From Streptomyces halstedii (lineage in GTDB: Bacteria > Actinomycetota > Actinomycetes > Streptomycetales > Streptomycetaceae), in assembly GCA_000720535.1 (NCBI GenBank), contig JOAZ01000004.1, forward strand, positions 186,001 to 250,000: DNA of 64,000 nt, given 5' to 3'. Positions 1 to 64,000 of the stretch are shown here, in pieces. The number at the start of each line of letters is the position of its first letter. The first letter of the stretch is position 1. Position numbers and translations under genes: made by a program. Below the pieces are notes generated by a model that worked only from the letters and a program-made list of their open reading frames with translations, was not told the DNA's origin and did no database searches.

Positions 1-310
1 CTCCGGCGGCGAGGTCCCGCTCAAGGAGGTCAGACGGGGCCTCGAACAGCTGGCGCACGATCACCCCTTCCTGCTGACCAGCCGGTACGCCAACGACCAC
101 GCGGAGATCCGCTACTGGGAGGAGGCCCGCGACCTCCACGACGCCGCGGCGGTGGCGCTGCGGCTGTGGGGGGAACACCGGTCCAGCGCGGGGCTGCCGC
201 CCTGGGCGATCGTCGGGCTGGAGGTCATCGACCGGGAGACCTACCACCAGCGCGTCGCCGAGGGGTACGGGCCGCCGCCGGCGGCCCCGGTCGGGGTGCA
301 TCCGTACTGA
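1..310 (+). CDS. Hypothetical protein, C-terminal part only
   Basis: The window opens inside this gene; 102 codons are visible before the TGA at 308-310. The fragment is soluble-looking, rich in charged and aromatic residues ('RYWEEARDL', 'LRLWGEHR'), with a short Pro/Ala tail ending 'VGVHPY'. I see no motif that names a family. Codon use is typical of the neighbours, so it is a real gene on the same strand as proA. A strong hairpin follows directly at 318-368, so its transcript probably ends there. Function unknown. Confidence 0.75.
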   Translation, partial: SGGEVPLKEVRRGLEQLAHDHPFLLTSRYANDHAEIRYWEEARDLHDAAAVALRLWGEHRSSAGLPPWAIVGLEVIDRETYHQRVAEGYGPPPAAPVGVHPY

Positions 311-317
311 CCAGGCC

Positions 318-368
318 GCCGGCCAGGCACCTGGCCGGGCGGGGAGCCGGGCCAGGTGCCTGGCCGGC
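318..368 (+). terminator. Perfect 18-bp hairpin after the first gene
   Basis: Arms at 318-335 and 351-368 are perfect inverted complements (core CCAGGCACCTGG) around a 15-nt loop. There is no T-run, as is common for Streptomyces terminators. It lies 8 nt after the stop codon. Apart from this hairpin, a short repeat and the proA promoter, I see nothing else in the 339-bp gap before proA. Confidence 0.7.
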
Positions 369-534
369 GCCGGGGGAGTGCCCCTCCGTACGGCCCCGGC
401 CTGGCCTGATCCGTCCTTGCGTCGCGTCGCACGTCCTTGCGCCGCGACGGGCGCACCGCGGACCGGATGCGCGATGTGCCGGGGGTCCCGGACACCTCCC
501 GGACAGGAGCCCGGCAGGAGTCCGGGCGCAGTGC

Positions 535-576
535 GGGCGCGTCCAGGCGCAGACCGGGCGCGTCCAGGCGCGGTCC
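535..576. repeat. 21-bp tandem duplication upstream of proA
   Basis: Two adjacent 21-bp units (535-555 and 556-576), each beginning GGGCGCGTCCAGGCGC and differing only near the end. A related fragment follows. They lie about 75 bp upstream of the proA start. No function is apparent. Confidence 0.6.
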
Positions 577-637
577 GGGCACCGGGACGCCCGTCTCGTA
601 TCACGAAATGCGGGGCTGCCGCCCGCGGCGGGCGCAC

Positions 638-643
638 TACCCT
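638..643 (+). promoter_or_regulatory. -10 hexamer for leaderless proA
   Basis: TACCCT lies 6 nt before the proA ATG and no Shine-Dalgarno sequence is present, so transcription should begin at or near the start codon. Confidence 0.5.
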
Positions 644-649
644 GCGGGC

Positions 650-1933
650 ATGACCACGCTCTCGCCGTACGACAACATGTCCCCGGTCGTCCAGGCCGCC
701 TACCGGGCCCGTGCCGCCGCCGCCGAGATCGCGCCACTTCCGCGCGCGGCCAAGGACGACGCGCTGCTGGCGATCGCGGACGCCCTGGAGGTGCGTACCG
801 CCGAGATCGTCGCCGCCAACGCCGAGGACGTCACACGGGCCCGCGAGGCCGGGACGAGCGAGTCGATCGTGGACCGGCTGACCCTCACCCCGGAGCGGAT
901 CCGGGCGATCGCCGCCGATGTGCGGGACGTGGCGGCACTGCCCGACCCGGTCGGTGAGGTGGTCCGTGGCTCGACCCTTCCCAACGGCATCGACCTGCGC
1001 CAGGTACGGGTGCCGCTCGGGGTGGTCGGCATCATCTACGAGGCCCGGCCGAACGTCACGGTCGACGCCGCCGCCCTCTGCCTGAAGTCCGGCAACGCGG
1101 TGCTGCTGCGCGGCTCGTCCTCGGCGTACGCCTCCAACACCGCCCTCGTGCGGGTGCTGCGCGACGCGGTGGGCGGATCCGGTCTGCCCGCCGACGCGGT
1201 GCAGCTGGTGCCGGGCGAGAGCCGCGACTCCGTACGCGAGCTGATGCGCGCCCGGGGCCTGGTCGACGTGCTGATCCCCAGGGGCGGCGCCTCACTGATC
1301 CGGACCGTGGTGGAGGAGTCCACCGTGCCCGTGATCGAGACCGGCACGGGCAACTGCCACGTGTACGTGGACGCGCGGACCGATCTGGACATGGCCGTCG
1401 AGATCCTGATCAACTCCAAGGCGCAGCGGCCGAGCGTCTGCAACGCCGCCGAGACCCTCCTGGTCCACCGGGACGTCGCCGCCGACTTCCTGCCCCGGGC
1501 CCTGGACGCGCTGGCCGAGGCGGGGGTGACCGTGCACGCCGACGAGCGGGTGCGCGAGTACGCCGAGGGGTCCAAGGCCACCGTGGTGGCGGCGGTCCCG
1601 GAGGACTGGGAGACCGAGTACCTCTCGTACGACATCGCCGCCGCGGTCGTGGACTCGCTGGACGCGGCCGTGGCGCACATCCGGCTGTGGTCCTCCGGCC
1701 ACACCGAGGCGATCGTCACCACCTCACAGGCGGCGGCCCGCCGGTTCACCCAGTTGGTGGATTCCACGACGGTCGCCGTGAACGCCTCCACGCGCTTCAC
1801 GGACGGCGGCGCGTTCGGCTTCGGCGCGGAGATCGGCATCTCCACGCAGAAACTTCACGCCCGCGGCCCCATGGGCCTGCCCGAACTGACATCGACGAAG
1901 TACATCGTCACGGGCGACGGCCACATCCGGTAA
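650..1933 (+). CDS. proA: Gamma-glutamyl phosphate reductase
   Basis: Cytosolic enzyme of proline synthesis. It reduces gamma-glutamyl phosphate to glutamate-5-semialdehyde with NADPH, after ProB. The 427-residue length is normal for ProA. The aldehyde-dehydrogenase-like fold shows the Rossmann part with '[15 protein letters not shown]' and the catalytic cysteine Cys264 in '[10 protein letters not shown]'. The end '[20 protein letters not shown]' is the conserved ProA C-terminal signature. The frame is open further upstream, but only residues from ATG 650 match ProA, and the -10-like TACCCT 6 nt before that ATG fits a leaderless start. proB is not visible downstream, so proA appears to be transcribed alone or with genes to the left. 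Confidence 0.96.
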
Positions 1934-2040
1934 CCCGCGTCCCGGGCCGGAGCGGTCCTGGGCCGGGGCGGTCGCCCCCGGCCCGTGCACAGACGGGGGG
2001 CGAGTTTGCGGGGTCCCTGCCCAAAACGCCCCGCCGGGGC

Positions 2041-2046
2041 TACGCT
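2041..2046 (+). promoter_or_regulatory. -10 hexamer for leaderless GTG gene at 2053
   Basis: TACGCT lies exactly 6 nt before the GTG start, with no Shine-Dalgarno sequence. This supports GTG 2053 as the start. Confidence 0.5.
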
Positions 2047-2052
2047 GAACCC

Positions 2053-2643
2053 GTGCCGGACGACGTGGGGGGCGGGCCGTTCCAGGACGGCCGGGAGCCC
2101 GACGACGACCGCGGGGGCGCGGACAAGGACTTCGCCTCCGTGGTGTTCGACGAGGACTTCGTCCGGTCCGCCGAGATCCATGAACCCACCGCAGTCGAGC
2201 GGCTGCTCGCAGCCGCGCAGGCACGTGCCGAGGCGGAAGCCAGCCGGGCACGCTCCGGTGGCGGCTCCATGGACGACGACCCCTACGACGACGGCTACGG
2301 GCCGGACGGCCCGTACGGCCGTGAGAGGGGCTTCGACGGCGCCTTCGACCCCGACGGCCTGGACGAGGACGAGGACGGCCCCTACGGCCGCCACGGCGGT
2401 GCCCTGCGCCCGTACCGCGGCACCGCGCGCTGGCACCGGCCGATCGCCTGGATCCTCGCTCTGCTGATGGGGATCGGGATGGTCGCTCTGGCCTTCAGCG
2501 CCGTCTACCGGGGCGCCTCGGAGAACCGGCGGGAACCGATGCCCCAGCCGACGACGAGCGGGGTGGACAAGCCGGTCGTGGCCCCCTCCGCCTCGGCGGA
2601 CTACTCCCGCCCGGCGGTCTCCGCCGTTCCCCGTACGCCCTGA
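2053..2643 (+). CDS. Single-pass membrane protein, paralogue of the next gene
   Basis: 196 residues starting at GTG 2053. The acidic N-terminal half carries 'ASVVFDEDFVRSAEIHEPTA', followed by a Gly/Tyr/Asp-rich stretch ('DDPYDDGYGPDGPYG'). One membrane segment is visible at about residues 130-153 ('WILALLMGIGMVALAFSAVY'), then a short Pro/Ser-rich outer tail. The motif VFDE-x-FV-R-x-A with a following E-x-(S/T)A-x-ER is repeated in the next gene (residues 30-55), so the two look like an ancient duplication with the same topology (cytosolic motif, one helix, external C-terminus). Function unknown. The open frame extends upstream into proA, but that part is out of context. Confidence 0.8.
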   Translation: MPDDVGGGPFQDGREPDDDRGGADKDFASVVFDEDFVRSAEIHEPTAVERLLAAAQARAEAEASRARSGGGSMDDDPYDDGYGPDGPYGRERGFDGAFDPDGLDEDEDGPYGRHGGALRPYRGTARWHRPIAWILALLMGIGMVALAFSAVYRGASENRREPMPQPTTSGVDKPVVAPSASADYSRPAVSAVPRTP

Positions 2644-2958
2644 GGGGCCTGCCAGTCCGGTGGCCTAACCAGACGCCTTCCCGACTGCGCTCCCACCTGC
2701 GCCGCGTTTACCTTGAGGACGATCGACCCACCCTCAAGGTAGGACCCTCGTGGCCCTCCCCTCCTCTCCTCCCGCTCCCCGCCCCACCCCCCCACCTCAG
2801 GTCCCAACCCCCGTCCCCGCAATCGCACGTCCCTGCAATCCAATGCCCCTGTGTCGACCCCCGTGACGGACAGGTCCGCTCGACGCCTTTCGGCTGAGGC
2901 GGAGGCGGAGACGGATCCCGCGCCGCCCCCGCCGGCGGCGCGGAGATCGGGAGAAGCC

Positions 2959-4083
2959 ATGACAGGCCGCGGAGAACCGCCGGAAGGACCCCCGGAGCCG
3001 CCGGGCGGCGAGGACGAGTACCGCTCACTCGTCTTCGACGAATCGTTCGTACGCGCTGCCCGGCTCCAGGAGTTCTCCGCGCGGGAACGGATGGGCGAAC
3101 CGGCCCGCGCCGTGCGCTCCGTGGGCTCCCTCACCGGCCGGAGCACCCGCCGGCGCTCCAGGGCCGCCATTCTTCTCGTCCTGCTGATCACCCTCGCTTT
3201 CGCCACCGCCGTCTACATCGGCTTCCGCAACCCCTATCCCAAGCCCGTCGGCCGGCACGTCGAGCCGCTGAGGACCACCGTGATCCCCCTCGCCCCCCAG
3301 GACGCCGTGCCCGGGGGGACACCCGGCGACCTGCTCTCCGGGGGGCCGGCCGCGCAATTCCCGACCGGCGCCTCGGGCGTCAACCTGCCGCCGGTCCGGC
3401 GGACCGAGAACTTCTCGAACAGCCAGGTCACCGCCGCCCTGGCCACGGTCAAGGACTACCTGGTGGCGTCGTCACTCGACCCCGACGTGCTCAGCGGCCG
3501 GGTCGTCCGGCCGGTCGGACGGCTGCTCGACCCGGACCAGACCGCGCAGTTCGACCGGAGCATGAGCGCACCGGCGGACGACGGCCGCCACACCGCGACC
3601 GGCTGGCTGGTGCGCTTCGATCCCGCCGACGTGGAACTGGCCGACACCGACATCCGGGTCCAGGGCAGCCTGTCCTACGCCGAGACGGGCTCGGACACCC
3701 TGGAAGTGGTGTCCGACCACACCTTCACCTACGCGCTGCGGCCCGCGGCCTCCGGCCCGCACCGGTCCGACGACGCCTCCCTGTTCACCGTGCGGCGTGA
3801 ACTGCACTTCGTCATCGACCGGGAAGACCTCAGGCTGCACCGGCTGGAGGTGCACAGCGCCTACGTACAGGCCGGGCCGCAGTCCTGTTCGGCCGACGCG
3901 GCGGGTGCCCTGCGTCCGCTGCTCGCCGGTGAGCGCGCGGACGACAGGGGACCGGACGGAACCGACCCGTACGCCACGGGCCTGCCCAAGGCCGGGCTGT
4001 GCGGGACCCTGACGGTCAGCTCTCCGCCCCAGGGCCCTCCTCCGGGTCCGCACGCCGCCACGTCCCGTCCGGGCCGTCCGTAG
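2959..4083 (+). CDS. Membrane-anchored hypothetical protein
   Basis: 374 residues from ATG 2959, chosen because GGGAGA lies about 5 nt upstream; the frame is open from 2851. The N-terminus repeats the motif of the previous gene ('SLVFDESFVRAARLQEFSAR'). A single membrane helix lies at about residues 69-90 ('AAILLVLLITLAFATAVYIG'). A large outer domain of about 270 residues follows, with conserved-looking text ('VKDYLVASSLDPDVLSGR', 'DQTAQFDRSM'). The shape resembles a cell-envelope accessory protein, but I cannot name a family. The 3' end overlaps the convergent protease gene by 68 nt, and the overlapped tail is low-complexity Pro/Gly. Confidence 0.78.
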   Translation: MTGRGEPPEGPPEPPGGEDEYRSLVFDESFVRAARLQEFSARERMGEPARAVRSVGSLTGRSTRRRSRAAILLVLLITLAFATAVYIGFRNPYPKPVGRHVEPLRTTVIPLAPQDAVPGGTPGDLLSGGPAAQFPTGASGVNLPPVRRTENFSNSQVTAALATVKDYLVASSLDPDVLSGRVVRPVGRLLDPDQTAQFDRSMSAPADDGRHTATGWLVRFDPADVELADTDIRVQGSLSYAETGSDTLEVVSDHTFTYALRPAASGPHRSDDASLFTVRRELHFVIDREDLRLHRLEVHSAYVQAGPQSCSADAAGALRPLLAGERADDRGPDGTDPYATGLPKAGLCGTLTVSSPPQGPPPGPHAATSRPGRP

Positions 4084-5155
4084 CGTCCTTGGTCGTGGCC
4101 CCGCCGCCCCTGGCACCGCCGCCGCTGCCGCCGGCCGCGCCGGTGAACTTGTCACGGAGCTTGCCGCCCAGGTCGCCCGCGCCCCCGGCGATGTCACCGA
4201 CCAGCTTCATCAGCGGGTCCTTGCTGGTGCGCACGGTGTCGGCGTAGTGGGCCGCGGACTCCCGGAAGGAATCGGTCACCGAGGTGTCCTTGTCCTCGTC
4301 GCGCCTCGGGTAGTGGCCGTCCACGATGCGCTGGTAGTCCCGGGTCTCGGACCACTTCTTCAGCTCGGCGGCCCGCACCGTGGTGAACGGGTGGGAGCGA
4401 GGCAGCACATTGAGGATCTTCAGCACGGAGTCCCGGAGGTCCCCGCCCTTCTCGTACTCCTCGGCCTGGGCGAGGAACGCGTCCACGTTCATCTCGTGCA
4501 GGTGGTTGCCACCGGCGATCTTCATCAGTCCGCGCATCGAGGCCTTGATGTCCTGCCCGACCAGCAGCCCCGCCCGGTCCGCCGACAGCTCCGACTTGCG
4601 GAACCACTCGCGCAGGGCCGTCACGATCGCCATGATCGCCACATTGCCCAGCGGGATCCACGCCACCTTGAGGGCGAGGTTGGTGAGGAAGAGCAATATC
4701 GTGCGGTACACCGCGTGCCCGGAGAGCGCGTGGCCCACCTCGTGGCCGACGACGGCGCGCATCTCCTCCTCGTCGAGCAGCTCCACCAGTCCGGTGGTCA
4801 CCACGATGATCGGCTCGTCGAGGCCGATGCACATGGCGTTGGGCCGCGGGTCCTGGTTGACGTACATCGGCGGGACCTTCTCCAGGTCCAGGATGTAACA
4901 GGCGTCGCGCAGCATGTCGTTGAGGTGCGCGAACTGGGCGTCACTCACCCGGACGGAGTCCGACAGGAACAGCAGCCGGAGACTGCGCTCGGGCAGCAGT
5001 CCGCTGAGGGCCTTGAACACGGTGTCGAAACCGCTGAGCCTGCGCAGGGCCACGAGGGCCGAACGGTCCGCCGGGTGCTCGTAGGCCCGGGAGGAGATTC
5101 CCGGGTAACGCCTGCGCTGCCTGCTCGGCACGCTCTCGTGACTGTGGTCGGTCAT
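4016..5155 (-). CDS. M48-family zinc metallopeptidase
   Basis: 379-residue protease of the Ste24/HtpX group, likely acting on membrane or envelope proteins. The zinc motif His138-Glu139-Val-Gly-His142 lies in 'VVGHEVGHALSGH', and the third ligand Glu is in 'ELSADRAGLL'. A hydrophobic stretch ('ILLFLTNLALKVAWIPLGNV') follows the zinc motif, as in HtpX-like proteins. The N-terminus 'YPGISSRAYEHPADRSAL' is the usual start of the soluble-type M48 proteins. The C-terminus is Gly-rich and low complexity. ATG 5155 is chosen because residues upstream of it do not resemble the family. It is transcribed toward the previous gene and their 3' ends overlap. Confidence 0.9.
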   Translation of the reverse strand: MTDHSHESVPSRQRRRYPGISSRAYEHPADRSALVALRRLSGFDTVFKALSGLLPERSLRLLFLSDSVRVSDAQFAHLNDMLRDACYILDLEKVPPMYVNQDPRPNAMCIGLDEPIIVVTTGLVELLDEEEMRAVVGHEVGHALSGHAVYRTILLFLTNLALKVAWIPLGNVAIMAIVTALREWFRKSELSADRAGLLVGQDIKASMRGLMKIAGGNHLHEMNVDAFLAQAEEYEKGGDLRDSVLKILNVLPRSHPFTTVRAAELKKWSETRDYQRIVDGHYPRRDEDKDTSVTDSFRESAAHYADTVRTSKDPLMKLVGDIAGGAGDLGGKLRDKFTGAAGGSGGGARGGGATTKDATDGPDGTWRRADPEEGPGAES

Positions 5156-5265
5156 GGATGCCCCCTGTTCGTACGAGATGACGCTCGTCCCCCTGACAGA
5201 TGCCAGCGTAGGCGCTGGCGCTACGGTGTGCGGGGGGCTGTGGACAACCTTGAGGAGCGCCCGGA

Positions 5266-5418
5266 ATGTCGCACACCGCCGTACTGCTCGCCGCCGTGTC
5301 CGAGGACCAGGGGCCGGGCAACACACTCCGCGTCGTGCTGCTCGTCTCTCTCCTGGGAGCGGCCCTGCTCGCCTGGTTCCTGCTGCGCGGATACCGCAAC
5401 GACGACAACAACGACTGA
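5266..5418 (+). CDS. 50-residue membrane microprotein
   Basis: ATG 5266 is preceded by GAGGAG at a spacing of 8 nt. The product has a hydrophilic start ('MSHTAVLLAAVSEDQGPGN'), one membrane helix ('VVLLVSLLGAALLAWFLL') and a charged tail 'RGYRNDDNND'. Codon bias is that of a real Streptomyces gene. It is divergent from the M48 protease and followed by a similar 52-residue protein. Function unknown; the pair may be a small envelope module belonging with nadD or the protease. Confidence 0.65.
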   Translation: MSHTAVLLAAVSEDQGPGNTLRVVLLVSLLGAALLAWFLLRGYRNDDNND

Positions 5419-5502
5419 GTCGGCGTGAGGGTGCCCGTGGCCCCCGCATACGATGTGGGCGATGTCGTCCTTCCGACCCCCGATCGATAGGTCCCGAAGA
5501 AG

Positions 5503-5661
5503 ATGAGCCTCACGAACACCGCCCAGCAGCTGGTCACCCTCGCCGAAGGCGAGGGCGGCGGCAACCACGAAAGCCTCAGCCCCTACGTCACCGGAGCGGG
5601 CGCGTTCCTCGTGCTGATGTTCCTGCTGTGGATCACCACGCGCTTCAACCGAGACCGCTGA
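5503..5661 (+). CDS. 52-residue membrane microprotein
   Basis: ATG 5503 has a GAAGAAG sequence just upstream. The product has a hydrophilic N-terminus ('MSLTNTAQQLVTLAEGEGGG'), one membrane helix ('GAGAFLVLMFLLWITTRF') and a short basic tail 'NRDR'. It lies 84 nt after the 50-residue gene and 39 nt before nadD, on the same strand. Length, topology and a basic tail after the helix suggest the two microproteins belong together, although they share no clear sequence identity. Function unknown. Confidence 0.7.
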   Translation: MSLTNTAQQLVTLAEGEGGGNHESLSPYVTGAGAFLVLMFLLWITTRFNRDR

Positions 5662-5686
5662 GGCAGAGGGCGAACAGCCGTGCCAG

Positions 5687-5692
5687 TAGGGT
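5687..5692 (+). promoter_or_regulatory. -10 hexamer for nadD
   Basis: TAGGGT lies 8 nt before ATG 5701 with no Shine-Dalgarno sequence, which favours ATG 5701 as a leaderless start over GTG 5680. Confidence 0.4.
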
Positions 5693-5700
5693 CTGCACGC

Positions 5701-6318
5701 ATGGGAGAGCAGCAAGTGCCTACCGGCGGCGGCAAGCGCAGACTCGGCGTGATGGGCGGGACGTTCGACCCGATCCATCATGGACACCTGGTGGCGGCCA
5801 GTGAAGTGGCCGCCCAGTTCCACCTCGACGAGGTCGTCTTCGTCCCGACCGGGCAGCCGTGGCAGAAGAGCCACAAGACGGTGTCCCCGGCCGAGGACCG
5901 CTATCTGATGACGGTCATCGCCACGGCGTCCAATCCGCAGTTCTCGGTCAGCCGCAGCGACATCGACCGTGCCGGGCCGACGTACACGATCGATACACTG
6001 CGGGATCTGCGTGACGTCCATGGCGACGCGGACCTCTTCTTCATCACCGGCGCCGACGCGCTCGCCCAGATCCTCACCTGGCGGGACGCCGAGGAGCTCT
6101 TCTCGCTTTCCCACTTCATCGGTGTGACCCGGCCGGGTCACCTGCTGACGGACGACGGACTGCCCGAGGGCGGGGTCTCGCTCGTCGAGGTACCCGCGTT
6201 GGCGATCTCGTCCACGGACTGCCGCGCCAGGGTCGCGCAGGGGGAGCCGGTCTGGTATCTGGTGCCGGACGGTGTGGTCCGCTACATCGACAAGCGCCAG
6301 TTGTACCGCGGCGAATGA
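5701..6318 (+). CDS. nadD: Nicotinate-nucleotide adenylyltransferase
   Basis: Joins nicotinate mononucleotide to AMP from ATP, giving deamido-NAD, the penultimate step of NAD synthesis, in the cytosol. The nucleotidyltransferase motifs are intact: '[15 protein letters not shown]' with H26-x-G-H29 near the start, and 'ISSTDCR' (the I-S-x-T-x-x-R motif) near the end. With ATG 5701 the protein has 205 residues, normal for NadD. GTG 5680 would add seven residues and GTG 5716 would remove five; both are possible. The LCP-like gene starts 19 nt after the stop, and nadD-LCP-rsfS-phosphatase reads as one operon. Confidence 0.95.
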
Positions 6319-6337
6319 GCCACGGAGAGGGGCACCG

Positions 6338-8053
6338 GTGAACGACCGACCAAACCCGTACGACCCGTACTACCCGCAGCAGCCGCAGATCGTCGGCTAC
6401 GACGAGTACGGTCAGCCGGTCTATCAGCAGCAGTACGACCCGTACGCGCAGCAGCCCCAGCAGGCTCAGCAGTCCCCACAGGACGGGCAGACCCAGCAGG
6501 GCTACGGGACGGCCGAGGGCTACGGCTACGACCCGTACGGGAGCACACAGCAGCAGTACGACCCCTACGCCCAGCAGGTCCAGTCCCCGCCGGCGCAGCC
6601 CGGATACGGCTACGACGACGGCGGCCACGGCGGCTACGGGCAGGACACCGGCGGCCAGGCCGCCGTGGACACCACCCAGCAGTGGGAGGCGGGGGCCGTC
6701 ACCGCCCCGGCAGCCGCCCCGCCGCAGCCGGAGCCGCCGCGCGAGGCCGAGCCGGCTCCTGACGCCGTCGTCCCCGAACAGCGGCGCGCCGACCGCGACT
6801 ACCGCACCGAGCAGTTCTCCTTCATCGAGGAGCCCGACGAGGACTCCGAAGACGTCATCGACTGGCTGAAGTTCACCGAGAGCCGCAGTGAACGGCGTGA
6901 GGAGGCCCGGCGCCGGGGACGCAACCGGTTCGTCGCGCTGATCGTCGTCGCCGCCCTCGTGGTGGCCGGCGGGGTCGGCTACCTCTGGTTCGCCGGCAAG
7001 ATCCCCGGCCTCTCGGGCCAGGACGAGGGGAAGACCACGGCCGCCGGGCCCCAGCAGCGGGACGTCATCGTCGTCCACCTGCACAACACCAAGAAGGGCG
7101 GCACCTCCACGGCGCTGCTCGTCGACAACGTCACCACGAAGCGGGGCACCACCGTCCTGCTGCCCAACTCGCTCTCCGTGGCCGCGGACGACGGTTCCAC
7201 CATCCCGCTCGGCGAGTCCGTCGACGACGACGGGTCCGCCGGTACCCGGGAGGCGATCGACACCCTCCTCGGCACCCGGATCAGCGGGACCTGGCGGCTC
7301 GACACCCCCTACCTGGAGAACCTCGTCGAACTCGTCGGCGGCATCGAGATCGACGCCGACACCGACGTGCCCGACACCAAGAAGAACGCCGACCCCCTGG
7401 TGACCAAGGGCGAGCGCCAGACGCTCGGCGGCCCGGCCGCCGTCGCCTACGCCACCTACCAGGGCGCCGACGAACCGGAGACCAAGCAGCTGACCCGCTT
7501 CGGTGAGGTCATGCGCGGCGTGCTGCGCAAGATGTCCGAGGAGCCCGAGGCCGCCACGGTCACCGTGGCGACACTCGCGCAGATCCTCGACCCGTCGCTG
7601 CCCGAGAAGGACCTTGGGGCCTCGCTCGCGAAGCTCGCCGGTCACGCCAAGGTCGGCGACTACAAGACAAGGCTGCTGCCGGTCCAGGACGACGGCACCC
7701 TCACGGCCGAGGCGACGGAAAGCGTCGTCAAGGACATCCTGGGCGGCAAGGTCACCAGCCCGGAGAAGGGTGACACGGTGCGTGTCGGCGTCCAGAACGC
7801 CACCGGCGTCGCGGAGGCCACCCAGAACGCCCGGGTGCGGCTCGTCAACGGCGGTTACGCCTTCGTCGACGGCGGCACGGCGGACACCGAGCCGTCCTCC
7901 GAGGTCCGCTACCGGACGGAGGAGGACAAGGCCGAGGCGGTCGAGGTCGCCAAGACCCTGGGCCTGCCGGCGAGCGCGGCGAAGAAGGCCGAACCCGCCG
8001 CCAACGCCGACGTGTCGGTCGTCCTCGGCCAGAACTACAAGATCCCGGATTAG
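6338..8053 (+). CDS. LCP/LytR-like membrane protein with divergent active site
   Basis: 571 residues from GTG 6338, with GGAGAGG 6 nt upstream. Order: a long Gln/Tyr/Pro-rich cytosolic tail (about residues 1-130, repeated 'YDPYAQQ'), an acidic linker, one membrane helix (about 198-220), an outer LCP-type domain (about 240-450) and a LytR C-terminal domain (about 480-571, starting 'VRVGVQNATG'). Active LCP proteins ligate wall polymers to peptidoglycan and carry conserved Arg/Asp residues in 'SDT', 'SIPRD' and 'RSR' contexts. Here those places read 'GTSTALLVDN', 'LLPNSLSV' and 'VAYATYQ', so the catalytic residues appear lost. A structural or sensing role at the wall is an inference. Confidence 0.82.
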   Translation: MNDRPNPYDPYYPQQPQIVGYDEYGQPVYQQQYDPYAQQPQQAQQSPQDGQTQQGYGTAEGYGYDPYGSTQQQYDPYAQQVQSPPAQPGYGYDDGGHGGYGQDTGGQAAVDTTQQWEAGAVTAPAAAPPQPEPPREAEPAPDAVVPEQRRADRDYRTEQFSFIEEPDEDSEDVIDWLKFTESRSERREEARRRGRNRFVALIVVAALVVAGGVGYLWFAGKIPGLSGQDEGKTTAAGPQQRDVIVVHLHNTKKGGTSTALLVDNVTTKRGTTVLLPNSLSVAADDGSTIPLGESVDDDGSAGTREAIDTLLGTRISGTWRLDTPYLENLVELVGGIEIDADTDVPDTKKNADPLVTKGERQTLGGPAAVAYATYQGADEPETKQLTRFGEVMRGVLRKMSEEPEAATVTVATLAQILDPSLPEKDLGASLAKLAGHAKVGDYKTRLLPVQDDGTLTAEATESVVKDILGGKVTSPEKGDTVRVGVQNATGVAEATQNARVRLVNGGYAFVDGGTADTEPSSEVRYRTEEDKAEAVEVAKTLGLPASAAKKAEPAANADVSVVLGQNYKIPD

Positions 8054-8121
8054 GCGTCGTCAGGCTGTCGGCGGTCCGTGAGACCCTAGGGGTTGATCTG
8101 ACCGCCGACGAAAGCCTGCAT

Positions 8122-8553
8122 GTGACCGCCACGGACCGCTCCATCGAGCTCATCAACGCCGCCGCCCAGGCCGCGGCCGACCGGCTCGCGCACGACATCA
8201 TCGCCTACGACGTCAGCGACGTCCTGTCGATCACCGACGCCTTCCTGCTGGCCTCGGCTCCCAACGACCGCCAGGTCAAGTCGATCGTCGACGAGATCGA
8301 GGAGCGGCTGCAGAAGGAGCTCGGCGCCAAGCCGGTCCGCCGCGAAGGCGACCGGGACGCCCGCTGGATCCTCCTCGACTACGTCGACATCGTCATCCAC
8401 GTCCAGCACAGCGAGGAGCGTGTCTTCTACGCCCTCGAACGCCTGTGGAAGGACTGCCCCGAGATCGACCTCCCCGAGGACGCGGTCAAGACCCGGGGCA
8501 AGGCCGAGGAGCACGCCCAGCTCAACGGCCGCGTGGAAGGTGACCAGAGCTGA
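8122..8553 (+). CDS. rsfS: Ribosomal silencing factor RsfS
   Basis: Binds ribosomal protein L14 on the large subunit and blocks joining of the subunits when nutrients are low. 143 residues from GTG 8122; the family is about 105-130 plus a tail. Hallmarks: 'AYDVSDVLSITDAFLLASAP', 'VKSIVDEIEERL' and 'ARWILLDYVDIVIHVQ'. A hydrophilic tail follows the domain. nadD-rsfS proximity is widely conserved in bacteria and supports the call. The stop codon overlaps the start of the phosphatase gene. A Shine-Dalgarno sequence is weak, so the exact start is less sure than the frame. Confidence 0.94.
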   Translation: MTATDRSIELINAAAQAAADRLAHDIIAYDVSDVLSITDAFLLASAPNDRQVKSIVDEIEERLQKELGAKPVRREGDRDARWILLDYVDIVIHVQHSEERVFYALERLWKDCPEIDLPEDAVKTRGKAEEHAQLNGRVEGDQS

Positions 8554-9203
8554 ACGGCAGCGGGAGCGGCAGGGGCCGCAGGATCGTCCTCTGGCGGCAC
8601 GGCCAGACGGCATGGAACCTGGAACGCCGTTTCCAGGGTTCCACCGACATCGACCTCACCGGGACGGGCGTCGGCCAGGCCCGCAGGGCCGCCCGGCTGC
8701 TCGCCTCGCTGAGGCCGGACGCCATCGTCGCCTCCGACCTGAGGCGGGCCGCGGACACGGCGGCCGAGCTCGCCGCGGTCACCGGCCTCGCGGTCGTCCA
8801 CGACTCCGCCCTGCGTGAGACGTACGCGGGCGCCTGGCAGGGGCTCACGCACGAGGAGATCGCCGAGCAGTACGGCGGGCAGTACGCCGCCTGGAAGCGC
8901 GGCGAGCCCATCCGCAGGGGCGGCGGCGAGCTGGAGACCGAGGTCGCCGACCGGGCCGCCCCGGTGGTTCTGGAGCACGCCGGCGCGCTGCCCGACGCCG
9001 GGACGCTGGTCGTGGTGAGTCACGGCGGCACCATCCGGACCACCATCGGCCGTCTGCTCGGCCTCGAAGCGCACCACTGGGAAGGCCTCGGCGGCCTCTC
9101 CAACTGCTGCTGGTCCGTGCTCGGCGAGGGCGCGCGAGGCTGGCGCCTGCTGGAGCACAACGCCGGGACCCTGCCCGAACCGGTCCTCGGCGACGACGAC
9201 TAG
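8550..9203 (+). CDS. Histidine phosphatase family protein, CTG start
   Basis: 217-residue member of the phosphoglycerate mutase-like phosphatases. The catalytic motif is 'LWRHGQTAWN' (R-H-G), followed by 'GSTDIDLTGTG', the acid-base region 'LRETYAGAWQGLT' and the second His in 'VVVSHGGTIR'. The only start upstream of the R-H-G motif in this frame is CTG 8550: a TGA at 8541-8543 closes the frame, and there is no ATG, GTG or TTG before the active site. GGAAGG lies 9 nt before it, and CTG overlaps the rsfS stop as CTGA, a variant of the usual ATGA coupling. The substrate is unknown. Confidence 0.88.
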   Translation: MNGSGSGRGRRIVLWRHGQTAWNLERRFQGSTDIDLTGTGVGQARRAARLLASLRPDAIVASDLRRAADTAAELAAVTGLAVVHDSALRETYAGAWQGLTHEEIAEQYGGQYAAWKRGEPIRRGGGELETEVADRAAPVVLEHAGALPDAGTLVVVSHGGTIRTTIGRLLGLEAHHWEGLGGLSNCCWSVLGEGARGWRLLEHNAGTLPEPVLGDDD

Positions 9204-9319
9204 CGGGTGCCCGCGGGCCGCTCCCGGGCGGCAGGGGCCGGATTTCACTTTCCGGCAGGTCACAGGCTAAAGTTCTTCTTGTTCGCAGCGCGGAAACGCA
9301 GGGAAACACAGCGGACAGC

Positions 9320-9392
9320 GGGGCTATAGCTCAGTTGGTAGAGCGCCTGCATGGCATGCAGGAGGTCAGGAGTTCAATTCTCCTTAGCTCCA
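9320..9392 (+). tRNA. tRNA-Ala (anticodon GGC), copy 1
   Basis: A 73-nt cloverleaf: acceptor arms GGGGCTA/TAGCTCC with one G-U pair, D-arm 'GCTCAGTTGGTAGAGC', anticodon stem CCTGC/GCAGG with loop ATGGCAT giving GGC, T-arm 'AGGAGTTCAATTCTCCT' and discriminator A. The 3' CCA is not encoded. A likely -10 (TAAAGT at 9268-9273) lies about 50 nt upstream. It is identical to the gene at 10199. Confidence 0.97.
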
Positions 9393-9399
9393 CAGTCAG

Positions 9400-9431
9400 G
9401 ATCCCGTCCCCGGCAGGGGGCGGGATCTTTT
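9400..9431 (+). terminator. Terminator of tRNA-Ala copy 1
   Basis: Stem GATCCCGTCCCC (9400-9411) with GGGGGCGGGATC (9416-9427), loop GGCA, then TTTT: a classical intrinsic terminator with one internal T-G pair. Confidence 0.85.
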
Positions 9432-9474
9432 GGTACGCGTGTGGCTTCCGCCGGCGCGGTACACGCTGCCAACG

Positions 9475-9533
9475 CCTGAGGGCTGTCCCGTGATCCGTCG
9501 TGCGCCCGCCAGGATTACGGGACAGCCCTCAGG
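9475..9533. repeat. Long palindromic element between the tRNA genes
   Basis: A 17-bp perfect inverted repeat (9475-9491 with 9517-9533, core GGGCTGTCCCGT) that extends to 22 bp with one G-T pair, loop about 15 nt. It lies after the tRNA terminator and is not needed to end that transcript. Its ends resemble inverted repeats I associate with dispersed Streptomyces elements, so a miniature transposon relic or a structured RNA are both possible. The rest of 9393-9782 shows no convincing gene. Confidence 0.6.
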
Positions 9534-9782
9534 GGTCCGGTTCCCGGCCGTTCTTCACGACAAAGGTGGTCACCGGTCCTCGGCGGGCTGACCCGCTCGC
9601 GGGGTCATGGCAGAATCGGAGCGCCGGAGGGGCGACGGACCGATCGGGAGGGAGCGCGATGCCTGCGAGCCGCGTACGGGTCCCTGACCTGCCCCTCGCC
9701 CCCACGACATCACCGGGCTCGGCCGCCCTGCCGGAGGACTCCTCCGCGTGTACGGCCCGCGGCCGCTCCCGGGGCTGACCGG

Positions 9783-10016
9783 ATGGGTGCACACAGGCGG
9801 AAGTGCGACTGGTGCGGCAGCGGTACGCCCATCGTCAGGGACATGGACCCCGTCAATACGCGGTACCAGTACTGGTGCGAGGAGTGCGCGCGGGCGCTGA
9901 TCATAAAAGGCGACCCCATCGAGACCTACCGGGAGCTGGAGGGGGAGCCCATCTACGGCAGGCTCCTGGAGGAGCACTGCACCCTCAAGCGCTTCTACTC
10001 CTTCGCCACGGCCTGA
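9783..10016 (+). CDS. Small zinc-ribbon-like protein
   Basis: 77 residues from ATG 9783. Two cysteine pairs (C-D-W-C near residue 8 and C-E-E-C near residue 32) suggest one bound zinc. The second half is acidic and aromatic ('YRELEGEPIYGRLLEEHCTL', ending 'FYSFATA'). I recall such a conserved small protein in this chromosomal position in Streptomyces but know of no function. It is isolated between two tRNA genes. A Shine-Dalgarno sequence is not obvious. A tandem array of about 14-bp units begins at its stop codon. Confidence 0.75.
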   Translation: MGAHRRKCDWCGSGTPIVRDMDPVNTRYQYWCEECARALIIKGDPIETYRELEGEPIYGRLLEEHCTLKRFYSFATA

Positions 10017-10085
10017 GGCGGGGGGCCTGAGACGGACGGGCCGAGGCGGGCGGCTTGAGGCGGGGGGCTTGAGGCTGACGGGGCC
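10014..10085. repeat. About five 14-bp tandem units starting at a stop codon
   Basis: Units begin at 10014, 10028, 10043, 10056 and 10070 with consensus TGAGGCGGGGGGCY. The first TGA is the stop codon of the 77-residue gene. Unit length drifts between 13 and 16 nt. Confidence 0.7.
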
Positions 10086-10133
10086 GACGGGAGCTTCGGG
10101 CGGTGGTGGATCCGGGCGGAACGGAATCGATTT

Positions 10134-10161
10134 TTGATGCACCGGGTGGACCGTGTAATGT
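10134..10161 (+). promoter_or_regulatory. Promoter of tRNA-Ala copy 2
   Basis: TTGATG (10134-10139) and TAATGT (10156-10161) with a 16-bp spacer, in a locally A/T-richer stretch 38 nt before the tRNA. This is a good match to a housekeeping-type promoter. Confidence 0.6.
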
Positions 10162-10198
10162 TCTCGATGTCGCCGGGGGAACCGGGTGGCAAAAGCGA

Positions 10199-10271
10199 GG
10201 GGCTATAGCTCAGTTGGTAGAGCGCCTGCATGGCATGCAGGAGGTCAGGAGTTCAATTCTCCTTAGCTCCA
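10199..10271 (+). tRNA. tRNA-Ala (anticodon GGC), copy 2
   Basis: Identical over all 73 nt to the copy at 9320, with unrelated flanks immediately outside the mature sequence (upstream 'AAAAGCGA', downstream 'CAGTGAAG'). Loop ATGGCAT gives anticodon GGC. The second copy probably supports demand for GCC codons, which dominate alanine coding here. Confidence 0.97.
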
Positions 10272-10278
10272 CAGTGAA

Positions 10279-10311
10279 GAAGCGGGTCATCCGAATCGGG
10301 TGGCCCGCTTC
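10279..10311 (+). terminator. Terminator of tRNA-Ala copy 2
   Basis: Stem GAAGCGGG (10279-10286) with CCCGCTTC (10304-10311); a nested CCG/CGG pair lengthens it. There is no T-run. Confidence 0.65.
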
Positions 10312-10453
10312 CTGCTGTCGTGACCCGCACCTCGGCGTCACGCCCCGCTCCCCGCCCTGTGCGCCGTTCCCTGTCGTGGTGGACCGGTTCGGCCCGTGGG
10401 GGAGGCGGGCCGGGCGGCTCGGATATCGCGGACGCCGCTCCGGGCCCGTGCGG

Positions 10454-10459
10454 TACCCT
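10454..10459 (+). promoter_or_regulatory. -10 hexamer for the leuS leader peptide
   Basis: TACCCT lies 6 nt before the leader-peptide ATG, the same arrangement as at proA. The leader mRNA would start at the ATG. Confidence 0.5.
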
Positions 10460-10465
10460 GGCGCC

Positions 10466-10504
10466 ATGCGTGCCGTACGCCTTCTGCTTAGCGAGCCGCG
10501 CTGA
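10466..10504 (+). CDS. leuS leader peptide MRAVRLLLSEPR
   Basis: A 12-codon ORF with three leucine codons in a row (CTT CTG CTT at 10481-10489), placed between a promoter and an intrinsic terminator upstream of leucyl-tRNA synthetase. Ribosome pausing at these codons when charged leucyl-tRNA is scarce would alter folding of the following RNA. Earlier comparative work on actinobacteria, as I recall it, predicted attenuators ahead of leuS in some Streptomyces, so this fits an expected class. The peptide is probably only a sensor, with no later function. Confidence 0.75.
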   Translation: MRAVRLLLSEPR

Positions 10505-10548
10505 CGACTACCGACCGGTGAGAACGCCTGGTCGGACTCGGCGCGGCG

Positions 10549-10573
10549 TCCCCTCCTGTGCGAGGGGATTTTT
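10549..10573 (+). terminator. Attenuator terminator ahead of leuS
   Basis: Stem TCCCCTC/GAGGGGA with a 6-nt loop followed by TTTTT (10569-10573). T-runs are rare in this G+C-rich genome, so this is a strong intrinsic terminator. It lies 82 nt before leuS and 45 nt after the leader peptide. Upstream segments 10495-10501 and 10541-10547, and 10511-10516 and 10530-10535, can pair with each other and may form the alternative structure. Confidence 0.8.
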
Positions 10574-10579
10574 CGTTTC

Positions 10580-10621
10580 CGTAGACGTGTGTCCGTAGAC
10601 GTGTGTCCGTGGACGTGGGTG
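10580..10621. repeat. Three 14-bp tandem units in the leuS leader
   Basis: CGTAGACGTGTGTC at 10580-10593 and 10594-10607 (identical) and CGTGGACGTGGGTG at 10608-10621. They lie between the attenuator and the leuS start, in the part transcribed only on read-through. Confidence 0.85.
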
Positions 10622-10654
10622 CCGGCAGATGACGATCGATGGAGCTTGAGGATC

Positions 10655-13522
<2,868 letters not shown>

Positions 13523-13565
13523 CGGCGCTTTCCGGCCGCCGAACGGCAGGCCAGGGCTTTCCCCT

Positions 13566-13608
13566 ACGGGCAGGTTGGGGGTTCCGCAGGAACCCTCGGC
13601 CTGCCCGT
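13566..13608 (+). terminator. leuS terminator
   Basis: A 20-bp stem (13566-13585 with 13589-13608) with three G-T pairs and a 3-nt loop, starting ACGGGCAGG and ending CCTGCCCGT. A short T-containing stretch follows. Confidence 0.8.
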
Positions 13609-13667
13609 TCCGTTTACGGTAGAAGGGCGACCGCACACCGGCAGCCGCAGATACCCGAGGGGCGTTC

Positions 13668-14426
13668 ATGGAAGCCGCGATCCTGATCCTGACGCTGCTG
13701 TTCGTCGCGTTCGTGGTGCTCGCGGTGTACGCGGGGGTCAAGGCGGTGCGGGCCGCCAAGCGCGGTGTGGACCGCACGATCACCCAGGCCCGCCGCTCCG
13801 TGGAGGACACCACGCTGCGGGCCAAGAGCTACGGGCAGCCGGGTGTGCAGGGGGAGCTCGCACAGCTGCGGCTCAGCCTGCGGACCTCGATGCGGGCCAC
13901 CCAGGACGCGCTGAACGCCGGGGTCGCCGAGGACGCCTCCCTGCGTGAGTCGCTGGAGCTCTTCGAGCGGCTGAGCGTGCACGGGCGGGAGCTGGACGAC
14001 GACCTCAGGCGTCTGGAGCGCGAGCCGGACCGGGCGACCGTCGCCACGCTGCTGCCGGGGCTGAAGGAGCGCACGGGGCGGATCACGCACTCGGCGGAGT
14101 CGCTGCGCTGGGCGGCGCGTGACCGGGCGCGGCGGTTCGCCGACGACGACCTCGCCGCGCTGAACGCCGAGATCGATGTGGAAGCGGGAGCCCTGCGGCA
14201 CTGGACGACGACGGACGGGACGGGCGGGGACGCCGGTGGTCCTTCCAGGGGCGAGGCGGCGGGTCCCGCCACGAGCGGCGCGGCCGGTCCCACGGTGGGT
14301 GGCGCCGGGCCGGGCCGGAGCGGCCCGGCCGGCACAGACACGCCACAGGCGCTGACGCCGCCGGACCCCCGGCGGACCGGTGGGTACCCCTGGCAGAAGA
14401 CGGCCAGGCCGGAGACCACGAACTGA
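13668..14426 (+). CDS. Membrane-anchored coiled-coil-like hypothetical protein
   Basis: 252 residues from ATG 13668 with GAGGGGC upstream. An N-terminal membrane helix ('ILILTLLFVAFVVLAVYAGV') is followed by a long, charged, helix-forming cytosolic part with heptad-like Leu/Ala spacing ('ELAQLRLSLRTSMRATQDAL', 'LLPGLKERTGRITH'). The Gly/Pro/Ala-rich tail ends 'GGYPWQKTARPETTN'. The architecture suggests a scaffold at the membrane, but no family is recognised. It stands alone between leuS and the DegV gene. Confidence 0.78.
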   Translation: MEAAILILTLLFVAFVVLAVYAGVKAVRAAKRGVDRTITQARRSVEDTTLRAKSYGQPGVQGELAQLRLSLRTSMRATQDALNAGVAEDASLRESLELFERLSVHGRELDDDLRRLEREPDRATVATLLPGLKERTGRITHSAESLRWAARDRARRFADDDLAALNAEIDVEAGALRHWTTTDGTGGDAGGPSRGEAAGPATSGAAGPTVGGAGPGRSGPAGTDTPQALTPPDPRRTGGYPWQKTARPETTN

Positions 14427-14541
14427 CACCGGCCGGCCCGGTCCGGACCGGCGGGCCCCGGACCGGACCTTGGACCGGCCGGGTACGTTCCGGAACGTGT
14501 GGCGCGGCGGGCCCGGCCTGCCCCGCCCCCGGCCCGGAGGG

Positions 14542-14547
14542 TAATCT
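14542..14547 (+). promoter_or_regulatory. -10 hexamer for leaderless degV-type gene
   Basis: TAATCT lies 7 nt before ATG 14555; there is no Shine-Dalgarno sequence next to the start. Confidence 0.55.
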
Positions 14548-14554
14548 CCGGCTC

Positions 14555-15400
14555 ATGTCCCGCCATGTCGCGATCGTCACCGATTCCACGGCCTACCTGC
14601 CGCCTCAGACGATGGAACGGCACGGCATCACCGCTGTGCCCCTCACCGTCGTCCTCGGCGACCAGGCCTACGAGGAGGGCACGGAGATCTCGGCCCGGTC
14701 GCTGGCTCTGGCACTGCGGAAACGCCACTCCGTGACCACGTCCCGGCCCAGTCCCGAGGTCTTCGCCGCCGCCTACCGCACCGCGGCCGAGGCGGGAGCG
14801 TCCGGCATCGTCTCCCTGCACCTGTCCGCGGAGATCTCGGGTACGTACGACGCGGCGTGCCTCGCCGCGAAGGACGCGCCGGTCCCGGTGCGCGTCGTCG
14901 ACACGGGGATGGTCGCCATGGCGCTGGGCTTCTGCGCGCTGGCCGCCGTGGAGGCCGTCGAACAGGGCGGCGGACCGGACGACGCGGTCGCCGCCGCGGA
15001 GAAGCGGGCCGAGGGCACCTCCGCCTACTTCTACGTGGACACACTCGACTACCTGCGCCGGGGCGGCCGCATAGGCACCGCACAGGCCTTGCTGGGGTCC
15101 GCCCTCGCCGTGAAGCCGCTGCTGCAACTGGACGGCGGGCGCATCGAGCTGCTGGAGAAGGTGCGGACGGCCTCCAAGGCCATCGCGCGCCTGGAGGAGA
15201 TCGTGGTCGAGCGGGCCGGGAGCGGAGCGGTGGACATCGCGGTGCATCATCTGTCGGCACCGGACCGCGCGGACGGGCTCGCCGAGCGCTTGCGCGAGCG
15301 GGTACCGGGTCTGGCGGACCTGCATGTGAGCGAGGTGGGCGCGGTGATCGGCGCGCACACCGGGCCGGGGCTGGTGGGCGCGGTCGTGTCACCGCGCTGA
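14555..15400 (+). CDS. DegV-family fatty-acid-binding protein
   Basis: 281 residues, the normal DegV/FakB length. Two-domain DegV fold: an N-terminal part starting 'VAIVTDSTAYLPP', the fatty-acid-binding Thr-Ser in 'VTTSRPSPEVF', 'ISGTYDAACLAA', and the C-terminal 'DTLDYLRRGGRIG' and 'IGAHTGPGLVGAV'. FakB proteins present fatty acids to the kinase FakA for phosphorylation; no FakA-like gene is nearby, so the partner is elsewhere or absent. A -10-like TAATCT 7 nt before the ATG suggests a leaderless mRNA. Confidence 0.93.
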   Translation: MSRHVAIVTDSTAYLPPQTMERHGITAVPLTVVLGDQAYEEGTEISARSLALALRKRHSVTTSRPSPEVFAAAYRTAAEAGASGIVSLHLSAEISGTYDAACLAAKDAPVPVRVVDTGMVAMALGFCALAAVEAVEQGGGPDDAVAAAEKRAEGTSAYFYVDTLDYLRRGGRIGTAQALLGSALAVKPLLQLDGGRIELLEKVRTASKAIARLEEIVVERAGSGAVDIAVHHLSAPDRADGLAERLRERVPGLADLHVSEVGAVIGAHTGPGLVGAVVSPR

Positions 15401-15490
15401 GAGCTCACCCCCACGAGTGGCGGGATTATCCACAACCAGCTGGTTATCCACCGGAATTGGCGCAGCTCAGCGCATTTCCGCAGGAGTGTC

Positions 15491-15496
15491 TAGCGT
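15491..15496 (+). promoter_or_regulatory. -10 hexamer for comEA-comEC
   Basis: TAGCGT lies 7 nt before ATG 15504, and a locally A/T-richer stretch (15420-15480) precedes it. This supports a leaderless start for the com operon. Confidence 0.45.
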
Positions 15497-15503
15497 CGGC
15501 GGC

Positions 15504-17195
15504 ATGACTCTCCGAACACTCCATGTATCCCGTCGTGTCGTCGCGGTCGTGAGCCCGGTCGGCGGCACCGCCGACCGGCCGGCTCGGCCTCAGGGCCGGC
15601 GCCTGCCGGATCCGGCGGCCCGCGCGCGGCCGGGGCCGGGTGTCGCTCCCGGCGGCGGGGCGGGCACGGGGCCCGGCGGCCGGCATGCCCGTCGACGCCG
15701 TCCGGCGCGCGCGCCGGACGCGGCGGCTTCACGGCTGCGCGCGGACGCACTGATGGCCGGGCTCCGCGCCGTCGGGGGATCGGACGCGGCGGTGGGTCCG
15801 GCGGCGCGGCCGGGCGGGGGCGATCCTGCCGCGGGCCCAGCCGGGGAGCCCTTGGTGGAGCCCTTGAGGGGGCCGTCCGCGTCTGGGAGGCCGTCCGCAC
15901 CTGGGAGATCGCCCGCGTCCGTGAGGCCGCCTGCGCACGTGGGGCCGCTGAGGGGCGTGCCACTGCCTGCGGGGGCGGAGGCGGGGGCGGCCGCCGGTGC
16001 GGGGGCCGGGGCGCGTAGGGGTGGGGGTGTGGACGTCGGGGGTGTCGGAGGTGGTGCCCGTGCGGACCTGGGTGCGGGAGCCGTGCCGGGGGTGGGCGGC
16101 CGAGCGGAAACGGGGGCACGGCAGGGGGCAGGAGGCGCGTCCGGTAGGGCGCGCGTTCCGGAGCTACGGGGAGAGCGCCCGGTCCCTTCATGGGCCTCCG
16201 CGGCGACATCCCTACCGAGGAGCGGCCCCGTTCCTGCCGGTGCCGAGGCCAGCTCCTATGCCCCTGCCCCTGCCCCTGCCCCTGCCGGTGCCGGTGCCAG
16301 TGCCCATGTTCACGCCGGCGCCGAGGCCAGTGCCCATGCCCCCGCCGGTGCCGGGCCTCGTCCCGGGACGGGGCTCAAGGCGGCTGAGCCGAGGGGGTCT
16401 GCCGGGCGGCGGCCGGTGTCTGGGCCCGAGATCCTGCCCACGGTGCCACCGCCACGACCGCGATGGTGGCGGTCGGTGGGCCCCGCCCTGCGCGACCGGT
16501 TACCGCTGTGGCTTCAGCTCCGATGCTCTCTGGAGCCGAAATCGCTGGCCGCGCTCGCCGTCGTCCTGGTCGGGGCGGCCGTCCTCGCCGGGGCGCACTT
16601 CTGGTCGGCCCGCCCTCAGACCGTGAGTGCCCCTGAGCGCGTGCGGGGGGCGGCCGCCGAAGCCCTGGTGCCCGCCATGGACTCCGGCGTCTCCGGTTCC
16701 CCCGGTTCCGGCCCCGGGGCGGCCGGAGGGGCCCCGGCCGTGGGTTCGGGCGGCCAGATCGTCGTCGATGTGAGTGGCAAGGTGCGCAGCCCCGGTATCC
16801 AGCGGCTGCCGTCGGGCTCACGGGTCGCCGACGCCCTGAGCGCCGCCGGGGGAGTGCGCAAGGGCGCCGACCTGACCGGGCTCAACCGGGCACGCGTCCT
16901 GATGGACGGCGAGCAGGTCGTCGTCGGCCTGCCAGGCGTGCAGCCCGCACCGGGCGGAACAGCGGGCGGCGGCCTCACGGGGACCGGTCAGGCGGGTCCT
17001 GCGGCGCCGCTGAGCCTGAACACCGCCACCCCCGAACAACTGGAGACCCTGCCCGGTGTCGGTCCGGTGCTCGCCCAGCACATCGTCGACTACCGCACCG
17101 AACACGGGGGTTACCGCTCCGTCGACGAACTGCGTGAGGTCAGCGGTATCGGTGACCGCCGGTTCGCGGACCTGCGCCCTCTGGTCGCGCCGTGA
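15504..17195 (+). CDS. comEA: ComEA-type DNA-binding protein with a large low-complexity arm
   Basis: 563 residues from ATG 15504; most ComEA proteins are much shorter. Order: an Ala/Gly/Pro/Arg-rich arm (about 1-330), a membrane helix (about 345-366, 'LAALAVVLVGAAVLAGAHFW'), a SLBB-type domain (about 418-480, 'VVDVSGKVRSPGIQRLPSG') and a double helix-hairpin-helix domain (503-563, 'NTATPEQLETLPGVGPVLAQ', 'VSGIGDRRFADL'). The HhH part should bind incoming DNA outside the membrane and feed ComEC. The arm includes hexanucleotide repeats near 16261-16284. Leu codon TTA at 16500-16502 predicts dependence on the bldA tRNA. comEC overlaps by 4 nt. Confidence 0.88.
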   Translation: MTLRTLHVSRRVVAVVSPVGGTADRPARPQGRRLPDPAARARPGPGVAPGGGAGTGPGGRHARRRRPARAPDAAASRLRADALMAGLRAVGGSDAAVGPAARPGGGDPAAGPAGEPLVEPLRGPSASGRPSAPGRSPASVRPPAHVGPLRGVPLPAGAEAGAAAGAGAGARRGGGVDVGGVGGGARADLGAGAVPGVGGRAETGARQGAGGASGRARVPELRGERPVPSWASAATSLPRSGPVPAGAEASSYAPAPAPAPAGAGASAHVHAGAEASAHAPAGAGPRPGTGLKAAEPRGSAGRRPVSGPEILPTVPPPRPRWWRSVGPALRDRLPLWLQLRCSLEPKSLAALAVVLVGAAVLAGAHFWSARPQTVSAPERVRGAAAEALVPAMDSGVSGSPGSGPGAAGGAPAVGSGGQIVVDVSGKVRSPGIQRLPSGSRVADALSAAGGVRKGADLTGLNRARVLMDGEQVVVGLPGVQPAPGGTAGGGLTGTGQAGPAAPLSLNTATPEQLETLPGVGPVLAQHIVDYRTEHGGYRSVDELREVSGIGDRRFADLRPLVAP

Positions 17196-19723
17196 GCGGC
17201 CCCGCTGTCCACACCGCCTCGGGACGGCGGCTGGGGGTGGCTGATCCGAGGCAGGAGGGGCCGCTCGACCTCAGGCTCGTCCCGCCCGCTCTGGCGGCCT
17301 GGGCCGCCACCGCACTCGCTCTGGACGCGCCGGGACGCTGGGTCGCCGTGGGTGTGGCGCTCGCCGCCTGTGCCGCCCTGGGCATCGTGGGCGGAACCTG
17401 GGCCGCCGGCAGGGTGGACCGGGCCCGGGGCCCCGGGCCCGGACGGGCCGGCGGCGGCGCACCGGCGTACAGATGGTGGCGCGGCACCGCCGCCGCCGGA
17501 GTGCTGCTCTGCGCGGCGGCCGGTGCGGCGGCCGCCGGGCTCCATGGAGCCGATGCCCGGAGCGGGCCCGTACCCGGCCTGGCCCAGAGCTTCGCCCGTG
17601 CCGACGCGGAGGTGACGGTCACGTCCGACCCCCGCAGGACCCGGCCGCAGATCACGGGAGATCACAGCATGCCCGCCTCCCTGCTCGTGGATGCCGAGGT
17701 CACCCGGCTCACCACCGCGGACGGTACCGTCACCCGGCTGCGCACCCCCGTGCTCCTCATGGTCACACCGGGCGAGGCGGCCGACCGGTGGCAACGGCTG
17801 CTGCCCACCACCGGGCTCCGGATCGGTGGACGGTTCGCACCGCCGCGGCACGAGGGCGAACGCATCGCGGCCGTGGTCCGCGCGGACGCGGGCGGGCCAC
17901 CCGAGGTGATCAGGGCACCCACCCTTGTGCAGCGCGTGGCGGGGAAGCTGCGGGCCGGTCTGCGCGAGGCCACCGACGGACTCGCGCCCGACGCGCGTGC
18001 GCTCCTGCCGGGGCTGGTCGTCGGTGACACCTCCCGGGTCACTCCCGAACTGGACGACGCCTTCAAAGCCACCGACCTCACGCACCTGCTGGCCGTCTCC
18101 GGGTCCAATCTGTCGATTCTGCTCTTCCTCCTCATCGGGCCCCCGGGGTCCGCCCTGCGCAGCGAACGCCGGGGCCTGGCACCGCGCCTGGGTCTCTCCC
18201 TGCGCCTGACCGCACTGACCGGAGGAGGTGTCGCGCTCGCCTTCGTGATCGTCTGCCGACCCGAGCCGAGTGTCCTGCGCGCGGCGGCCTGCGGACTGAT
18301 CACCCTGCTGGCCATCGGCACGGGCCGCCGGAGGTCGCTGATCCCCGCCCTGGCCGCGGCGGTCCTGCTGCTGGTGCTCTACGACCCGTGGCTGGCCCGA
18401 AGTTACGGCTTCCTGCTGTCCGTGCTGGCCACCGGTGCGCTGCTGACACTCGCCCCACGGTGGAGCGGTGCCCTGCAACGGCGCGGGGTCCCGCCGGGAC
18501 TCGCCGAGGTGCTGGCCGCGGCCGGGGCCGCCCAGGCGGTCTGCGCCCCGGTGGTCGTCGTCCTCGCCTCACGGGTGAGCCTGGTGGCGATCCCCTGCAA
18601 TCTGCTCGCGGAGTTCGCCGTCGCGCCCGCCACCGTCCTGGGTTTCGCGGCGCTCGCCGTGGCCCCGGTGTCGATACCGGCGGCGCAGACCCTGGCCACG
18701 GTCGCCGGCTGGCCGGCCGGGTGGATCGCCACGGTCGCCCGTACCGGAGCATCCTTGCCCGGCGCCCAGGCCGACTGGCCCGGCGGGTGGCAGGGGGCAG
18801 GACTGCTGGCCGCCGTCACCGTCGTCCTGGTGCTGTCCGCCCGCCGCCTGGCCCGCCACCCCTGGGTCTGCTCGGCGGCCGCGCTGCTCCTGGTCCTCGC
18901 GGTGCTGAGGCCCGTGCCGCTCACCAGGATCATGAGCGGGTGGCCTCCGCCGGGCTGGGCGTTCGCGCTGTGCGACGTGGGGCAGGGAGACGCCATGGTG
19001 CTCGCGGCCGGACAGGGGAGCGGAGTCGTCGTGGACACCGGCCCCGACCCCCGGCCCGTCGACCGGTGCCTGCGTGAACTCGGCATCACGCGGGTGCCGC
19101 TCCTGGTGCTGACGCACTTCCACGCCGACCATGTGCGGGGTCTGCCGGGGGTGTTACGGGGACGCGAGGTCGGCGCCGTCCAGACGACGAGCCTGCGGAA
19201 ACCGGCCGAGCAGGCGGCGTTCGTGAGGCGTACCGCCGCCGAGGCGCACGTCCCCGTCGTGCCGGCCGTGCCGGGGGAGCGCCGCCGGCTCGGGCCCCTC
19301 GACTGGCAGGTGCTCTGGCCCGCACCTCAGGTGGCGGGCGCGCCACCGTACTTCCTGACGGAGCCCAACGACTCCAGCCTCACCCTGTTCGTGCGGTCGG
19401 GTGCGCTGACCCTGCTGCTCCTCGGCGACCTGGAACCCCCCGCCCAGCAAGGGGTCCTGCGCAGATACCCGGCGCTGCCCCGGGTGGACGTCCTCAAGGT
19501 GGCGCACCACGGCTCCGCCTACCAGGACGCCGGACTCCTGCGCACCGCCCACCCCAGGCTCGCGGTCATCAGCTGCGGCACCGACAATCCCTACGGCCAT
19601 CCGGCGGCCCGGACGGTCGAGGCACTCACGGCGTCGGGAGCACGGGTGTTGCGTACGGACATCGACGGGGCGATCGCGGTGTCCGGTGCCGGGGCCGGGC
19701 TGCGCGCGGTGGGCCGTTCATGA
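17192..19723 (+). CDS. comEC: ComEC/Rec2 DNA-uptake channel protein
   Basis: 843 residues from GTG 17192, overlapping the comEA stop as GTGA (translational coupling). N-terminal helices and an outer OB-type domain (about 1-230) are followed by the competence membrane domain with 'ATDLTHLLAVSGSNLSILLF' and many hydrophobic helices (about 290-580). The C-terminal metallo-beta-lactamase domain has 'LTHFHADHVRG' and 'VLKVAHHGSAYQ'. The domain is thought to degrade one strand of incoming DNA. The Leu codon at 19154-19156 is TTA, as in comEA. Streptomyces is not known for natural competence, so the role here (DNA uptake, recycling or another transport) is open. Confidence 0.95.
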   Translation: MSGPAVHTASGRRLGVADPRQEGPLDLRLVPPALAAWAATALALDAPGRWVAVGVALAACAALGIVGGTWAAGRVDRARGPGPGRAGGGAPAYRWWRGTAAAGVLLCAAAGAAAAGLHGADARSGPVPGLAQSFARADAEVTVTSDPRRTRPQITGDHSMPASLLVDAEVTRLTTADGTVTRLRTPVLLMVTPGEAADRWQRLLPTTGLRIGGRFAPPRHEGERIAAVVRADAGGPPEVIRAPTLVQRVAGKLRAGLREATDGLAPDARALLPGLVVGDTSRVTPELDDAFKATDLTHLLAVSGSNLSILLFLLIGPPGSALRSERRGLAPRLGLSLRLTALTGGGVALAFVIVCRPEPSVLRAAACGLITLLAIGTGRRRSLIPALAAAVLLLVLYDPWLARSYGFLLSVLATGALLTLAPRWSGALQRRGVPPGLAEVLAAAGAAQAVCAPVVVVLASRVSLVAIPCNLLAEFAVAPATVLGFAALAVAPVSIPAAQTLATVAGWPAGWIATVARTGASLPGAQADWPGGWQGAGLLAAVTVVLVLSARRLARHPWVCSAAALLLVLAVLRPVPLTRIMSGWPPPGWAFALCDVGQGDAMVLAAGQGSGVVVDTGPDPRPVDRCLRELGITRVPLLVLTHFHADHVRGLPGVLRGREVGAVQTTSLRKPAEQAAFVRRTAAEAHVPVVPAVPGERRRLGPLDWQVLWPAPQVAGAPPYFLTEPNDSSLTLFVRSGALTLLLLGDLEPPAQQGVLRRYPALPRVDVLKVAHHGSAYQDAGLLRTAHPRLAVISCGTDNPYGHPAARTVEALTASGARVLRTDIDGAIAVSGAGAGLRAVGRS

Positions 19724-19898
19724 GCGGGGGCCAATTCGGACCTTCGGTCACACCTCGCCTCAACCCGCGTCGAGGTGCGTGTTTGCCTCGAACGTGGCAA
19801 TGGTGGTCGAATGTTCATTCGTCGGCGGGCCGCTGCTCCGACAACGACGTCCAGCCGTCAGGGGTCCGAGGTGAGAACCGCCCTGGGGAGTACTGCGC

Positions 19899-20783
19899 AT
19901 GTTCGGCCGTTTGCTAGGCAAGAAGGCCAAGTCGGGCCACGTGTTCGGCGGCGCCGTCGCGGGACTGCCGGTGCCGCACACCGCCGGTCTGCTCAGTTGC
20001 CGGGTACTGGACCCGGTGGGTGAACCGCTGCGGCAGGCCGAGTTCGCCGTCACCGACGCGGCCGGCCGCAAGGTCGTCGGCGGCGAGACGGACCCCTTCG
20101 GAAGCGTCGTCGCCACCGTCCCCCCGGGCGAGTACCGCCTGGCCGTCACGGCGGAGGGCTTCACCCCGTTCCACAGCCAGACCACGGTGTCCGAGGGCGG
20201 GCACACCGGCCTCGGGGACGTGACGCTCCAGATGTCCCAGCCGCCGCAGCTTCCCGTCCCGGGGGAGTGGGAGATCGAGCCGACGCACTCCCAGATCGGC
20301 TTCACCGCACGCCACATCGGGATGGCCCGTATCCACGGCAGGTTCAACACCTTCGCCGGGGCGGTCCGGATCGCCGACCGCATGGAGGACTCCGCCATGC
20401 ACGTCGTCATCGACGCCGCGTCGATCGACACGAACGTCCAGATGCGTGACGACCATCTGCGGTCCTCGGACTTCCTGGACGTGGGCCGCTACCCCACGCT
20501 GGAGTTCTACAGCGACCGCTTCGTCCACCGGGGCGGCAGCCGATGGGGGGTCAGCGGTGCGCTCACCCTGCACGGAGTGAGCCGCACGATCACCCTGGAC
20601 ACCCGGTACCTCGGTCTCGGCAACGGCCTGGAGGGCGAGGTCCGCGCCGCCTGCCGGGCCACCACGGAGCTGCACCGGGAGGACTTCACCCTCACCTGGC
20701 AGACCATGCTGGCCCGGGGGATCGCCGTGGTCGGCTCCAGCATCTCGATCGACATGGACATACAGATCGTTCCCAAGAGCTGA
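19899..20783 (+). CDS. YceI-domain protein with carboxypeptidase-regulatory-like front domain
   Basis: 294 residues from ATG 19899. Residues about 25-105 form a beta-sandwich of the carboxypeptidase-regulatory type ('LSCRVLDPVGEPLRQAEF', 'PPGEYRLAVTAEGFTPF'). Residues about 118-294 are a YceI lipocalin-like domain ('WEIEPTHSQIGFTARHIGM', 'FDVGRYPTLEF'-like text 'LDVGRYPTLEFYS', 'ALTLHGVSRTI', ending in the Ile/Asp-rich last strand). YceI proteins bind isoprenoid or polyprenyl ligands. There is no signal peptide, so it is probably cytosolic. It stands alone, with a low-G+C 175-bp leader that carries a LexA-like palindrome. Confidence 0.86.
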   Translation: MFGRLLGKKAKSGHVFGGAVAGLPVPHTAGLLSCRVLDPVGEPLRQAEFAVTDAAGRKVVGGETDPFGSVVATVPPGEYRLAVTAEGFTPFHSQTTVSEGGHTGLGDVTLQMSQPPQLPVPGEWEIEPTHSQIGFTARHIGMARIHGRFNTFAGAVRIADRMEDSAMHVVIDAASIDTNVQMRDDHLRSSDFLDVGRYPTLEFYSDRFVHRGGSRWGVSGALTLHGVSRTITLDTRYLGLGNGLEGEVRAACRATTELHREDFTLTWQTMLARGIAVVGSSISIDMDIQIVPKS

Positions 20784-20837
20784 CGGCCGCCCGGCGACGA
20801 CGCCGGCCGGGGACACCGTGACGGCGGCCGGGTGCCG

Positions 20838-21083
20838 TCAGGGCGCCTCCAGCCATCCCTCGTACTCCGCGGCGAACGCGTCGAGGGCCGTGGCGTCCAG
20901 CCGTCCGGCCGGGTCCTCCACGACCACGAGCCACTGGGCGTCCTCGGCGTCGTCCTCGCCGGCCAGGGCGTCCCGTACGAGCTGGGGCTCCTCGGTGACG
21001 CCGAAGCGGTCGGCCAGTTCGTCGGCCGCGTCCTGGGCCGCGTCGCGGTCGGGCAGCACCAGTACATGTCTCACATCGCTCAC
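20838..21083 (-). CDS. Small acidic hypothetical protein
   Basis: 81 residues when started at GTG 21083, chosen because GGAG lies 9 nt upstream; ATG 21101 would add six residues. The sequence 'SDVRHVLVLPDRDAAQDAAD' then 'DAQWLVVVEDPAGRLDA' suggests a small alpha/beta fold of two repeated strand-helix units, similar to proteins related to the RNaseE-inhibitor/DUF fold, but I cannot name it. Convergent with the YceI gene and divergent from holA. Confidence 0.75.
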   Translation of the reverse strand: MSDVRHVLVLPDRDAAQDAADELADRFGVTEEPQLVRDALAGEDDAEDAQWLVVVEDPAGRLDATALDAFAAEYEGWLEAP

Positions 21084-21280
21084 CCGGACATTCTCCGGCA
21101 TCCGCGTCCCGGCGGATTCCCGCCCCGGCCGAGCGAGTCCGTGGGGACGGCCTCCCCGCGCGTCACCGGGCGGTGCCGGATGCGTCCGGGCCCCGGTTCC
21201 GGCGGGCCCGGCCCTGTGGTCCCGGGGGAGGCGAGCGGGGGGAGAGGGCGCTGTCACAGGTGCGTGGGATGCTGGAGGAG

Positions 21281-22270
21281 ATGGCCACCAGAAGGAATTC
21301 CACCGACGATCCGCTCGCCCCCGTCACGCTCGCCGTGGGCCAGGAGGACCTGCTCCTGGACCGTGCCGTGCAGCACGTCGTGGCGGCGGCCCGCGCGTCC
21401 GACGCCGACACCGACGTCCGCGACCTGACCTCCGACCAGCTCCAGCCCGGCACGCTCGCCGAGCTGACCAGTCCGTCGCTCTTCGCGGAACGCAAGGTGG
21501 TGATCGTCCGCAACGCGCAGGACCTCTCCGCCGACACGGTCAAGGACGTCAAGGCGTACCTCACCGCGCCCGCCGAGGAGATCACGCTCGTGCTCCTGCA
21601 CGCGGGCGGAGCCAAGGGCAAGGGTCTGCTGGACGCCGTACGGAAGGCCGGGGCACGTGAGGTCGCCTGCCCCAGGACCACCAAGCCCGCCGAACGGCTC
21701 ACCTTCGTGAGGTCGGAGTTCCGGACGCTGGGGCGTTCCGCCACCGCCGAGGCCTGCCAGGCGCTCGTGGACTCCATCGGCAGTGATCTGCGCGAGCTGG
21801 CGAGCGCCGTCTCGCAACTGGCCGCGGACGTCGAGGGCACCATCGACGAGGCGGTCGTGGGCCGGTACTACACGGGCCGGGCCGAGGCGTCCTCGTTCAC
21901 CGTCGCCGACCGGGCGGTCGAGGGCCGGGCCGCGGAGGCGCTGGAGGCACTGCGCTGGTCGCTGTCGACCGGAGTCGCCCCCGTGCTGATCACCAGCGCG
22001 CTCGCCCAGGGCGTCCGCGCCATCGGCAAGCTCTCGTCGGCGCGGGGCGGCCGCCCCGCCGACCTCGCACGTGAACTCGGCATGCCGCCCTGGAAGATCG
22101 ACCGGGTGCGCCAGCAGATGAGGGGATGGACCCCGGACGGGGTGTCGGCGGCGCTCCGGGCGGTCGCCGTGGCCGACGCCGGGGTCAAGGGCGGCGGGGA
22201 CGACCCCGAGTACGCCTTGGAGAAGGCCGTGGTCGCGATCGCGCGCGCGGCCCGTTCCGGAGGACGCTGA
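21281..22270 (+). CDS. holA: DNA polymerase III subunit delta
   Basis: 329 residues from ATG 21281. Clamp-loader subunit that opens the sliding clamp. Diagnostic text: 'APVTLAVGQEDLLLDRAVQH' at the start (loader domain I), 'LRELASAVSQLA' and 'EASSFTVADRAVEGRAAEAL' in the middle, and 'PPWKIDRVRQQMRGWTPDGV' in the C-terminal collar. No Walker motif, as expected for delta. ATG 21269 is an alternative start. comEC and holA are often close in actinobacteria, here separated by the YceI gene. Confidence 0.94.
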   Translation: MATRRNSTDDPLAPVTLAVGQEDLLLDRAVQHVVAAARASDADTDVRDLTSDQLQPGTLAELTSPSLFAERKVVIVRNAQDLSADTVKDVKAYLTAPAEEITLVLLHAGGAKGKGLLDAVRKAGAREVACPRTTKPAERLTFVRSEFRTLGRSATAEACQALVDSIGSDLRELASAVSQLAADVEGTIDEAVVGRYYTGRAEASSFTVADRAVEGRAAEALEALRWSLSTGVAPVLITSALAQGVRAIGKLSSARGGRPADLARELGMPPWKIDRVRQQMRGWTPDGVSAALRAVAVADAGVKGGGDDPEYALEKAVVAIARAARSGGR

Positions 22271-22433
22271 GCCGGCACCCGCCGTAGAAGAGTAGAAGAC
22301 CGGCGTGCTCCGCGCCCGGGCGAGCTGGCGGCCCAGACACCTCGGGCACCCTGACACCCCCCGGCCACCTCGTGGCCCCGGACCATCAGCGCCCCGCCCC
22401 CACCGGCGACGCGAAGGCCCCCGCGGGCAACGC

Positions 22434-22477
22434 GAAGGCCCCGGGCCTGTCCTGGGGAGGACAGGCCCGGGGCCTTC
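22434..22477. terminator. Shared terminator between holA and rpsT
   Basis: A perfect 19-bp stem (22434-22452 with 22459-22477) around the loop TGGGGA, starting GAAGGCCCC. It lies between convergent genes and can act in both directions. A short copy of the left-arm start (GCGAAGGCCCC) lies just upstream. Nothing else is apparent in 22271-22598. Confidence 0.8.
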
Positions 22478-22598
22478 GTGTTCATGCTCGGTGCGCCGCA
22501 CCCGCGTGGCGAACGCAGGTTCGGTGTGCGGCGCGGGGTGCCGGTCAGGAGCGGGAGAGAGGGCCCGCTGAATCCGTTCCGGCGTTCACAGCACAAGC

Positions 22599-22865
22599 TC
22601 AGCCCTGGAGGCCGGCCACCTTGACTGCCAGCGCCGACTTCTTGTTGGCGGCGGAGTTCTTGTGGATGACACCCTTCGAGACAGCCTTGTCGAGCGCGCG
22701 CGACGCGTCGCGAGCGGCCACGGTGGCCTTCTCGACGTCGCCGGCGGCGGCAGCCTCACGGGCCTTGCGGATCGCGGTCTTGAGCGACGACTTGACGGCC
22801 TTGTTACGCAGGCGCGCCTTCTCGTTGGTCTTGTTCCGCTTGATCTGGGACTTGATGTTCGCCAC
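22599..22865 (-). CDS. rpsT: 30S ribosomal protein S20
   Basis: 88 residues, the usual S20 length, from GTG 22865. The protein begins '[20 protein letters not shown]', a textbook S20 start, and is lysine- and alanine-rich and helical throughout, with '[15 protein letters not shown]' near the end. It binds 16S rRNA early in 30S assembly. It is divergent from lepA across a 216-bp region that should hold both promoters. The open frame extends beyond the start but has no family resemblance there. Confidence 0.98.
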
Positions 22866-23081
22866 GAAAGAGCCTTTGCAGGTTCGTTGGATCTTCATTG
22901 GGGTGCCACGCCGCTTCGGAGAGCCACGAGGCACAGCTGCCCACGGTATCAGTCACCCTCCGACCGGCCCAAACCGCTCGGTACCGCCCAGGCGTGGGAC
23001 GATGGGAGCTACGTATCGATCCGTCCGACCCGACTTCGACCCGAGACACGGCGTCCGGCGTCTCAAGAATCAGGACCCTGC

Positions 23082-24956
23082 GTGCCCGCGACTCCTATCC
23101 ACGTGCCCGAGCCGAGCCGTACCGACCCGGCGCTGATCCGTAACTTCTGCATCATCGCCCATATCGACCACGGCAAGTCGACGCTTGCCGACCGGATGCT
23201 CCAGCTGACGGGTGTGGTCGACCAGCGGCAGATGCGCGCCCAGTATCTCGACCGGATGGACATCGAGCGCGAGCGCGGTATCACCATCAAGTCCCAGGCG
23301 GTCCGTCTGCCGTGGGCGCCCACCGAGGGTGCGGACCAGGGCAGGACCCACGTCCTCAACATGATCGACACCCCCGGCCACGTGGACTTCACCTATGAGG
23401 TCTCCCGCTCCCTCGCCGCCTGCGAGGGCACGGTCCTGCTGGTCGACGCGGCCCAGGGCATCGAGGCGCAGACACTCGCCAACCTCTACCTGGCGATGGA
23501 GAACGACCTCACCATCGTGCCGGTGCTCAACAAGATCGACCTGCCCGCGGCACAGCCGGAGAAGTTCTCCGAGGAGCTGGCCAACCTCATCGGCTGCTCG
23601 CCCGACGACGTGCTCAAGGTCTCGGCGAAGACCGGGGTCGGCGTGGAAGCCCTGCTCGACCGGGTGGTCAAGGACGTCCCGGCCCCGGTCGGCGTCGCCG
23701 ACGCCCCCGCCCGCGCGATGATCTTCGACTCCGTGTACGACTCCTACCGGGGCGTCGTCACCTACGTCAGGGTCGTCGACGGCCAGCTCAACAAGCGCGA
23801 GCGCATCAGGATGATGTCGACGGGCGCCACCCACGAGCTGCTGGAGATCGGCGTCTCCTCGCCCGAGATGACCCCGGCCGACGGCATCGGTGTCGGCGAG
23901 GTCGGCTACATCATCACCGGGGTGAAGGACGTCCGGCAGTCCAAGGTCGGTGACACCATCACCAGCCTCAGCAACGGGGCGACCGAGCCGCTGGGCGGGT
24001 ACAAGGACCCCAAGCCCATGGTGTTCTCCGGCCTCTACCCGCTGGACGGCTCGGACTACCCGGACCTGCGCGAGGCCCTGGACAAGCTCCAGCTCAACGA
24101 CGCCGCCCTGGTGTACGAGCCGGAGACCTCGGCCGCGCTCGGCTTCGGTTTCCGTGTGGGCTTCCTCGGCCTGCTCCACCTCGACGTGGTCCGCGAGCGG
24201 CTGGAGCGCGAGTTCGGCCTGGAGCTCATCGCCACCGCGCCCAACGTGGTCTACCGCGTCGAGATGGAGGACGGTACCGAGCACACCGTCACCAACCCGA
24301 GCGAGTTCCCCGAGGGCAAGATCGACAAGGTCCACGAGCCGGTCGTGAGGGCCACGGTCCTGGCGCCCAGCGAGTTCATCGGCGCGATCATGGAGCTCTG
24401 CCAGAACCGGCGCGGCACCCTGCTCGGCATGGACTACCTCTCCGAGGACCGCGTCGAGATCCGCTACACCCTGCCGCTGGCCGAGATCGTCTTCGACTTC
24501 TTCGACCAGCTGAAGTCCAAGACCCGCGGGTACGCCTCCCTCGACTACGAGCCCACGGGCGAGCAGGCGGCCCAGCTCGTCAAGGTGGACATCCTCCTCC
24601 ACGGCGACAAGGTCGACGCGTTCTCCGCGGTCACCCACAAGGACAAGGCGTACGCGTACGGCGTCCGGCTCGTCGCCAAGCTGCAGAAGCTCATCCCCCG
24701 GCAGAACTTCGAGGTGCCGATCCAGGCGGCCATCGGCTCCCGGGTCATCGCCCGTGAGACCGTCCGCGCCATCCGCAAGGACGTCCTCGCCAAGTGCTAC
24801 GGCGGTGACATCTCCCGTAAGCGGAAGCTGCTGGAGAAGCAGAAGGAAGGCAAGAAGCGGATGAAGATGGTCGGCAACGTGGAGGTGCCGCAGGACGCGT
24901 TCATCTCCGTCCTGTCGACCGACGAGTCGGCCGGCGAGAGCAAGGGCAAGAAGTAG
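23082..24956 (+). CDS. lepA: Elongation factor 4 (LepA)
   Basis: Ribosome-associated GTPase of 624 residues from GTG 23082, with AGGA 7 nt upstream. G1 '[14 protein letters not shown]', switch region '[12 protein letters not shown]', G3 'DTPGHVDF', G4 'NKIDLPAA', then domain II, an EF-G-like domain III and the LepA-specific C-terminal domain ending in the lysine-rich '[20 protein letters not shown]'. It helps translation or ribosome assembly under stress. Divergent pairing with rpsT is typical of actinobacteria. A 24-bp tandem repeat and a strong terminator follow. Confidence 0.98.
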
Positions 24957-24957
24957 C

Positions 24958-25005
24958 CCCACCCCCGCGCGGAACGCCGTTCCCACCCCCGCGCGGAACG
25001 CCGGC
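24958..25005. repeat. 24-bp tandem duplication just after lepA
   Basis: Units at 24958-24981 and 24982-25005 are identical over 22 of 24 bases (start CCCACCCCCGCGCGG). The first begins one base after the lepA stop codon. Confidence 0.85.
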
Positions 25006-25039
25006 CGCTCTCCGCCCCGCGCGGCGGAGTACGCCGGGA

Positions 25040-25077
25040 GGCCCCTGGGCTGCGGACACGTCCGCGGCCCAGGGGCC
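25040..25077 (+). terminator. lepA terminator
   Basis: A 17-bp stem (25040-25056 with 25061-25077) with one G-T pair and the loop CACG, followed by CGTTCGTT. Downstream, 25080-25260 is locally A/T-richer and likely holds the ligase promoter. Confidence 0.8.
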
Positions 25078-25260
25078 CGTTCGTTATCAAGCGGCGGCCT
25101 GTTGCCCCTTACGCCACGGACCCGCGCGCTCTAGTCTGAGCAGCACCCCGTTAGTTACTCGCCAGTTAAACAAGCAGGCCGCGCGGGAACGAGAAGCAGG
25201 AAGACAAGCAGCAGCACCGAGAAGCCGGTCGTAGCACATGCCGCAGGCCCGGAGGACGTC

Positions 25261-27140
<1,880 letters not shown>

Positions 27141-27150
<10 letters not shown>

Positions 27151-27233
27151 CCGAGGCATGGCCGGCGGCGTGACCGAGACAATGACCGGAGGCGTGACCG
27201 AGGCGTGACGGTGGCGTGACCGGAGGTGTGACC
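27141..27233. repeat. 23-25-bp tandem repeat spanning a stop codon
   Basis: Units at 27141-27163, 27164-27187 and 27188-27212 share GGAGGCGTGACCGAG, followed by two shorter copies to 27233. The first copy contains the stop codon of the acyl-CoA ligase (TGA 27148-27150). The rest of the gap to 27470 is unremarkable and includes a locally A/T-richer stretch at 27318-27400 that may hold the next promoter. Confidence 0.8.
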
Positions 27234-27470
27234 CCCGGGGACCGAGGACGTGGCGCGGACGGCGCGCACGTCAGGGCCGGGACAGGCGAGTGCGCGGGCG
27301 CACGCCGGTCCCGGCCCGTTTCTGTCCGACGTGGATCGTTTTGGTCACTCGGTGCTTATGGGTACGCCCGGTCTGTCACTCTGTCCTAGGGTCTTTCGTC
27401 CTGCGCCGTGTTCCGGACGAGAGGCCCCGGACCGTCAGCGGCGTATCGCGAGACCGTCAGGAGCCGCACC

Positions 27471-29432
27471 GTGGGGCCCATTCCCTTGCAGCGGGACATC
27501 GTGCACCGTCCCGGAAGCGTCGTCGCCGGTCAGGGCGACGACCCTCGTTCGGTCGCCCGTACGAGCCTGCCCGGCATTCCGCTGGCCCCCTCCGCGGGCC
27601 GCCGCTTCGTCAGGGCCGCCCTCGCCGAGTGGGCCGCGCTCGGCCTGCCCGGTCCCGGTGGTTTCGGCGACCGGCTCGCCGACGACGCCGTGACCGTCGC
27701 CAACGAACTCGTCACCAACGCCGTCGTGCACGCCGGCACGGCGGTCGAGCTGCTTCTGCGCCTGGAGTGCGCCTCCGGCGCGGAACCCGCCGCGCTCGTG
27801 CTGGAGATCACCGACCACCACCCCGCCCGGTCGGTGCGTGACGACCCGGACCGGCGCCCCGACCCCGCCGAGTACGGCCGGGGGCTCCAGCTCGTCGCCA
27901 CCCTCGCGGAGTCCTGGGGCATCACCTACCGCACCGGCCTCAAGACCGTCTGGGCCCGGCTTCCCGCGGACGACTGGGAGGACCTGCCCGCCGTCCCCGC
28001 GCCCGCGCCGTTCGGGAAGCCCGCGTCGCGGGTTCCCACGGCGGGCGCCCTCACCGCCGCCGGGGACGACGACGGGCGGGACACGGGTCTCGCCGGGCGT
28101 GGGGCGCTGTCCTTCCTGGCCGAGGCCTCCGACCTGCTCGCCGGTCAGCTCGACGAGGACCTGGTGGCCGCGATAGCGGGACAGCTGGTGGTGGACCGGC
28201 TCGCGGACTGGTGCGCGATCTGGCTGGAGAGCGAGAGCGGCGGCCCCGGGGCGGCCCCGCGGCTCGCCGGGGTCTGGCACCGCGACGAGGCCGCGGCCGA
28301 CCTGCTGCGCCCCGCGCTGGAGAAGGAGCCGTTCCGGCTGCCCGACGGGGTCGGCCCCGGCGCCGTCCCCGTACCGTGGCCGCGCGAGGCCCGGGACGGA
28401 CCCGGGGGCGCCGACGGCACGGTCCTCGCGCACGGCATCACCTCCGGCGGGCGGACCCTCGGAGCCGTGCTCGTGGGGCGGGAGGGCGTCGCGCACTTCC
28501 CCGGCGAGGTCGCGGCCCTCGTCGCGGACTTCGTGCGCCGCGTCGGCCTCGCCGTGGGCGCCGCGCGCGCCTACACCCGGCAGGCCACCATCAGCCGCAT
28601 CCTCCAGCGCGGCCTGCTGCCCAGCAAGGTCGCCGACATACCGGGCGTCGCCAGCGCCCTGGTGTACGAGCCGGGGGACGACGGCGTGGTCGGGGGAGAC
28701 TTCTACGACCTCTTCCCCTGCCCCGGCGGCCGCTGGTGCTTCGTCCTCGGGGACGTCCAGGGCAGCGGCCCCGAAGCCGCCGTCGTCACCGGGCTCGCCC
28801 GGCCGTGGCTGCGCCTGCTGTCCCGGGAGGGCTTCGGCGTCGGTGAGGTCCTGGAGCGGCTCAACCGGCTGCTGCTGGACGACGCCATGGAGGCCGCCGA
28901 GGCCGCCGCCCTGATGGTCGCGGCGGCGGGCGGCCGGCAGATCCAGGACGGCTCCCAGTCCCGCTTCCTCTCCCTGCTGTACGGCGACATCGTGCCGCTG
29001 CCCGGCGGCGGGGTCCGCTGCACCGTGGCCAGTGCCGGGCACCCGCTGCCGCTGCTGCTGCGCCCGGACGGATCCGTACGCCCGGCGGCCGAGCCGCAGG
29101 TCCTGCTCGGGGTGGTCGACGACGTCGCGTACGAGAGCCAGAGCTTCGACCTGGCACCCGGCGACAGCCTCCTGTGCGTCACCGACGGGGTGACCGAGCG
29201 GCGCTCCGGGCGGCTGATGTTCGACGACGGCGACGGCCTCGCGCTGGCCCTGTCCGCCTGCGCGGGGCTCTCGGCCGACGGTATCGCCGACCGGATCAGA
29301 CGGGACGTCCACGCGTTCGCCGAGCAGCCGCCCGACGACGACCTCGCCCTGCTCGTGCTCCAGGTCGCCCCGCCGGAGGGCGGACAGGCCGCCCCGCCGG
29401 AGCGTGGAGGGGAGAACTCCGGCGCCGGGTGA
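27471..29432 (+). CDS. SpoIIE-type PP2C phosphatase with N-terminal kinase-like ATPase domain
   Basis: 653 residues from GTG 27471 with AGGAG 7 nt upstream. Order: a GHKL/anti-sigma-type ATPase domain (about 33-165; N-box 'VANELVTNAVVHAG', G-box 'YGRGLQLVATL'), a GAF-like sensory domain (about 210-370) and a SpoIIE/PP2C domain (about 380-645; metal Asp in 'VVGGDFYDLFP' and 'GDVQGSGPEAA', later 'CVTDGVTERR'). Such proteins combine anti-sigma and phosphatase activities in partner-switching control of alternative sigma factors. No partner gene is adjacent. The ATPase at the N-terminus rather than the C-terminus is less common. The input signal is unknown. Confidence 0.88.
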   Translation: MGPIPLQRDIVHRPGSVVAGQGDDPRSVARTSLPGIPLAPSAGRRFVRAALAEWAALGLPGPGGFGDRLADDAVTVANELVTNAVVHAGTAVELLLRLECASGAEPAALVLEITDHHPARSVRDDPDRRPDPAEYGRGLQLVATLAESWGITYRTGLKTVWARLPADDWEDLPAVPAPAPFGKPASRVPTAGALTAAGDDDGRDTGLAGRGALSFLAEASDLLAGQLDEDLVAAIAGQLVVDRLADWCAIWLESESGGPGAAPRLAGVWHRDEAAADLLRPALEKEPFRLPDGVGPGAVPVPWPREARDGPGGADGTVLAHGITSGGRTLGAVLVGREGVAHFPGEVAALVADFVRRVGLAVGAARAYTRQATISRILQRGLLPSKVADIPGVASALVYEPGDDGVVGGDFYDLFPCPGGRWCFVLGDVQGSGPEAAVVTGLARPWLRLLSREGFGVGEVLERLNRLLLDDAMEAAEAAALMVAAAGGRQIQDGSQSRFLSLLYGDIVPLPGGGVRCTVASAGHPLPLLLRPDGSVRPAAEPQVLLGVVDDVAYESQSFDLAPGDSLLCVTDGVTERRSGRLMFDDGDGLALALSACAGLSADGIADRIRRDVHAFAEQPPDDDLALLVLQVAPPEGGQAAPPERGGENSGAG

Positions 29433-29436
29433 CAAT
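29431..29436 (+). promoter_or_regulatory. -10 hexamer for hemW
   Basis: GACAAT lies 7 nt before ATG 29444. The same hexamer precedes recO and the dus gene at almost the same spacing. Confidence 0.45.
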
Positions 29437-29443
29437 GGACGGT

Positions 29444-30676
29444 ATGCCTTCCGTACTGCCCGATGGTGAACCCGTGCCCGACGACGGGGCGCTGCCTCGC
29501 CACGCCCTGGAAGGCGCCGCCGGCCGCCCGCTCGGCTTCTACCTGCACGTGCCCTACTGCGCGACCCGCTGCGGGTACTGCGACTTCAACACCTACACCG
29601 CGACCGAGCTGCGCGGCTCCGGGGGTGAGCGGGCCTCCCAGGACACCTACGCGGACCACCTGGTCGAGGAGGTGCGCCAGGCCCGCAAGGTGCTCGGCGA
29701 CGACCCCCGGCCGGTCCGCACGGTCTTCGTCGGCGGCGGTACGCCGACGCTGCTGCCCGCCGCCGACCTGGTCAGGATGCTGGCGGCGGTCCGTGAGGAG
29801 TTCGGGCTCGCGGACGACGCGGAGATCACCACGGAGGCCAACCCGGAGTCCGTCGGCCCGGCCTATCTCCAGGCCCTGCGGGAGGGCGGCTTCAACCGGG
29901 TCTCCTTCGGGATGCAGAGCGCCCGGCAGCACGTCCTGAAGGTCCTGGACCGCACCCACACCCCGGGCCGCCCCGAGGCCTGCGTCGCCGAGGCCCGCGC
30001 GGCCGGCTTCGAGCACGTCAACCTGGACCTGATCTACGGCACCCCGGGGGAGTCCGACGACGACTGGCGGGCCTCCCTGGACGCGGCGATCGGCGCGGGC
30101 CCCGACCATGTGTCCGCCTACGCGCTGATCGTCGAGGAGGGCACCCAGCTCGCCCGCCGCATCCGGCGCGGCGAGGTGCCGATGACCGACGACGACGTCC
30201 ACGCCGACCGGTACCTGATCGCCGACGAGGTGATGGCCGACGCGGGCTTCTCCTGGTACGAGGTGTCGAACTGGTCCCGTACGCCCGAGGGGCGCTGCCT
30301 GCACAACGAGCTGTACTGGCGCGGCGCCGACTGGTGGGGCGCGGGCCCCGGAGCGCACAGCCACGTCGGGGGCGTGCGCTGGTGGAACGTCAAGCACCCC
30401 GGGGCGTACGCGCAGGCGCTCGTCGAGGGGCGCTCACCCGGAGCCGGCCGGGAGGTCCTGGGTGACGAGGACCGGCGGGTGGAGCGCATCCTGCTGGAGC
30501 TGAGGCTCGTGGAGGGCTGCCCGCTGTCCCTGCTCGCCCCGGCGGGGCTCGCGGCGGCGGACCGGGCGGTGGCGGACGGGCTGCTGGAGCCCGGACCGTA
30601 CGCGGAAGGCCGCGCGGTGCTCACCCTGCGCGGACGGCTGCTGGCGGACGCGGTGGTCCGGGACCTGGTGGACTGA
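29444..30676 (+). CDS. hemW: HemW, radical-SAM heme chaperone
   Basis: 410 residues from ATG 29444; ATG 29435 would add three. A radical-SAM fold with the cluster motif C39-x3-C43-x2-C46 ('YCATRCGYCDFN'), 'VFVGGGTPTLL', 'NPESV', 'NRVSFGMQS' and the C-terminal HemW domain ('HNELYWRGADWWGAGPGAHS'). HemW-type proteins bind heme and deliver it, and are often misnamed oxygen-independent coproporphyrinogen oxidase (HemN); the cluster spacing fits HemW better. Closely upstream of hrcA-dnaJ, a conserved arrangement in many bacteria, although two divergent genes intervene here. Confidence 0.93.
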   Translation: MPSVLPDGEPVPDDGALPRHALEGAAGRPLGFYLHVPYCATRCGYCDFNTYTATELRGSGGERASQDTYADHLVEEVRQARKVLGDDPRPVRTVFVGGGTPTLLPAADLVRMLAAVREEFGLADDAEITTEANPESVGPAYLQALREGGFNRVSFGMQSARQHVLKVLDRTHTPGRPEACVAEARAAGFEHVNLDLIYGTPGESDDDWRASLDAAIGAGPDHVSAYALIVEEGTQLARRIRRGEVPMTDDDVHADRYLIADEVMADAGFSWYEVSNWSRTPEGRCLHNELYWRGADWWGAGPGAHSHVGGVRWWNVKHPGAYAQALVEGRSPGAGREVLGDEDRRVERILLELRLVEGCPLSLLAPAGLAAADRAVADGLLEPGPYAEGRAVLTLRGRLLADAVVRDLVD

Positions 30677-30777
30677 CGGCCCTGGGCGGGGCCGGTCCCG
30701 GCGCGAGCCGTGAGGCGGGGCGGGGCGCACCACACGCGCCCCCGCGCGGACGGACGCGCCCCTGCGCGAACGGGCGG

Positions 30778-30825
30778 CCCCGGCCGCCCCGGCTCTCCGC
30801 GCCCCGGCCGCCCCGGCTCTCCGCG
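30778..30825. repeat. Perfect 24-bp tandem duplication
   Basis: Two identical units (30778-30801 and 30802-30825) start CCCCGGCCGCCCCGG; a partial third copy follows near 30836-30852. They lie in the 232-bp spacer between hemW and the convergent DUF3097 gene. Confidence 0.85.
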
Positions 30826-30908
30826 CAAGGGCGGCCCCGGCCGCCCCGGACCCCGAACTCCTGGACGGAAAACCCTCCAAGCGGCCCGAGGCGTCACGCG
30901 AAGCCGCC

Positions 30909-31727
30909 TCAGGCCGGAAGCGTCACGAAGTCGATCAGTTCCTCGACGCGCCCCAGCAGCGCGGGTTCCAGGTCCTTGTACGAGTTCACCCGCGACAGGA
31001 TGTGCTGCCAGGCCGCGCCGGTGTTCTCCGGCCAGCCCAGGGCCTCGCACACCCCGGTCTTCCAGTCCTGGCCGCGCGGCACCGACGGCCAGGCCCGGAT
31101 CCCCACCGACGACGGCTTCACGGCCTCCCAGACGTCGATGTACGGATGCCCCACCACGAGCACGTGCGCGTCCGTGACCTGGGCGGCGATCCGGGACTCC
31201 TTGGACCCCGGCACCAGATGGTCGACCAGCACCCCCAGCCGGGCGTCCGGCCCCGGGGCGAAGTCGCGGACGACGGCCGGAAGGTCGTCGACGCCCTCCA
31301 GGTACTCCACCACCACGCCCTCGATCCGCAGGTCGTCACCCCAGACCCGCTCCACCAGCTCGGCGTCGTGCCGCCCCTCCACGTAGATCCGGCCCGCGCG
31401 GGCCACCCGCGCCCGCGCCCCCGGCACCGCCACCGACCCCGACGCCGTACGGGCCGGACGGACCGGGCCGCCCGCCGAGGGGCGGACCAGTGTGACCACC
31501 GTGCCCTCCAGCAGGAAGCCGCGCGGCTCCATCGGGAACACCCGGTGCTTGCCGAAACGGTCCTCCAGGGTGACCGCAGGCCCCTGGGCCGTCTTCTCGC
31601 ACCGGATCACCGCACCGCAGAAGCCGGTGGACACCTCCTCCACCACCAGATCGGGTTCGGCGGGGACCTCGGGGACGGGGGCGGACCTCTTCCACGGCGG
31701 GGTCAGGTCCGGCTGATAGCTGCGCAT
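30909..31727 (-). CDS. DUF3097 family protein
   Basis: 272 residues from ATG 31727. The protein matches my memory of the actinobacterial DUF3097 family: 'MRSYQPDLTPPWKRS' at the start, 'RIYVEGRHDAELVERVWGDD' in the middle (a TOPRIM-like acidic motif), 'LVDHLVPGSKESRIAAQV' and 'VLVVGHPYIDVWEAVKP'. The TOPRIM-like segment suggests nucleic-acid processing, but that is an inference. Adjacent to and co-directional with the metallo-beta-lactamase gene, 25 nt downstream of it, so likely co-transcribed. Confidence 0.9.
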   Translation of the reverse strand: MRSYQPDLTPPWKRSAPVPEVPAEPDLVVEEVSTGFCGAVIRCEKTAQGPAVTLEDRFGKHRVFPMEPRGFLLEGTVVTLVRPSAGGPVRPARTASGSVAVPGARARVARAGRIYVEGRHDAELVERVWGDDLRIEGVVVEYLEGVDDLPAVVRDFAPGPDARLGVLVDHLVPGSKESRIAAQVTDAHVLVVGHPYIDVWEAVKPSSVGIRAWPSVPRGQDWKTGVCEALGWPENTGAAWQHILSRVNSYKDLEPALLGRVEELIDFVTLPA

Positions 31728-31752
31728 GGACCGACGATAGGCCGGGGCCCGT

Positions 31753-32475
31753 TCACGACACGCCGAAGCGGGCCGCCAGCCGGACCCGCTGCGCCCGTAC
31801 GAACGCCGCGTCCACCACCGCCCCGTGCCCCGGGACGTACAGCGCGTCCTCGCCGCCGAGCTCCAGCAGCCGGTCCAGCGCGGCGGGCCAGCGGGAGGGT
31901 ACGGCGTCGGGGCCCGCCTGCGGTTCGCCCGACTCCTCGACCAGATCGCCGCAGAGCACCACCACGGGCGAGCCGGGCACCAGGACCGCCAGGTCGTGAC
32001 GGCTGTGGCCGGGGCCCACGTCGGCCAGCAGCACCTGGAGACCGCCGCCCAGGTCGAGCGTCCACTCGCCGCTCACCTGGTGCGCCGGGGCCACCAGGGC
32101 GTCCGTCGCCGAGGTCGCGTCGTGCTCGTCCATCCCGTGGCGCAGGGCGTCGGCGCGCAGCTCCGCGGCGCCCCGGGACAGCAGGTCCGCCGTGCCCACC
32201 GCCCCGTAGACCTCGGCCCCGGCGAACGCGGCGGTGCCCAGCACATGGTCGAAGTGCGGGTGGCTCAGTGCGATATGCGTCACCCTCCGGCCGAGCAGGC
32301 CCTCGGCCTGGGCCCGCAGCTCGGCGCCCTCCCGGAGCGAGGAGCCGGTGTCGTAGAGCAGCGCGCCGTCGGCCCCGGCCACCAGGGCGGCGGTCGCGTC
32401 CCAGCCGGGAAGGCGCCGGCGGCCCGTACCGTTGCCCAACCGCTCCCAGCCGAAGTCTTCCCAAGCGACGTCCAT
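31753..32475 (-). CDS. Metallo-beta-lactamase-fold hydrolase
   Basis: 240 residues from ATG 32475. The zinc motif '[12 protein letters not shown]' (H-x-H-x-D-H) is followed by His in '[13 protein letters not shown]', Asp in '[11 protein letters not shown]' and the last His in '[10 protein letters not shown]'. The fold matches small-molecule MBL hydrolases; the substrate is unknown. It is divergent from hrcA; the short intergenic region holds the hrcA promoter and CIRCE operator. Confidence 0.9.
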
Positions 32476-32557
32476 ACGGCGACGCTATCGGCAACGACCC
32501 GCGCCGTCCCGCGACGGTGTGGCCGGTCGCCCTTGCCCCGGGCCCACCCCGCCCCCG

Positions 32558-32563
32558 TACACT
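32558..32563 (+). promoter_or_regulatory. -10 of the hrcA promoter
   Basis: TACACT with a possible -35 TTGCCC (32533-32538, spacer 19). The CIRCE operator begins 13 nt after it, where it would block initiation. Confidence 0.45.
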
Positions 32564-32576
32564 GACCGGGGGATTG

Positions 32577-32603
32577 CTGGCACTCGAACGGACAGAGTGC
32601 CAG
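32577..32603. promoter_or_regulatory. CIRCE operator (HrcA binding site)
   Basis: CTGGCACTC (32577-32585), a 9-nt spacer, GAGTGCCAG (32595-32603): a perfect 9-bp inverted repeat matching the family consensus GCACTC-N9-GAGTGC core. It lies 35 nt before hrcA, so HrcA should repress its own operon until heat stress. Confidence 0.95.
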
Positions 32604-32638
32604 GCAGGGACCGAGAACCACCGCTGGAGGTGTGCGCG

Positions 32639-33655
32639 ATGCTCAGCGAACGCAGACTCGAAGTGCTGCGCGCCATCGTCCAGGACTATGTCGGCACCGA
32701 GGAGCCCGTCGGCTCGAAGGCGCTCACGGAGCGGCACAACCTGGGGGTCTCCCCGGCCACCGTCCGCAACGACATGGCGGTGCTGGAGGACGAGGGCTTC
32801 ATCGCCCAGCCGCACACCAGTGCGGGGCGCATCCCCACGGACCGTGGGTACCGCCTCTTCGTCGACAAGCTCGCGGGCGTCAAGCCCCTGTCGTCGCCGG
32901 AGCGCCGCGCCATCCAGAACTTCCTCGACGGCGCGGTCGACCTCGACGACGTCGTGGGCCGTACGGTCCGGCTGCTCGCGCAGCTGACCCGGCAGGTCGC
33001 CGTCGTGCAGTACCCCTCGCTGACCCGTTCGACCGTGCGGCACGTGGAGTTGCTGTCCCTGGCTCCCGCCCGGCTGATGCTCGTCCTGATCACGGACACG
33101 GGCCGGGTCGAACAGCGTATGATCGACTGCCCTGCTCCGTTCGGTGACACCGCTCTGGCGGACCTGCGGGCCCGGCTCAACAGCCGGGTCGTCGGGCGCC
33201 GGTTCGCGGACGTCCCGCAGCTGGTGCAGGACCTTCCGGAGTCCTTCGAGAGCGAGGACCGGGCGACCGTCTCCACGGTCCTGTCCGTCCTTCTCGAAAC
33301 TCTGGTCGAAGAGACGGAGGAGCGGCTGATCATCGGCGGCACCTCCAACCTCACCCGCTTCGGGCACGACTTTCCTGTGATGATCCGGCCGGTGCTGGAG
33401 GCACTGGAGGAGCAGGTCGTGCTGCTGAAGCTGCTCGGTGAGGCCACGGACTCAGGCATGACCGTACGGATCGGGCACGAGAACGCCCACGAGGGGCTCA
33501 ACTCCACGTCCGTCGTCGCGGTCGGCTACGGTTCGGGCGACGAGGCAGTCGCCAAACTCGGCGTGGTCGGACCGACCCGCATGGACTACCCCGGAACGAT
33601 GGGAGCGGTACGCGCAGTGGCACGTTACGTCGGACAGATCCTGGCGGAGTCGTAA
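32639..33655 (+). CDS. hrcA: Heat-inducible repressor HrcA
   Basis: 338 residues from ATG 32639, with GGAGG 8 nt upstream. An N-terminal winged helix ('[20 protein letters not shown]', '[18 protein letters not shown]') and the HrcA C-terminal dimer/GAF-like domain. HrcA binds CIRCE sites ahead of groE and its own operon and is kept active by GroEL. A perfect CIRCE lies directly upstream. dnaJ begins with no gap after the TAA stop, so the two are translated together. Confidence 0.98.
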
Positions 33656-34795
33656 GTGGCCACGGACTACTACGCCGTACTCGGCGTGCGCCGCGACGCA
33701 TCTCAGGACGAGATCAAGAAGGCATTCCGCAGGCTCGCGCGCGAGCTGCACCCGGATGTCAACCCCGATCCGAAGACCCAGGAGCGGTTCAAGGAGATCA
33801 ACGCCGCCTACGAGGTGCTGTCGGACCCGCAGAAGAAGCAGGTCTACGACCTCGGCGGCGACCCGCTGTCCGCCTCGGGCGGTGGCGGTGGCGCGGGTGG
33901 CTTCGGAGCCGGAGGCTTCGGCAACTTCAGCGACATCATGGACGCGTTCTTCGGCAACGCGGCCCAGCGCGGGCCCCGTTCGCGGACCCGGCGCGGCCAG
34001 GACGCGATGATCCGGCTGGAGATCGACCTCAACGAGGCGGCCTTCGGCACGACCAAGGACATCCAGGTCGACACGGCGGTCGTCTGTACGACGTGCAGCG
34101 GCGAGGGCGCCGCCCCCGGCACCTCGGCGCAGACCTGTGACATGTGCCGTGGCCGCGGTGAGGTCTCCCAGGTCACCCGGTCCTTCCTCGGCCAGGTCAT
34201 GACCTCGCGCCCCTGCCCGCAGTGCCAGGGCTTCGGTACGGTCGTGCCGACCCCCTGCCCGGAGTGCGCCGGTGACGGCCGCATCCGCTCGCGGCGCACC
34301 CTGACCGTGAAGATCCCGGCGGGGGTGGACAACGGCACCCGTATCCAGCTCGCGGGTGAGGGCGAGGTCGGCCCCGGCGGCGGCCCCGCCGGTGATCTGT
34401 ACGTCGAGATCCACGAGCTGTCGCACGCGGTGTTCCAGCGGCGCGGCGACGACCTGCACTGCACGGTCACCATCCCGATGACGGCCGCGGCCCTCGGCAC
34501 CCAGGTGCCGCTGGAGACCCTGGACGGCCTGGAGGAGATCGACATCCGGCCGGGCACCCAGTCCGGCCAGTCGGTCCCGCTGCACGGGCGGGGCATCACG
34601 CACCTGCGCGGCGGCGGACGCGGCGATCTGATCGTGCACGTCGAGGTGACCACCCCGATGAAGCTCGACCCCGAGCAGGAGCGGCTGCTGCGGGAGCTGT
34701 CCAAGCTGCGCGGCGAGGAGCGGCCCACCGGCCAGTTCCAGCCGGGACAGCAGGGCCTGTTCTCCCGGCTGAAGGACGCCTTCAACGGCCGCTGA
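33656..34795 (+). CDS. dnaJ: Chaperone DnaJ (type I, hrcA-linked copy)
   Basis: 379 residues from GTG 33656, immediately after the hrcA stop. J-domain with H32-P33-D34 ('ELHPDVNPD'), a Gly/Phe linker ('GGFGAGGFGNFSDIMDAFF'), four C-x-x-C-x-G-x-G zinc motifs ('CTTCSGEG', 'CDMCRGRG', 'CPQCQGFG', 'CPECAGDG') and a C-terminal substrate domain. It is a co-chaperone of DnaK. Streptomyces carries another dnaJ in the dnaK operon; this one is under HrcA/CIRCE control. Confidence 0.97.
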   Translation: MATDYYAVLGVRRDASQDEIKKAFRRLARELHPDVNPDPKTQERFKEINAAYEVLSDPQKKQVYDLGGDPLSASGGGGGAGGFGAGGFGNFSDIMDAFFGNAAQRGPRSRTRRGQDAMIRLEIDLNEAAFGTTKDIQVDTAVVCTTCSGEGAAPGTSAQTCDMCRGRGEVSQVTRSFLGQVMTSRPCPQCQGFGTVVPTPCPECAGDGRIRSRRTLTVKIPAGVDNGTRIQLAGEGEVGPGGGPAGDLYVEIHELSHAVFQRRGDDLHCTVTIPMTAAALGTQVPLETLDGLEEIDIRPGTQSGQSVPLHGRGITHLRGGGRGDLIVHVEVTTPMKLDPEQERLLRELSKLRGEERPTGQFQPGQQGLFSRLKDAFNGR

Positions 34796-34901
34796 GCCCA
34801 CGGGCGTTCCCGCCCCGCGCCGCCCTCCCGCCCGGTGTCCGGCGGGCGGGGCGGCGTACGGCCGGGAGACCTCGCGGGGCGGGGCATGGCACGATGCCGT
34901 C

Positions 34902-35978
34902 ATGTCCTTGGCGCTGACCGATCTGAGCCGGTATCCCGTCGTACAGGCCCCGATGGCCGGCGGGGCCTCCGGTCCGCCCCTGGCCGCCGCCGTCGCCGAG
35001 GCCGGGGGGCTCGGGTTCCTCGCCGCCGGCTACAAGACGGCGGACGGGATGTACCACGAGATCAAACAACTGCGCGCCCTGACCGGCCAGCCGTTCGGCG
35101 TCAACCTCTTCATGCCGCAGCCCCAGCTCGCGGACACCGGTGCCGTCGAGGTCTACCGCCACCAACTGGCGGGCGAGGCCGCCTGGTACGAGACCCCGCT
35201 CGGCGACCCGGACGCGGACGGTGGCGACGACGGCTACGAGGCCAAGGTGGCGACCCTGCTGGACGACCCGGTCCCCGTGGTGTCCTTCACCTTCGGCTGC
35301 CCGAGCCGCGAGGTCCTCGACGCGTTCGCCGCGGCCGGTACGTTCACCGTCGTGACGGTCACCTCCGCCCAGGAGGCGCGGAACGCGCAGTGGGCGGGCG
35401 CCCACGCGGTCTGCGTCCAGGGCGTCGAGGCGGGCGGCCACCAGTCCACGCACCGCGACGACCCGCAGGCAGGGCTCGGCGGGACCGGGCTCCTCGCCCT
35501 CCTCGCCGAGGTCCGCGAGAGCGTCCAGCTGCCGGTCGTCGCGGCCGGCGGGCTGATGCGCGGCTCGCAGATCGCCGCGGTCCTGGCGGCGGGCGCCGAC
35601 GCCGGGCAGCTCGGGACGGCGTTCCTCGCCTGCCCCGAGTCGGGGGCCCACCGGCTGCACAAACAGGCCCTGACCAACCCGCTCTTCGTCACGACGACCC
35701 TGACCCGGGCCTTCTCCGGGCGCCCCGCCCGGGGGCTGGTCAACCGCTTCGTACGGGAACACGGGCCCTACGCCCCCGCCGCCTACCCCCAGGTGCACCA
35801 GCTGACCAGCGGGCTGCGCAAGGCCGCCGCCCAGGCCGGGGACGCCCAGGGCATGGCGCTGTGGGCGGGCCAGGGCCACCGGATGGCACGCGAGCTGCCC
35901 GCCGGAGAACTCGTGGAACTGCTCGCCGCCGAGACGGACGCCGCGCGCGCGGCAGTGAGTGGGAGGAGCACCCGGTGA
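34902..35978 (+). CDS. Nitronate monooxygenase family FMN protein
   Basis: 358 residues from ATG 34902. TIM-barrel flavoprotein: 'PVVQAPMAGGASGPPLAAAV' at the start, 'GHQSTHRDD' (active-site His region), 'VVAAGGLMRGSQIAAVLAAG' and 'QLGTAFLACPES' for FMN phosphate binding. It oxidises alkyl nitronates to carbonyl compounds and nitrite. The stop codon overlaps the rsmE start by 4 nt, so the two are coupled, an odd pairing of detoxification with rRNA methylation that I recall as conserved in Streptomyces. Confidence 0.9.
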   Translation: MSLALTDLSRYPVVQAPMAGGASGPPLAAAVAEAGGLGFLAAGYKTADGMYHEIKQLRALTGQPFGVNLFMPQPQLADTGAVEVYRHQLAGEAAWYETPLGDPDADGGDDGYEAKVATLLDDPVPVVSFTFGCPSREVLDAFAAAGTFTVVTVTSAQEARNAQWAGAHAVCVQGVEAGGHQSTHRDDPQAGLGGTGLLALLAEVRESVQLPVVAAGGLMRGSQIAAVLAAGADAGQLGTAFLACPESGAHRLHKQALTNPLFVTTTLTRAFSGRPARGLVNRFVREHGPYAPAAYPQVHQLTSGLRKAAAQAGDAQGMALWAGQGHRMARELPAGELVELLAAETDAARAAVSGRSTR

Positions 35979-36718
35979 CAGCACCGGTCTTCGTCGTCGA
36001 AAACCTGCCCGGCGGGCTGGAGTTCGTGCTGGACGGGCCCGAGGGGCGGCATGCCGTCTCGGTGAGGCGGCTGACGGCGGGGGAGGACGTCGTCCTCACC
36101 GACGGGCGTGGCCACTGGGCGGACGGCGTCGTCCGCGCGGCCGAGGGCAAGGACCGGCTCGTCGTCGCCCTCGGGGCGGTGTGCGAGGAACCCGCGCCCG
36201 CTCCCCGGATCACCGTCGTCCAGGCGCTCCCCAAGGGCGACCGGGGCGAGGTCGCCGTCGAGACCATGACCGAGACCGGCGTGGACGCGATCGTGCCCTG
36301 GCAGGCCTCCCGCTGCGTCACCCAGTGGAAGGGCGACCGGGGGCTGAAGTCGCTGGCCAAGTGGCGCACCACCGCACGCGAGGCGGGCAAGCAGTCGCGC
36401 CGGGTGCGCTTCCCCGAGGTGTCCGGGGCGATGACGACCAAGCAGGTCGCCGCGCTGCTGGCCGGGGCGGACTTCGCGGGTGTCCTGCACGAGGACCGGG
36501 ACACCCCCGGTGCCCCGCTGGCCACCGCCGAACTTCCCGCCCGGGGCTCGATCGTGCTCGTCGTGGGCCCGGAGGGCGGTGTCTCCCCGCAGGAGCTCGC
36601 CGCCTTCGCCGACGCCGGGGCACCCCCGTACCGGCTGGGCCCGAGCGTGCTGCGCACCTCGACCGCGGGGACGGCGGCCGCGGCGCTGCTGATGGGACGT
36701 ACGGGCCGCTGGGGCTGA
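35975..36718 (+). CDS. rsmE: 16S rRNA (uracil-1498-N3) methyltransferase
   Basis: 247 residues from GTG 35975, GGAGG 8 nt upstream inside the previous gene. An N-terminal PUA-like part ('HAVSVRRLTAGEDVVLTDG') and a SPOUT knot: 'QALPKGDRGEVAVETMTETG', 'WKTTAREAGKQS'-like text 'TTAREAGKQSRR', 'LVVGPEGGVSPQELAAF' and 'LGPSVLRTSTAG'. It methylates U1498 of 16S rRNA in the assembled 30S. dnaJ-rsmE order is widely conserved; only the monooxygenase intervenes here. Confidence 0.96.
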   Translation: MTAPVFVVENLPGGLEFVLDGPEGRHAVSVRRLTAGEDVVLTDGRGHWADGVVRAAEGKDRLVVALGAVCEEPAPAPRITVVQALPKGDRGEVAVETMTETGVDAIVPWQASRCVTQWKGDRGLKSLAKWRTTAREAGKQSRRVRFPEVSGAMTTKQVAALLAGADFAGVLHEDRDTPGAPLATAELPARGSIVLVVGPEGGVSPQELAAFADAGAPPYRLGPSVLRTSTAGTAAAALLMGRTGRWG

Positions 36719-37003
36719 CGTCCCCGGGGGTGCCGGTCACCGCGTGGGCCGTGAACGCGCGTACCGCCGGAGGGACATGGCGGGACGCGGCCGCCCGGTC
36801 ACCAGGGACGGCGAGGCCGGTGGCCTGTCGTCCGCGGCCCAGGACGCCCGGTCGTCCGTCGCCCCGCCGCCCGCCGACCGGGCCCGTACCCGGCGGCCGC
36901 TCACGCCGCCCGCCGGGCCGGATAGCATGCCGGGAGCACGGACAACCACCGAGCGAGGCCCCGGGCGGGGCACGCTCACCCACGCGACCGAGGAGGCCGG
37001 GCC

Positions 37004-37363
37004 ATGGCGGGAGAGCCGCAGACCGACTGCCTGTTCTGCAAGATCGTCACGGGCGACATCCCGGCGACCATCGTCCGGGAGAGCGACACGACCGTCGCCT
37101 TCCGCGACATAAACCCCCAGGCCCCCACGCACGTCCTGGTCATCCCCAAGGCGCACTACCCGGACGCCGCCTCCCTCGCCGCGGCCGAACCGGGCATCGC
37201 CGCCGACGTGCTGCGCGAGGCCGGGCTGGTAGCCGCCGACGAGAAGATCACCGAGAGCGGCTACCGCATCGTCCTCAACACCGGTTCGGGCGCGGGCCAG
37301 ACCGTCTTCCACGCGCACGCGCACGTCCTGGGCGGACGCGGCATGCAGTGGCCCCCCGGCTAG
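37004..37363 (+). CDS. HIT-family nucleotide-binding protein
   Basis: 119 residues from ATG 37004. Starts 'CLFCKIVTGDIPATIV' (zinc/Cys pair) and carries the histidine triad 'FHAHAHVLGG'. HIT proteins hydrolyse purine phosphoramidates such as AMP-lysine. The order rsmE-HIT with an RNase Z-like gene following is typical of actinobacteria. The preceding 285 bp hold no gene I can support; the open frame there does not resemble a protein family. Confidence 0.95.
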   Translation: MAGEPQTDCLFCKIVTGDIPATIVRESDTTVAFRDINPQAPTHVLVIPKAHYPDAASLAAAEPGIAADVLREAGLVAADEKITESGYRIVLNTGSGAGQTVFHAHAHVLGGRGMQWPPG

Positions 37364-37378
37364 ACCGGCCGCAGACCC

Positions 37379-38287
37379 GTGTCCGTACGTGAGCTCGTCG
37401 TCCTCGGCACCGCCAGCCAGGTCCCGACCCGGCGCCGCAACCACAACGGCTACCTGCTGCGCTGGGACGGAGAGGGCATCCTCTTCGACCCCGGTGAGGG
37501 CACTCAGCGGCAGATGCTGCGGGCGGGCGTCGCCGCCCACGACATCGACCGGATCTGCGTCACGCACTTCCACGGCGACCACTCGCTGGGCCTGGCCGGG
37601 GTGATCCAGCGGATCAACCTGGACCAGGTCCCGCACCCCGTCACCGCGCACTTCCCGGCGAGCGGACAGCGCTTCTTCGACCGGCTGCGGTACGCCACCG
37701 CCTACCGTGAGACGGTCGCGCTGACCGAGGCGCCGGTCGCCGAGGACGGGATCCTCGCCGTCACGGACGCGTACACCCTGGAGGGCCGCAGGCTCTCGCA
37801 CCCCGTCGAGTCCTTCGGCTACCGGCTGACCGAACCCGACCGCCACCGGATGCTCCCCGCGAAGCTCGCCGAACACGGCATCGCCGGGCCCGACGTCGGC
37901 CGGCTCCAGCGGGACGGGACCCTGCGCGGCGTCACGCTCGACGAGGTCTCCGAGCCCCGCCGCGGCCAGCGGTTCGCGTTCGTCATGGACACCCGGCTCT
38001 GCGACGGCGCGTTCGCCCTCGCGGAGGGATGCGACATGCTGGTCATCGAGTCGACCTTCCTCGACGAGGACGGCCGGCTCGCCACCGACCACGGCCACCT
38101 CACCGCCGGACAGGCGGCCCGGGTGGCCAGGGAGTCGGGCGTGCGGCACCTCGTGCTCACCCACTTCTCCCAGCGGTACCACGACCCCCAGCTCTTCGAG
38201 CTCCAGGCCAGGTCGGCCGGGTTCGAAGGGGAACTGACCATCGCCCAGGACCTCGTCACGGTCCCCGTACCCACCCGCCACCAGTAA
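37379..38287 (+). CDS. Ribonuclease Z-like metallo-beta-lactamase protein
   Basis: 302 residues from GTG 37379, 15 nt after the HIT gene. '[20 protein letters not shown]' and '[14 protein letters not shown]' are characteristic of the short RNase Z group, and the zinc motif is '[11 protein letters not shown]', followed by '[15 protein letters not shown]' and 'LTHFSQRY'. RNase Z trims tRNA 3' ends where CCA is not encoded, consistent with the tRNA genes in this window. The exosite arm of true RNase Z is hard to see, so the name rnz is not certain. Confidence 0.88.
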
Positions 38288-38305
38288 CCAGTTACGAGAA
38301 CCACC

Positions 38306-39298
38306 GTGCACCTCCCCAAAGCGGAACTCCACCTCCACATCGAAGGGACCCTCGAACCCGAGCTGGCCTTCGCCCTCGCTGCCCGCAACGGCGTCGAACT
38401 GCCCTACACGGACACCGAAGAGCTGCGCGCCGCCTACCTCTTCGACGACCTCCAGAGCTTCCTGGACCTCTACTACGCCCTCATGGCGGTGCTGCGCACC
38501 GAGGACGACTTCGCCGAGCTGGCCGACGCCTACCTCGCCCGAGCCGCCGCCCAGGGCGTCCGGCACGCGGAGATCTTCTTCGACCCGCAGGCCCACACCG
38601 CCCGAGGCGTGCCGATCGGCACCGTGATCGAGGGACTCGGCAGGGCACTGGAGCGGGCCGAGGAGACGCACGGCGTCTCCACCCAGCTGATCATGTGCTT
38701 CCTGCGCGACGAGTCCGCCGAGTCGGCGCTCGCGACCCTGGAGGCCGCGAAGCCGTACCTGCACCGCGTCAGCGCCGTCGGCCTCGACTCGGCGGAGGCC
38801 GGCCACCCGCCCGCGAAGTTCCGCGAGGTCTACGAGGCGGCCGGCGCCCTCGGACTGCGCAAGGTCGCCCACGCCGGTGAGGAGGGCCCGCCCGCCTACA
38901 TCCGCGAGGCCCTGGACGTGCTCGGCGTCGAGCGCGTCGACCACGGGCTGCGCTGTATGGAGGACCCGGAGCTGGTCGAGCGGCTGGCCGCCGACCGGGT
39001 GCCGCTCACGCTCTGCCCGCTGTCCAACGTACGGCTGCGCGCCGTGGACACCCTGGAGGAGCACCCGCTGCGGGCCATGATGGACGCCGGACTGCTCTGC
39101 ACGGTCAACTCCGACGACCCCGCCTACTTCGGCGGCTACGTGGGCGACACCTTCCACGCCGTCCACGAGGCGCTGGGTCTGGACCGCGAGGAGCTGCGCA
39201 CCCTGGCCCGCAACTCCTTCGAGGCGGCCTTCCTCGACCACGACGAGGAGCGCAGAGCGCGCTACCTCGCCGAGGTCGAGGCCTACGTGTTCGGCTGA
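38306..39298 (+). CDS. Adenosine/adenine deaminase family protein
   Basis: 330 residues from GTG 38306, 18 nt after the RNase Z-like gene. Metal ligands H9-x-H11 ('ELHLHIEGTLEPEL'), His in 'KVAHAGEEGP', 'VDHGLRCMED' and Asp in 'TVNSDDPAYFGGY'. The start 'LHLHIEGTLEPE' and the 'DDPAYFGGY' text resemble bacterial and fungal adenine deaminases (EC 3.5.4.2) more than classical adenosine deaminase ('HVHLDG'), so the substrate could be adenine. The 3' end overlaps the convergent MFS gene by 16 nt. Confidence 0.88.
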   Translation: MHLPKAELHLHIEGTLEPELAFALAARNGVELPYTDTEELRAAYLFDDLQSFLDLYYALMAVLRTEDDFAELADAYLARAAAQGVRHAEIFFDPQAHTARGVPIGTVIEGLGRALERAEETHGVSTQLIMCFLRDESAESALATLEAAKPYLHRVSAVGLDSAEAGHPPAKFREVYEAAGALGLRKVAHAGEEGPPAYIREALDVLGVERVDHGLRCMEDPELVERLAADRVPLTLCPLSNVRLRAVDTLEEHPLRAMMDAGLLCTVNSDDPAYFGGYVGDTFHAVHEALGLDREELRTLARNSFEAAFLDHDEERRARYLAEVEAYVFG

Positions 39299-40614
39299 CC
39301 GGGCCCGCCGGCCGTCCGGAACGCGCTCCGCACCAGCCGCCTGCGCCGCAGGCCCGGCACGCTGATCTCCGCCACGGCCTGTTCGGGCGCGCCCAGTTCG
39401 GGCGCCGTTCCGGGCAGGCCGGTGGTGGTCGCGGCCAGCAGCGCGGCCGGGGCACCTCCCCTGCGCCGCACCGAACCGGGTACCAGCGGGCGGCCGCCGG
39501 TGTGCAGCGCGACCGCGGTGACCGGGGCGGCCACCAGCAGCGTGGCGGACCCCAGGATCAGGCCCATCACCGCGTAGCCCACCTCCTCGGAGAGCACACT
39601 GCCCAGCACCGGGCCGCAGGCCGTGCCCACGGAGGCCGCGGAGCCGGCCAGGACCGCCCACCGGCCGCGTACGTCCAGGGACGCCGCCAGCCCGATCAGG
39701 TACGACAGCACCACCGGGTAGAAGGTGTTCCACAGGATCTCGCCGGTCGCGAACGCGCCCAGGTCACCGGCCGACGAACTGAGCACGATGCTCCCGGCGA
39801 TGACCGTCGTGCCGACGCCGATCGGCACCGCGCGGCCGAGCCGCGCCCCCAGCACCCCGGCGCCCGCCACCCCGAGCAGCCCGGCGCCGAGCGCGGCGGC
39901 GAACACCGCGCCGATCGTCACCTCGGAGAGACCGACCCGCTCGACCCCGATGCGGCTGCTCACGCCCCACAGCGCGTTCTGCGCCATGGACCACACGAGC
40001 ATGCCACCCGCCAGCACCAGACCCGACCGCCGGTGCGGCAGCCGCCCCCGGACCGGCACGGCCGCCGCACCCTGGGCCGCGGCACCGTCGAGCCGCGCCG
40101 TGGCGGGCCACACGAGCAGCGCCACCAGCGCGATGGAGGCGAAGGGGAGCCGGTGGCCGCCGCCGAGGTGAGGCATCGTCAGGTAGAGCGCGCCCGCCGT
40201 CGCGGAGACGCTCAGCAGCCCCAGCGACGAGGTCCGGTGGGGATCGCGCTGCGCGGCGATACCGGCCACGGCCACCGCGGTCGCCGTACCGGAGCCGAGG
40301 CCCCCGACCACCACACCGGCGAGGACCAGCGGCACCGTGGCGGTCAGTGACGCGCAGCCGTAGCCCAGCGTCACCAGCAGCAGTCCGACGCGTGCGGGCC
40401 GGCGCGCCCCGTACCGTTCCACCCGCCCCGCCAGCGCGAGCCCGGCACAGGCGGAGCTGAGCAGGAGGGCGCTGCCGACCAGCCCGGCCTGTGTGGTGGT
40501 CAGCCCCAGATGGGCGTCGAGGCGGCCGACGACGGTGGGAAGCAGATAGGCGGCGAGGTAACCGGCGGTGAACACGGCGACCAGGGGCCACGCGGCGCGA
40601 GGGCGCGGGGACAT
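39283..40614 (-). CDS. MFS transporter
   Basis: 443 residues from ATG 40614, chosen because AGGA lies 6 nt before it; longer starts would read through a tandem repeat. About twelve hydrophobic helices ('WPLVAVFTAGYLAAYLLP', 'LVGSALLLSSACAGLALAG', 'VGLLLVTLGYGCASL', and so on) with a charged loop in the middle and a hydrophilic tail. The helix 2-3 loop is short and degenerate ('GRVERYGARRPARVGLL'). The substrate cannot be guessed. The promoter region carries four 24-bp repeats and is shared with the PfkB gene. Confidence 0.85.
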   Translation of the reverse strand: MSPRPRAAWPLVAVFTAGYLAAYLLPTVVGRLDAHLGLTTTQAGLVGSALLLSSACAGLALAGRVERYGARRPARVGLLLVTLGYGCASLTATVPLVLAGVVVGGLGSGTATAVAVAGIAAQRDPHRTSSLGLLSVSATAGALYLTMPHLGGGHRLPFASIALVALLVWPATARLDGAAAQGAAAVPVRGRLPHRRSGLVLAGGMLVWSMAQNALWGVSSRIGVERVGLSEVTIGAVFAAALGAGLLGVAGAGVLGARLGRAVPIGVGTTVIAGSIVLSSSAGDLGAFATGEILWNTFYPVVLSYLIGLAASLDVRGRWAVLAGSAASVGTACGPVLGSVLSEEVGYAVMGLILGSATLLVAAPVTAVALHTGGRPLVPGSVRRRGGAPAALLAATTTGLPGTAPELGAPEQAVAEISVPGLRRRRLVRSAFRTAGGPGQPNT

Positions 40615-40650
40615 GGGCGTTCCTGAAGACATGCCGAGAGGCAGGAGAAG

Positions 40651-40745
40651 GGCAGGGGAGGGTGAAGCGGAAAGGCAGGGGAGGGTGAGGGGAGGAGGGC
40701 AGGGGAGGGTGAAGCGGGCACGGCAGGGGAGGGTGAGGCGAGGGA
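40651..40745. repeat. Four tandem units of about 24 bp upstream of the MFS gene
   Basis: The 15-nt core GGCAGGGGAGGGTGA recurs at 40651, 40674, 40698 and 40722, period 23-24 bp, with diverging 9-nt ends. It lies in the 5' region of the MFS gene, G-rich on the + strand and C-rich on the transcribed strand. Confidence 0.9.
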
Positions 40746-40855
40746 GGCGAAAGCCGGAAACGCGGGGAGACGCGGCACTCGTGGTCAACCGTCCCGAACG
40801 GTGCTCGCGGGGCAATTTGTATCAAGCGCGCGCGGCGAACGGAAAGACAGACTTA

Positions 40856-40871
40856 TGTGATCTGAATCACT
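40856..40871. promoter_or_regulatory. CRP-like palindrome
   Basis: TGTGA-TCTGAA-TCACT is close to the CRP consensus TGTGA-N6-TCACA and also fits GTG-N8-CAC. It lies in an unusually A/T-rich stretch (40811-40880) between the divergent MFS and PfkB genes. A short hairpin CACCTG-TTTACG-CAGGTG (40905-40922) follows. Nothing else is apparent in 40615-41031. Confidence 0.45.
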
Positions 40872-41031
40872 ATCGTGTTTAGTCGCGTCACCCCCGGGTA
40901 GCCGCACCTGTTTACGCAGGTGGGGGCGGTCGTGTCCGCGACGGCACCCGTCCCCCCCGGACGGGGAGCCGAATCGGGCACACTGGCCGAAATCAGCAAG
41001 TCCAGATCCGTTCGGGGCCGGGAGGCGCACG

Positions 41032-42156
41032 GTGAGCACACACAACCCAGGCATCGACCCGCTGCTGGGGCTGCGCGCCCCGCAGGACCCCGCCTGCGAC
41101 GTCTTCCTCACCGGCACGGTCTTCCTGGACATCGTCTTCACCGGCCTGGACAGCGCCCCGGTCCGCGGCACCGAGTCCTGGGCCCGGGGCATGGGCTCCA
41201 GCCCCGGTGGCGTCGCCAACATGGCCACCGCGCTCGCCCGGCTCGGGCTGCGCACCTCGCTGGCCGCCGCGTTCGGCGACGACCACTACGGCGAGTACTG
41301 CTGGGACGCCCTCGCCCAGGGCGAGGGCATCGACCTGTCGATGTCGCACACCGTCCCCGGCTGGCACTCACCGGTCACCGTCTCCATGGCGTACGAGGGC
41401 GAGCGCACGATGGTCTCGCACGGCCACGAGGCCCCGCCCCCCGCCGCCGGAACATCCCCGGGGCACCCCTTCCCGCACTGCCCGCCCCGGGCCCGCGCCG
41501 CCGTCGCCTCGCTCACCCCGGGCCGCAGCGAGCCGTGGGTGGCCGCCGCCGCCCGCAACGGCGCCATGATCTTCGCCGACGTCGGATGGGACGAGACCGG
41601 CCGCTGGGACCTGGACGCGCTGCCCGACCTCGGCCACTGCCTCGCCTTCCTCCCCAACGCCGAGGAGGCCATGCGCTACACCCGCACCGACTGCCCCCGC
41701 GCCGCCGCCCACGCCCTGGCCGAACGGGTGCCGCTCGCCGTCGTCACCCTGGGCGCCGAGGGCGCGTACGCGGTGGACGGGGCGACCGGCACCGCCGCCG
41801 AGGTCCCCGCCATCGAGGTCGAGGCCCTGGACCCCACCGGCGCCGGTGACGTCTTCGTCGCCGGATTCGTCACCGGCACCCTGGCCGGCTGGCCGATGGC
41901 CGACCGGCTCGCCTTCGCCGGACTGACCGCCGCGCTCTCGGTGCAGGAGTTCGGCGGCTCGCTCTCCGCGCCCGGCTGGACCGAGGTCGCCGCCTGGTGG
42001 CAGCGGGTGGGCACCTGCGCCGGCCAGGACCCGGCCGCCCTGGAGCGGTACGCCTTCCTGGCGGACCTGCTGCCCGCCACCAGCCGGGCGTGGCCGCTGC
42101 GCCGGGCCGTGCCGACCATCGGCTTCCGCAGCGAGGGCCGGACGGCGGCGGGGTAA
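41032..42156 (+). CDS. PfkB-family carbohydrate/nucleoside kinase
   Basis: 374 residues from GTG 41032 with GGGAGG upstream. Ribokinase fold: 'GTVFLDIVFTGLD', the sugar-binding 'GGVANMATALARLG', 'FLPNAEEAMRYT' and the catalytic signature 'DPTGAGDVFVAGF' with its catalytic Asp. Typical substrates are sugars or nucleosides. It stands upstream of phoH but is divergent from an MFS transporter; a transporter plus kinase pair under a CRP-like site would fit sugar uptake, which is an inference. Confidence 0.92.
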   Translation: MSTHNPGIDPLLGLRAPQDPACDVFLTGTVFLDIVFTGLDSAPVRGTESWARGMGSSPGGVANMATALARLGLRTSLAAAFGDDHYGEYCWDALAQGEGIDLSMSHTVPGWHSPVTVSMAYEGERTMVSHGHEAPPPAAGTSPGHPFPHCPPRARAAVASLTPGRSEPWVAAAARNGAMIFADVGWDETGRWDLDALPDLGHCLAFLPNAEEAMRYTRTDCPRAAAHALAERVPLAVVTLGAEGAYAVDGATGTAAEVPAIEVEALDPTGAGDVFVAGFVTGTLAGWPMADRLAFAGLTAALSVQEFGGSLSAPGWTEVAAWWQRVGTCAGQDPAALERYAFLADLLPATSRAWPLRRAVPTIGFRSEGRTAAG

Positions 42157-42260
42157 ATCCCCTCTGCGTCACCGGCGGAGAGACGTACGCTGGTAGTCCG
42201 GTGGACGTCGACCGGCGACGCCCCTCAACGGGAGGTATGCGCAGGCCCGAGGGCCGGCCC

Positions 42261-43280
42261 ATGACTCACTCACCCACACGTCCTCAGGCGCGTGCCCAGA
42301 TCACGGTCCCGCCCGCACACCCCATGGTGATGCTGCTCGGATCGGGCGACTCGCTCCTGCGCGTGATCGAAACGGCGTTCCCGGCCGTCGATATCCATGT
42401 CCGGGGCAATGAGATAAGCGCGACCGGGGACGCGGCGGACGTCGCCCTGGTCCAGCGCCTTTTCGACGAGATGGTGCTGGTGCTGCGCACCGGTCTGCCG
42501 ATGACGGAGGATGCTGTGGAACGGTCGATCGCCATGCTCAGGGCGAACGGCGACGGCGGTGACGGCGGCGAGACCCCCGCCGAGGTGCTCACCCAGAACA
42601 TCCTCTCCAGCCGCGGCCGCACCATCCGCCCCAAGACGCTCAACCAGAAGCGGTACGTCGACGCGATCGACCGCCACACGATCGTCTTCGGCATCGGCCC
42701 GGCGGGTACCGGGAAGACCTACCTGGCCATGGCGAAGGCGGTCCAGGCCCTCCAGTCCAAGCAGGTCAGCCGGATCATCCTGACCCGGCCCGCGGTGGAG
42801 GCGGGGGAGCGGCTCGGCTTCCTGCCCGGCACCCTCTTCGACAAGATCGACCCGTATCTGCGCCCGCTCTACGACGCCCTGCACGACATGCTCGACCCCG
42901 ACTCGATCCCCCGGCTGATGGCCGCGGGCACGATCGAGGTGGCGCCGCTTGCATATATGCGCGGCCGTACCCTGAACGACGCGTTCATCATCCTCGACGA
43001 GGCGCAGAACACCAGCGCCGAGCAGATGAAGATGTTCCTCACCCGCCTCGGCTTCGACTCCAAGATCGTCGTCACCGGTGACGTCACCCAGGTCGACCTG
43101 CCGAGCGGCACCAAGAGCGGTCTGCGCCAGGTCCAGGAGATCCTCCAGGACGTGGAGGACGTGCACTTCTCCCGGCTCACGTCCGAGGATGTCGTCCGGC
43201 ACAAGCTCGTCGGCCGTATCGTCGACGCGTACGAGAAGTACGACCACGCACAGGGCCCGACCGGCCGCAACGGGAAGTAG
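42261..43280 (+). CDS. phoH: PhoH-like ATPase
   Basis: 339 residues from ATG 42261; ATG 42237 is possible but its GGGAGG is too close. An N-terminal KH-like part ('VMLLGSGDSLLRVIETAF') precedes the PhoH ATPase with Walker A 'GPAGTGKTYLAMAKAV', 'LTRPAVEAGERLGFLPG', 'AFIILDEAQNTS' and 'VVTGDVTQVDLP'. PhoH proteins are linked to RNA processing and are found next to ybeY. Here ybeY follows after 12 nt, so an RNA-maturation role is well supported. Confidence 0.96.
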   Translation: MTHSPTRPQARAQITVPPAHPMVMLLGSGDSLLRVIETAFPAVDIHVRGNEISATGDAADVALVQRLFDEMVLVLRTGLPMTEDAVERSIAMLRANGDGGDGGETPAEVLTQNILSSRGRTIRPKTLNQKRYVDAIDRHTIVFGIGPAGTGKTYLAMAKAVQALQSKQVSRIILTRPAVEAGERLGFLPGTLFDKIDPYLRPLYDALHDMLDPDSIPRLMAAGTIEVAPLAYMRGRTLNDAFIILDEAQNTSAEQMKMFLTRLGFDSKIVVTGDVTQVDLPSGTKSGLRQVQEILQDVEDVHFSRLTSEDVVRHKLVGRIVDAYEKYDHAQGPTGRNGK

Positions 43281-43292
43281 TCGCAGCGCACC

Positions 43293-43790
43293 ATGTCGAT
43301 CGACGTCAACAACGAGTCCGGAACCGAGGTCGACGAGCAGGCGGTCCTCGACATCGCCCGCTACGCGCTGGCCCGGATGCGGATCCACCCGCTCTCCGAG
43401 CTCTCGGTGATCGTGGTGGACTCCGCCGCCATGGAGCAGCTCCACATCCAGTGGATGGACCTGCCGGGCCCCACCGATGTCATGTCCTTCCCGATGGACG
43501 AGCTGCGTCCGCCGGCCAAGGACGACGAGGAGCCCCCGCAGGGGCTCCTCGGTGACATCGTGCTCTGCCCGGAGGTCGCGAAACGTCAGGGCGAGGAGGC
43601 CCCGACCGGGCACTCCATGGACGAGGAACTCCAGCTCCTCACCGTCCACGGGGTGCTGCACCTCCTCGGGTACGACCACGAGGAGCCGGACGAGAAGGCC
43701 GAGATGTTCGGTCTCCAGGCGGCGATCGTCGACGGCTGGCGTGGCGAGCGCGGGCTGACCGGCCCGTCTCCCGCGCCCACCGTCTCGTGA
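43293..43790 (+). CDS. ybeY: Endoribonuclease YbeY
   Basis: 165 residues from ATG 43293. The zinc motif '[16 protein letters not shown]' (H-x3-H-x5-H) is intact, and '[14 protein letters not shown]' and '[14 protein letters not shown]' are family hallmarks. It takes part in 16S rRNA 3' maturation and 70S quality control. The stop codon overlaps the start of the CNNM gene as GTGA. phoH-ybeY-CNNM-...-era is a conserved order from Firmicutes to actinobacteria. Confidence 0.97.
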
Positions 43791-45085
43791 GCGCCGGCCT
43801 CCTCACCGGCGCCGTCCTGCTGGTCGTCGTCGGCTGGCTGGCGGCCTGCGCCGAGGCCGGGATCGCCCGCACGTCGAGCTTCCGGGCCGCCGAGGCGGTC
43901 CGGGCCGGCCGGCGTGGCAGCGCCAGGCTGGAACAGGTCGCCGCCGACCCCACCCGCTACCTCAACGTGGCGCTGCTCGTCCGGGTCGCCTGCGAGATGG
44001 CCGCCGGGGTGCTCGTCACCTACGCCTGCCTCCAGGAGTTCGCCGAGACCTGGCAGGCGCTGGCCGTCGCCATGGCCGTCATGGTCCTCGTCAGTTACGT
44101 CGCCATCGGGGTGTCGCCGCGCACCATCGGCCGCCAGCACCCGCTCAACACGGCGACCGCGTCCGCGTACGTCCTGCTGCCCCTGGCCCGGGTCATGGGA
44201 CCCGTCCCGCAACTGCTGATCCTCCTCGGCAACGCCCTGACCCCCGGCAAGGGCTTCCGCAAGGGCCCCTTCGCCAGCGAGGCGGAACTGCGCGCGATGG
44301 TCGACCTCGCCGAGCAGGAGTCGCTCATCGAGGACGAGGAACGCCGCATGGTGCACTCGGTCTTCGAGCTCGGGGACACCCTCGTACGCGAGGTGATGGT
44401 GCCGCGCACGGACCTGGTGTGCATCGAGCGCTACAAGACGGTCCGCCAGGCGCTGACGCTCGCCCTGCGCTCCGGGTTCTCCCGGATCCCGGTCACCGGG
44501 GAGAACGAGGACGACATCGTCGGCATCGTCTACCTCAAGGACCTGGTCCGCAAGACGCACATCAACCGGGAGGCGGAAGCCGACCTGGTCTCCACGGCGA
44601 TGCGTCCCGCCGCGTTCGTCCCCGACACCAAGAACGCCGGTGACCTGCTGCGCGAGATGCAGAAGGACCGCAGCCACGTCGCGGTCGTCATCGACGAGTA
44701 CGGCGGCACGGCGGGCGTCGTCACCATCGAGGACATCCTGGAGGAGATCGTCGGTGAGATCACCGACGAGTACGACCGGGAGATCCCGCCGGTCCAGGAG
44801 CTCGGCGACGGCTGCTTCCGGGTCACCGCCCGGCTCGACCTCGGCGACCTGGGCGACCTGTTCGGCCTCGACGAGTACGACGACGAGGACGTGGAGACGG
44901 TCGGCGGACTGCTCGCCAAGGAGCTCGGCCGGGTCCCGATCGCCGGGGCCTCCTCGGTCGTCGGCCTTCCCGACGGACGCAGGGTGCGGCTCACCGCCGA
45001 GTCACCCGCCGGCCGCCGGAACAAGATCGTCACCGTGCTCGTGGAACCCGAGGCGGCGGAACCGGAAGGGACACCAGCGGAATGA
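43787..45085 (+). CDS. CNNM/CorC-type hemolysin family membrane protein
   Basis: 432 residues from GTG 43787. An N-terminal CNNM membrane domain of three or four helices (about 1-160), a CBS pair (about 185-310; '[15 protein letters not shown]', '[20 protein letters not shown]') and a C-terminal CorC/HlyC domain (about 335-425). Members are thought to export magnesium or cobalt. The membrane part looks shortened, and the third helix is less hydrophobic than usual. Coupled to ybeY upstream and overlapping the next gene by 4 nt (ATGA). Confidence 0.92.
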
Positions 45086-45459
45086 CACCCGGAGCGGTGC
45101 GCGGAATGACGCCCGGGGAACTGCGCGCCTTCTGCCTGGAGTTCAACGCGAGCACCGAGGAATTCCCCTTCGGCCCCGAGGCCTCGGTCTTCAAGGTCCT
45201 GGGGAAGATGTTCGCCCTGAGCGCGCTGGACGCCAGGCCGCACACCGTCAACCTCAAGTGCGACCCCGACGACGCGGTACGGCTCCGCGCGGAGCACGCC
45301 GCGATCGCCCCCGGCTGGCACATGAACAAGCGGCACTGGAACACGGTGACCGTCTCCGGGCTCCCGGCGCCGATGCTCCGCGAGCTGATCGAGGACAGTT
45401 ACGACCTGGTCGTCGCCGGTCTCCCGAAGGCCCAGCGCCTCCGTCTCGACCGGCCGTAG
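45082..45459 (+). CDS. MmcQ/YjbR family protein
   Basis: 125 residues from ATG 45082, which overlaps the CNNM stop as ATGA; ATG 45106 also begins 'MTPGELRAF' and may be used. 'ELRAFCLEFNASTEEFPFG', 'MFALSAL', 'LKCDPDDAVRLRAEH' and 'WHMNKRHWNTV' are typical of this DNA-binding-like fold (cyaY-like) family. The start region is duplicated: GCGGAATGACACCCGG and GCGGAATGACGCCCGG, 24 nt apart, each with a start codon. Function unknown. Confidence 0.87.
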   Translation: MTPGAVRGMTPGELRAFCLEFNASTEEFPFGPEASVFKVLGKMFALSALDARPHTVNLKCDPDDAVRLRAEHAAIAPGWHMNKRHWNTVTVSGLPAPMLRELIEDSYDLVVAGLPKAQRLRLDRP

Positions 45460-45583
45460 GGGGCTCTCACCGGGACGCGGGCGGGGACCTGCGAGCCCCC
45501 CGGTGGGCCCGTGCACCGGCGGGGGCGGAGGGGCACCACCCTGGTCCCCGGACCCGTCGCGGCGGGCGCGCCCCCGGGCTTCG

Positions 45584-45589
45584 TATGCT
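45584..45589 (+). promoter_or_regulatory. -10 hexamer for the cytidine-deaminase-like gene
   Basis: TATGCT lies 6 nt before ATG 45596, with no Shine-Dalgarno sequence; the gene and era may have their own transcript. Confidence 0.5.
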
Positions 45590-45595
45590 CAGCAC

Positions 45596-45949
45596 ATGAC
45601 AGAGAGCACCGAACTCGGCCCCGAGGACCGCAAGATCGTCACGCTGGCACGCAGTGTCCGTGCCCGCAACGGCGTGCCCGAGGGCGCCGCCGTACGCGAC
45701 GAGACGGGACGTACCTACGCGGCGGGCACCGTGGCCCTGGAGTCGCTGCGGCTCAGTGCCCTCCAGACCGCCGTGGCCATGGCGGTCGCCGGCGGCGCCA
45801 CCTCGCTGGAGGCCGCCGCCGTCGTCTCCGACGCCGACACCCTCTCCGACCAGGACCGGGCCGCCGTACGCGACCTGGGCGGACCGGACACCCCCGTGCT
45901 GCTCGCCGGCCCGGACGGGACGCCGAGGACCTCGGTGTCCGCGGGCTGA
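45596..45949 (+). CDS. Cytidine-deaminase-like protein without catalytic residues
   Basis: 117 residues from ATG 45596. The pattern 'DRKIVTLARSVRARNGVPEG', 'AAVRDETGRTYAAGTVALES' and 'SALQTAVAMAVAGGATSLEA' follows the cytidine deaminase fold (helix, strand pair, zinc helix). However the zinc/proton motif (C/H-A-E) is replaced by 'LSALQTAVA' and the P-C-x-x-C motif is missing ('DADTLSDQD'). Cytidine deaminase sits just before era in Firmicutes, so this appears to be a relic or repurposed protein in the ancestral place. It lies 59 nt before era. Confidence 0.78.
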   Translation: MTESTELGPEDRKIVTLARSVRARNGVPEGAAVRDETGRTYAAGTVALESLRLSALQTAVAMAVAGGATSLEAAAVVSDADTLSDQDRAAVRDLGGPDTPVLLAGPDGTPRTSVSAG

Positions 45950-46008
45950 CCGCGGCGGCGGCGCCCTGCTGTGCACCGACGCCGCCGGGATCGGGGAGAA
46001 TGGGCGTC

Positions 46009-46974
46009 ATGAGCGCTCGACCGAACACTGAAGCCGCTGCGCGGCAGGCGGAGAACACGGCCCCCCACCGGGCCGGCTTCGCCTGCTTCGTGGGCCGTCC
46101 CAACGCGGGCAAGTCCACCCTCACGAACGCTCTGGTCGGGAGCAAGGTGGCGATCACCTCCAACCGCCCCCAGACCACCCGGCACACCGTGCGCGGCATC
46201 GTGCACCGGTCCGACGCCCAGCTGATCCTGGTGGACACACCGGGCCTCCACAAGCCGCGCACCCTGCTCGGGGAGCGGCTGAACGACGTCGTACGGACCA
46301 CCTGGGCCGAGGTCGACGTCATCGGCTTCTGCCTGCCGGCCGACCAGAAGCTCGGCCCCGGTGACAAGTTCATCATCAAGGAGCTCGCGGGGATCAAGAA
46401 GACCCCGAAGATCGCGATCATCACCAAGACCGACCTGGTGGACTCCAAGACCCTCGCCGAACAGCTGCTCGCCGTCTCCCGGCTGGGCGAGGAGCTGGGT
46501 TTCGAGTGGCAGGAGATCGTCCCGGTCTCCGCCGTCCAGGACCGCCAGGTCGACCTGCTGGCCGATCTGATCGCCCCGCTCCTGCCGGAGAGCCCGCCGC
46601 TCTACCCGGAGGGCGACCTCACCGACGAACCCGAGCTGGTCATGGTCGCGGAACTCATCCGCGAGGCCGCGCTCGAAGGCGTACGGGACGAGCTGCCGCA
46701 CTCGATCGCGGTCGTCGTCGAGGAGATGCTGCCGCGCGAGGACCGGCCGGCGGACAAGCCGCTGCTGGACATCCACGCGAACGTCTACATCGAGCGCCCC
46801 AGCCAGAAGGGCATCATCATCGGCCCGAAGGGCAAGCGGCTGAAGGACGTCGGGACGAAGTCGCGCAAGCACATCGAGGCCCTGCTCGGTACGCCGGTCT
46901 TTCTCGACCTGCACGTCAAGGTCGCCAAGGACTGGCAGCGCGACCCCAAGCAGCTGCGGAAGCTGGGCTTCTGA
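46009..46974 (+). CDS. era: GTPase Era
   Basis: 321 residues from ATG 46009, with GGGGAG 10 nt upstream. G1 'GRPNAGKSTLTNALVG', G2 region 'RPQTTRHTVRGIV', G3 'DTPGLHKPRTLLG', G4 'TKTDLVD' and a C-terminal KH domain ('KGIIIGPKGKRLKDVGTKSR'). It binds the 3' end of 16S rRNA during 30S maturation, consistent with ybeY and phoH upstream. The stop codon lies in a 15-bp tandem repeat. Confidence 0.98.
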   Translation: MSARPNTEAAARQAENTAPHRAGFACFVGRPNAGKSTLTNALVGSKVAITSNRPQTTRHTVRGIVHRSDAQLILVDTPGLHKPRTLLGERLNDVVRTTWAEVDVIGFCLPADQKLGPGDKFIIKELAGIKKTPKIAIITKTDLVDSKTLAEQLLAVSRLGEELGFEWQEIVPVSAVQDRQVDLLADLIAPLLPESPPLYPEGDLTDEPELVMVAELIREAALEGVRDELPHSIAVVVEEMLPREDRPADKPLLDIHANVYIERPSQKGIIIGPKGKRLKDVGTKSRKHIEALLGTPVFLDLHVKVAKDWQRDPKQLRKLGF

Positions 46975-47012
46975 GCGAGGCACTTCCGAGTGAGGCGCTT
47001 CTGAGCGAGGTC
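46968..47012. repeat. Three 15-bp tandem units spanning the era stop
   Basis: CTTCTGAGCGAGGCA (46968-46982), CTTCCGAGTGAGGCG (46983-46997), CTTCTGAGCGAGGTC (46998-47012). The first holds the era TGA and the third repeats it in the same frame. Confidence 0.9.
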
Positions 47013-47022
47013 CCGCGCGTCT

Positions 47023-47051
47023 CGTCACGGGGCGGCCCGCACCCCGTGACG
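47023..47051. terminator. Hairpin between era and the emfourin gene
   Basis: Perfect 10-bp arms CGTCACGGGG (47023-47032) and CCCCGTGACG (47042-47051), loop 9 nt; a second copy of the right arm lies 16 nt further on. It ends transcripts between convergent genes. Confidence 0.6.
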
Positions 47052-47182
47052 GCCGGCCCGCACCCCGTGACCGCCGCCCGCCCCGCGCCCGCGGGCCGGG
47101 ACCCGGGCGGCTGCCGGTCCCGGCCTGCGGCCCGCCGGGGCAGAGGCCACCGGGCGCGGGTCGTGCCGTGCGGGTCACGCGG

Positions 47183-47449
47183 TCACGCGCCCTCCTTCAG
47201 GATGCGGGTGATCAGCTTCCGCTGTGCCTCGGTGAGCCGGGGGTCGGCGCAGTGGACGGTGTGGTCGCCGACCGTGATGCGGTACCGGAAGCCGTCCGGC
47301 ACCCCCGCGGGCGGGCCGTCCCCGCTCCCGGCGACCGCCGACCGGGCCAGGTCTTCCCACTCCGCGGCGTCGGCCCGTCCCGCGGTGTCGATCTCGCCGT
47401 GCCGGGCGATACCGGCGAACCCGCCGGTCCGGCTCACCTGAATGCGCAT
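47183..47449 (-). CDS. Emfourin-like inhibitor of the M4 protease
   Basis: 88 residues from ATG 47449, downstream of and co-directional with the M4 protease (54 nt apart). 'MRIQVSRTGGFAGIARHGEI', 'WEDLARSAV', 'FRYRITVGDHTVHCADPRLT' and 'LITRILKEGA' resemble protealysin inhibitors (emfourins), which bind intracellular M4 enzymes tightly. It has no signal peptide, as expected for a partner inside the cell. Placement after the protease is the arrangement known from Serratia. Family assignment is from memory of the family pattern. Confidence 0.82.
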   Translation of the reverse strand: MRIQVSRTGGFAGIARHGEIDTAGRADAAEWEDLARSAVAGSGDGPPAGVPDGFRYRITVGDHTVHCADPRLTEAQRKLITRILKEGA

Positions 47450-47503
47450 GCGTATGACTCCTGCCTGACCCGCCCGGACGGTCCCCGCCCCTGACCTACC
47501 CCC

Positions 47504-48580
47504 TCATCTCGTCGCCACGCCCACCTCCGACCAGGCCTTCAGCACCGCCTCCGCCTCGTCGCCCTCGCCGAACCTGCTGCGCGCCGCCGCGACGGTCAGC
47601 CGGGCGAAGGCCGCGAAGCCGGCCCTCTGGGTGAGCTCGCCGCCGGTCAGCACGTCGAACCAGATCTGCCCGGCCCGCTCCCACGCGTTGCCGCCGAGCG
47701 CGGTGGCGAGCAGGTAGAACGCGCGGTTGGGGATGCCGGAGTTGATGTGCACCCCGCCGTTGTCGTCCCGGGTCTCGACGTAGTCGTCCATCGAGGCGGG
47801 CTGCGGGTCCTTGCCGAGCACGTCGTCGTCGTACGCCGTGCCCGGGGCCTTCATCGAGCGCAGGGCGTCCCCGCTGACCCGGGGGGCCAGGATGTCGGCC
47901 CCGATCAGCCAGTCGGCCTGTTCGGCGCTGTGGCCGAGCGAGTACTGCTTGACCAGGGAGCCGAAGACGTCCGACACCGACTCGTTGAGCGCGCCCGACT
48001 GCCCCTGGTAGGCCAGGTTCGCCGTGTACTGGGTGAGTCCGTGGGTGAGTTCGTGGGCGATCACGTCGATGGCGAGGGTGAAGTCCAGGAAGATCTCGCC
48101 GTCGCCGTCCCCGAAGACCATCTGCTCGCCGTCGAAGAACGCGTTGTTGTACTTCTCGTCGTAGTGCACGGAGCCGATGAGCGGGAGGCCCTTGCCGTCG
48201 ATCGAGCTGCGGCCGTACTCCGAGAGCAGCAGGTCGAACGTGGCGCCGAGGCCGGCGTACGCGCGGTTGACGCTGGCGTCCTGGGTGGGTTCGTCGCCCT
48301 CTGCGCGGACCTTGTGGCCGGGAAGGTCCGTGCCGTGGCGGCAGTCGTACAGGGTGCGGCGCGGCTTGGTCGGGACCGCGTCCGCGGTGCGGGGCGGGTG
48401 GGGTGCGAAGGCCAGCGCGGTCACCTGCCGCTGGTGGCGGCGGGCCCCGTCGGCCTCCAGGGTGCGGCGGGCGGGAGCGGCCAGCACGGGATCGTCGGCC
48501 TGGGACAGCTTGTCGAGGAGGTGGGGCGGGACGATGGTGCAGAAGACGGGCCGGAGCCCGTGGTTCGGTCGAGGCTGCAT
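47504..48580 (-). CDS. Protealysin-type M4 metallopeptidase, no signal peptide
   Basis: 358 residues from ATG 48580. The N-terminal 'FCTIVPPHLLDKL' is the short protealysin-type propeptide signature and there is no export signal, so it is made as an intracellular zymogen. Zinc site H176-E177-L-T-H180 ('VIAHELTHGLTQ') with E200 in 'GALNESVSDVFG', and catalytic His in 'GVHINSGIPNRAF'. Thermolysin-fold proteases of this group cleave cytosolic proteins or act after lysis. The emfourin gene follows. It is divergent from leuA. Confidence 0.93.
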   Translation of the reverse strand: MQPRPNHGLRPVFCTIVPPHLLDKLSQADDPVLAAPARRTLEADGARRHQRQVTALAFAPHPPRTADAVPTKPRRTLYDCRHGTDLPGHKVRAEGDEPTQDASVNRAYAGLGATFDLLLSEYGRSSIDGKGLPLIGSVHYDEKYNNAFFDGEQMVFGDGDGEIFLDFTLAIDVIAHELTHGLTQYTANLAYQGQSGALNESVSDVFGSLVKQYSLGHSAEQADWLIGADILAPRVSGDALRSMKAPGTAYDDDVLGKDPQPASMDDYVETRDDNGGVHINSGIPNRAFYLLATALGGNAWERAGQIWFDVLTGGELTQRAGFAAFARLTVAAARSRFGEGDEAEAVLKAWSEVGVATR

Positions 48581-48635
48581 GGATACGACTGTGGCACTCC
48601 GTCACCGAACTGTCACTGGTTGCGATGGTGATTGA

Positions 48636-50657
<2,022 letters not shown>

Positions 50658-50711
50658 CCCGCCCGTCCGGCGTCCGGAACCCGTGCCGCGCACGGGCCCC
50701 GGGCGCCCGTT

Positions 50712-50752
50712 GCCGAGCCCCGTCCACCCGCGGAGGGTGGGCGGGGTTCGGC
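50712..50752 (+). terminator. leuA terminator
   Basis: An 18-bp stem (50712-50729 with 50735-50752) with two G-T pairs and the loop GCGGA, starting GCCGAGCCCC. Confidence 0.8.
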
Positions 50753-50858
50753 CATCTCCGGGCTTTGTGACAGCCGGGCTACTGACGCCACCTCGCCCAT
50801 GTGGCTAACATCACGTCCAACACGGCAATGTTGCCGGAGCGTTACGGAGGTGTGCGAC

Positions 50859-51560
50859 GTGCGGCCAGCCAAAGGACAACGCGCCATAAGACAGCGCATG
50901 TGCGGCGTCCGTACCGTCTGGGACACCGTGGGCGACGGCGAGTTCTTCTGTCCGGGCTGCGGGGGCGACCGCAACTACCGGCACCTCACCGGCCGCCACC
51001 GCTTCACCGTGCTCGGTCTGCCCCTGCTGCCGCGCGGCAGCGCGGGGCCCGTCGTGGAATGCGCCGCCTGCCGCGGGCACTTCCCGACCGACGTCCTCGA
51101 CCGGCCCACCACGACGCGCTTCTCCGCCATGCTGCGGGAGGCCGTGCACACCGTCACGCTCGCCGTGCTCACGGCCGGCGGCACCACGTCCCGTACGGTC
51201 CTGGAGACCGCGGCGGCCACCGTCCGGGACGCCGGGCTGGACGACTGCACCCAGGAGCAGTTGTTCACCATCGTGGAGGTGCTCGCCGCGGACGCCGGGC
51301 AGGACGGGGGCGGCGACCCGGCCGCGGAGGCCTGCGGCGCGGCCCTCGCCATCGAGCTGCACGAGGTGCTGAAGCCCCTCGCCCCGCACCTGGCCGTGCC
51401 GGGGCGGGAGACGGTCCTGCTCCAGGGCGCCCGGATCGCGCTCGCCGACGGCCCGTACAGCCAAGCCGAGCGGGAGGTGCTGACCACCGTGGGCAGCGCG
51501 CTCCAGCTCTGCCCCGCGGACACCACGAAGCTTCTGGAAGCGGCCCGCACACCGTCGTAG
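50859..51560 (+). CDS. Zinc-ribbon plus TerB-like protein
   Basis: 233 residues from GTG 50859, with GGAGG 8 nt upstream. An N-terminal zinc ribbon with two Cys pairs ('FFCPGCGGDRNY' and 'VECAACRGHF') is followed by an all-helical TerB-like domain ('ALAIELHEVLKPLAPHLA', 'VLLQGARIALADGPYSQAER', 'VLTTVGSALQL'). TerB domains appear in membrane-associated stress systems, but no other ter gene is nearby. Its stop codon lies in the first unit of a 12-unit tandem array. Confidence 0.82.
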   Translation: MRPAKGQRAIRQRMCGVRTVWDTVGDGEFFCPGCGGDRNYRHLTGRHRFTVLGLPLLPRGSAGPVVECAACRGHFPTDVLDRPTTTRFSAMLREAVHTVTLAVLTAGGTTSRTVLETAAATVRDAGLDDCTQEQLFTIVEVLAADAGQDGGGDPAAEACGAALAIELHEVLKPLAPHLAVPGRETVLLQGARIALADGPYSQAEREVLTTVGSALQLCPADTTKLLEAARTPS

Positions 51561-51787
51561 AGGGGGCGTACGCCGTCGCGGGCGGGCGATCCGTCGGCCG
51601 CCGCGCGTACGCCCGCGTGGACCGCCTGTACGCCCTCAGGCGGCCCGCACGCCGCCGGGAGCGGCCCCCTTTGCCTTCGCCGCCCGTACGCCCTCACAGG
51701 CGCCGCGTACGCCTCGTCAGCGGCTCGCACGCCCGCGCGGCCGCCCGGTACGCCGTGCGACCGGCCCGTACGCCCGCGGGGACCGTG
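51546..51787. repeat. Minisatellite: 12 units of about 20 bp
   Basis: Units start at 51546, 51567, 51587, 51606, 51627, 51646, 51667, 51685, 51706, 51726, 51747 and 51767 (18-21 nt each). The consensus begins CGTACGCC and ends GGCCGCC-like. Nine units keep TACGCC or CACGCC at the same place; units 1, 3 and 7 have diverged. The first unit contains the stop codon of the TerB-like gene. Since 20 is not a multiple of 3 and units vary, it is not coding. With the operator-like palindrome below it fills the 383-bp gap. Confidence 0.88.
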
Positions 51788-51793
51788 CCGCCC

Positions 51794-51822
51794 TACTCCC
51801 CGGCCTTACTCCCCCGGGAGTA
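51794..51822. promoter_or_regulatory. Palindromic operator-like site before the MMPL gene
   Basis: TACTCCC (51807-51813), CC, GGGAGTA (51816-51822) is a perfect 7-bp inverted repeat. A further direct TACTCCC lies at 51794-51800, 13 bp upstream. It lies 122 bp before the MMPL gene. The form suits a LuxR/NarL-type response-regulator site. Confidence 0.5.
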
Positions 51823-51943
51823 GTCCACGCGCCGCACCGCCCCTCGCAGTAGCGGCGATGTCACCCCCGCGCCTGACGAACGGGCCCTCGCCGGACGGAA
51901 GTCTGGACGGAAAGCCGTCGTCCAGGAGGGGAGGGCCCACGTC

Positions 51944-54052
51944 ATGGGGGCCGAAACAGACATGAGCGGTACGCGGCCACGAGGGGCGGGGGCGCGGCGA
52001 AGACTGCCCTGGCTGGTCGTGGCCCTCTGGGTCGTGCTGCTCGCGGTCGCCGCGCCGTTCGCGGGCAAGCTCGGGGACGTACAGAGCGACCGCGCCGTGG
52101 ACTACCTGCCGACGAACGCGGACTCCACCCAGGTCGCGAAGATCCAGGACACCCTGCCCGGCGGCGAGTCCACCGACCTCGTCCTCGTCTACCACCGGGA
52201 CGGCGGGCTGACCACCGCCGACCGGGCCACGGCCGACGAGCGGGTGGCCGCGATCGCCCGTGAGCACCCGCTGTCCGCCCGGCCCGAGGGCATCGGGTCG
52301 AAGGACGGCACGACCGTGATGTACCCGCTCTCCACGACCGAGCCGGGCCAGGACGACGAGGCCAGGACCGCGTTCGTCAAGGACGTGCGGGAGAACGTCG
52401 GCGGGGGCGGCGGGCTCGACGTCCGGGTCGGCGGACCGGGAGCGATGAACACCGACTCCATGGAGGTGTACAGCTCCCTGGACGGCCCGCTGCTCTACAC
52501 CACGGTCGCCGTCGTCGCGATCCTGCTGATCCTGATCTACCGCAGCCCGTTCCTGTGGCTGGTGCCCCTGGTCGTCGCGGGCCTCGCCGACCTGCTGTCC
52601 ATGGCGGTGGTCTACGGGCTCCACCAGGGCTTCGGCACCACCGTCAGCAGCCAGAGCGCGGCGGTGATGACCATCCTGGTCTTCGGCGCGGGAACCGACT
52701 ACGCCCTGCTGCTCGTCGCCCGCTACCGCGAGGAACTGACCCGCCGCGCCCTCCCCCTGGACGCGATGACCGCCGCGTTACGCGGCTGCGGGCCGGCCGT
52801 CGTCGCCTCCTCCGGCACCGTCGCCGCCGGTCTGCTGTGCCTGCTCGCCGCGGACCTCAACAGCAGCCGGGGCATGGGGCCCATCGCCGCCGTCGGCGTG
52901 CTGAGCGCCCTCCTCGCGATGACCACCCTGCTGCCGGCGGTCCTCGTCCTCCTCGGCCGCCGCGTCTTCTGGCCGCTGGTGCCCGCGTACGGGCAGGAGC
53001 CCCGCAAGCGCCGCTCGGTCTTCGCCGCCATGGGCGGTGTCGCCGGGCGCAGGCCGGTGGCCGTGCTGGTCACCGGGGGCGTCGCGCTGGGCGCCCTGGC
53101 CCTGGGGATGTTCAGCCTGCCCGGAGAGCTCAAGCTGGAGGACTCCTTCACCAGCAGGCCGGAGTCGATCGTGGCGATGGAGACACTCGCCACCGCCTAC
53201 CCCGAGCGCTCCAGCCAGCCGGTCACGGTGATCACCCCCACCGGGCGGGCCGACGAGACCCTGGCCGAGGTACGCGGCATCCGGGGCGTCGCCGGTGCCG
53301 AGCGCGTCCGCGACGGCGGCGGCTGGACCGAACTCGCCGTCACCGCCCAGGACCTGCCCGAGTCGGCGGGGGAGCGGGCCACCGTCCAGGCCCTGCGCGA
53401 CGGGCTCGACGGCAGCCACGTCGGCGGACCCACCGCCCAGCAGATGGACCTGGAGAAGACCAACAGCCGCGATCTGAGGGCCGTCGTCCCGCTTGTCGTG
53501 GTCGCCGTCCTGCTGATCCTGATCGTGCTGCTGCGCAGCCTCGTCGCCCCGCTGCTGCTCGTGGCCGCCGTCGTCGCGGTCTGGGCGGCGTCGCTCGGGA
53601 TCGCGGGCCTCGTCTTCGAACCGGTCCTCGGCGCGAAGGGCACCGACCCGGGGCTGCCGCTGCTGTCCTTCGTCTTCCTGGTGGCGCTCGGCGTCGACTA
53701 CGGCATCTTCCTGATGCACCGGGTGCGGGAGGAGACCCTGGCCGGAGCGGAGCCCACGAACGCGGCACTGACCGCGCTGCGCACCACCGGCGGTGTCATC
53801 GCCTCGGCCGGACTGGTGCTCGCGGCGACCTTCTCCGTCCTCATGAACATGCCGATGACGAATCTGCTGGAACTGGGCTTCGTGGTCGCCGTCGGTGTGC
53901 TCCTGGACACCTTCCTGGTACGCACGTACCTGGTGACCTCGGCCAGTGTCGCCCTGGGACGCCGGATCTGGTGGCCGGGGGCGCTCAGCCGCCGCCCCCA
54001 GGACGAGGACCGCGCCCGGAAGGACGGGGCGGACCTCATGGCGACCCGCTGA
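51944..54052 (+). CDS. MMPL/RND-family membrane transporter
   Basis: 702 residues from ATG 51944 with GAGGGGAGGG upstream; ATG 51962 is possible. Two halves, each one helix, an outer domain and five helices: 'WLVVALWVVLLAVAAPFAGK' ... 'VFGAGTDYALLLVARYREEL' and 'PLVVVAVLLILIVLL' ... 'FLVALGVDYGIFLMHRVREE'. The paired G-x3-D-Y motifs carry the proton-relay Asp/Tyr. Such proteins export lipids or drugs. One Leu codon (52778-52780) is TTA, predicting bldA dependence. The gene stands alone behind an operator-like palindrome. Confidence 0.92.
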   Translation: MGAETDMSGTRPRGAGARRRLPWLVVALWVVLLAVAAPFAGKLGDVQSDRAVDYLPTNADSTQVAKIQDTLPGGESTDLVLVYHRDGGLTTADRATADERVAAIAREHPLSARPEGIGSKDGTTVMYPLSTTEPGQDDEARTAFVKDVRENVGGGGGLDVRVGGPGAMNTDSMEVYSSLDGPLLYTTVAVVAILLILIYRSPFLWLVPLVVAGLADLLSMAVVYGLHQGFGTTVSSQSAAVMTILVFGAGTDYALLLVARYREELTRRALPLDAMTAALRGCGPAVVASSGTVAAGLLCLLAADLNSSRGMGPIAAVGVLSALLAMTTLLPAVLVLLGRRVFWPLVPAYGQEPRKRRSVFAAMGGVAGRRPVAVLVTGGVALGALALGMFSLPGELKLEDSFTSRPESIVAMETLATAYPERSSQPVTVITPTGRADETLAEVRGIRGVAGAERVRDGGGWTELAVTAQDLPESAGERATVQALRDGLDGSHVGGPTAQQMDLEKTNSRDLRAVVPLVVVAVLLILIVLLRSLVAPLLLVAAVVAVWAASLGIAGLVFEPVLGAKGTDPGLPLLSFVFLVALGVDYGIFLMHRVREETLAGAEPTNAALTALRTTGGVIASAGLVLAATFSVLMNMPMTNLLELGFVVAVGVLLDTFLVRTYLVTSASVALGRRIWWPGALSRRPQDEDRARKDGADLMATR

Positions 54053-54082
54053 CGACGGCCCCGCGGGCGCGGCGCACAGGCC

Positions 54083-54120
54083 GCGCACCGGTGCCCTCGT
54101 AGCCGGGGGCGCCGGTGCGC
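54083..54120 (+). terminator. Terminator after the MMPL gene
   Basis: A 13-bp stem GCGCACCGGTGCC (54083-54095) with GGCGCCGGTGCGC (54108-54120), one G-T pair, 12-nt loop. Confidence 0.7.
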
Positions 54121-54213
54121 GGGCGCGCCGTCCGGCGGTCCCCGCCCCTGGGCCCGTCACCGACGACGGCCCCCAGGGACGGGGACCACCGACAGGCCGC
54201 CGCCCCGGTACGC

Positions 54214-54219
54214 GACAAT
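54214..54219 (+). promoter_or_regulatory. -10 hexamer for leaderless recO
   Basis: GACAAT lies 6 nt before ATG 54226; no Shine-Dalgarno sequence. Confidence 0.5.
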
Positions 54220-54225
54220 GGGCCC

Positions 54226-54972
54226 ATGAGCTTGTTCCGGGACGACGGCGTCGTGCTGCGTACGCAGAAGCTGGGCGAGGCCGACCGGATCATCACGATC
54301 CTGACCCGGGGCCACGGCCGGGTGCGCGCCGTCGCGCGCGGGGTGCGCCGCACCAAGTCCAAGTTCGGGGCGCGGCTCGAACCCTTCTCCCACGTGGACG
54401 TGCAGTTCTTCGCCCGCGGCAGCGAGCTGATCGGCCGCGGTCTGCCGCTGTGCACACAGAGCGAGACCATCGCCCCGTACGGCGGCGGCATCGTCACCGA
54501 CTACGGCCGGTACACGGCCGGCACCGCGATGCTGGAGACCGCCGAGCGCTTCACCGACCACGAGGGCGAGCCCGCCGTCCAGCAGTACCTGCTGCTCGTC
54601 GGCGGGCTGCGCACCCTGGCACGCGCCGAGCACGCGCCTGGCCTCATCCTCGACGCGTTCCTGCTGCGCTCCCTCGCGGTCAACGGCTACGCCCCCAGCT
54701 TCGACGACTGCGCCCGGTGCGGAATGCCCGGACCGAACCGGTTCTTCTCCGTCGCCTCGGGCGGGGTGGTGTGCGGCGACTGCCGGGTGGCCGGCAGCGT
54801 CGTACCCTCGGCGGAGGCCGTCGAACTGCTGAGCGCGCTGCTCACCGGTGACTGGGAGACGGCGGACGCGTCCGAGGCGCGTCATGTCAGGGAGGGGAGC
54901 GGGCTGGTGTCCGCCTATCTGCACTGGCATCTGGAGCGCGGCCTGCGCTCGCTGCGGTACGTAGAGAAGTGA
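54226..54972 (+). CDS. recO: DNA repair protein RecO
   Basis: 248 residues from ATG 54226. An N-terminal OB fold ('GVVLRTQKLGEADRIITILT', 'GHGRVRAVARGVRRTKSKF') and a helical part with a zinc site: Cys pairs in 'DDCARCGMP' and 'GVVCGDCRVAG'. RecO loads RecA on SSB-coated single strands with RecR. It is followed after 21 nt by uppS, the standard actinobacterial order recO-uppS. The start is supported by a -10-like hexamer 6 nt upstream, implying a leaderless mRNA. Confidence 0.96.
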   Translation: MSLFRDDGVVLRTQKLGEADRIITILTRGHGRVRAVARGVRRTKSKFGARLEPFSHVDVQFFARGSELIGRGLPLCTQSETIAPYGGGIVTDYGRYTAGTAMLETAERFTDHEGEPAVQQYLLLVGGLRTLARAEHAPGLILDAFLLRSLAVNGYAPSFDDCARCGMPGPNRFFSVASGGVVCGDCRVAGSVVPSAEAVELLSALLTGDWETADASEARHVREGSGLVSAYLHWHLERGLRSLRYVEK

Positions 54973-54993
54973 CACAGGGAGACGAAGAAGCCC

Positions 54994-55806
54994 ATGGCAG
55001 TACGCGGGATGCTCGGCGGCCGTAACAAGCGTGAGTACAAGACCCCCGAGCCGCACCCCTCCGGCGCCGTCCCGCCGAGGATCCCCGGTGAGCTGGTGCC
55101 CAAGCACGTCGCCATCGTGATGGACGGCAACGGCCGCTGGGCCAAGGAGCGCGGTCTGCCGCGCACCGAGGGCCACAAGGTCGGTGAGGGCGTCGTCATG
55201 GACGTCCTCAAGGGGTGCATCGAGATGGGCGTCAAGAACCTCTCGCTGTACGCCTTCTCCACCGAGAACTGGAAGCGCTCGCCGGACGAGGTGAAGTTCC
55301 TGATGAACTTCAACCGGGACGTCATCCGCCGCCGGCGCGACGAGATGGACGAGCTCGGCATCCGTATCCGCTGGGTGGGCCGCATGCCCAAGCTGTGGAA
55401 GTCGGTCGTCCAGGAACTCCAGGTCGCCCAGGAGCAGACCGAGGACAACGACAAGATGACGCTGTACTTCTGCGTCAACTACGGCGGCCGGGCCGAGATC
55501 GCCGACGCCGCCCAGCGCATCGCCCGGGACGTCGCGGCGGGCAAGCTCGACCCGTCCAAGGTCAACGAGAAGACGTTCGCGAAGTACATCTACTACCCGG
55601 ACATGCCGGACGTGGACCTCTTCGTACGCCCCAGTGGTGAGCAGCGCACGTCCAACTACCTGATCTGGCAGAGCGCCTACGCCGAGATGGTCTTCCAGGA
55701 CGTCCTGTGGCCGGACTTCGACCGCCGCGACCTGTGGCGCGCCTGCCTGGAGTTCGCCCAGCGCGACCGGCGTTTCGGCGGTGCGGAGGAGGTCGCCTCC
55801 GCCTGA
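54994..55806 (+). CDS. uppS: Isoprenyl (decaprenyl/undecaprenyl) diphosphate synthase
   Basis: 270 residues from ATG 54994 with AGGGAGA upstream. Cis-prenyltransferase motifs: '[18 protein letters not shown]' with the catalytic Asp, 'EGHKVGEG', '[12 protein letters not shown]', '[10 protein letters not shown]' and '[20 protein letters not shown]'. It makes the lipid carrier for peptidoglycan and wall polymers at the membrane surface. The first 40 residues are a basic extension usual for the actinobacterial long form. The stop codon lies in a 26-bp tandem duplication, and a strong terminator follows. Confidence 0.97.
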
Positions 55807-55854
55807 CGGGCCTCATGGCGCCGAAGCCCTGACGGGCCTCACGGCACCGAAGAA
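55803..55854. repeat. 26-bp tandem duplication spanning the uppS stop
   Basis: Units 55803-55828 and 55829-55854 share CTGACGGGCCTCAYGGCRCC and differ at four places. The first holds the uppS TGA (55804-55806). Confidence 0.88.
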
Positions 55855-55886
55855 GGGCGCCCCCGGGGAGGATCCCGGGGGCGCCC
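55855..55886. terminator. Shared uppS/zur terminator
   Basis: A perfect 13-bp stem GGGCGCCCCCGGG (55855-55867) with CCCGGGGGCGCCC (55874-55886), loop GAGGAT, between convergent genes. Confidence 0.85.
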
Positions 55887-55899
55887 TCGGCCGTGTCCG

Positions 55900-56334
55900 T
55901 CACTTCCCGGCGGCCGCGCACTCCGCGCAGGTGCCGAAGATCTCCACGGTGTGGGCCACGTCCACGTAGCCGTGCTGGGAGGCGATGGTCTCCGCCCACT
56001 GCTCCACGGCGGGACCCTCGACCTCCACCGCCTTGCCGCAGACCCGGCACACCAGGTGGTGGTGGTGCTCCCCGGTGGAACAGCGGCGGTAGACCGCCTC
56101 GCCGTCCGTGGTGCGCAGGACGTCCACCTCACCCGCGTCGGCGAGGGACTGCAGGGTGCGGTAGACGGTGGTCAGGCCCACGGAGTCCCCGCGGTGCTTG
56201 AGCACGTCATGGAGATCCTGGGCGCTGCGGAACTCGTCCACCTCGTCGAGTGCCGCCGCGACCGCCGCCCGCTGCCGGGTCGAGCGGCCGCGTACCGGAG
56301 CCGCGTTCGTGCCACTGATCGGCGCCGTCGCCAC
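55900..56334 (-). CDS. zur: Zinc uptake regulator Zur (Fur family)
   Basis: 144 residues from GTG 56334, with GAGGAGG 6 nt upstream. A winged-helix part ('STRQRAAVAAALDEVDEFRS', 'VGLTTVYRTLQSLADAG') and a zinc-binding dimer part ('GEHHHHLVCRVCGKAVEVEG' and 'CAECAAAGK'). Genomic linkage with znuB-znuC-znuA identifies it as Zur rather than Fur or PerR. Zinc-loaded Zur represses zinc uptake; a matching box lies upstream of znuA. zur lies 65 nt downstream of znuB on the same strand. Confidence 0.96.
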   Translation of the reverse strand: MATAPISGTNAAPVRGRSTRQRAAVAAALDEVDEFRSAQDLHDVLKHRGDSVGLTTVYRTLQSLADAGEVDVLRTTDGEAVYRRCSTGEHHHHLVCRVCGKAVEVEGPAVEQWAETIASQHGYVDVAHTVEIFGTCAECAAAGK

Positions 56335-56399
56335 AGCTGCCTCCTCATGTCGCCCGTACGTATGTCGGGCCATTGTGCCAGCCCGGCCTCTCCGTACGG

Positions 56400-57293
56400 T
56401 CATACCCGTGTGTCCTCCGATCCCGGGCGGGCCGCCGGTACCTCCAGGGTGCACTCCGCCGGTTCGGGTGCGCGGGAGCGGGCCTTCCTGCGGGCCAGTG
56501 GCGTGGCGAGCGCGGTCAGGGCCACGAACGCGGCGATGGCCAGCAGCACGATGGTCGCGCCGGGCGGTACGTCCTGGTAGTACGAGGTCACGGTGCCGGC
56601 CAGTGTCACGGCGGTGCCGAGGACGACGGACAGCGCGAACGTCACCTTGAAGGACCGCGCGATCTGCTGGGCGGCGGCGACGGGGACCACCATCAGCGCG
56701 CTGACCAGCAGCAGGCCGACGACGCGCATCGCCACGGTGACCGTGACCGCCGCCGTCACGGCGACCAGCAGGTTGAGCGCGCGCACCGGCAGCCCGGTGA
56801 CGCGGGCGAACTCCTCGTCCTGGCTGACGGCGAACAGCTGCCGCCGCAGCCCGACCGTGACGAGGATCACGAAGGCGGCCAGAACGGCGATCGTGGTGAC
56901 GTCCTCCTCGGAGACCGTCGAGAGCGAGCCGAAGAGGTACGACGTGAGGTTGGCGTTGGACCCGGTGTCGGAGAGGTTGATCAGCATCACCCCGCCCGCC
57001 ATACCGCCGTAGAAGAGCATGGCCAGGGCGATGTCGCCGCGCGTGCGTCCGTACCAGCGGATCAGCTCCATCACGACCGAGCCCGCCACGGCCACCAGGG
57101 TGGCCATCCAGACGGGGTTGGCGGACATCAGGAAGCCGAGGCCGACACCGGTCATGGCGATGTGGCCGATGCCGTCGCCCATCAGCGCCTGCCGGCGCTG
57201 GACCAGGTAGATGCCGATGGCGGGCGCGGTGATCCCGACCAGCACGGCCGCGATCAGGGCCCGCTGCATGAAGGGGGGTGAGAGGAATTCCAT
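56400..57293 (-). CDS. znuB: Zinc ABC transporter permease
   Basis: 297 residues from ATG 57293, two nt after the znuC stop. ABC-3 permease of eight or nine helices ('ALIAAVLVGITAPAIGIYLV', 'RRQALMGDGIGHIAMTGVGL', 'AMRVVGLLLVSALMVVPVAA'). The conserved 'QRRQALMGDGIGHIAM' faces the ATPase. The last 25 residues are hydrophilic. Works with ZnuC and ZnuA to import zinc under zinc limitation. Confidence 0.95.
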   Translation of the reverse strand: MEFLSPPFMQRALIAAVLVGITAPAIGIYLVQRRQALMGDGIGHIAMTGVGLGFLMSANPVWMATLVAVAGSVVMELIRWYGRTRGDIALAMLFYGGMAGGVMLINLSDTGSNANLTSYLFGSLSTVSEEDVTTIAVLAAFVILVTVGLRRQLFAVSQDEEFARVTGLPVRALNLLVAVTAAVTVTVAMRVVGLLLVSALMVVPVAAAQQIARSFKVTFALSVVLGTAVTLAGTVTSYYQDVPPGATIVLLAIAAFVALTALATPLARRKARSRAPEPAECTLEVPAARPGSEDTRV

Positions 57294-57295
57294 GA

Positions 57296-58096
57296 TCAGG
57301 TCAACAGTCCCGTCCGGACGGGCTCCGAGGCCGCGTGGGGGTGTACATGGTCGTGGCCGGGCAGCGCGTGCTGGCCGACGGCCTCGGGCGGCGGCCCGTC
57401 GTGGGTGACGCAGCCGTCCCGCAGCACGACCGCACGGTCGATCAGCGGCTCCAGCGGGCCGAGCTCGTGCAGGACGAGCAGGACGGTCGTCCCGGCGGCG
57501 ACCTGCTCGCGCAGCGTCGTGGCCAGGATCTCCTGACTGGCCAGGTCGACGCCGGCCATCGGCTCGTCCATGATCAGCAGTTCGGGTTCGGCGGCCAGCG
57601 CGCGGGCGATCAGCACACGCTGGTGCTGGCCGCCGGAGAGGGCGTCCACGGAGTCCCTGGCCCGGTCGGCGAGACCGACCAGCGCGATGGCCCGGTCGAC
57701 GGCCGCCCGGTCCGCCTTGCCCGGCGGGCGCAGCCGCGTACGGGAGAGCCGCCCGGAGGACACCACCTCGTGGATCGTGGCGGGGACACCGCCGGAGGCC
57801 GTGGTGCGCTGCGGTACGTAGCCGACGCGCGCCCACCGGCGGAAGCGGCGCAGCGGGGTGCCGAACAGTTCCACGGTGCCGCCGGTGAGCGGCACCTGGC
57901 CTATGACGGAGCGCACGGCGGTGGACTTGCCGGAACCGTTGGCCCCGAGCAGGGCCACCACCTCACCCCGGTGGACGGTCAGGTCGACGCCCCGCAGCAC
58001 GGGGCGCGCACCGAGCGTCGCCGTCCCCGAGCGCATGCTGATCACGGGCTCCGGGCGCGTGCCGCTCATGGGTGGGGACGTAGCGGGCTCGGTCAT
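57296..58096 (-). CDS. znuC: Zinc ABC transporter ATP-binding protein
   Basis: 266 residues from ATG 58096. Walker A 'LLGANGSGKSTAV', Q-loop 'VGYVPQRTTASGG', signature 'LSGGQHQRVLIARALA', Walker B 'LLIMDEPMAGVD' and H-loop 'LLVLHELGPL'. The C-terminus is His-rich ('GQHALPGHDHVHPHA'), which may bind zinc. 40 nt after znuA, in one operon with znuB. Confidence 0.95.
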   Translation of the reverse strand: MTEPATSPPMSGTRPEPVISMRSGTATLGARPVLRGVDLTVHRGEVVALLGANGSGKSTAVRSVIGQVPLTGGTVELFGTPLRRFRRWARVGYVPQRTTASGGVPATIHEVVSSGRLSRTRLRPPGKADRAAVDRAIALVGLADRARDSVDALSGGQHQRVLIARALAAEPELLIMDEPMAGVDLASQEILATTLREQVAAGTTVLLVLHELGPLEPLIDRAVVLRDGCVTHDGPPPEAVGQHALPGHDHVHPHAASEPVRTGLLT

Positions 58097-58136
58097 GAGC
58101 GCCTCCGATGCTGCGGGGTGGGTGGTGGGGCCGGGG

Positions 58137-59147
58137 TCACTTCGCGCCGAGTGCCTTCTGCAGCGCGGCCAGGTTGGACTTCATGACCTCCAGGTAGTCA
58201 GCGCCCTTGGACTTGTCGGTAATTCCCTCCAGCGGGTCCAGGACGTCCGTCTTGAGGCCGAGGTCCTTGGCCAGGGTCGCGGCGGTCTTGTCGCTGGCGA
58301 GCGTCTCGAAGAACACGGTGGTGGCCTTGTTCTTCTCCGCGACCTCGTGGATCTCGCTGATCCGGGCCGGGCTGGGCTCGGCCTCGGGGTCGACGCCGGC
58401 GATGCCCTCCTGGGTGAGGCCGTAGCGCTCGGCGAGGTAGCCGAAGGCGGAGTGCGTGGTGATGAAGGTCTTGGTCGCGGTGTCCTTCAGCCCGCTCTTG
58501 TAGGCCGTGTCCAGCGCGTTCAGCTCGTCGACCAGCTTCGCGGTGTTCTCGCGGTAGTCGGCGGCGTGGTCGGGGTCGGCCTTCTCCAGGGAGGTGCCGA
58601 CGCCCTTGGCGACCTCGGCGTACTTCACCGGGTCCAGCCAGATGTGCGGGTCGGCGCCCACGTGCTCGTGGCCGTGGTCGTCGCCGTCCCCGGCGTCGTG
58701 GTCCTCGGCCTCGTGGTCGTGGTCGTCGGCGTGCTCGTCCCCGTCGTCGTGTCCGTCGACCTCGGTGCCGTGGTCCTCCAGCGTGGTGAGGGAGGCCGCG
58801 TCCACGGTGTTCTTCACCCCGGCCTGGCCCACCGCGTCGTCGACGGCGGGCTGGATGCCCTTGAGGTAGAGGATGTAGTCGGCGTCGCTCAGCGAGCCGA
58901 TCTGCTTGGGGGAGAGCTCCAGGTCGTGCGGCTCGACGCCCGGCTTCGTCAGCGAGGTGACGGACACATGGGATCCGCCGATCTCCTCGGCGAGGAACTG
59001 CATCGGATAGAAGGACGCAACGACGTCCAGGGTGCCGTCGCTCCTCCCGTCGGCCGCGTCGGACGAGGAACAGGCGGAGAGCGTCGTGAGGCCGAGGACT
59101 GCTGCTCCGGCGACGGCGGTGGCGGGTATGAGGCGGCGTACGTTCAT
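58137..59147 (-). CDS. znuA: Zinc-binding lipoprotein ZnuA
   Basis: 336 residues from ATG 59147; ATGs at 59156 and 59165 are possible. A lipoprotein signal with lipobox L-S-A-Cys26 ('LGLTTLSACSSS'). Zinc ligands: His in 'PGVEPHDLELSP', a long His/Asp/Glu-rich loop (about residues 130-165, with 'DDHDHEAEDHDAG'), 'HVGADPHIWLDP', 'ITTHSAFGYLAERY' and an Asp in the last domain. It captures zinc at the cell surface for ZnuBC. First gene of the operon; a Zur box lies 22 nt upstream. Confidence 0.96.
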   Translation of the reverse strand: MNVRRLIPATAVAGAAVLGLTTLSACSSSDAADGRSDGTLDVVASFYPMQFLAEEIGGSHVSVTSLTKPGVEPHDLELSPKQIGSLSDADYILYLKGIQPAVDDAVGQAGVKNTVDAASLTTLEDHGTEVDGHDDGDEHADDHDHEAEDHDAGDGDDHGHEHVGADPHIWLDPVKYAEVAKGVGTSLEKADPDHAADYRENTAKLVDELNALDTAYKSGLKDTATKTFITTHSAFGYLAERYGLTQEGIAGVDPEAEPSPARISEIHEVAEKNKATTVFFETLASDKTAATLAKDLGLKTDVLDPLEGITDKSKGADYLEVMKSNLAALQKALGAK

Positions 59148-59168
59148 GACATCCATTTTCAACAAAAG

Positions 59169-59183
59169 TGGAAACGATTGTCA
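59169..59183. promoter_or_regulatory. Zur box upstream of znuA
   Basis: TGGAAACGATTGTCA (reverse TGACAATCGTTTCCA) matches the actinobacterial Zur pattern TGAAAATGATTTTCA at most positions. It lies 22 nt before the znuA start and 184 nt before glyS, in a low-G+C stretch (59150-59200). Confidence 0.75.
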
Positions 59184-59366
59184 ACAAGGCTGATGAAATG
59201 ACTGGATCCCGGTTCCCGAGCCGCCGGACCCCGCACCGATTTGATCGAAGGGGTGCGCCCGCCGCTAATCTGGGTCATTCGCCCGCCCGTCTCCCGAGTA
59301 CCACCCCCCACCGAGGCGCCGCGCGCCGTCCCTGTCCAGTTCCGCCGTCGTAATGAAGAGAGCACC

Positions 59367-60749
59367 GTGGCCGCCGACAAGATCGACACCATCGTCAGCC
59401 TGAGCAAGCGCCGTGGCTTCGTCTACCCCTGCAGTGAGATCTACGGTGGTCAGAAGGCCGCCTGGGACTACGGACCGCTGGGTGTTGAGCTGAAGGAGAA
59501 CCTCAAGCGCCAGTGGTGGCGCTACATGGTCACCTCCCGCGAGGACGTGGTCGGTCTCGACTCGTCGGTCATCCTGGCCCCCGAGGTCTGGGTCGCCTCC
59601 GGCCACGTCGCCACGTTCTCCGACCCGCTCACCGAGTGCACCTCCTGCCACAAGCGCTACCGCGCCGACCACCTGGAGGAGGCGTACGAGGAGAAGCACG
59701 GCAAGCTGCCCGCGAACGGCCTGGCCGACCTCAACTGCCCCAACTGCGGCAACAAGGGCACGTTCACCGAGCCCAAGCAGTTCTCCGGCCTGCTGTCCAC
59801 CCACCTCGGCCCGACCCAGGACTCCGGCTCCGTCGCCTACCTGCGCCCGGAGACCGCCCAGGGCATCTTCACCAACTTCGGTCAGGTGCAGCAGACTTCG
59901 CGCAAGAAGCCGCCGTTCGGCATCGCGCAGATGGGCAAGTCCTTCCGGAACGAGATCACTCCGGGCAACTTCATCTTCCGCACCCGCGAGTTCGAGCAGA
60001 TGGAGATGGAGTTCTTCGTCAAGCCGGGCGAGGACGAGGAGTGGCAGGAGTACTGGATGCAGCAGCGCTGGGGCTGGTACACCGGTCTCGGCATGCGCGA
60101 GGAGAACATGCGCTGGTTCGAGCACCCGCAGGAGAAGCTCTCCCACTACTCCAAGCGCACCGCCGACATCGAGTACCGCTTCCGCTTCGGCGGCAGCGAG
60201 TGGGGCGAGCTGGAGGGTGTCGCCAACCGCACCGACTACGACCTCACGGCGCACTCCAAGGCCTCGGGCACGGACCTCTCCTACTTCGACCAGGAGAAGG
60301 GCGAGCGCTACACCCCGTACGTCATCGAGCCGGCGGCCGGTGTCGGCCGCGCGATGCTGGCCTTCCTCCTCGACGCCTACAGCGAGGACGAGGCCCCCAA
60401 CGCCAAGGGCGTCATGGAGAAGCGCGCCGTGATGCGCCTCGACCCGCGCCTGGCGCCGGTCAAGGTCGCCGTCCTGCCGCTGTCCCGCAACCCGCAGCTC
60501 TCCCCGAAGGCCAAGGGCCTGGCGGCCGACCTGCGGCAGAACTGGAACATCGAGTTCGACGACGCGGGCGCCATCGGCCGCCGCTACCGTCGCCAGGACG
60601 AGATCGGCACCCCGTTCTGCGTCACCGTCGACTTCGACACCCTCGACGACAACGCGGTGACCGTGCGCGAGCGCGACACCATGAAGCAGGAGCGGGTCTC
60701 CCTGGACCAGATCCAGAGCTACCTCGGCTCCCGTCTGCTGGGCTGCTGA
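59367..60749 (+). CDS. glyS: Glycyl-tRNA synthetase (single-chain type)
   Basis: 460 residues from GTG 59367, with GAAGAGAG upstream. Class II, alpha2-type enzyme: '[20 protein letters not shown]' at the start, an insertion with two Cys pairs ('[10 protein letters not shown]', '[10 protein letters not shown]') likely binding zinc, motif 2 '[20 protein letters not shown]', and motif 3 '[20 protein letters not shown]'. Divergent from znuA, from which it is separated by the Zur box. A perfect terminator follows at 60769. Confidence 0.97.
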
Positions 60750-60768
60750 CACAGCGCCCCGCCTTGAC

Positions 60769-60802
60769 GAAGCCCCCGGCCGCGACGGCGGCCGGGGGCT
60801 TC
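60769..60802 (+). terminator. glyS terminator
   Basis: A perfect 14-bp stem GAAGCCCCCGGCCG (60769-60782) with CGGCCGGGGGCTTC (60789-60802), loop CGACGG. Confidence 0.85.
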
Positions 60803-60841
60803 GCGCACACTGCCGGGCACACCCGTTCACAGGAGGCTCCG

Positions 60842-61045
60842 ATGACGTCCATGTCCACGAGCAAGGTCAGCAGGCGGGACGAGGACGGCCGCGAACACGT
60901 CGTCCACGTCACGAAGGCGGGGCCGCGGCGGCAGCTGGCCTGCGACACCTGCGACTGGCGCCAGGAGGCGCAGTTCCTCCCCTGGCTGAAGGCCCAGGAG
61001 CACCTCGCCGAGGCCCACCGGGCGACGGCCGACCCGACCGCCTGA
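60842..61045 (+). CDS. Small CxxC protein
   Basis: 67 residues from ATG 60842 with a full AGGAGG 5 nt upstream. 'RRDEDGREHVVHVTKAGPRR', then a C-D-T-C pair ('QLACDTCDWRQEAQF'), and a helical tail with His ('AQEHLAEAHRA'). The two Cys and two His could form one zinc finger-like site. Function unknown. It lies between glyS and the DUF6243 gene on the same strand. Confidence 0.78.
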   Translation: MTSMSTSKVSRRDEDGREHVVHVTKAGPRRQLACDTCDWRQEAQFLPWLKAQEHLAEAHRATADPTA

Positions 61046-61112
61046 GCGCGGCGGCCCTCCCACGCCGGAAAAGCGGGTGAGGGCGCTCCCGTTTACGGGG
61101 TACCTTTTCGGC

Positions 61113-61142
61113 ATGTCCTCGTTCTTCCAGATCTACGAGTGA
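61113..61142 (+). CDS. Possible 9-residue ORF MSSFFQIYE
   Basis: An ATG 6 nt after TACCTTT, a -10-like sequence (61101-61107), with the same leaderless arrangement as neighbouring genes, encodes MSSFFQIYE and stops at TGA 61140-61142. Phe codons are TTC. Too short to judge from sequence alone; a leader peptide for the gene at 61248 or a chance ORF are both possible. Confidence 0.3.
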   Translation: MSSFFQIYE

Positions 61143-61247
61143 GCGCACGGCGGGCCCGGACCGGACAGGGCCCGCCGGCCGTCGAACCGGTCCACCGGAC
61201 CCCCGATCACTTCCGACCTCACGTCTCACCACGAATGGGAGAACGCC

Positions 61248-61457
61248 GTGGCCAAGAGCCGCAACAACCTCCTCGGCGTCGGAGGACAGCGCAAGAAGCT
61301 GTCCCGCGCCGACCAGCAGGGCAACGGCCCCGCACGCAACGCCGACCGCAAGGCGTCGGCCGACCAGAAGCAGGAGCTGCTGCGCAAGATGCGTGAGCGC
61401 GCCGGGGCCGCCGAGGCCACCGACGACGCGCCGGAGCAGGACGCGCCGCAGAGCTGA
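61248..61457 (+). CDS. DUF6243-like small basic protein
   Basis: 69 residues from GTG 61248. 'AKSRNNLLGVGGQRKKLSRA' followed by a charged helical part ('NADRKASADQKQELLRKMRE') and an acidic tail 'DDAPEQDAPQS'. I recall this small conserved Streptomyces protein as DUF6243; its function is unknown. It is highly polar with no membrane segment or cysteine. A hairpin terminator follows at 61488. Confidence 0.8.
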   Translation: MAKSRNNLLGVGGQRKKLSRADQQGNGPARNADRKASADQKQELLRKMRERAGAAEATDDAPEQDAPQS

Positions 61458-61487
61458 CCCACCGGCCGGCGGCCGACGCCGGCCCCG

Positions 61488-61519
61488 CGGGCCCGGACCA
61501 TTTCCACGGTCCGGGCCCG
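61488..61519 (+). terminator. Terminator after the DUF6243-like gene
   Basis: A perfect 12-bp stem CGGGCCCGGACC (61488-61499) with GGTCCGGGCCCG (61508-61519), 8-nt loop. Confidence 0.75.
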
Positions 61520-61565
61520 TTCCCGTGTCCGTACCCCGCGCCCGTGTCCGTGTGTACCCCGGTCC

Positions 61566-61603
61566 CGGTCCCGGTCCCGCGACCGTGTCCGGGACCGGGA
61601 CCG
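61566..61603. repeat. Inverted hexamer repeat
   Basis: Three GGTCCC hexamers (61561-61578) face GGGACC copies (61591-61602), giving a perfect 14-bp inverted repeat (61566-61579 with 61590-61603) with a 10-nt loop, 90 bp before the dus gene. Confidence 0.7.
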
Positions 61604-61679
61604 CGTCCGTCCGTGCCGTGCCGTGTGCGGCGGTGGCCTCGGCCTCCCGGGCGGCGGGAGAGATCTTCGCGGGGTACGC

Positions 61680-61685
61680 GACAAT
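61680..61685 (+). promoter_or_regulatory. -10 hexamer for the dus gene
   Basis: GACAAT lies 6 nt before ATG 61692, identical in sequence and spacing to the recO arrangement. Confidence 0.5.
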
Positions 61686-61691
61686 GGGGGG

Positions 61692-62840
61692 ATGACCACG
61701 TTCGCCCCCGCCCCCGCACCGCTCCGCATCGGCCCGCACACGGTGCTGCCGCCGGTGGTGCTGGCTCCGATGGCCGGCATCACCAACGCCCCGTTCCGCA
61801 CCCTGTGCCGGGAGTTCTCCGGCGGCAAGGGGCTGTTCGTCAGCGAGATGATCACCACGCGGGCGCTGGTCGAGCGCAACGAGAAGACCATGCAGCTCAT
61901 CCACTTCGACGCGAGCGAGACCCCCCGCTCCATCCAGCTGTACGGAGTGGACCCGGTCACCGTGGGCAAGGCGGTCCGGATGATCGTCGAGGAGGACCTC
62001 GCCGACCACATCGACCTGAACTTCGGCTGCCCCGTCCCCAAGGTCACCCGCAAGGGCGGCGGCTCCGCGCTCCCGTACAAGCGGCCGCTGTTCCGGGCGA
62101 TCCTCAAGGAGGCCGTGGCGGGCGCGGGCGACCTCCCGGTCACCATCAAGATGCGCAAGGGCATCGACGACGACCACCTCACCTACCTGGACGCCGGGCG
62201 CATCGCCGTCGAGGAAGGCGTCAAGGCCGTCGCGCTGCACGGCAGGACCACCGCCCAGCACTACGGCGGCACCGCCGACTGGGACGCCGTCGCACGCCTC
62301 AAGGAGCACGTCCCGGAGATCCCCGTCCTCGGCAACGGCGACATCTGGAGCGCCGACGACGCCCTGCGGATGATGCGGGAGACCGGCTGCGACGGTGTGG
62401 TCGTCGGCCGGGGCTGCCTCGGCCGGCCCTGGCTCTTCGGCGACCTGGTCAGCGCCTTCGAGGGCACCGGTGAGCGGCGGGCACCGACCCTGCGCGAGGT
62501 CGCGGACGTGATGCTGCGCCACGCCACGCTGCTGGGGGAGTGGATCGGTGACGAGAGCAGGGGCGTGATCGACTTCCGTAAGCACGTGGCCTGGTACCTC
62601 AAGGGCTTCGCGGTCGGCTCGCAGATGCGCAGGAACCTCGCGGTCACCTCGTCGCTGGAGGAGCTCGGCGCCCAGCTGCGCGAGCTGGACCTGGACCAGC
62701 CGTGGCCGGACGGCGCGGACGGCCCGCGCGGACGCACCTCGGGCAACAACCGGGTGGCGCTCCCGGACGGCTGGCTGAAGGACCCGTACGACTGCGCGGG
62801 CGTCGGCGCCGAGGCCGAGCTGGACACCTCGGGCGGCTGA
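61692..62840 (+). CDS. tRNA-dihydrouridine synthase (DusB-like)
   Basis: 382 residues from ATG 61692. An FMN-dependent TIM barrel: 'PVVLAPMAGITNAPFRTLCR' at the start, 'IQLYGVDPVTVGKAV', the catalytic Cys in 'DLNFGCPVPKVTRKGGGSAL', 'VTIKMRKGIDDDHLT', 'ALHGRTTAQHYGGTADWDAV' and 'GVVVGRGCLGRPWLFGDL'. It reduces uridines in the tRNA D-loop. The C-terminal 60 residues are a helical extension usual in actinobacterial members. A terminator follows at 62881. Confidence 0.94.
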   Translation: MTTFAPAPAPLRIGPHTVLPPVVLAPMAGITNAPFRTLCREFSGGKGLFVSEMITTRALVERNEKTMQLIHFDASETPRSIQLYGVDPVTVGKAVRMIVEEDLADHIDLNFGCPVPKVTRKGGGSALPYKRPLFRAILKEAVAGAGDLPVTIKMRKGIDDDHLTYLDAGRIAVEEGVKAVALHGRTTAQHYGGTADWDAVARLKEHVPEIPVLGNGDIWSADDALRMMRETGCDGVVVGRGCLGRPWLFGDLVSAFEGTGERRAPTLREVADVMLRHATLLGEWIGDESRGVIDFRKHVAWYLKGFAVGSQMRRNLAVTSSLEELGAQLRELDLDQPWPDGADGPRGRTSGNNRVALPDGWLKDPYDCAGVGAEAELDTSGG

Positions 62841-62880
62841 GTGGCCCACCCAGCAGGAGGCACGCAGTGCCCGCCACCGG

Positions 62881-62905
62881 AGCCCGCTCAGATGAGCGGG
62901 CTTTT
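62881..62905 (+). terminator. dus terminator
   Basis: AGCCCGCTC (62881-62889) with GAGCGGGCT (62894-62902), 4-nt loop, then TTT: a typical intrinsic terminator. Confidence 0.85.
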
Positions 62906-62999
62906 GTGTGCGCTCCGGACTCGCGGCGCCACGATGCGCGGGGAACCGGCCCGTCCGGGATGCCGTCCGGCGGGAATCGTCACTCACCGGCTCGCGACG

Positions 63000-63260
63000 G
63001 GTACCGGAACGTGACCGGTGTGGGTGACGCGAGCGTCCGTATGGTGACATCTGAGCGCGCACCTGAGAGTGATTCTCGCCACCCTTGAGGGGGTGGCGGC
63101 TCAGATGAGCGCTCATTTGGTTGCTGCATTTCTCAAATGGCGGCACTGGGTGCCAGTCGCCCGCACTTTGATCGATCGACGCATCCACTACCGTCCGTGG
63201 GTGGACGGGCGAGATCTCGCCACGCTCCGTGGTGATGGCTTCGAGAGGTGAACGAGGACC
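63000..63260 (+). other. Structured, A/T-shifted leader region of ppdK
   Basis: This 260-bp part of the 573-bp gap before ppdK is visibly less G+C-rich than its surroundings and is crowded with short palindromes: CGCCACCC/GGGTGGCG (63077-63098), ATGAGCGCTCAT (63105-63116), GGCAC/GTGCC (near 63142), CCGTCC/GGACGG (63191-63208) and GGCGAGATCTCGCC (63208-63221). A 60-codon open frame at 63069 has atypical codon use and is unlikely to be a gene. A small RNA or a folded 5' leader are possible. Confidence 0.4.
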
Positions 63261-63413
63261 CCGGCCGGCCCGGATCGGCCCGTCACTTTAGATCTGCTGG
63301 CGGACGGGTGGTCAGGCCCCCATGACGCGCACGTGGGCGTACCCAGGCACCTTCGATCTGGGTATGTTCCTCGCCGTCAGGGCAGCCACCGCGTCCTCGA
63401 GGAGTCGAGACCC

Positions 63414-64000
63414 GTGTCGGAAAACAAAGATTCTCAGAAGTTCGTCTACGACTTCACCGAGGGCAACAAGGATCTGAAGGACCTCCTGGGCGGCAAGGGT
63501 GCCAACCTCGCCGAGATGACCAATCTCGGACTGCCGGTCCCTCCCGGCTTCACCATCACCACCGAGGCGTGCAAGGTCTACCTCGACAGCGGCGACGAGC
63601 CGGCCGCACTGCGCGGTGAGGTGAGTGCGCACCTCGCCGCGCTGGAGCAGCGGGTGGGCAAGAAGCTCGGCCAGGCCGACGACCCGCTGCTGGTCTCGGT
63701 GCGCTCCGGCGCCAAGTTCTCGATGCCGGGCATGATGGACACGGTCCTCAACATCGGCCTGTCCGACGCCTCGGTGGCCGGGCTCGCCACCCAGTCCGGC
63801 GACGAGCGCTTCGCGTGGGACTCCTACCGCCGCCTCATCCAGATGTTCGGCAAGACCGTCCTCGGTGTCGCGGGCGACCTCTTCGAAGAGGCGCTGGAGG
63901 CGGCGAAGGACGCCAAGGGCGTCACCGTCGACGTGGACCTGGACGCGGCCGACCTGAAGAAGCTGGTCAAGCAGTTCAAGAAGATCGTCGCCCGCGACGC
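63414..64000 (+). CDS. ppdK: Pyruvate, phosphate dikinase, N-terminal part
   Basis: GTG 63414 with GAGGAG 9 nt upstream; the frame stays open to the window end, so only the first 195 codons are seen. 'KFVYDFTEGNKDLKDLLGGK', 'GANLAEMTNLGLPVPPGFTI' and 'VSVRSGAKFSMPGMMDTVLN' are the conserved nucleotide-binding start of PPDK. It interconverts pyruvate, ATP and phosphate with phosphoenolpyruvate, AMP and pyrophosphate. A -10-like TATGTT (63363-63368) lies 46 nt upstream of the start. Confidence 0.95.
   Translation, partial: MSENKDSQKFVYDFTEGNKDLKDLLGGKGANLAEMTNLGLPVPPGFTITTEACKVYLDSGDEPAALRGEVSAHLAALEQRVGKKLGQADDPLLVSVRSGAKFSMPGMMDTVLNIGLSDASVAGLATQSGDERFAWDSYRRLIQMFGKTVLGVAGDLFEEALEAAKDAKGVTVDVDLDAADLKKLVKQFKKIVARD

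Follow-up and report, generated by a model that had tools for sequence, protein, structure and literature searches.

A conserved paired motif before DNA-uptake and DNA-processing genes suggests a hidden, co-regulated DNA-uptake system in Streptomyces

The 64,000-nucleotide stretch of Streptomyces halstedii DNA analyzed here (referred to below as the window) comes from a 7.74-Mb genome assembled in 105 contigs and encodes ComEA, with HHH and SLBB domains, and ComEC, with Competence and metallo-beta-lactamase domains, as expected of a competence operon (Table 1). The start of comEC overlaps the comEA stop codon. The whole-protein models TIGR01259 (ComEA) and TIGR00361 matched below their cut-offs. 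The likely partners of this operon encoded in the same genome include DprA (PF02481), YraN and ComM (both recognized by eye), and secretion or pilus ATPases of the PF00437 family (three matches).

Table 1. Features of the comEA-comEC locus and of the yraN-comM-dprA genes of the same genome. Coordinates are window positions, except for those on contig C27.
Feature	Coordinates	Strand	Remarks
Element flank CGAGTGGCGGGA	15414..15425	+	G.GTG block
Box 1, TTATCCACA	15426..15434	+	DnaA-box-like
Box 2, TTATCCACC	15444..15452	+	direct repeat of box 1, 18 bp after it
TAGCGT	15491..15496	+	possible -10 element, 13 bp before start codon
comEA	15504..17195	+	563 aa; PF12836 (HHH_3), PF10531 (SLBB); start placed from its context
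TTA codon of comEA	16500..16502	+	codon 333 of 563, in frame
comEC	17192..19723	+	843 aa; PF03772 (E 3.5e-38), PF00753 (Lactamase_B, E 1e-12)
TTA codon of comEC	19154..19156	+	codon 655 of 843, in frame
yraN	C27:60346-60705		recognized by eye
comM	C27:60705-62324		recognized by eye
dprA	C27:62308-63591		ORF; PF02481

The mechanically delimited comEA ORF opens at 15417, upstream of the ATG at 15504. This ATG is the most likely start codon, because a block resembling CTA(G/C)CGTC, visible by eye in many of the upstream regions compared, often runs into an ATG at that place. The short distance between TAGCGT and the start codon makes it likely that the comEA mRNA is leaderless.

The region between the two candidate starts contains a tandem element that spans positions 15426 to 15452, about 80 bp before the comEA start codon, and is preceded by the G.GTG flank. 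In the entire genome, the pattern TTATCCAC-N(7-13)-TTATCCAC occurs only once. Of 144 Streptomyces loci, 122 had enough upstream sequence to be testable, and all 122 comEA upstream regions match the element in at least 11 of its 14 fixed positions (120 of them in at least 12). The same threshold was reached by 4 of the 122 antisense controls and upstream of holA (4/125), YceI (1/72), and degV (2/124); both degV matches represent the comEA element itself, in two loci that were cut inside degV.

Tandem boxes were also recognized, with a slightly looser regular expression, in 14 of 20 loci from other genera of the family. Among 20 loci from 12 other families of the class (two with less than 650 bp of upstream sequence), 15 have TCCACAG in the 650 bp preceding the comEA match, compared with 2 on the antisense strand. 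The adjacent 650 bp farther upstream contain it in 0 of 18 loci, and windows inside comEC in 1 of 40. The distance of the best comEA match from comEC is 2.7-3.6 kb in three of the 20 loci (L253, L270, and L271). Six loci of other actinomycete families (L253, L254, L256, L260, L269, and L270) have two TCCACAG copies before comEA that are 26-29 bp apart, versus 18 bp in the window, a spacing that would correspond to roughly one additional helical turn.

Box 1 of the window is identical to the high-affinity DnaA box of Escherichia coli and Bacillus subtilis, TTATCCACA, as tabulated in PMC4285127, which gives TTGTCCACA for Streptomyces coelicolor. The DnaA-box 9-mer TTNTCCACA is matched exactly by box 1 in 98 of the 122 loci. 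A perfect copy of the AdpA consensus, as quoted in PMC4285127, is present at 15418-15427 (TGGCGGGATT) and overlaps the start of box 1. Its interpretation as an AdpA site was set aside: the scan for it covered the upstream region of the window, and the bases preferred here in the other loci are for the most part at odds with the consensus. No description of the tandem element upstream of comEA was found in the titles and opening abstract lines of the literature on Streptomyces comEA/comEC, on DnaA and comEA, and on TTA codons in comEA, a collection with few subscription papers.

Tested as a prediction in the same genome, the element was found at C27:60263-60288, where it matches 13 of the 14 positions and lies 83 bp before yraN, the first gene of yraN-comM-dprA, and some 2.4 kb upstream of dprA. 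The best antisense score in this stretch was 10. This copy reads ATATCCACA, which is not a strict DnaA box. Three T2SSE loci of the genome and the region directly at its dprA gene lack TTNTCCACA; a single TCCACAG (in L229) was detected among the T2SSE and dprA loci scanned.

A search of 121 Streptomyces genomes for TTATCCACA-N9-TNNTCCAC produced 90 matches in 54 genomes, and a reversed control pattern produced none. Twenty-eight matches, in 28 genomes, are within 7 kb of comEC. The remaining 62, in 39 genomes, include a few from genomes in which comEC was unfound or fragmentary (G028, G050, and G073). Of these, 34 sites from 24 genomes were retrieved, a non-random selection based on the quality of their contigs, their spread and, in three cases, shared sequence. 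Fifteen sites, each in a different genome, precede yraN with comM next to it; motifs of both proteins are seen in all 15 stretches, which end before any dprA, and the assignments in L276 were confirmed by the PF02021, NCBIfam YraN, and YifB models. Three sites precede RcpC/CpaB-like Flp-pilus proteins (E-value 5e-7 in L274, above the cut-off; 6e-5 in L293 and 2e-5 in L295, below it), and the protein downstream of the L300 site resembles these by eye. Two sites precede M23 peptidases (L283 and L285), and one precedes an SSB gene that starts 280 bp downstream (L289). Without L300, these groups comprise 21 of the 34 sites, 15 of which represent a single operon; the other 13 precede different genes or, in L291, L294, L297, and L299, genes with no clear assignment. 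The G.GTG flank is found before box 1 in 112 of the 122 comEA elements, all 15 yraN elements, and 9 of the 19 other elements. In several genomes, the element is placed before functionally linked genes (comEA, yraN-comM(-dprA), SSB, RcpC/CpaB-like, and M23 genes), a set that can be read as a candidate competence regulon.

Other genes with the tandem box in front encode S9 peptidases (tested in L282, assigned by eye in L273 and L275), amino acid permeases (L292, tested; L307, by eye), and SUKH-domain proteins (L279, tested; L301, by eye), each kind in two or three genomes, and an M24 peptidase (L298).

The original prediction for this locus concerned the TTA codons of comEA and comEC, which were taken to tie DNA uptake to bldA. 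The letters and both reading frames were confirmed, and the claim of one further TTA in the window agrees with the count of three TTAs in real genes. The other in-frame TTAs among the 51 GC3-selected ORFs of the window are located at 52778, in an MMPL-like gene (named by eye), and at 48762, upstream of where its gene probably starts (judged by eye). The ORF opening at 15417 has two more TTAs, both upstream of the ATG at 15504; counted from 15417, the comEA TTA would be codon 362. Both operon codons sit late in their genes, unlike the 5'-biased streptomycete TTA codons described in PMC4255298. A tRNA-Leu with the anticodon TAA (UUA-reading, bldA-type) is encoded in the genome at G000:C2:274267-274350 (L218). 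In 464 kb of this genome, in-frame TTAs occur in 14 of 299 ORFs and in 10 of the 85 ORFs with GC3 below 0.90 (the sample includes comEC; comEA failed its GC3 rule), so two TTA-containing neighbors in a weakly biased operon are uncommon but not extraordinary. The dprA gene of the same genome has an in-frame TTA as well (G000:C27:62620, L288; codon 68 from the likely Met), and yraN and comM have none. In a small post hoc test on one genome, the presence of TTA in 3 of 5 com-type genes differs from its presence in 10 of the 85 weakly biased ORFs with a p value of 0.014.

Comparison across Streptomyces relied on 54 loci from a scan of GTDB contigs and on regions of genomes found by search, from which 9 duplicates and the distant L056 were removed, leaving 144 distinct comEC loci, 139 of them with comEA. 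TTA codons were found in 30 of 139 comEA genes and 26 of 144 comEC genes; the neighboring leuS (0/119), degV (0/122), holA (0/113), and YceI (3/66) genes had few or none. At least one of the two genes contains TTA in 47 of 139 loci: both genes in 8, comEA only in 22, and comEC only in 17, with neither in 92. The co-occurrence is not above expectation in these 139 loci (Fisher p 0.18), so the idea that the pairing of the two codons is itself telling had to be abandoned. The comEA site of the window has TTA in 11 of 139 loci, and four other comEA sites recur in 7, 4, 3, and 3 loci. On a FastTree tree of comEC, on which trait changes were counted, the 30 comEA carriers require 14 changes and therefore cluster in clades, whereas the 26 comEC carriers require 23 and are scattered; the two carriers of the comEC site of the window (2/144) are far apart. 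With clades read from the tree by eye, comEA TTAs are present in 21 of the 38 comEA-bearing loci of the 41-row clade that includes the window; a 52-row clade has them in 0 of 51 such loci, and the 50 loci outside both clades include 9 carriers.

Among the matches listed, comEC was detected in 116 of 121 genomes of the genus and 121 of 121 genomes of the family (234 distinct genomes), and at least 6 genomes have the gene interrupted by a large insert. In five of them (G031, G092, G127, G168, and G228; L219-L225), inserts of 6.8-26 kb occupy the same place, corresponding to codons 642-644 of the window gene (near 19118), in the THFHADH metallo-beta-lactamase motif. Each of these inserts opens with a similar recombinase operon and carries variable cargo. 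PF00589 exceeds its cut-off in G092 and G127 and falls short of it in G228 and G168; G031 has no match. Most proteins of the recombinase operon have weak or no matches in Pfam and NCBIfam, and the inserts were therefore assigned to no transposon family. Homologs of the first recombinase are encoded in 6 of 121 Streptomyces genomes, in 2 of them within comEC. A TGTCTCA(TGAGACA)-like sequence is seen near the ends of the five elements. In the sixth genome, G056 (L226 and L227), an insert of ~44 kb lies near codon 772 and the HHGS motif (window equivalent near 19505), with a serine integrase (PF00239, PF07508) beside comEC, which marks a second target site in this gene. Insertion of mobile genetic elements into com genes, including pneumococcal comEC, is described in PMC4774983 and PMC11472951; in contrast to those cases, Streptomyces comEC is hit by two kinds of recombinases at two sites. 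The word Streptomyces does not occur in either text.

The TTA codons could be neutral, with rare codons gathering by drift in weakly codon-biased genes and bldA having no special role in the operon, a possibility to be taken seriously even if it falls slightly short of an even call. The GC3 values of comEA (0.866) and comEC (0.870) are below those of degV, holA, and leuS (0.91-0.97), the TTA:CTA ratio of comEC (32:122) matches that of the 464-kb genome sample (14:53), and the comEC sites other than that of the window are mostly singletons. Other rare codons also persist: in a 13-row clade that includes the window, 8 of 12 species retain the comEA TTA, and 9 of 286 comEC rare-codon entries are kept in at least 8 as well, so that persistence was rejected as proof of selection. 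Drift does not readily explain why, at a GC3 like that of comEC, comEA has more TTA than CTA (30:17). Column-wise, 16 TTA and 17 CTA changes are counted on the tree for comEA versus 30 and 105 for comEC (Fisher p 0.004, in a test devised after the data were seen, with changes that are not fully independent events). The rarity of comEA TTAs outside the genus (1 of 20 loci in other genera of the family and 0 of 20 in other families) and the TTA in dprA likewise speak against neutrality. Given the clustering and enrichment in comEA and the scatter in comEC, the bldA idea is modestly supported for comEA and unsupported for the comEC site, where the TTA is probably incidental. What stands of the proposed bldA tie are the codons themselves, the bldA-type tRNA, the clade-shared comEA TTAs, and the dprA TTA; the unconserved comEC codon, its genome-like codon ratio, and the 52-row clade free of comEA TTAs weigh against it. 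The central point was in print as early as 2013, since SCO2567;2568, named "Competence operon," appears in Table 2 of PMC4255298 as often having TTA codons (3/11 and 5/13 Streptomyces genomes); that paper also notes a TTA in 25860 of Kitasatospora setae. To that entry, the present set adds 139-144 loci, codon positions, a tree, a codon-usage control, and the lack of conservation of the comEC site. The TTA part alone adds little to the 2013 publication, and the shared promoter element now carries more of the case for tying DNA uptake to a regulated program than the TTA codons do.

That element, in turn, might be an ordinary DnaA-binding or titration site that marks replication-linked control and not competence, which we consider rather unlikely. 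The identity of box 1 with tabulated DnaA boxes (PMC4285127) and the occurrence of the pattern before non-com genes would fit such a site. DnaA-regulated promoters have TTNTCCACA boxes upstream of gene starts as well (reviewed in PMC8203912). However, the comEA boxes differ from those promoters in forming a fixed tandem with a G.GTG flank, which is common to comEA and yraN and lies outside any DnaA box, and 21 of the 34 sites away from comEC precede yraN-comM, SSB, Flp-pilus-like, or M23 genes, albeit 15 of them represent one operon. The text of the review mentions neither competence nor comEA nor DNA uptake. It is similarly doubtful, in our view, that ComEA and ComEC import DNA for nutrition or repair, or have some other role apart from transformation, with the recombination genes sharing the promoter for the sake of repair. 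To our knowledge, natural transformation has been established for no Streptomyces species, which would be in line with such a role. According to PMC9500057, deletion of comEA/comEC in L-forms of Kitasatospora viridifaciens left DNA uptake unchanged, and walled cells took up no DNA. On the other hand, ComEA, ComEC, ComM, DprA, SSB, the Flp pilus, and M23 peptidases match the uptake and processing steps of transformation, and the insertions in comEC recall those in competence genes elsewhere (PMC4774983). In the actinobacterium Micrococcus luteus, with which Streptomyces shares ComEA/ComEC, DprA, and Flp (Tad) pili, transformation depends on the Flp (tad) genes and on comEC (PMC4322843); the regulation in M. 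luteus was left by the authors of that study to be unravelled, whereas the Streptomyces set gains a candidate shared promoter element.

The explanation that we favor, and hold to be somewhat better than an even call when taken as a whole, is that comEA-comEC is a DNA-uptake operon belonging to a small co-regulated set of Streptomyces genes. Its promoter contains a direct pair of TTNTCCACA-type boxes, spaced 18 bp apart and preceded by a GGGTG-type flank, and would be recognized by a regulator that binds the tandem boxes. Judging by sequence, DnaA is the leading candidate for this regulator, as it fits the 9-mer; a dedicated competence regulator is the alternative, which the shared flank and the set of genes would accommodate. 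The same regulator would act on comEA-comEC together with yraN-comM-dprA, to which some species add SSB, Flp-pilus, and M23 peptidase genes. In the clade of the window, the comEA TTA probably brings in the bldA tRNA as a second requirement, at the level of translation, and since the comEC start lies within the comEA stop codon, stalled translation of comEA could reduce comEC too. Counted against this explanation are the 13 of 34 sites before other or unclear genes, the non-random choice of those 34, the ATATCCACA box of yraN in the genome of the window, the lack of TTNTCCACA at its T2SSE loci, the persistence of other rare codons alongside the comEA TTA, and the unchanged DNA uptake of K. viridifaciens L-forms after comEA/comEC deletion.

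A stronger version, which is tentative and in our estimate not quite an even call, would be a true competence regulon, in which a single regulator, through tandem TTATCCACA boxes, turns on a Flp pilus, a wall hydrolase, ComEA/ComEC, SSB, ComM, and DprA together, with some lineages adding a bldA gate through the TTAs of comEA and dprA. Such a regulon would place natural transformation at a stage that has so far not been assayed in Streptomyces, the maker of many useful antibiotics. The shared promoter element points to the genes, to the bases worth mutating, and to a bait for pulling down the regulator, and this direct handle turns the question of streptomycete competence into a defined experiment.
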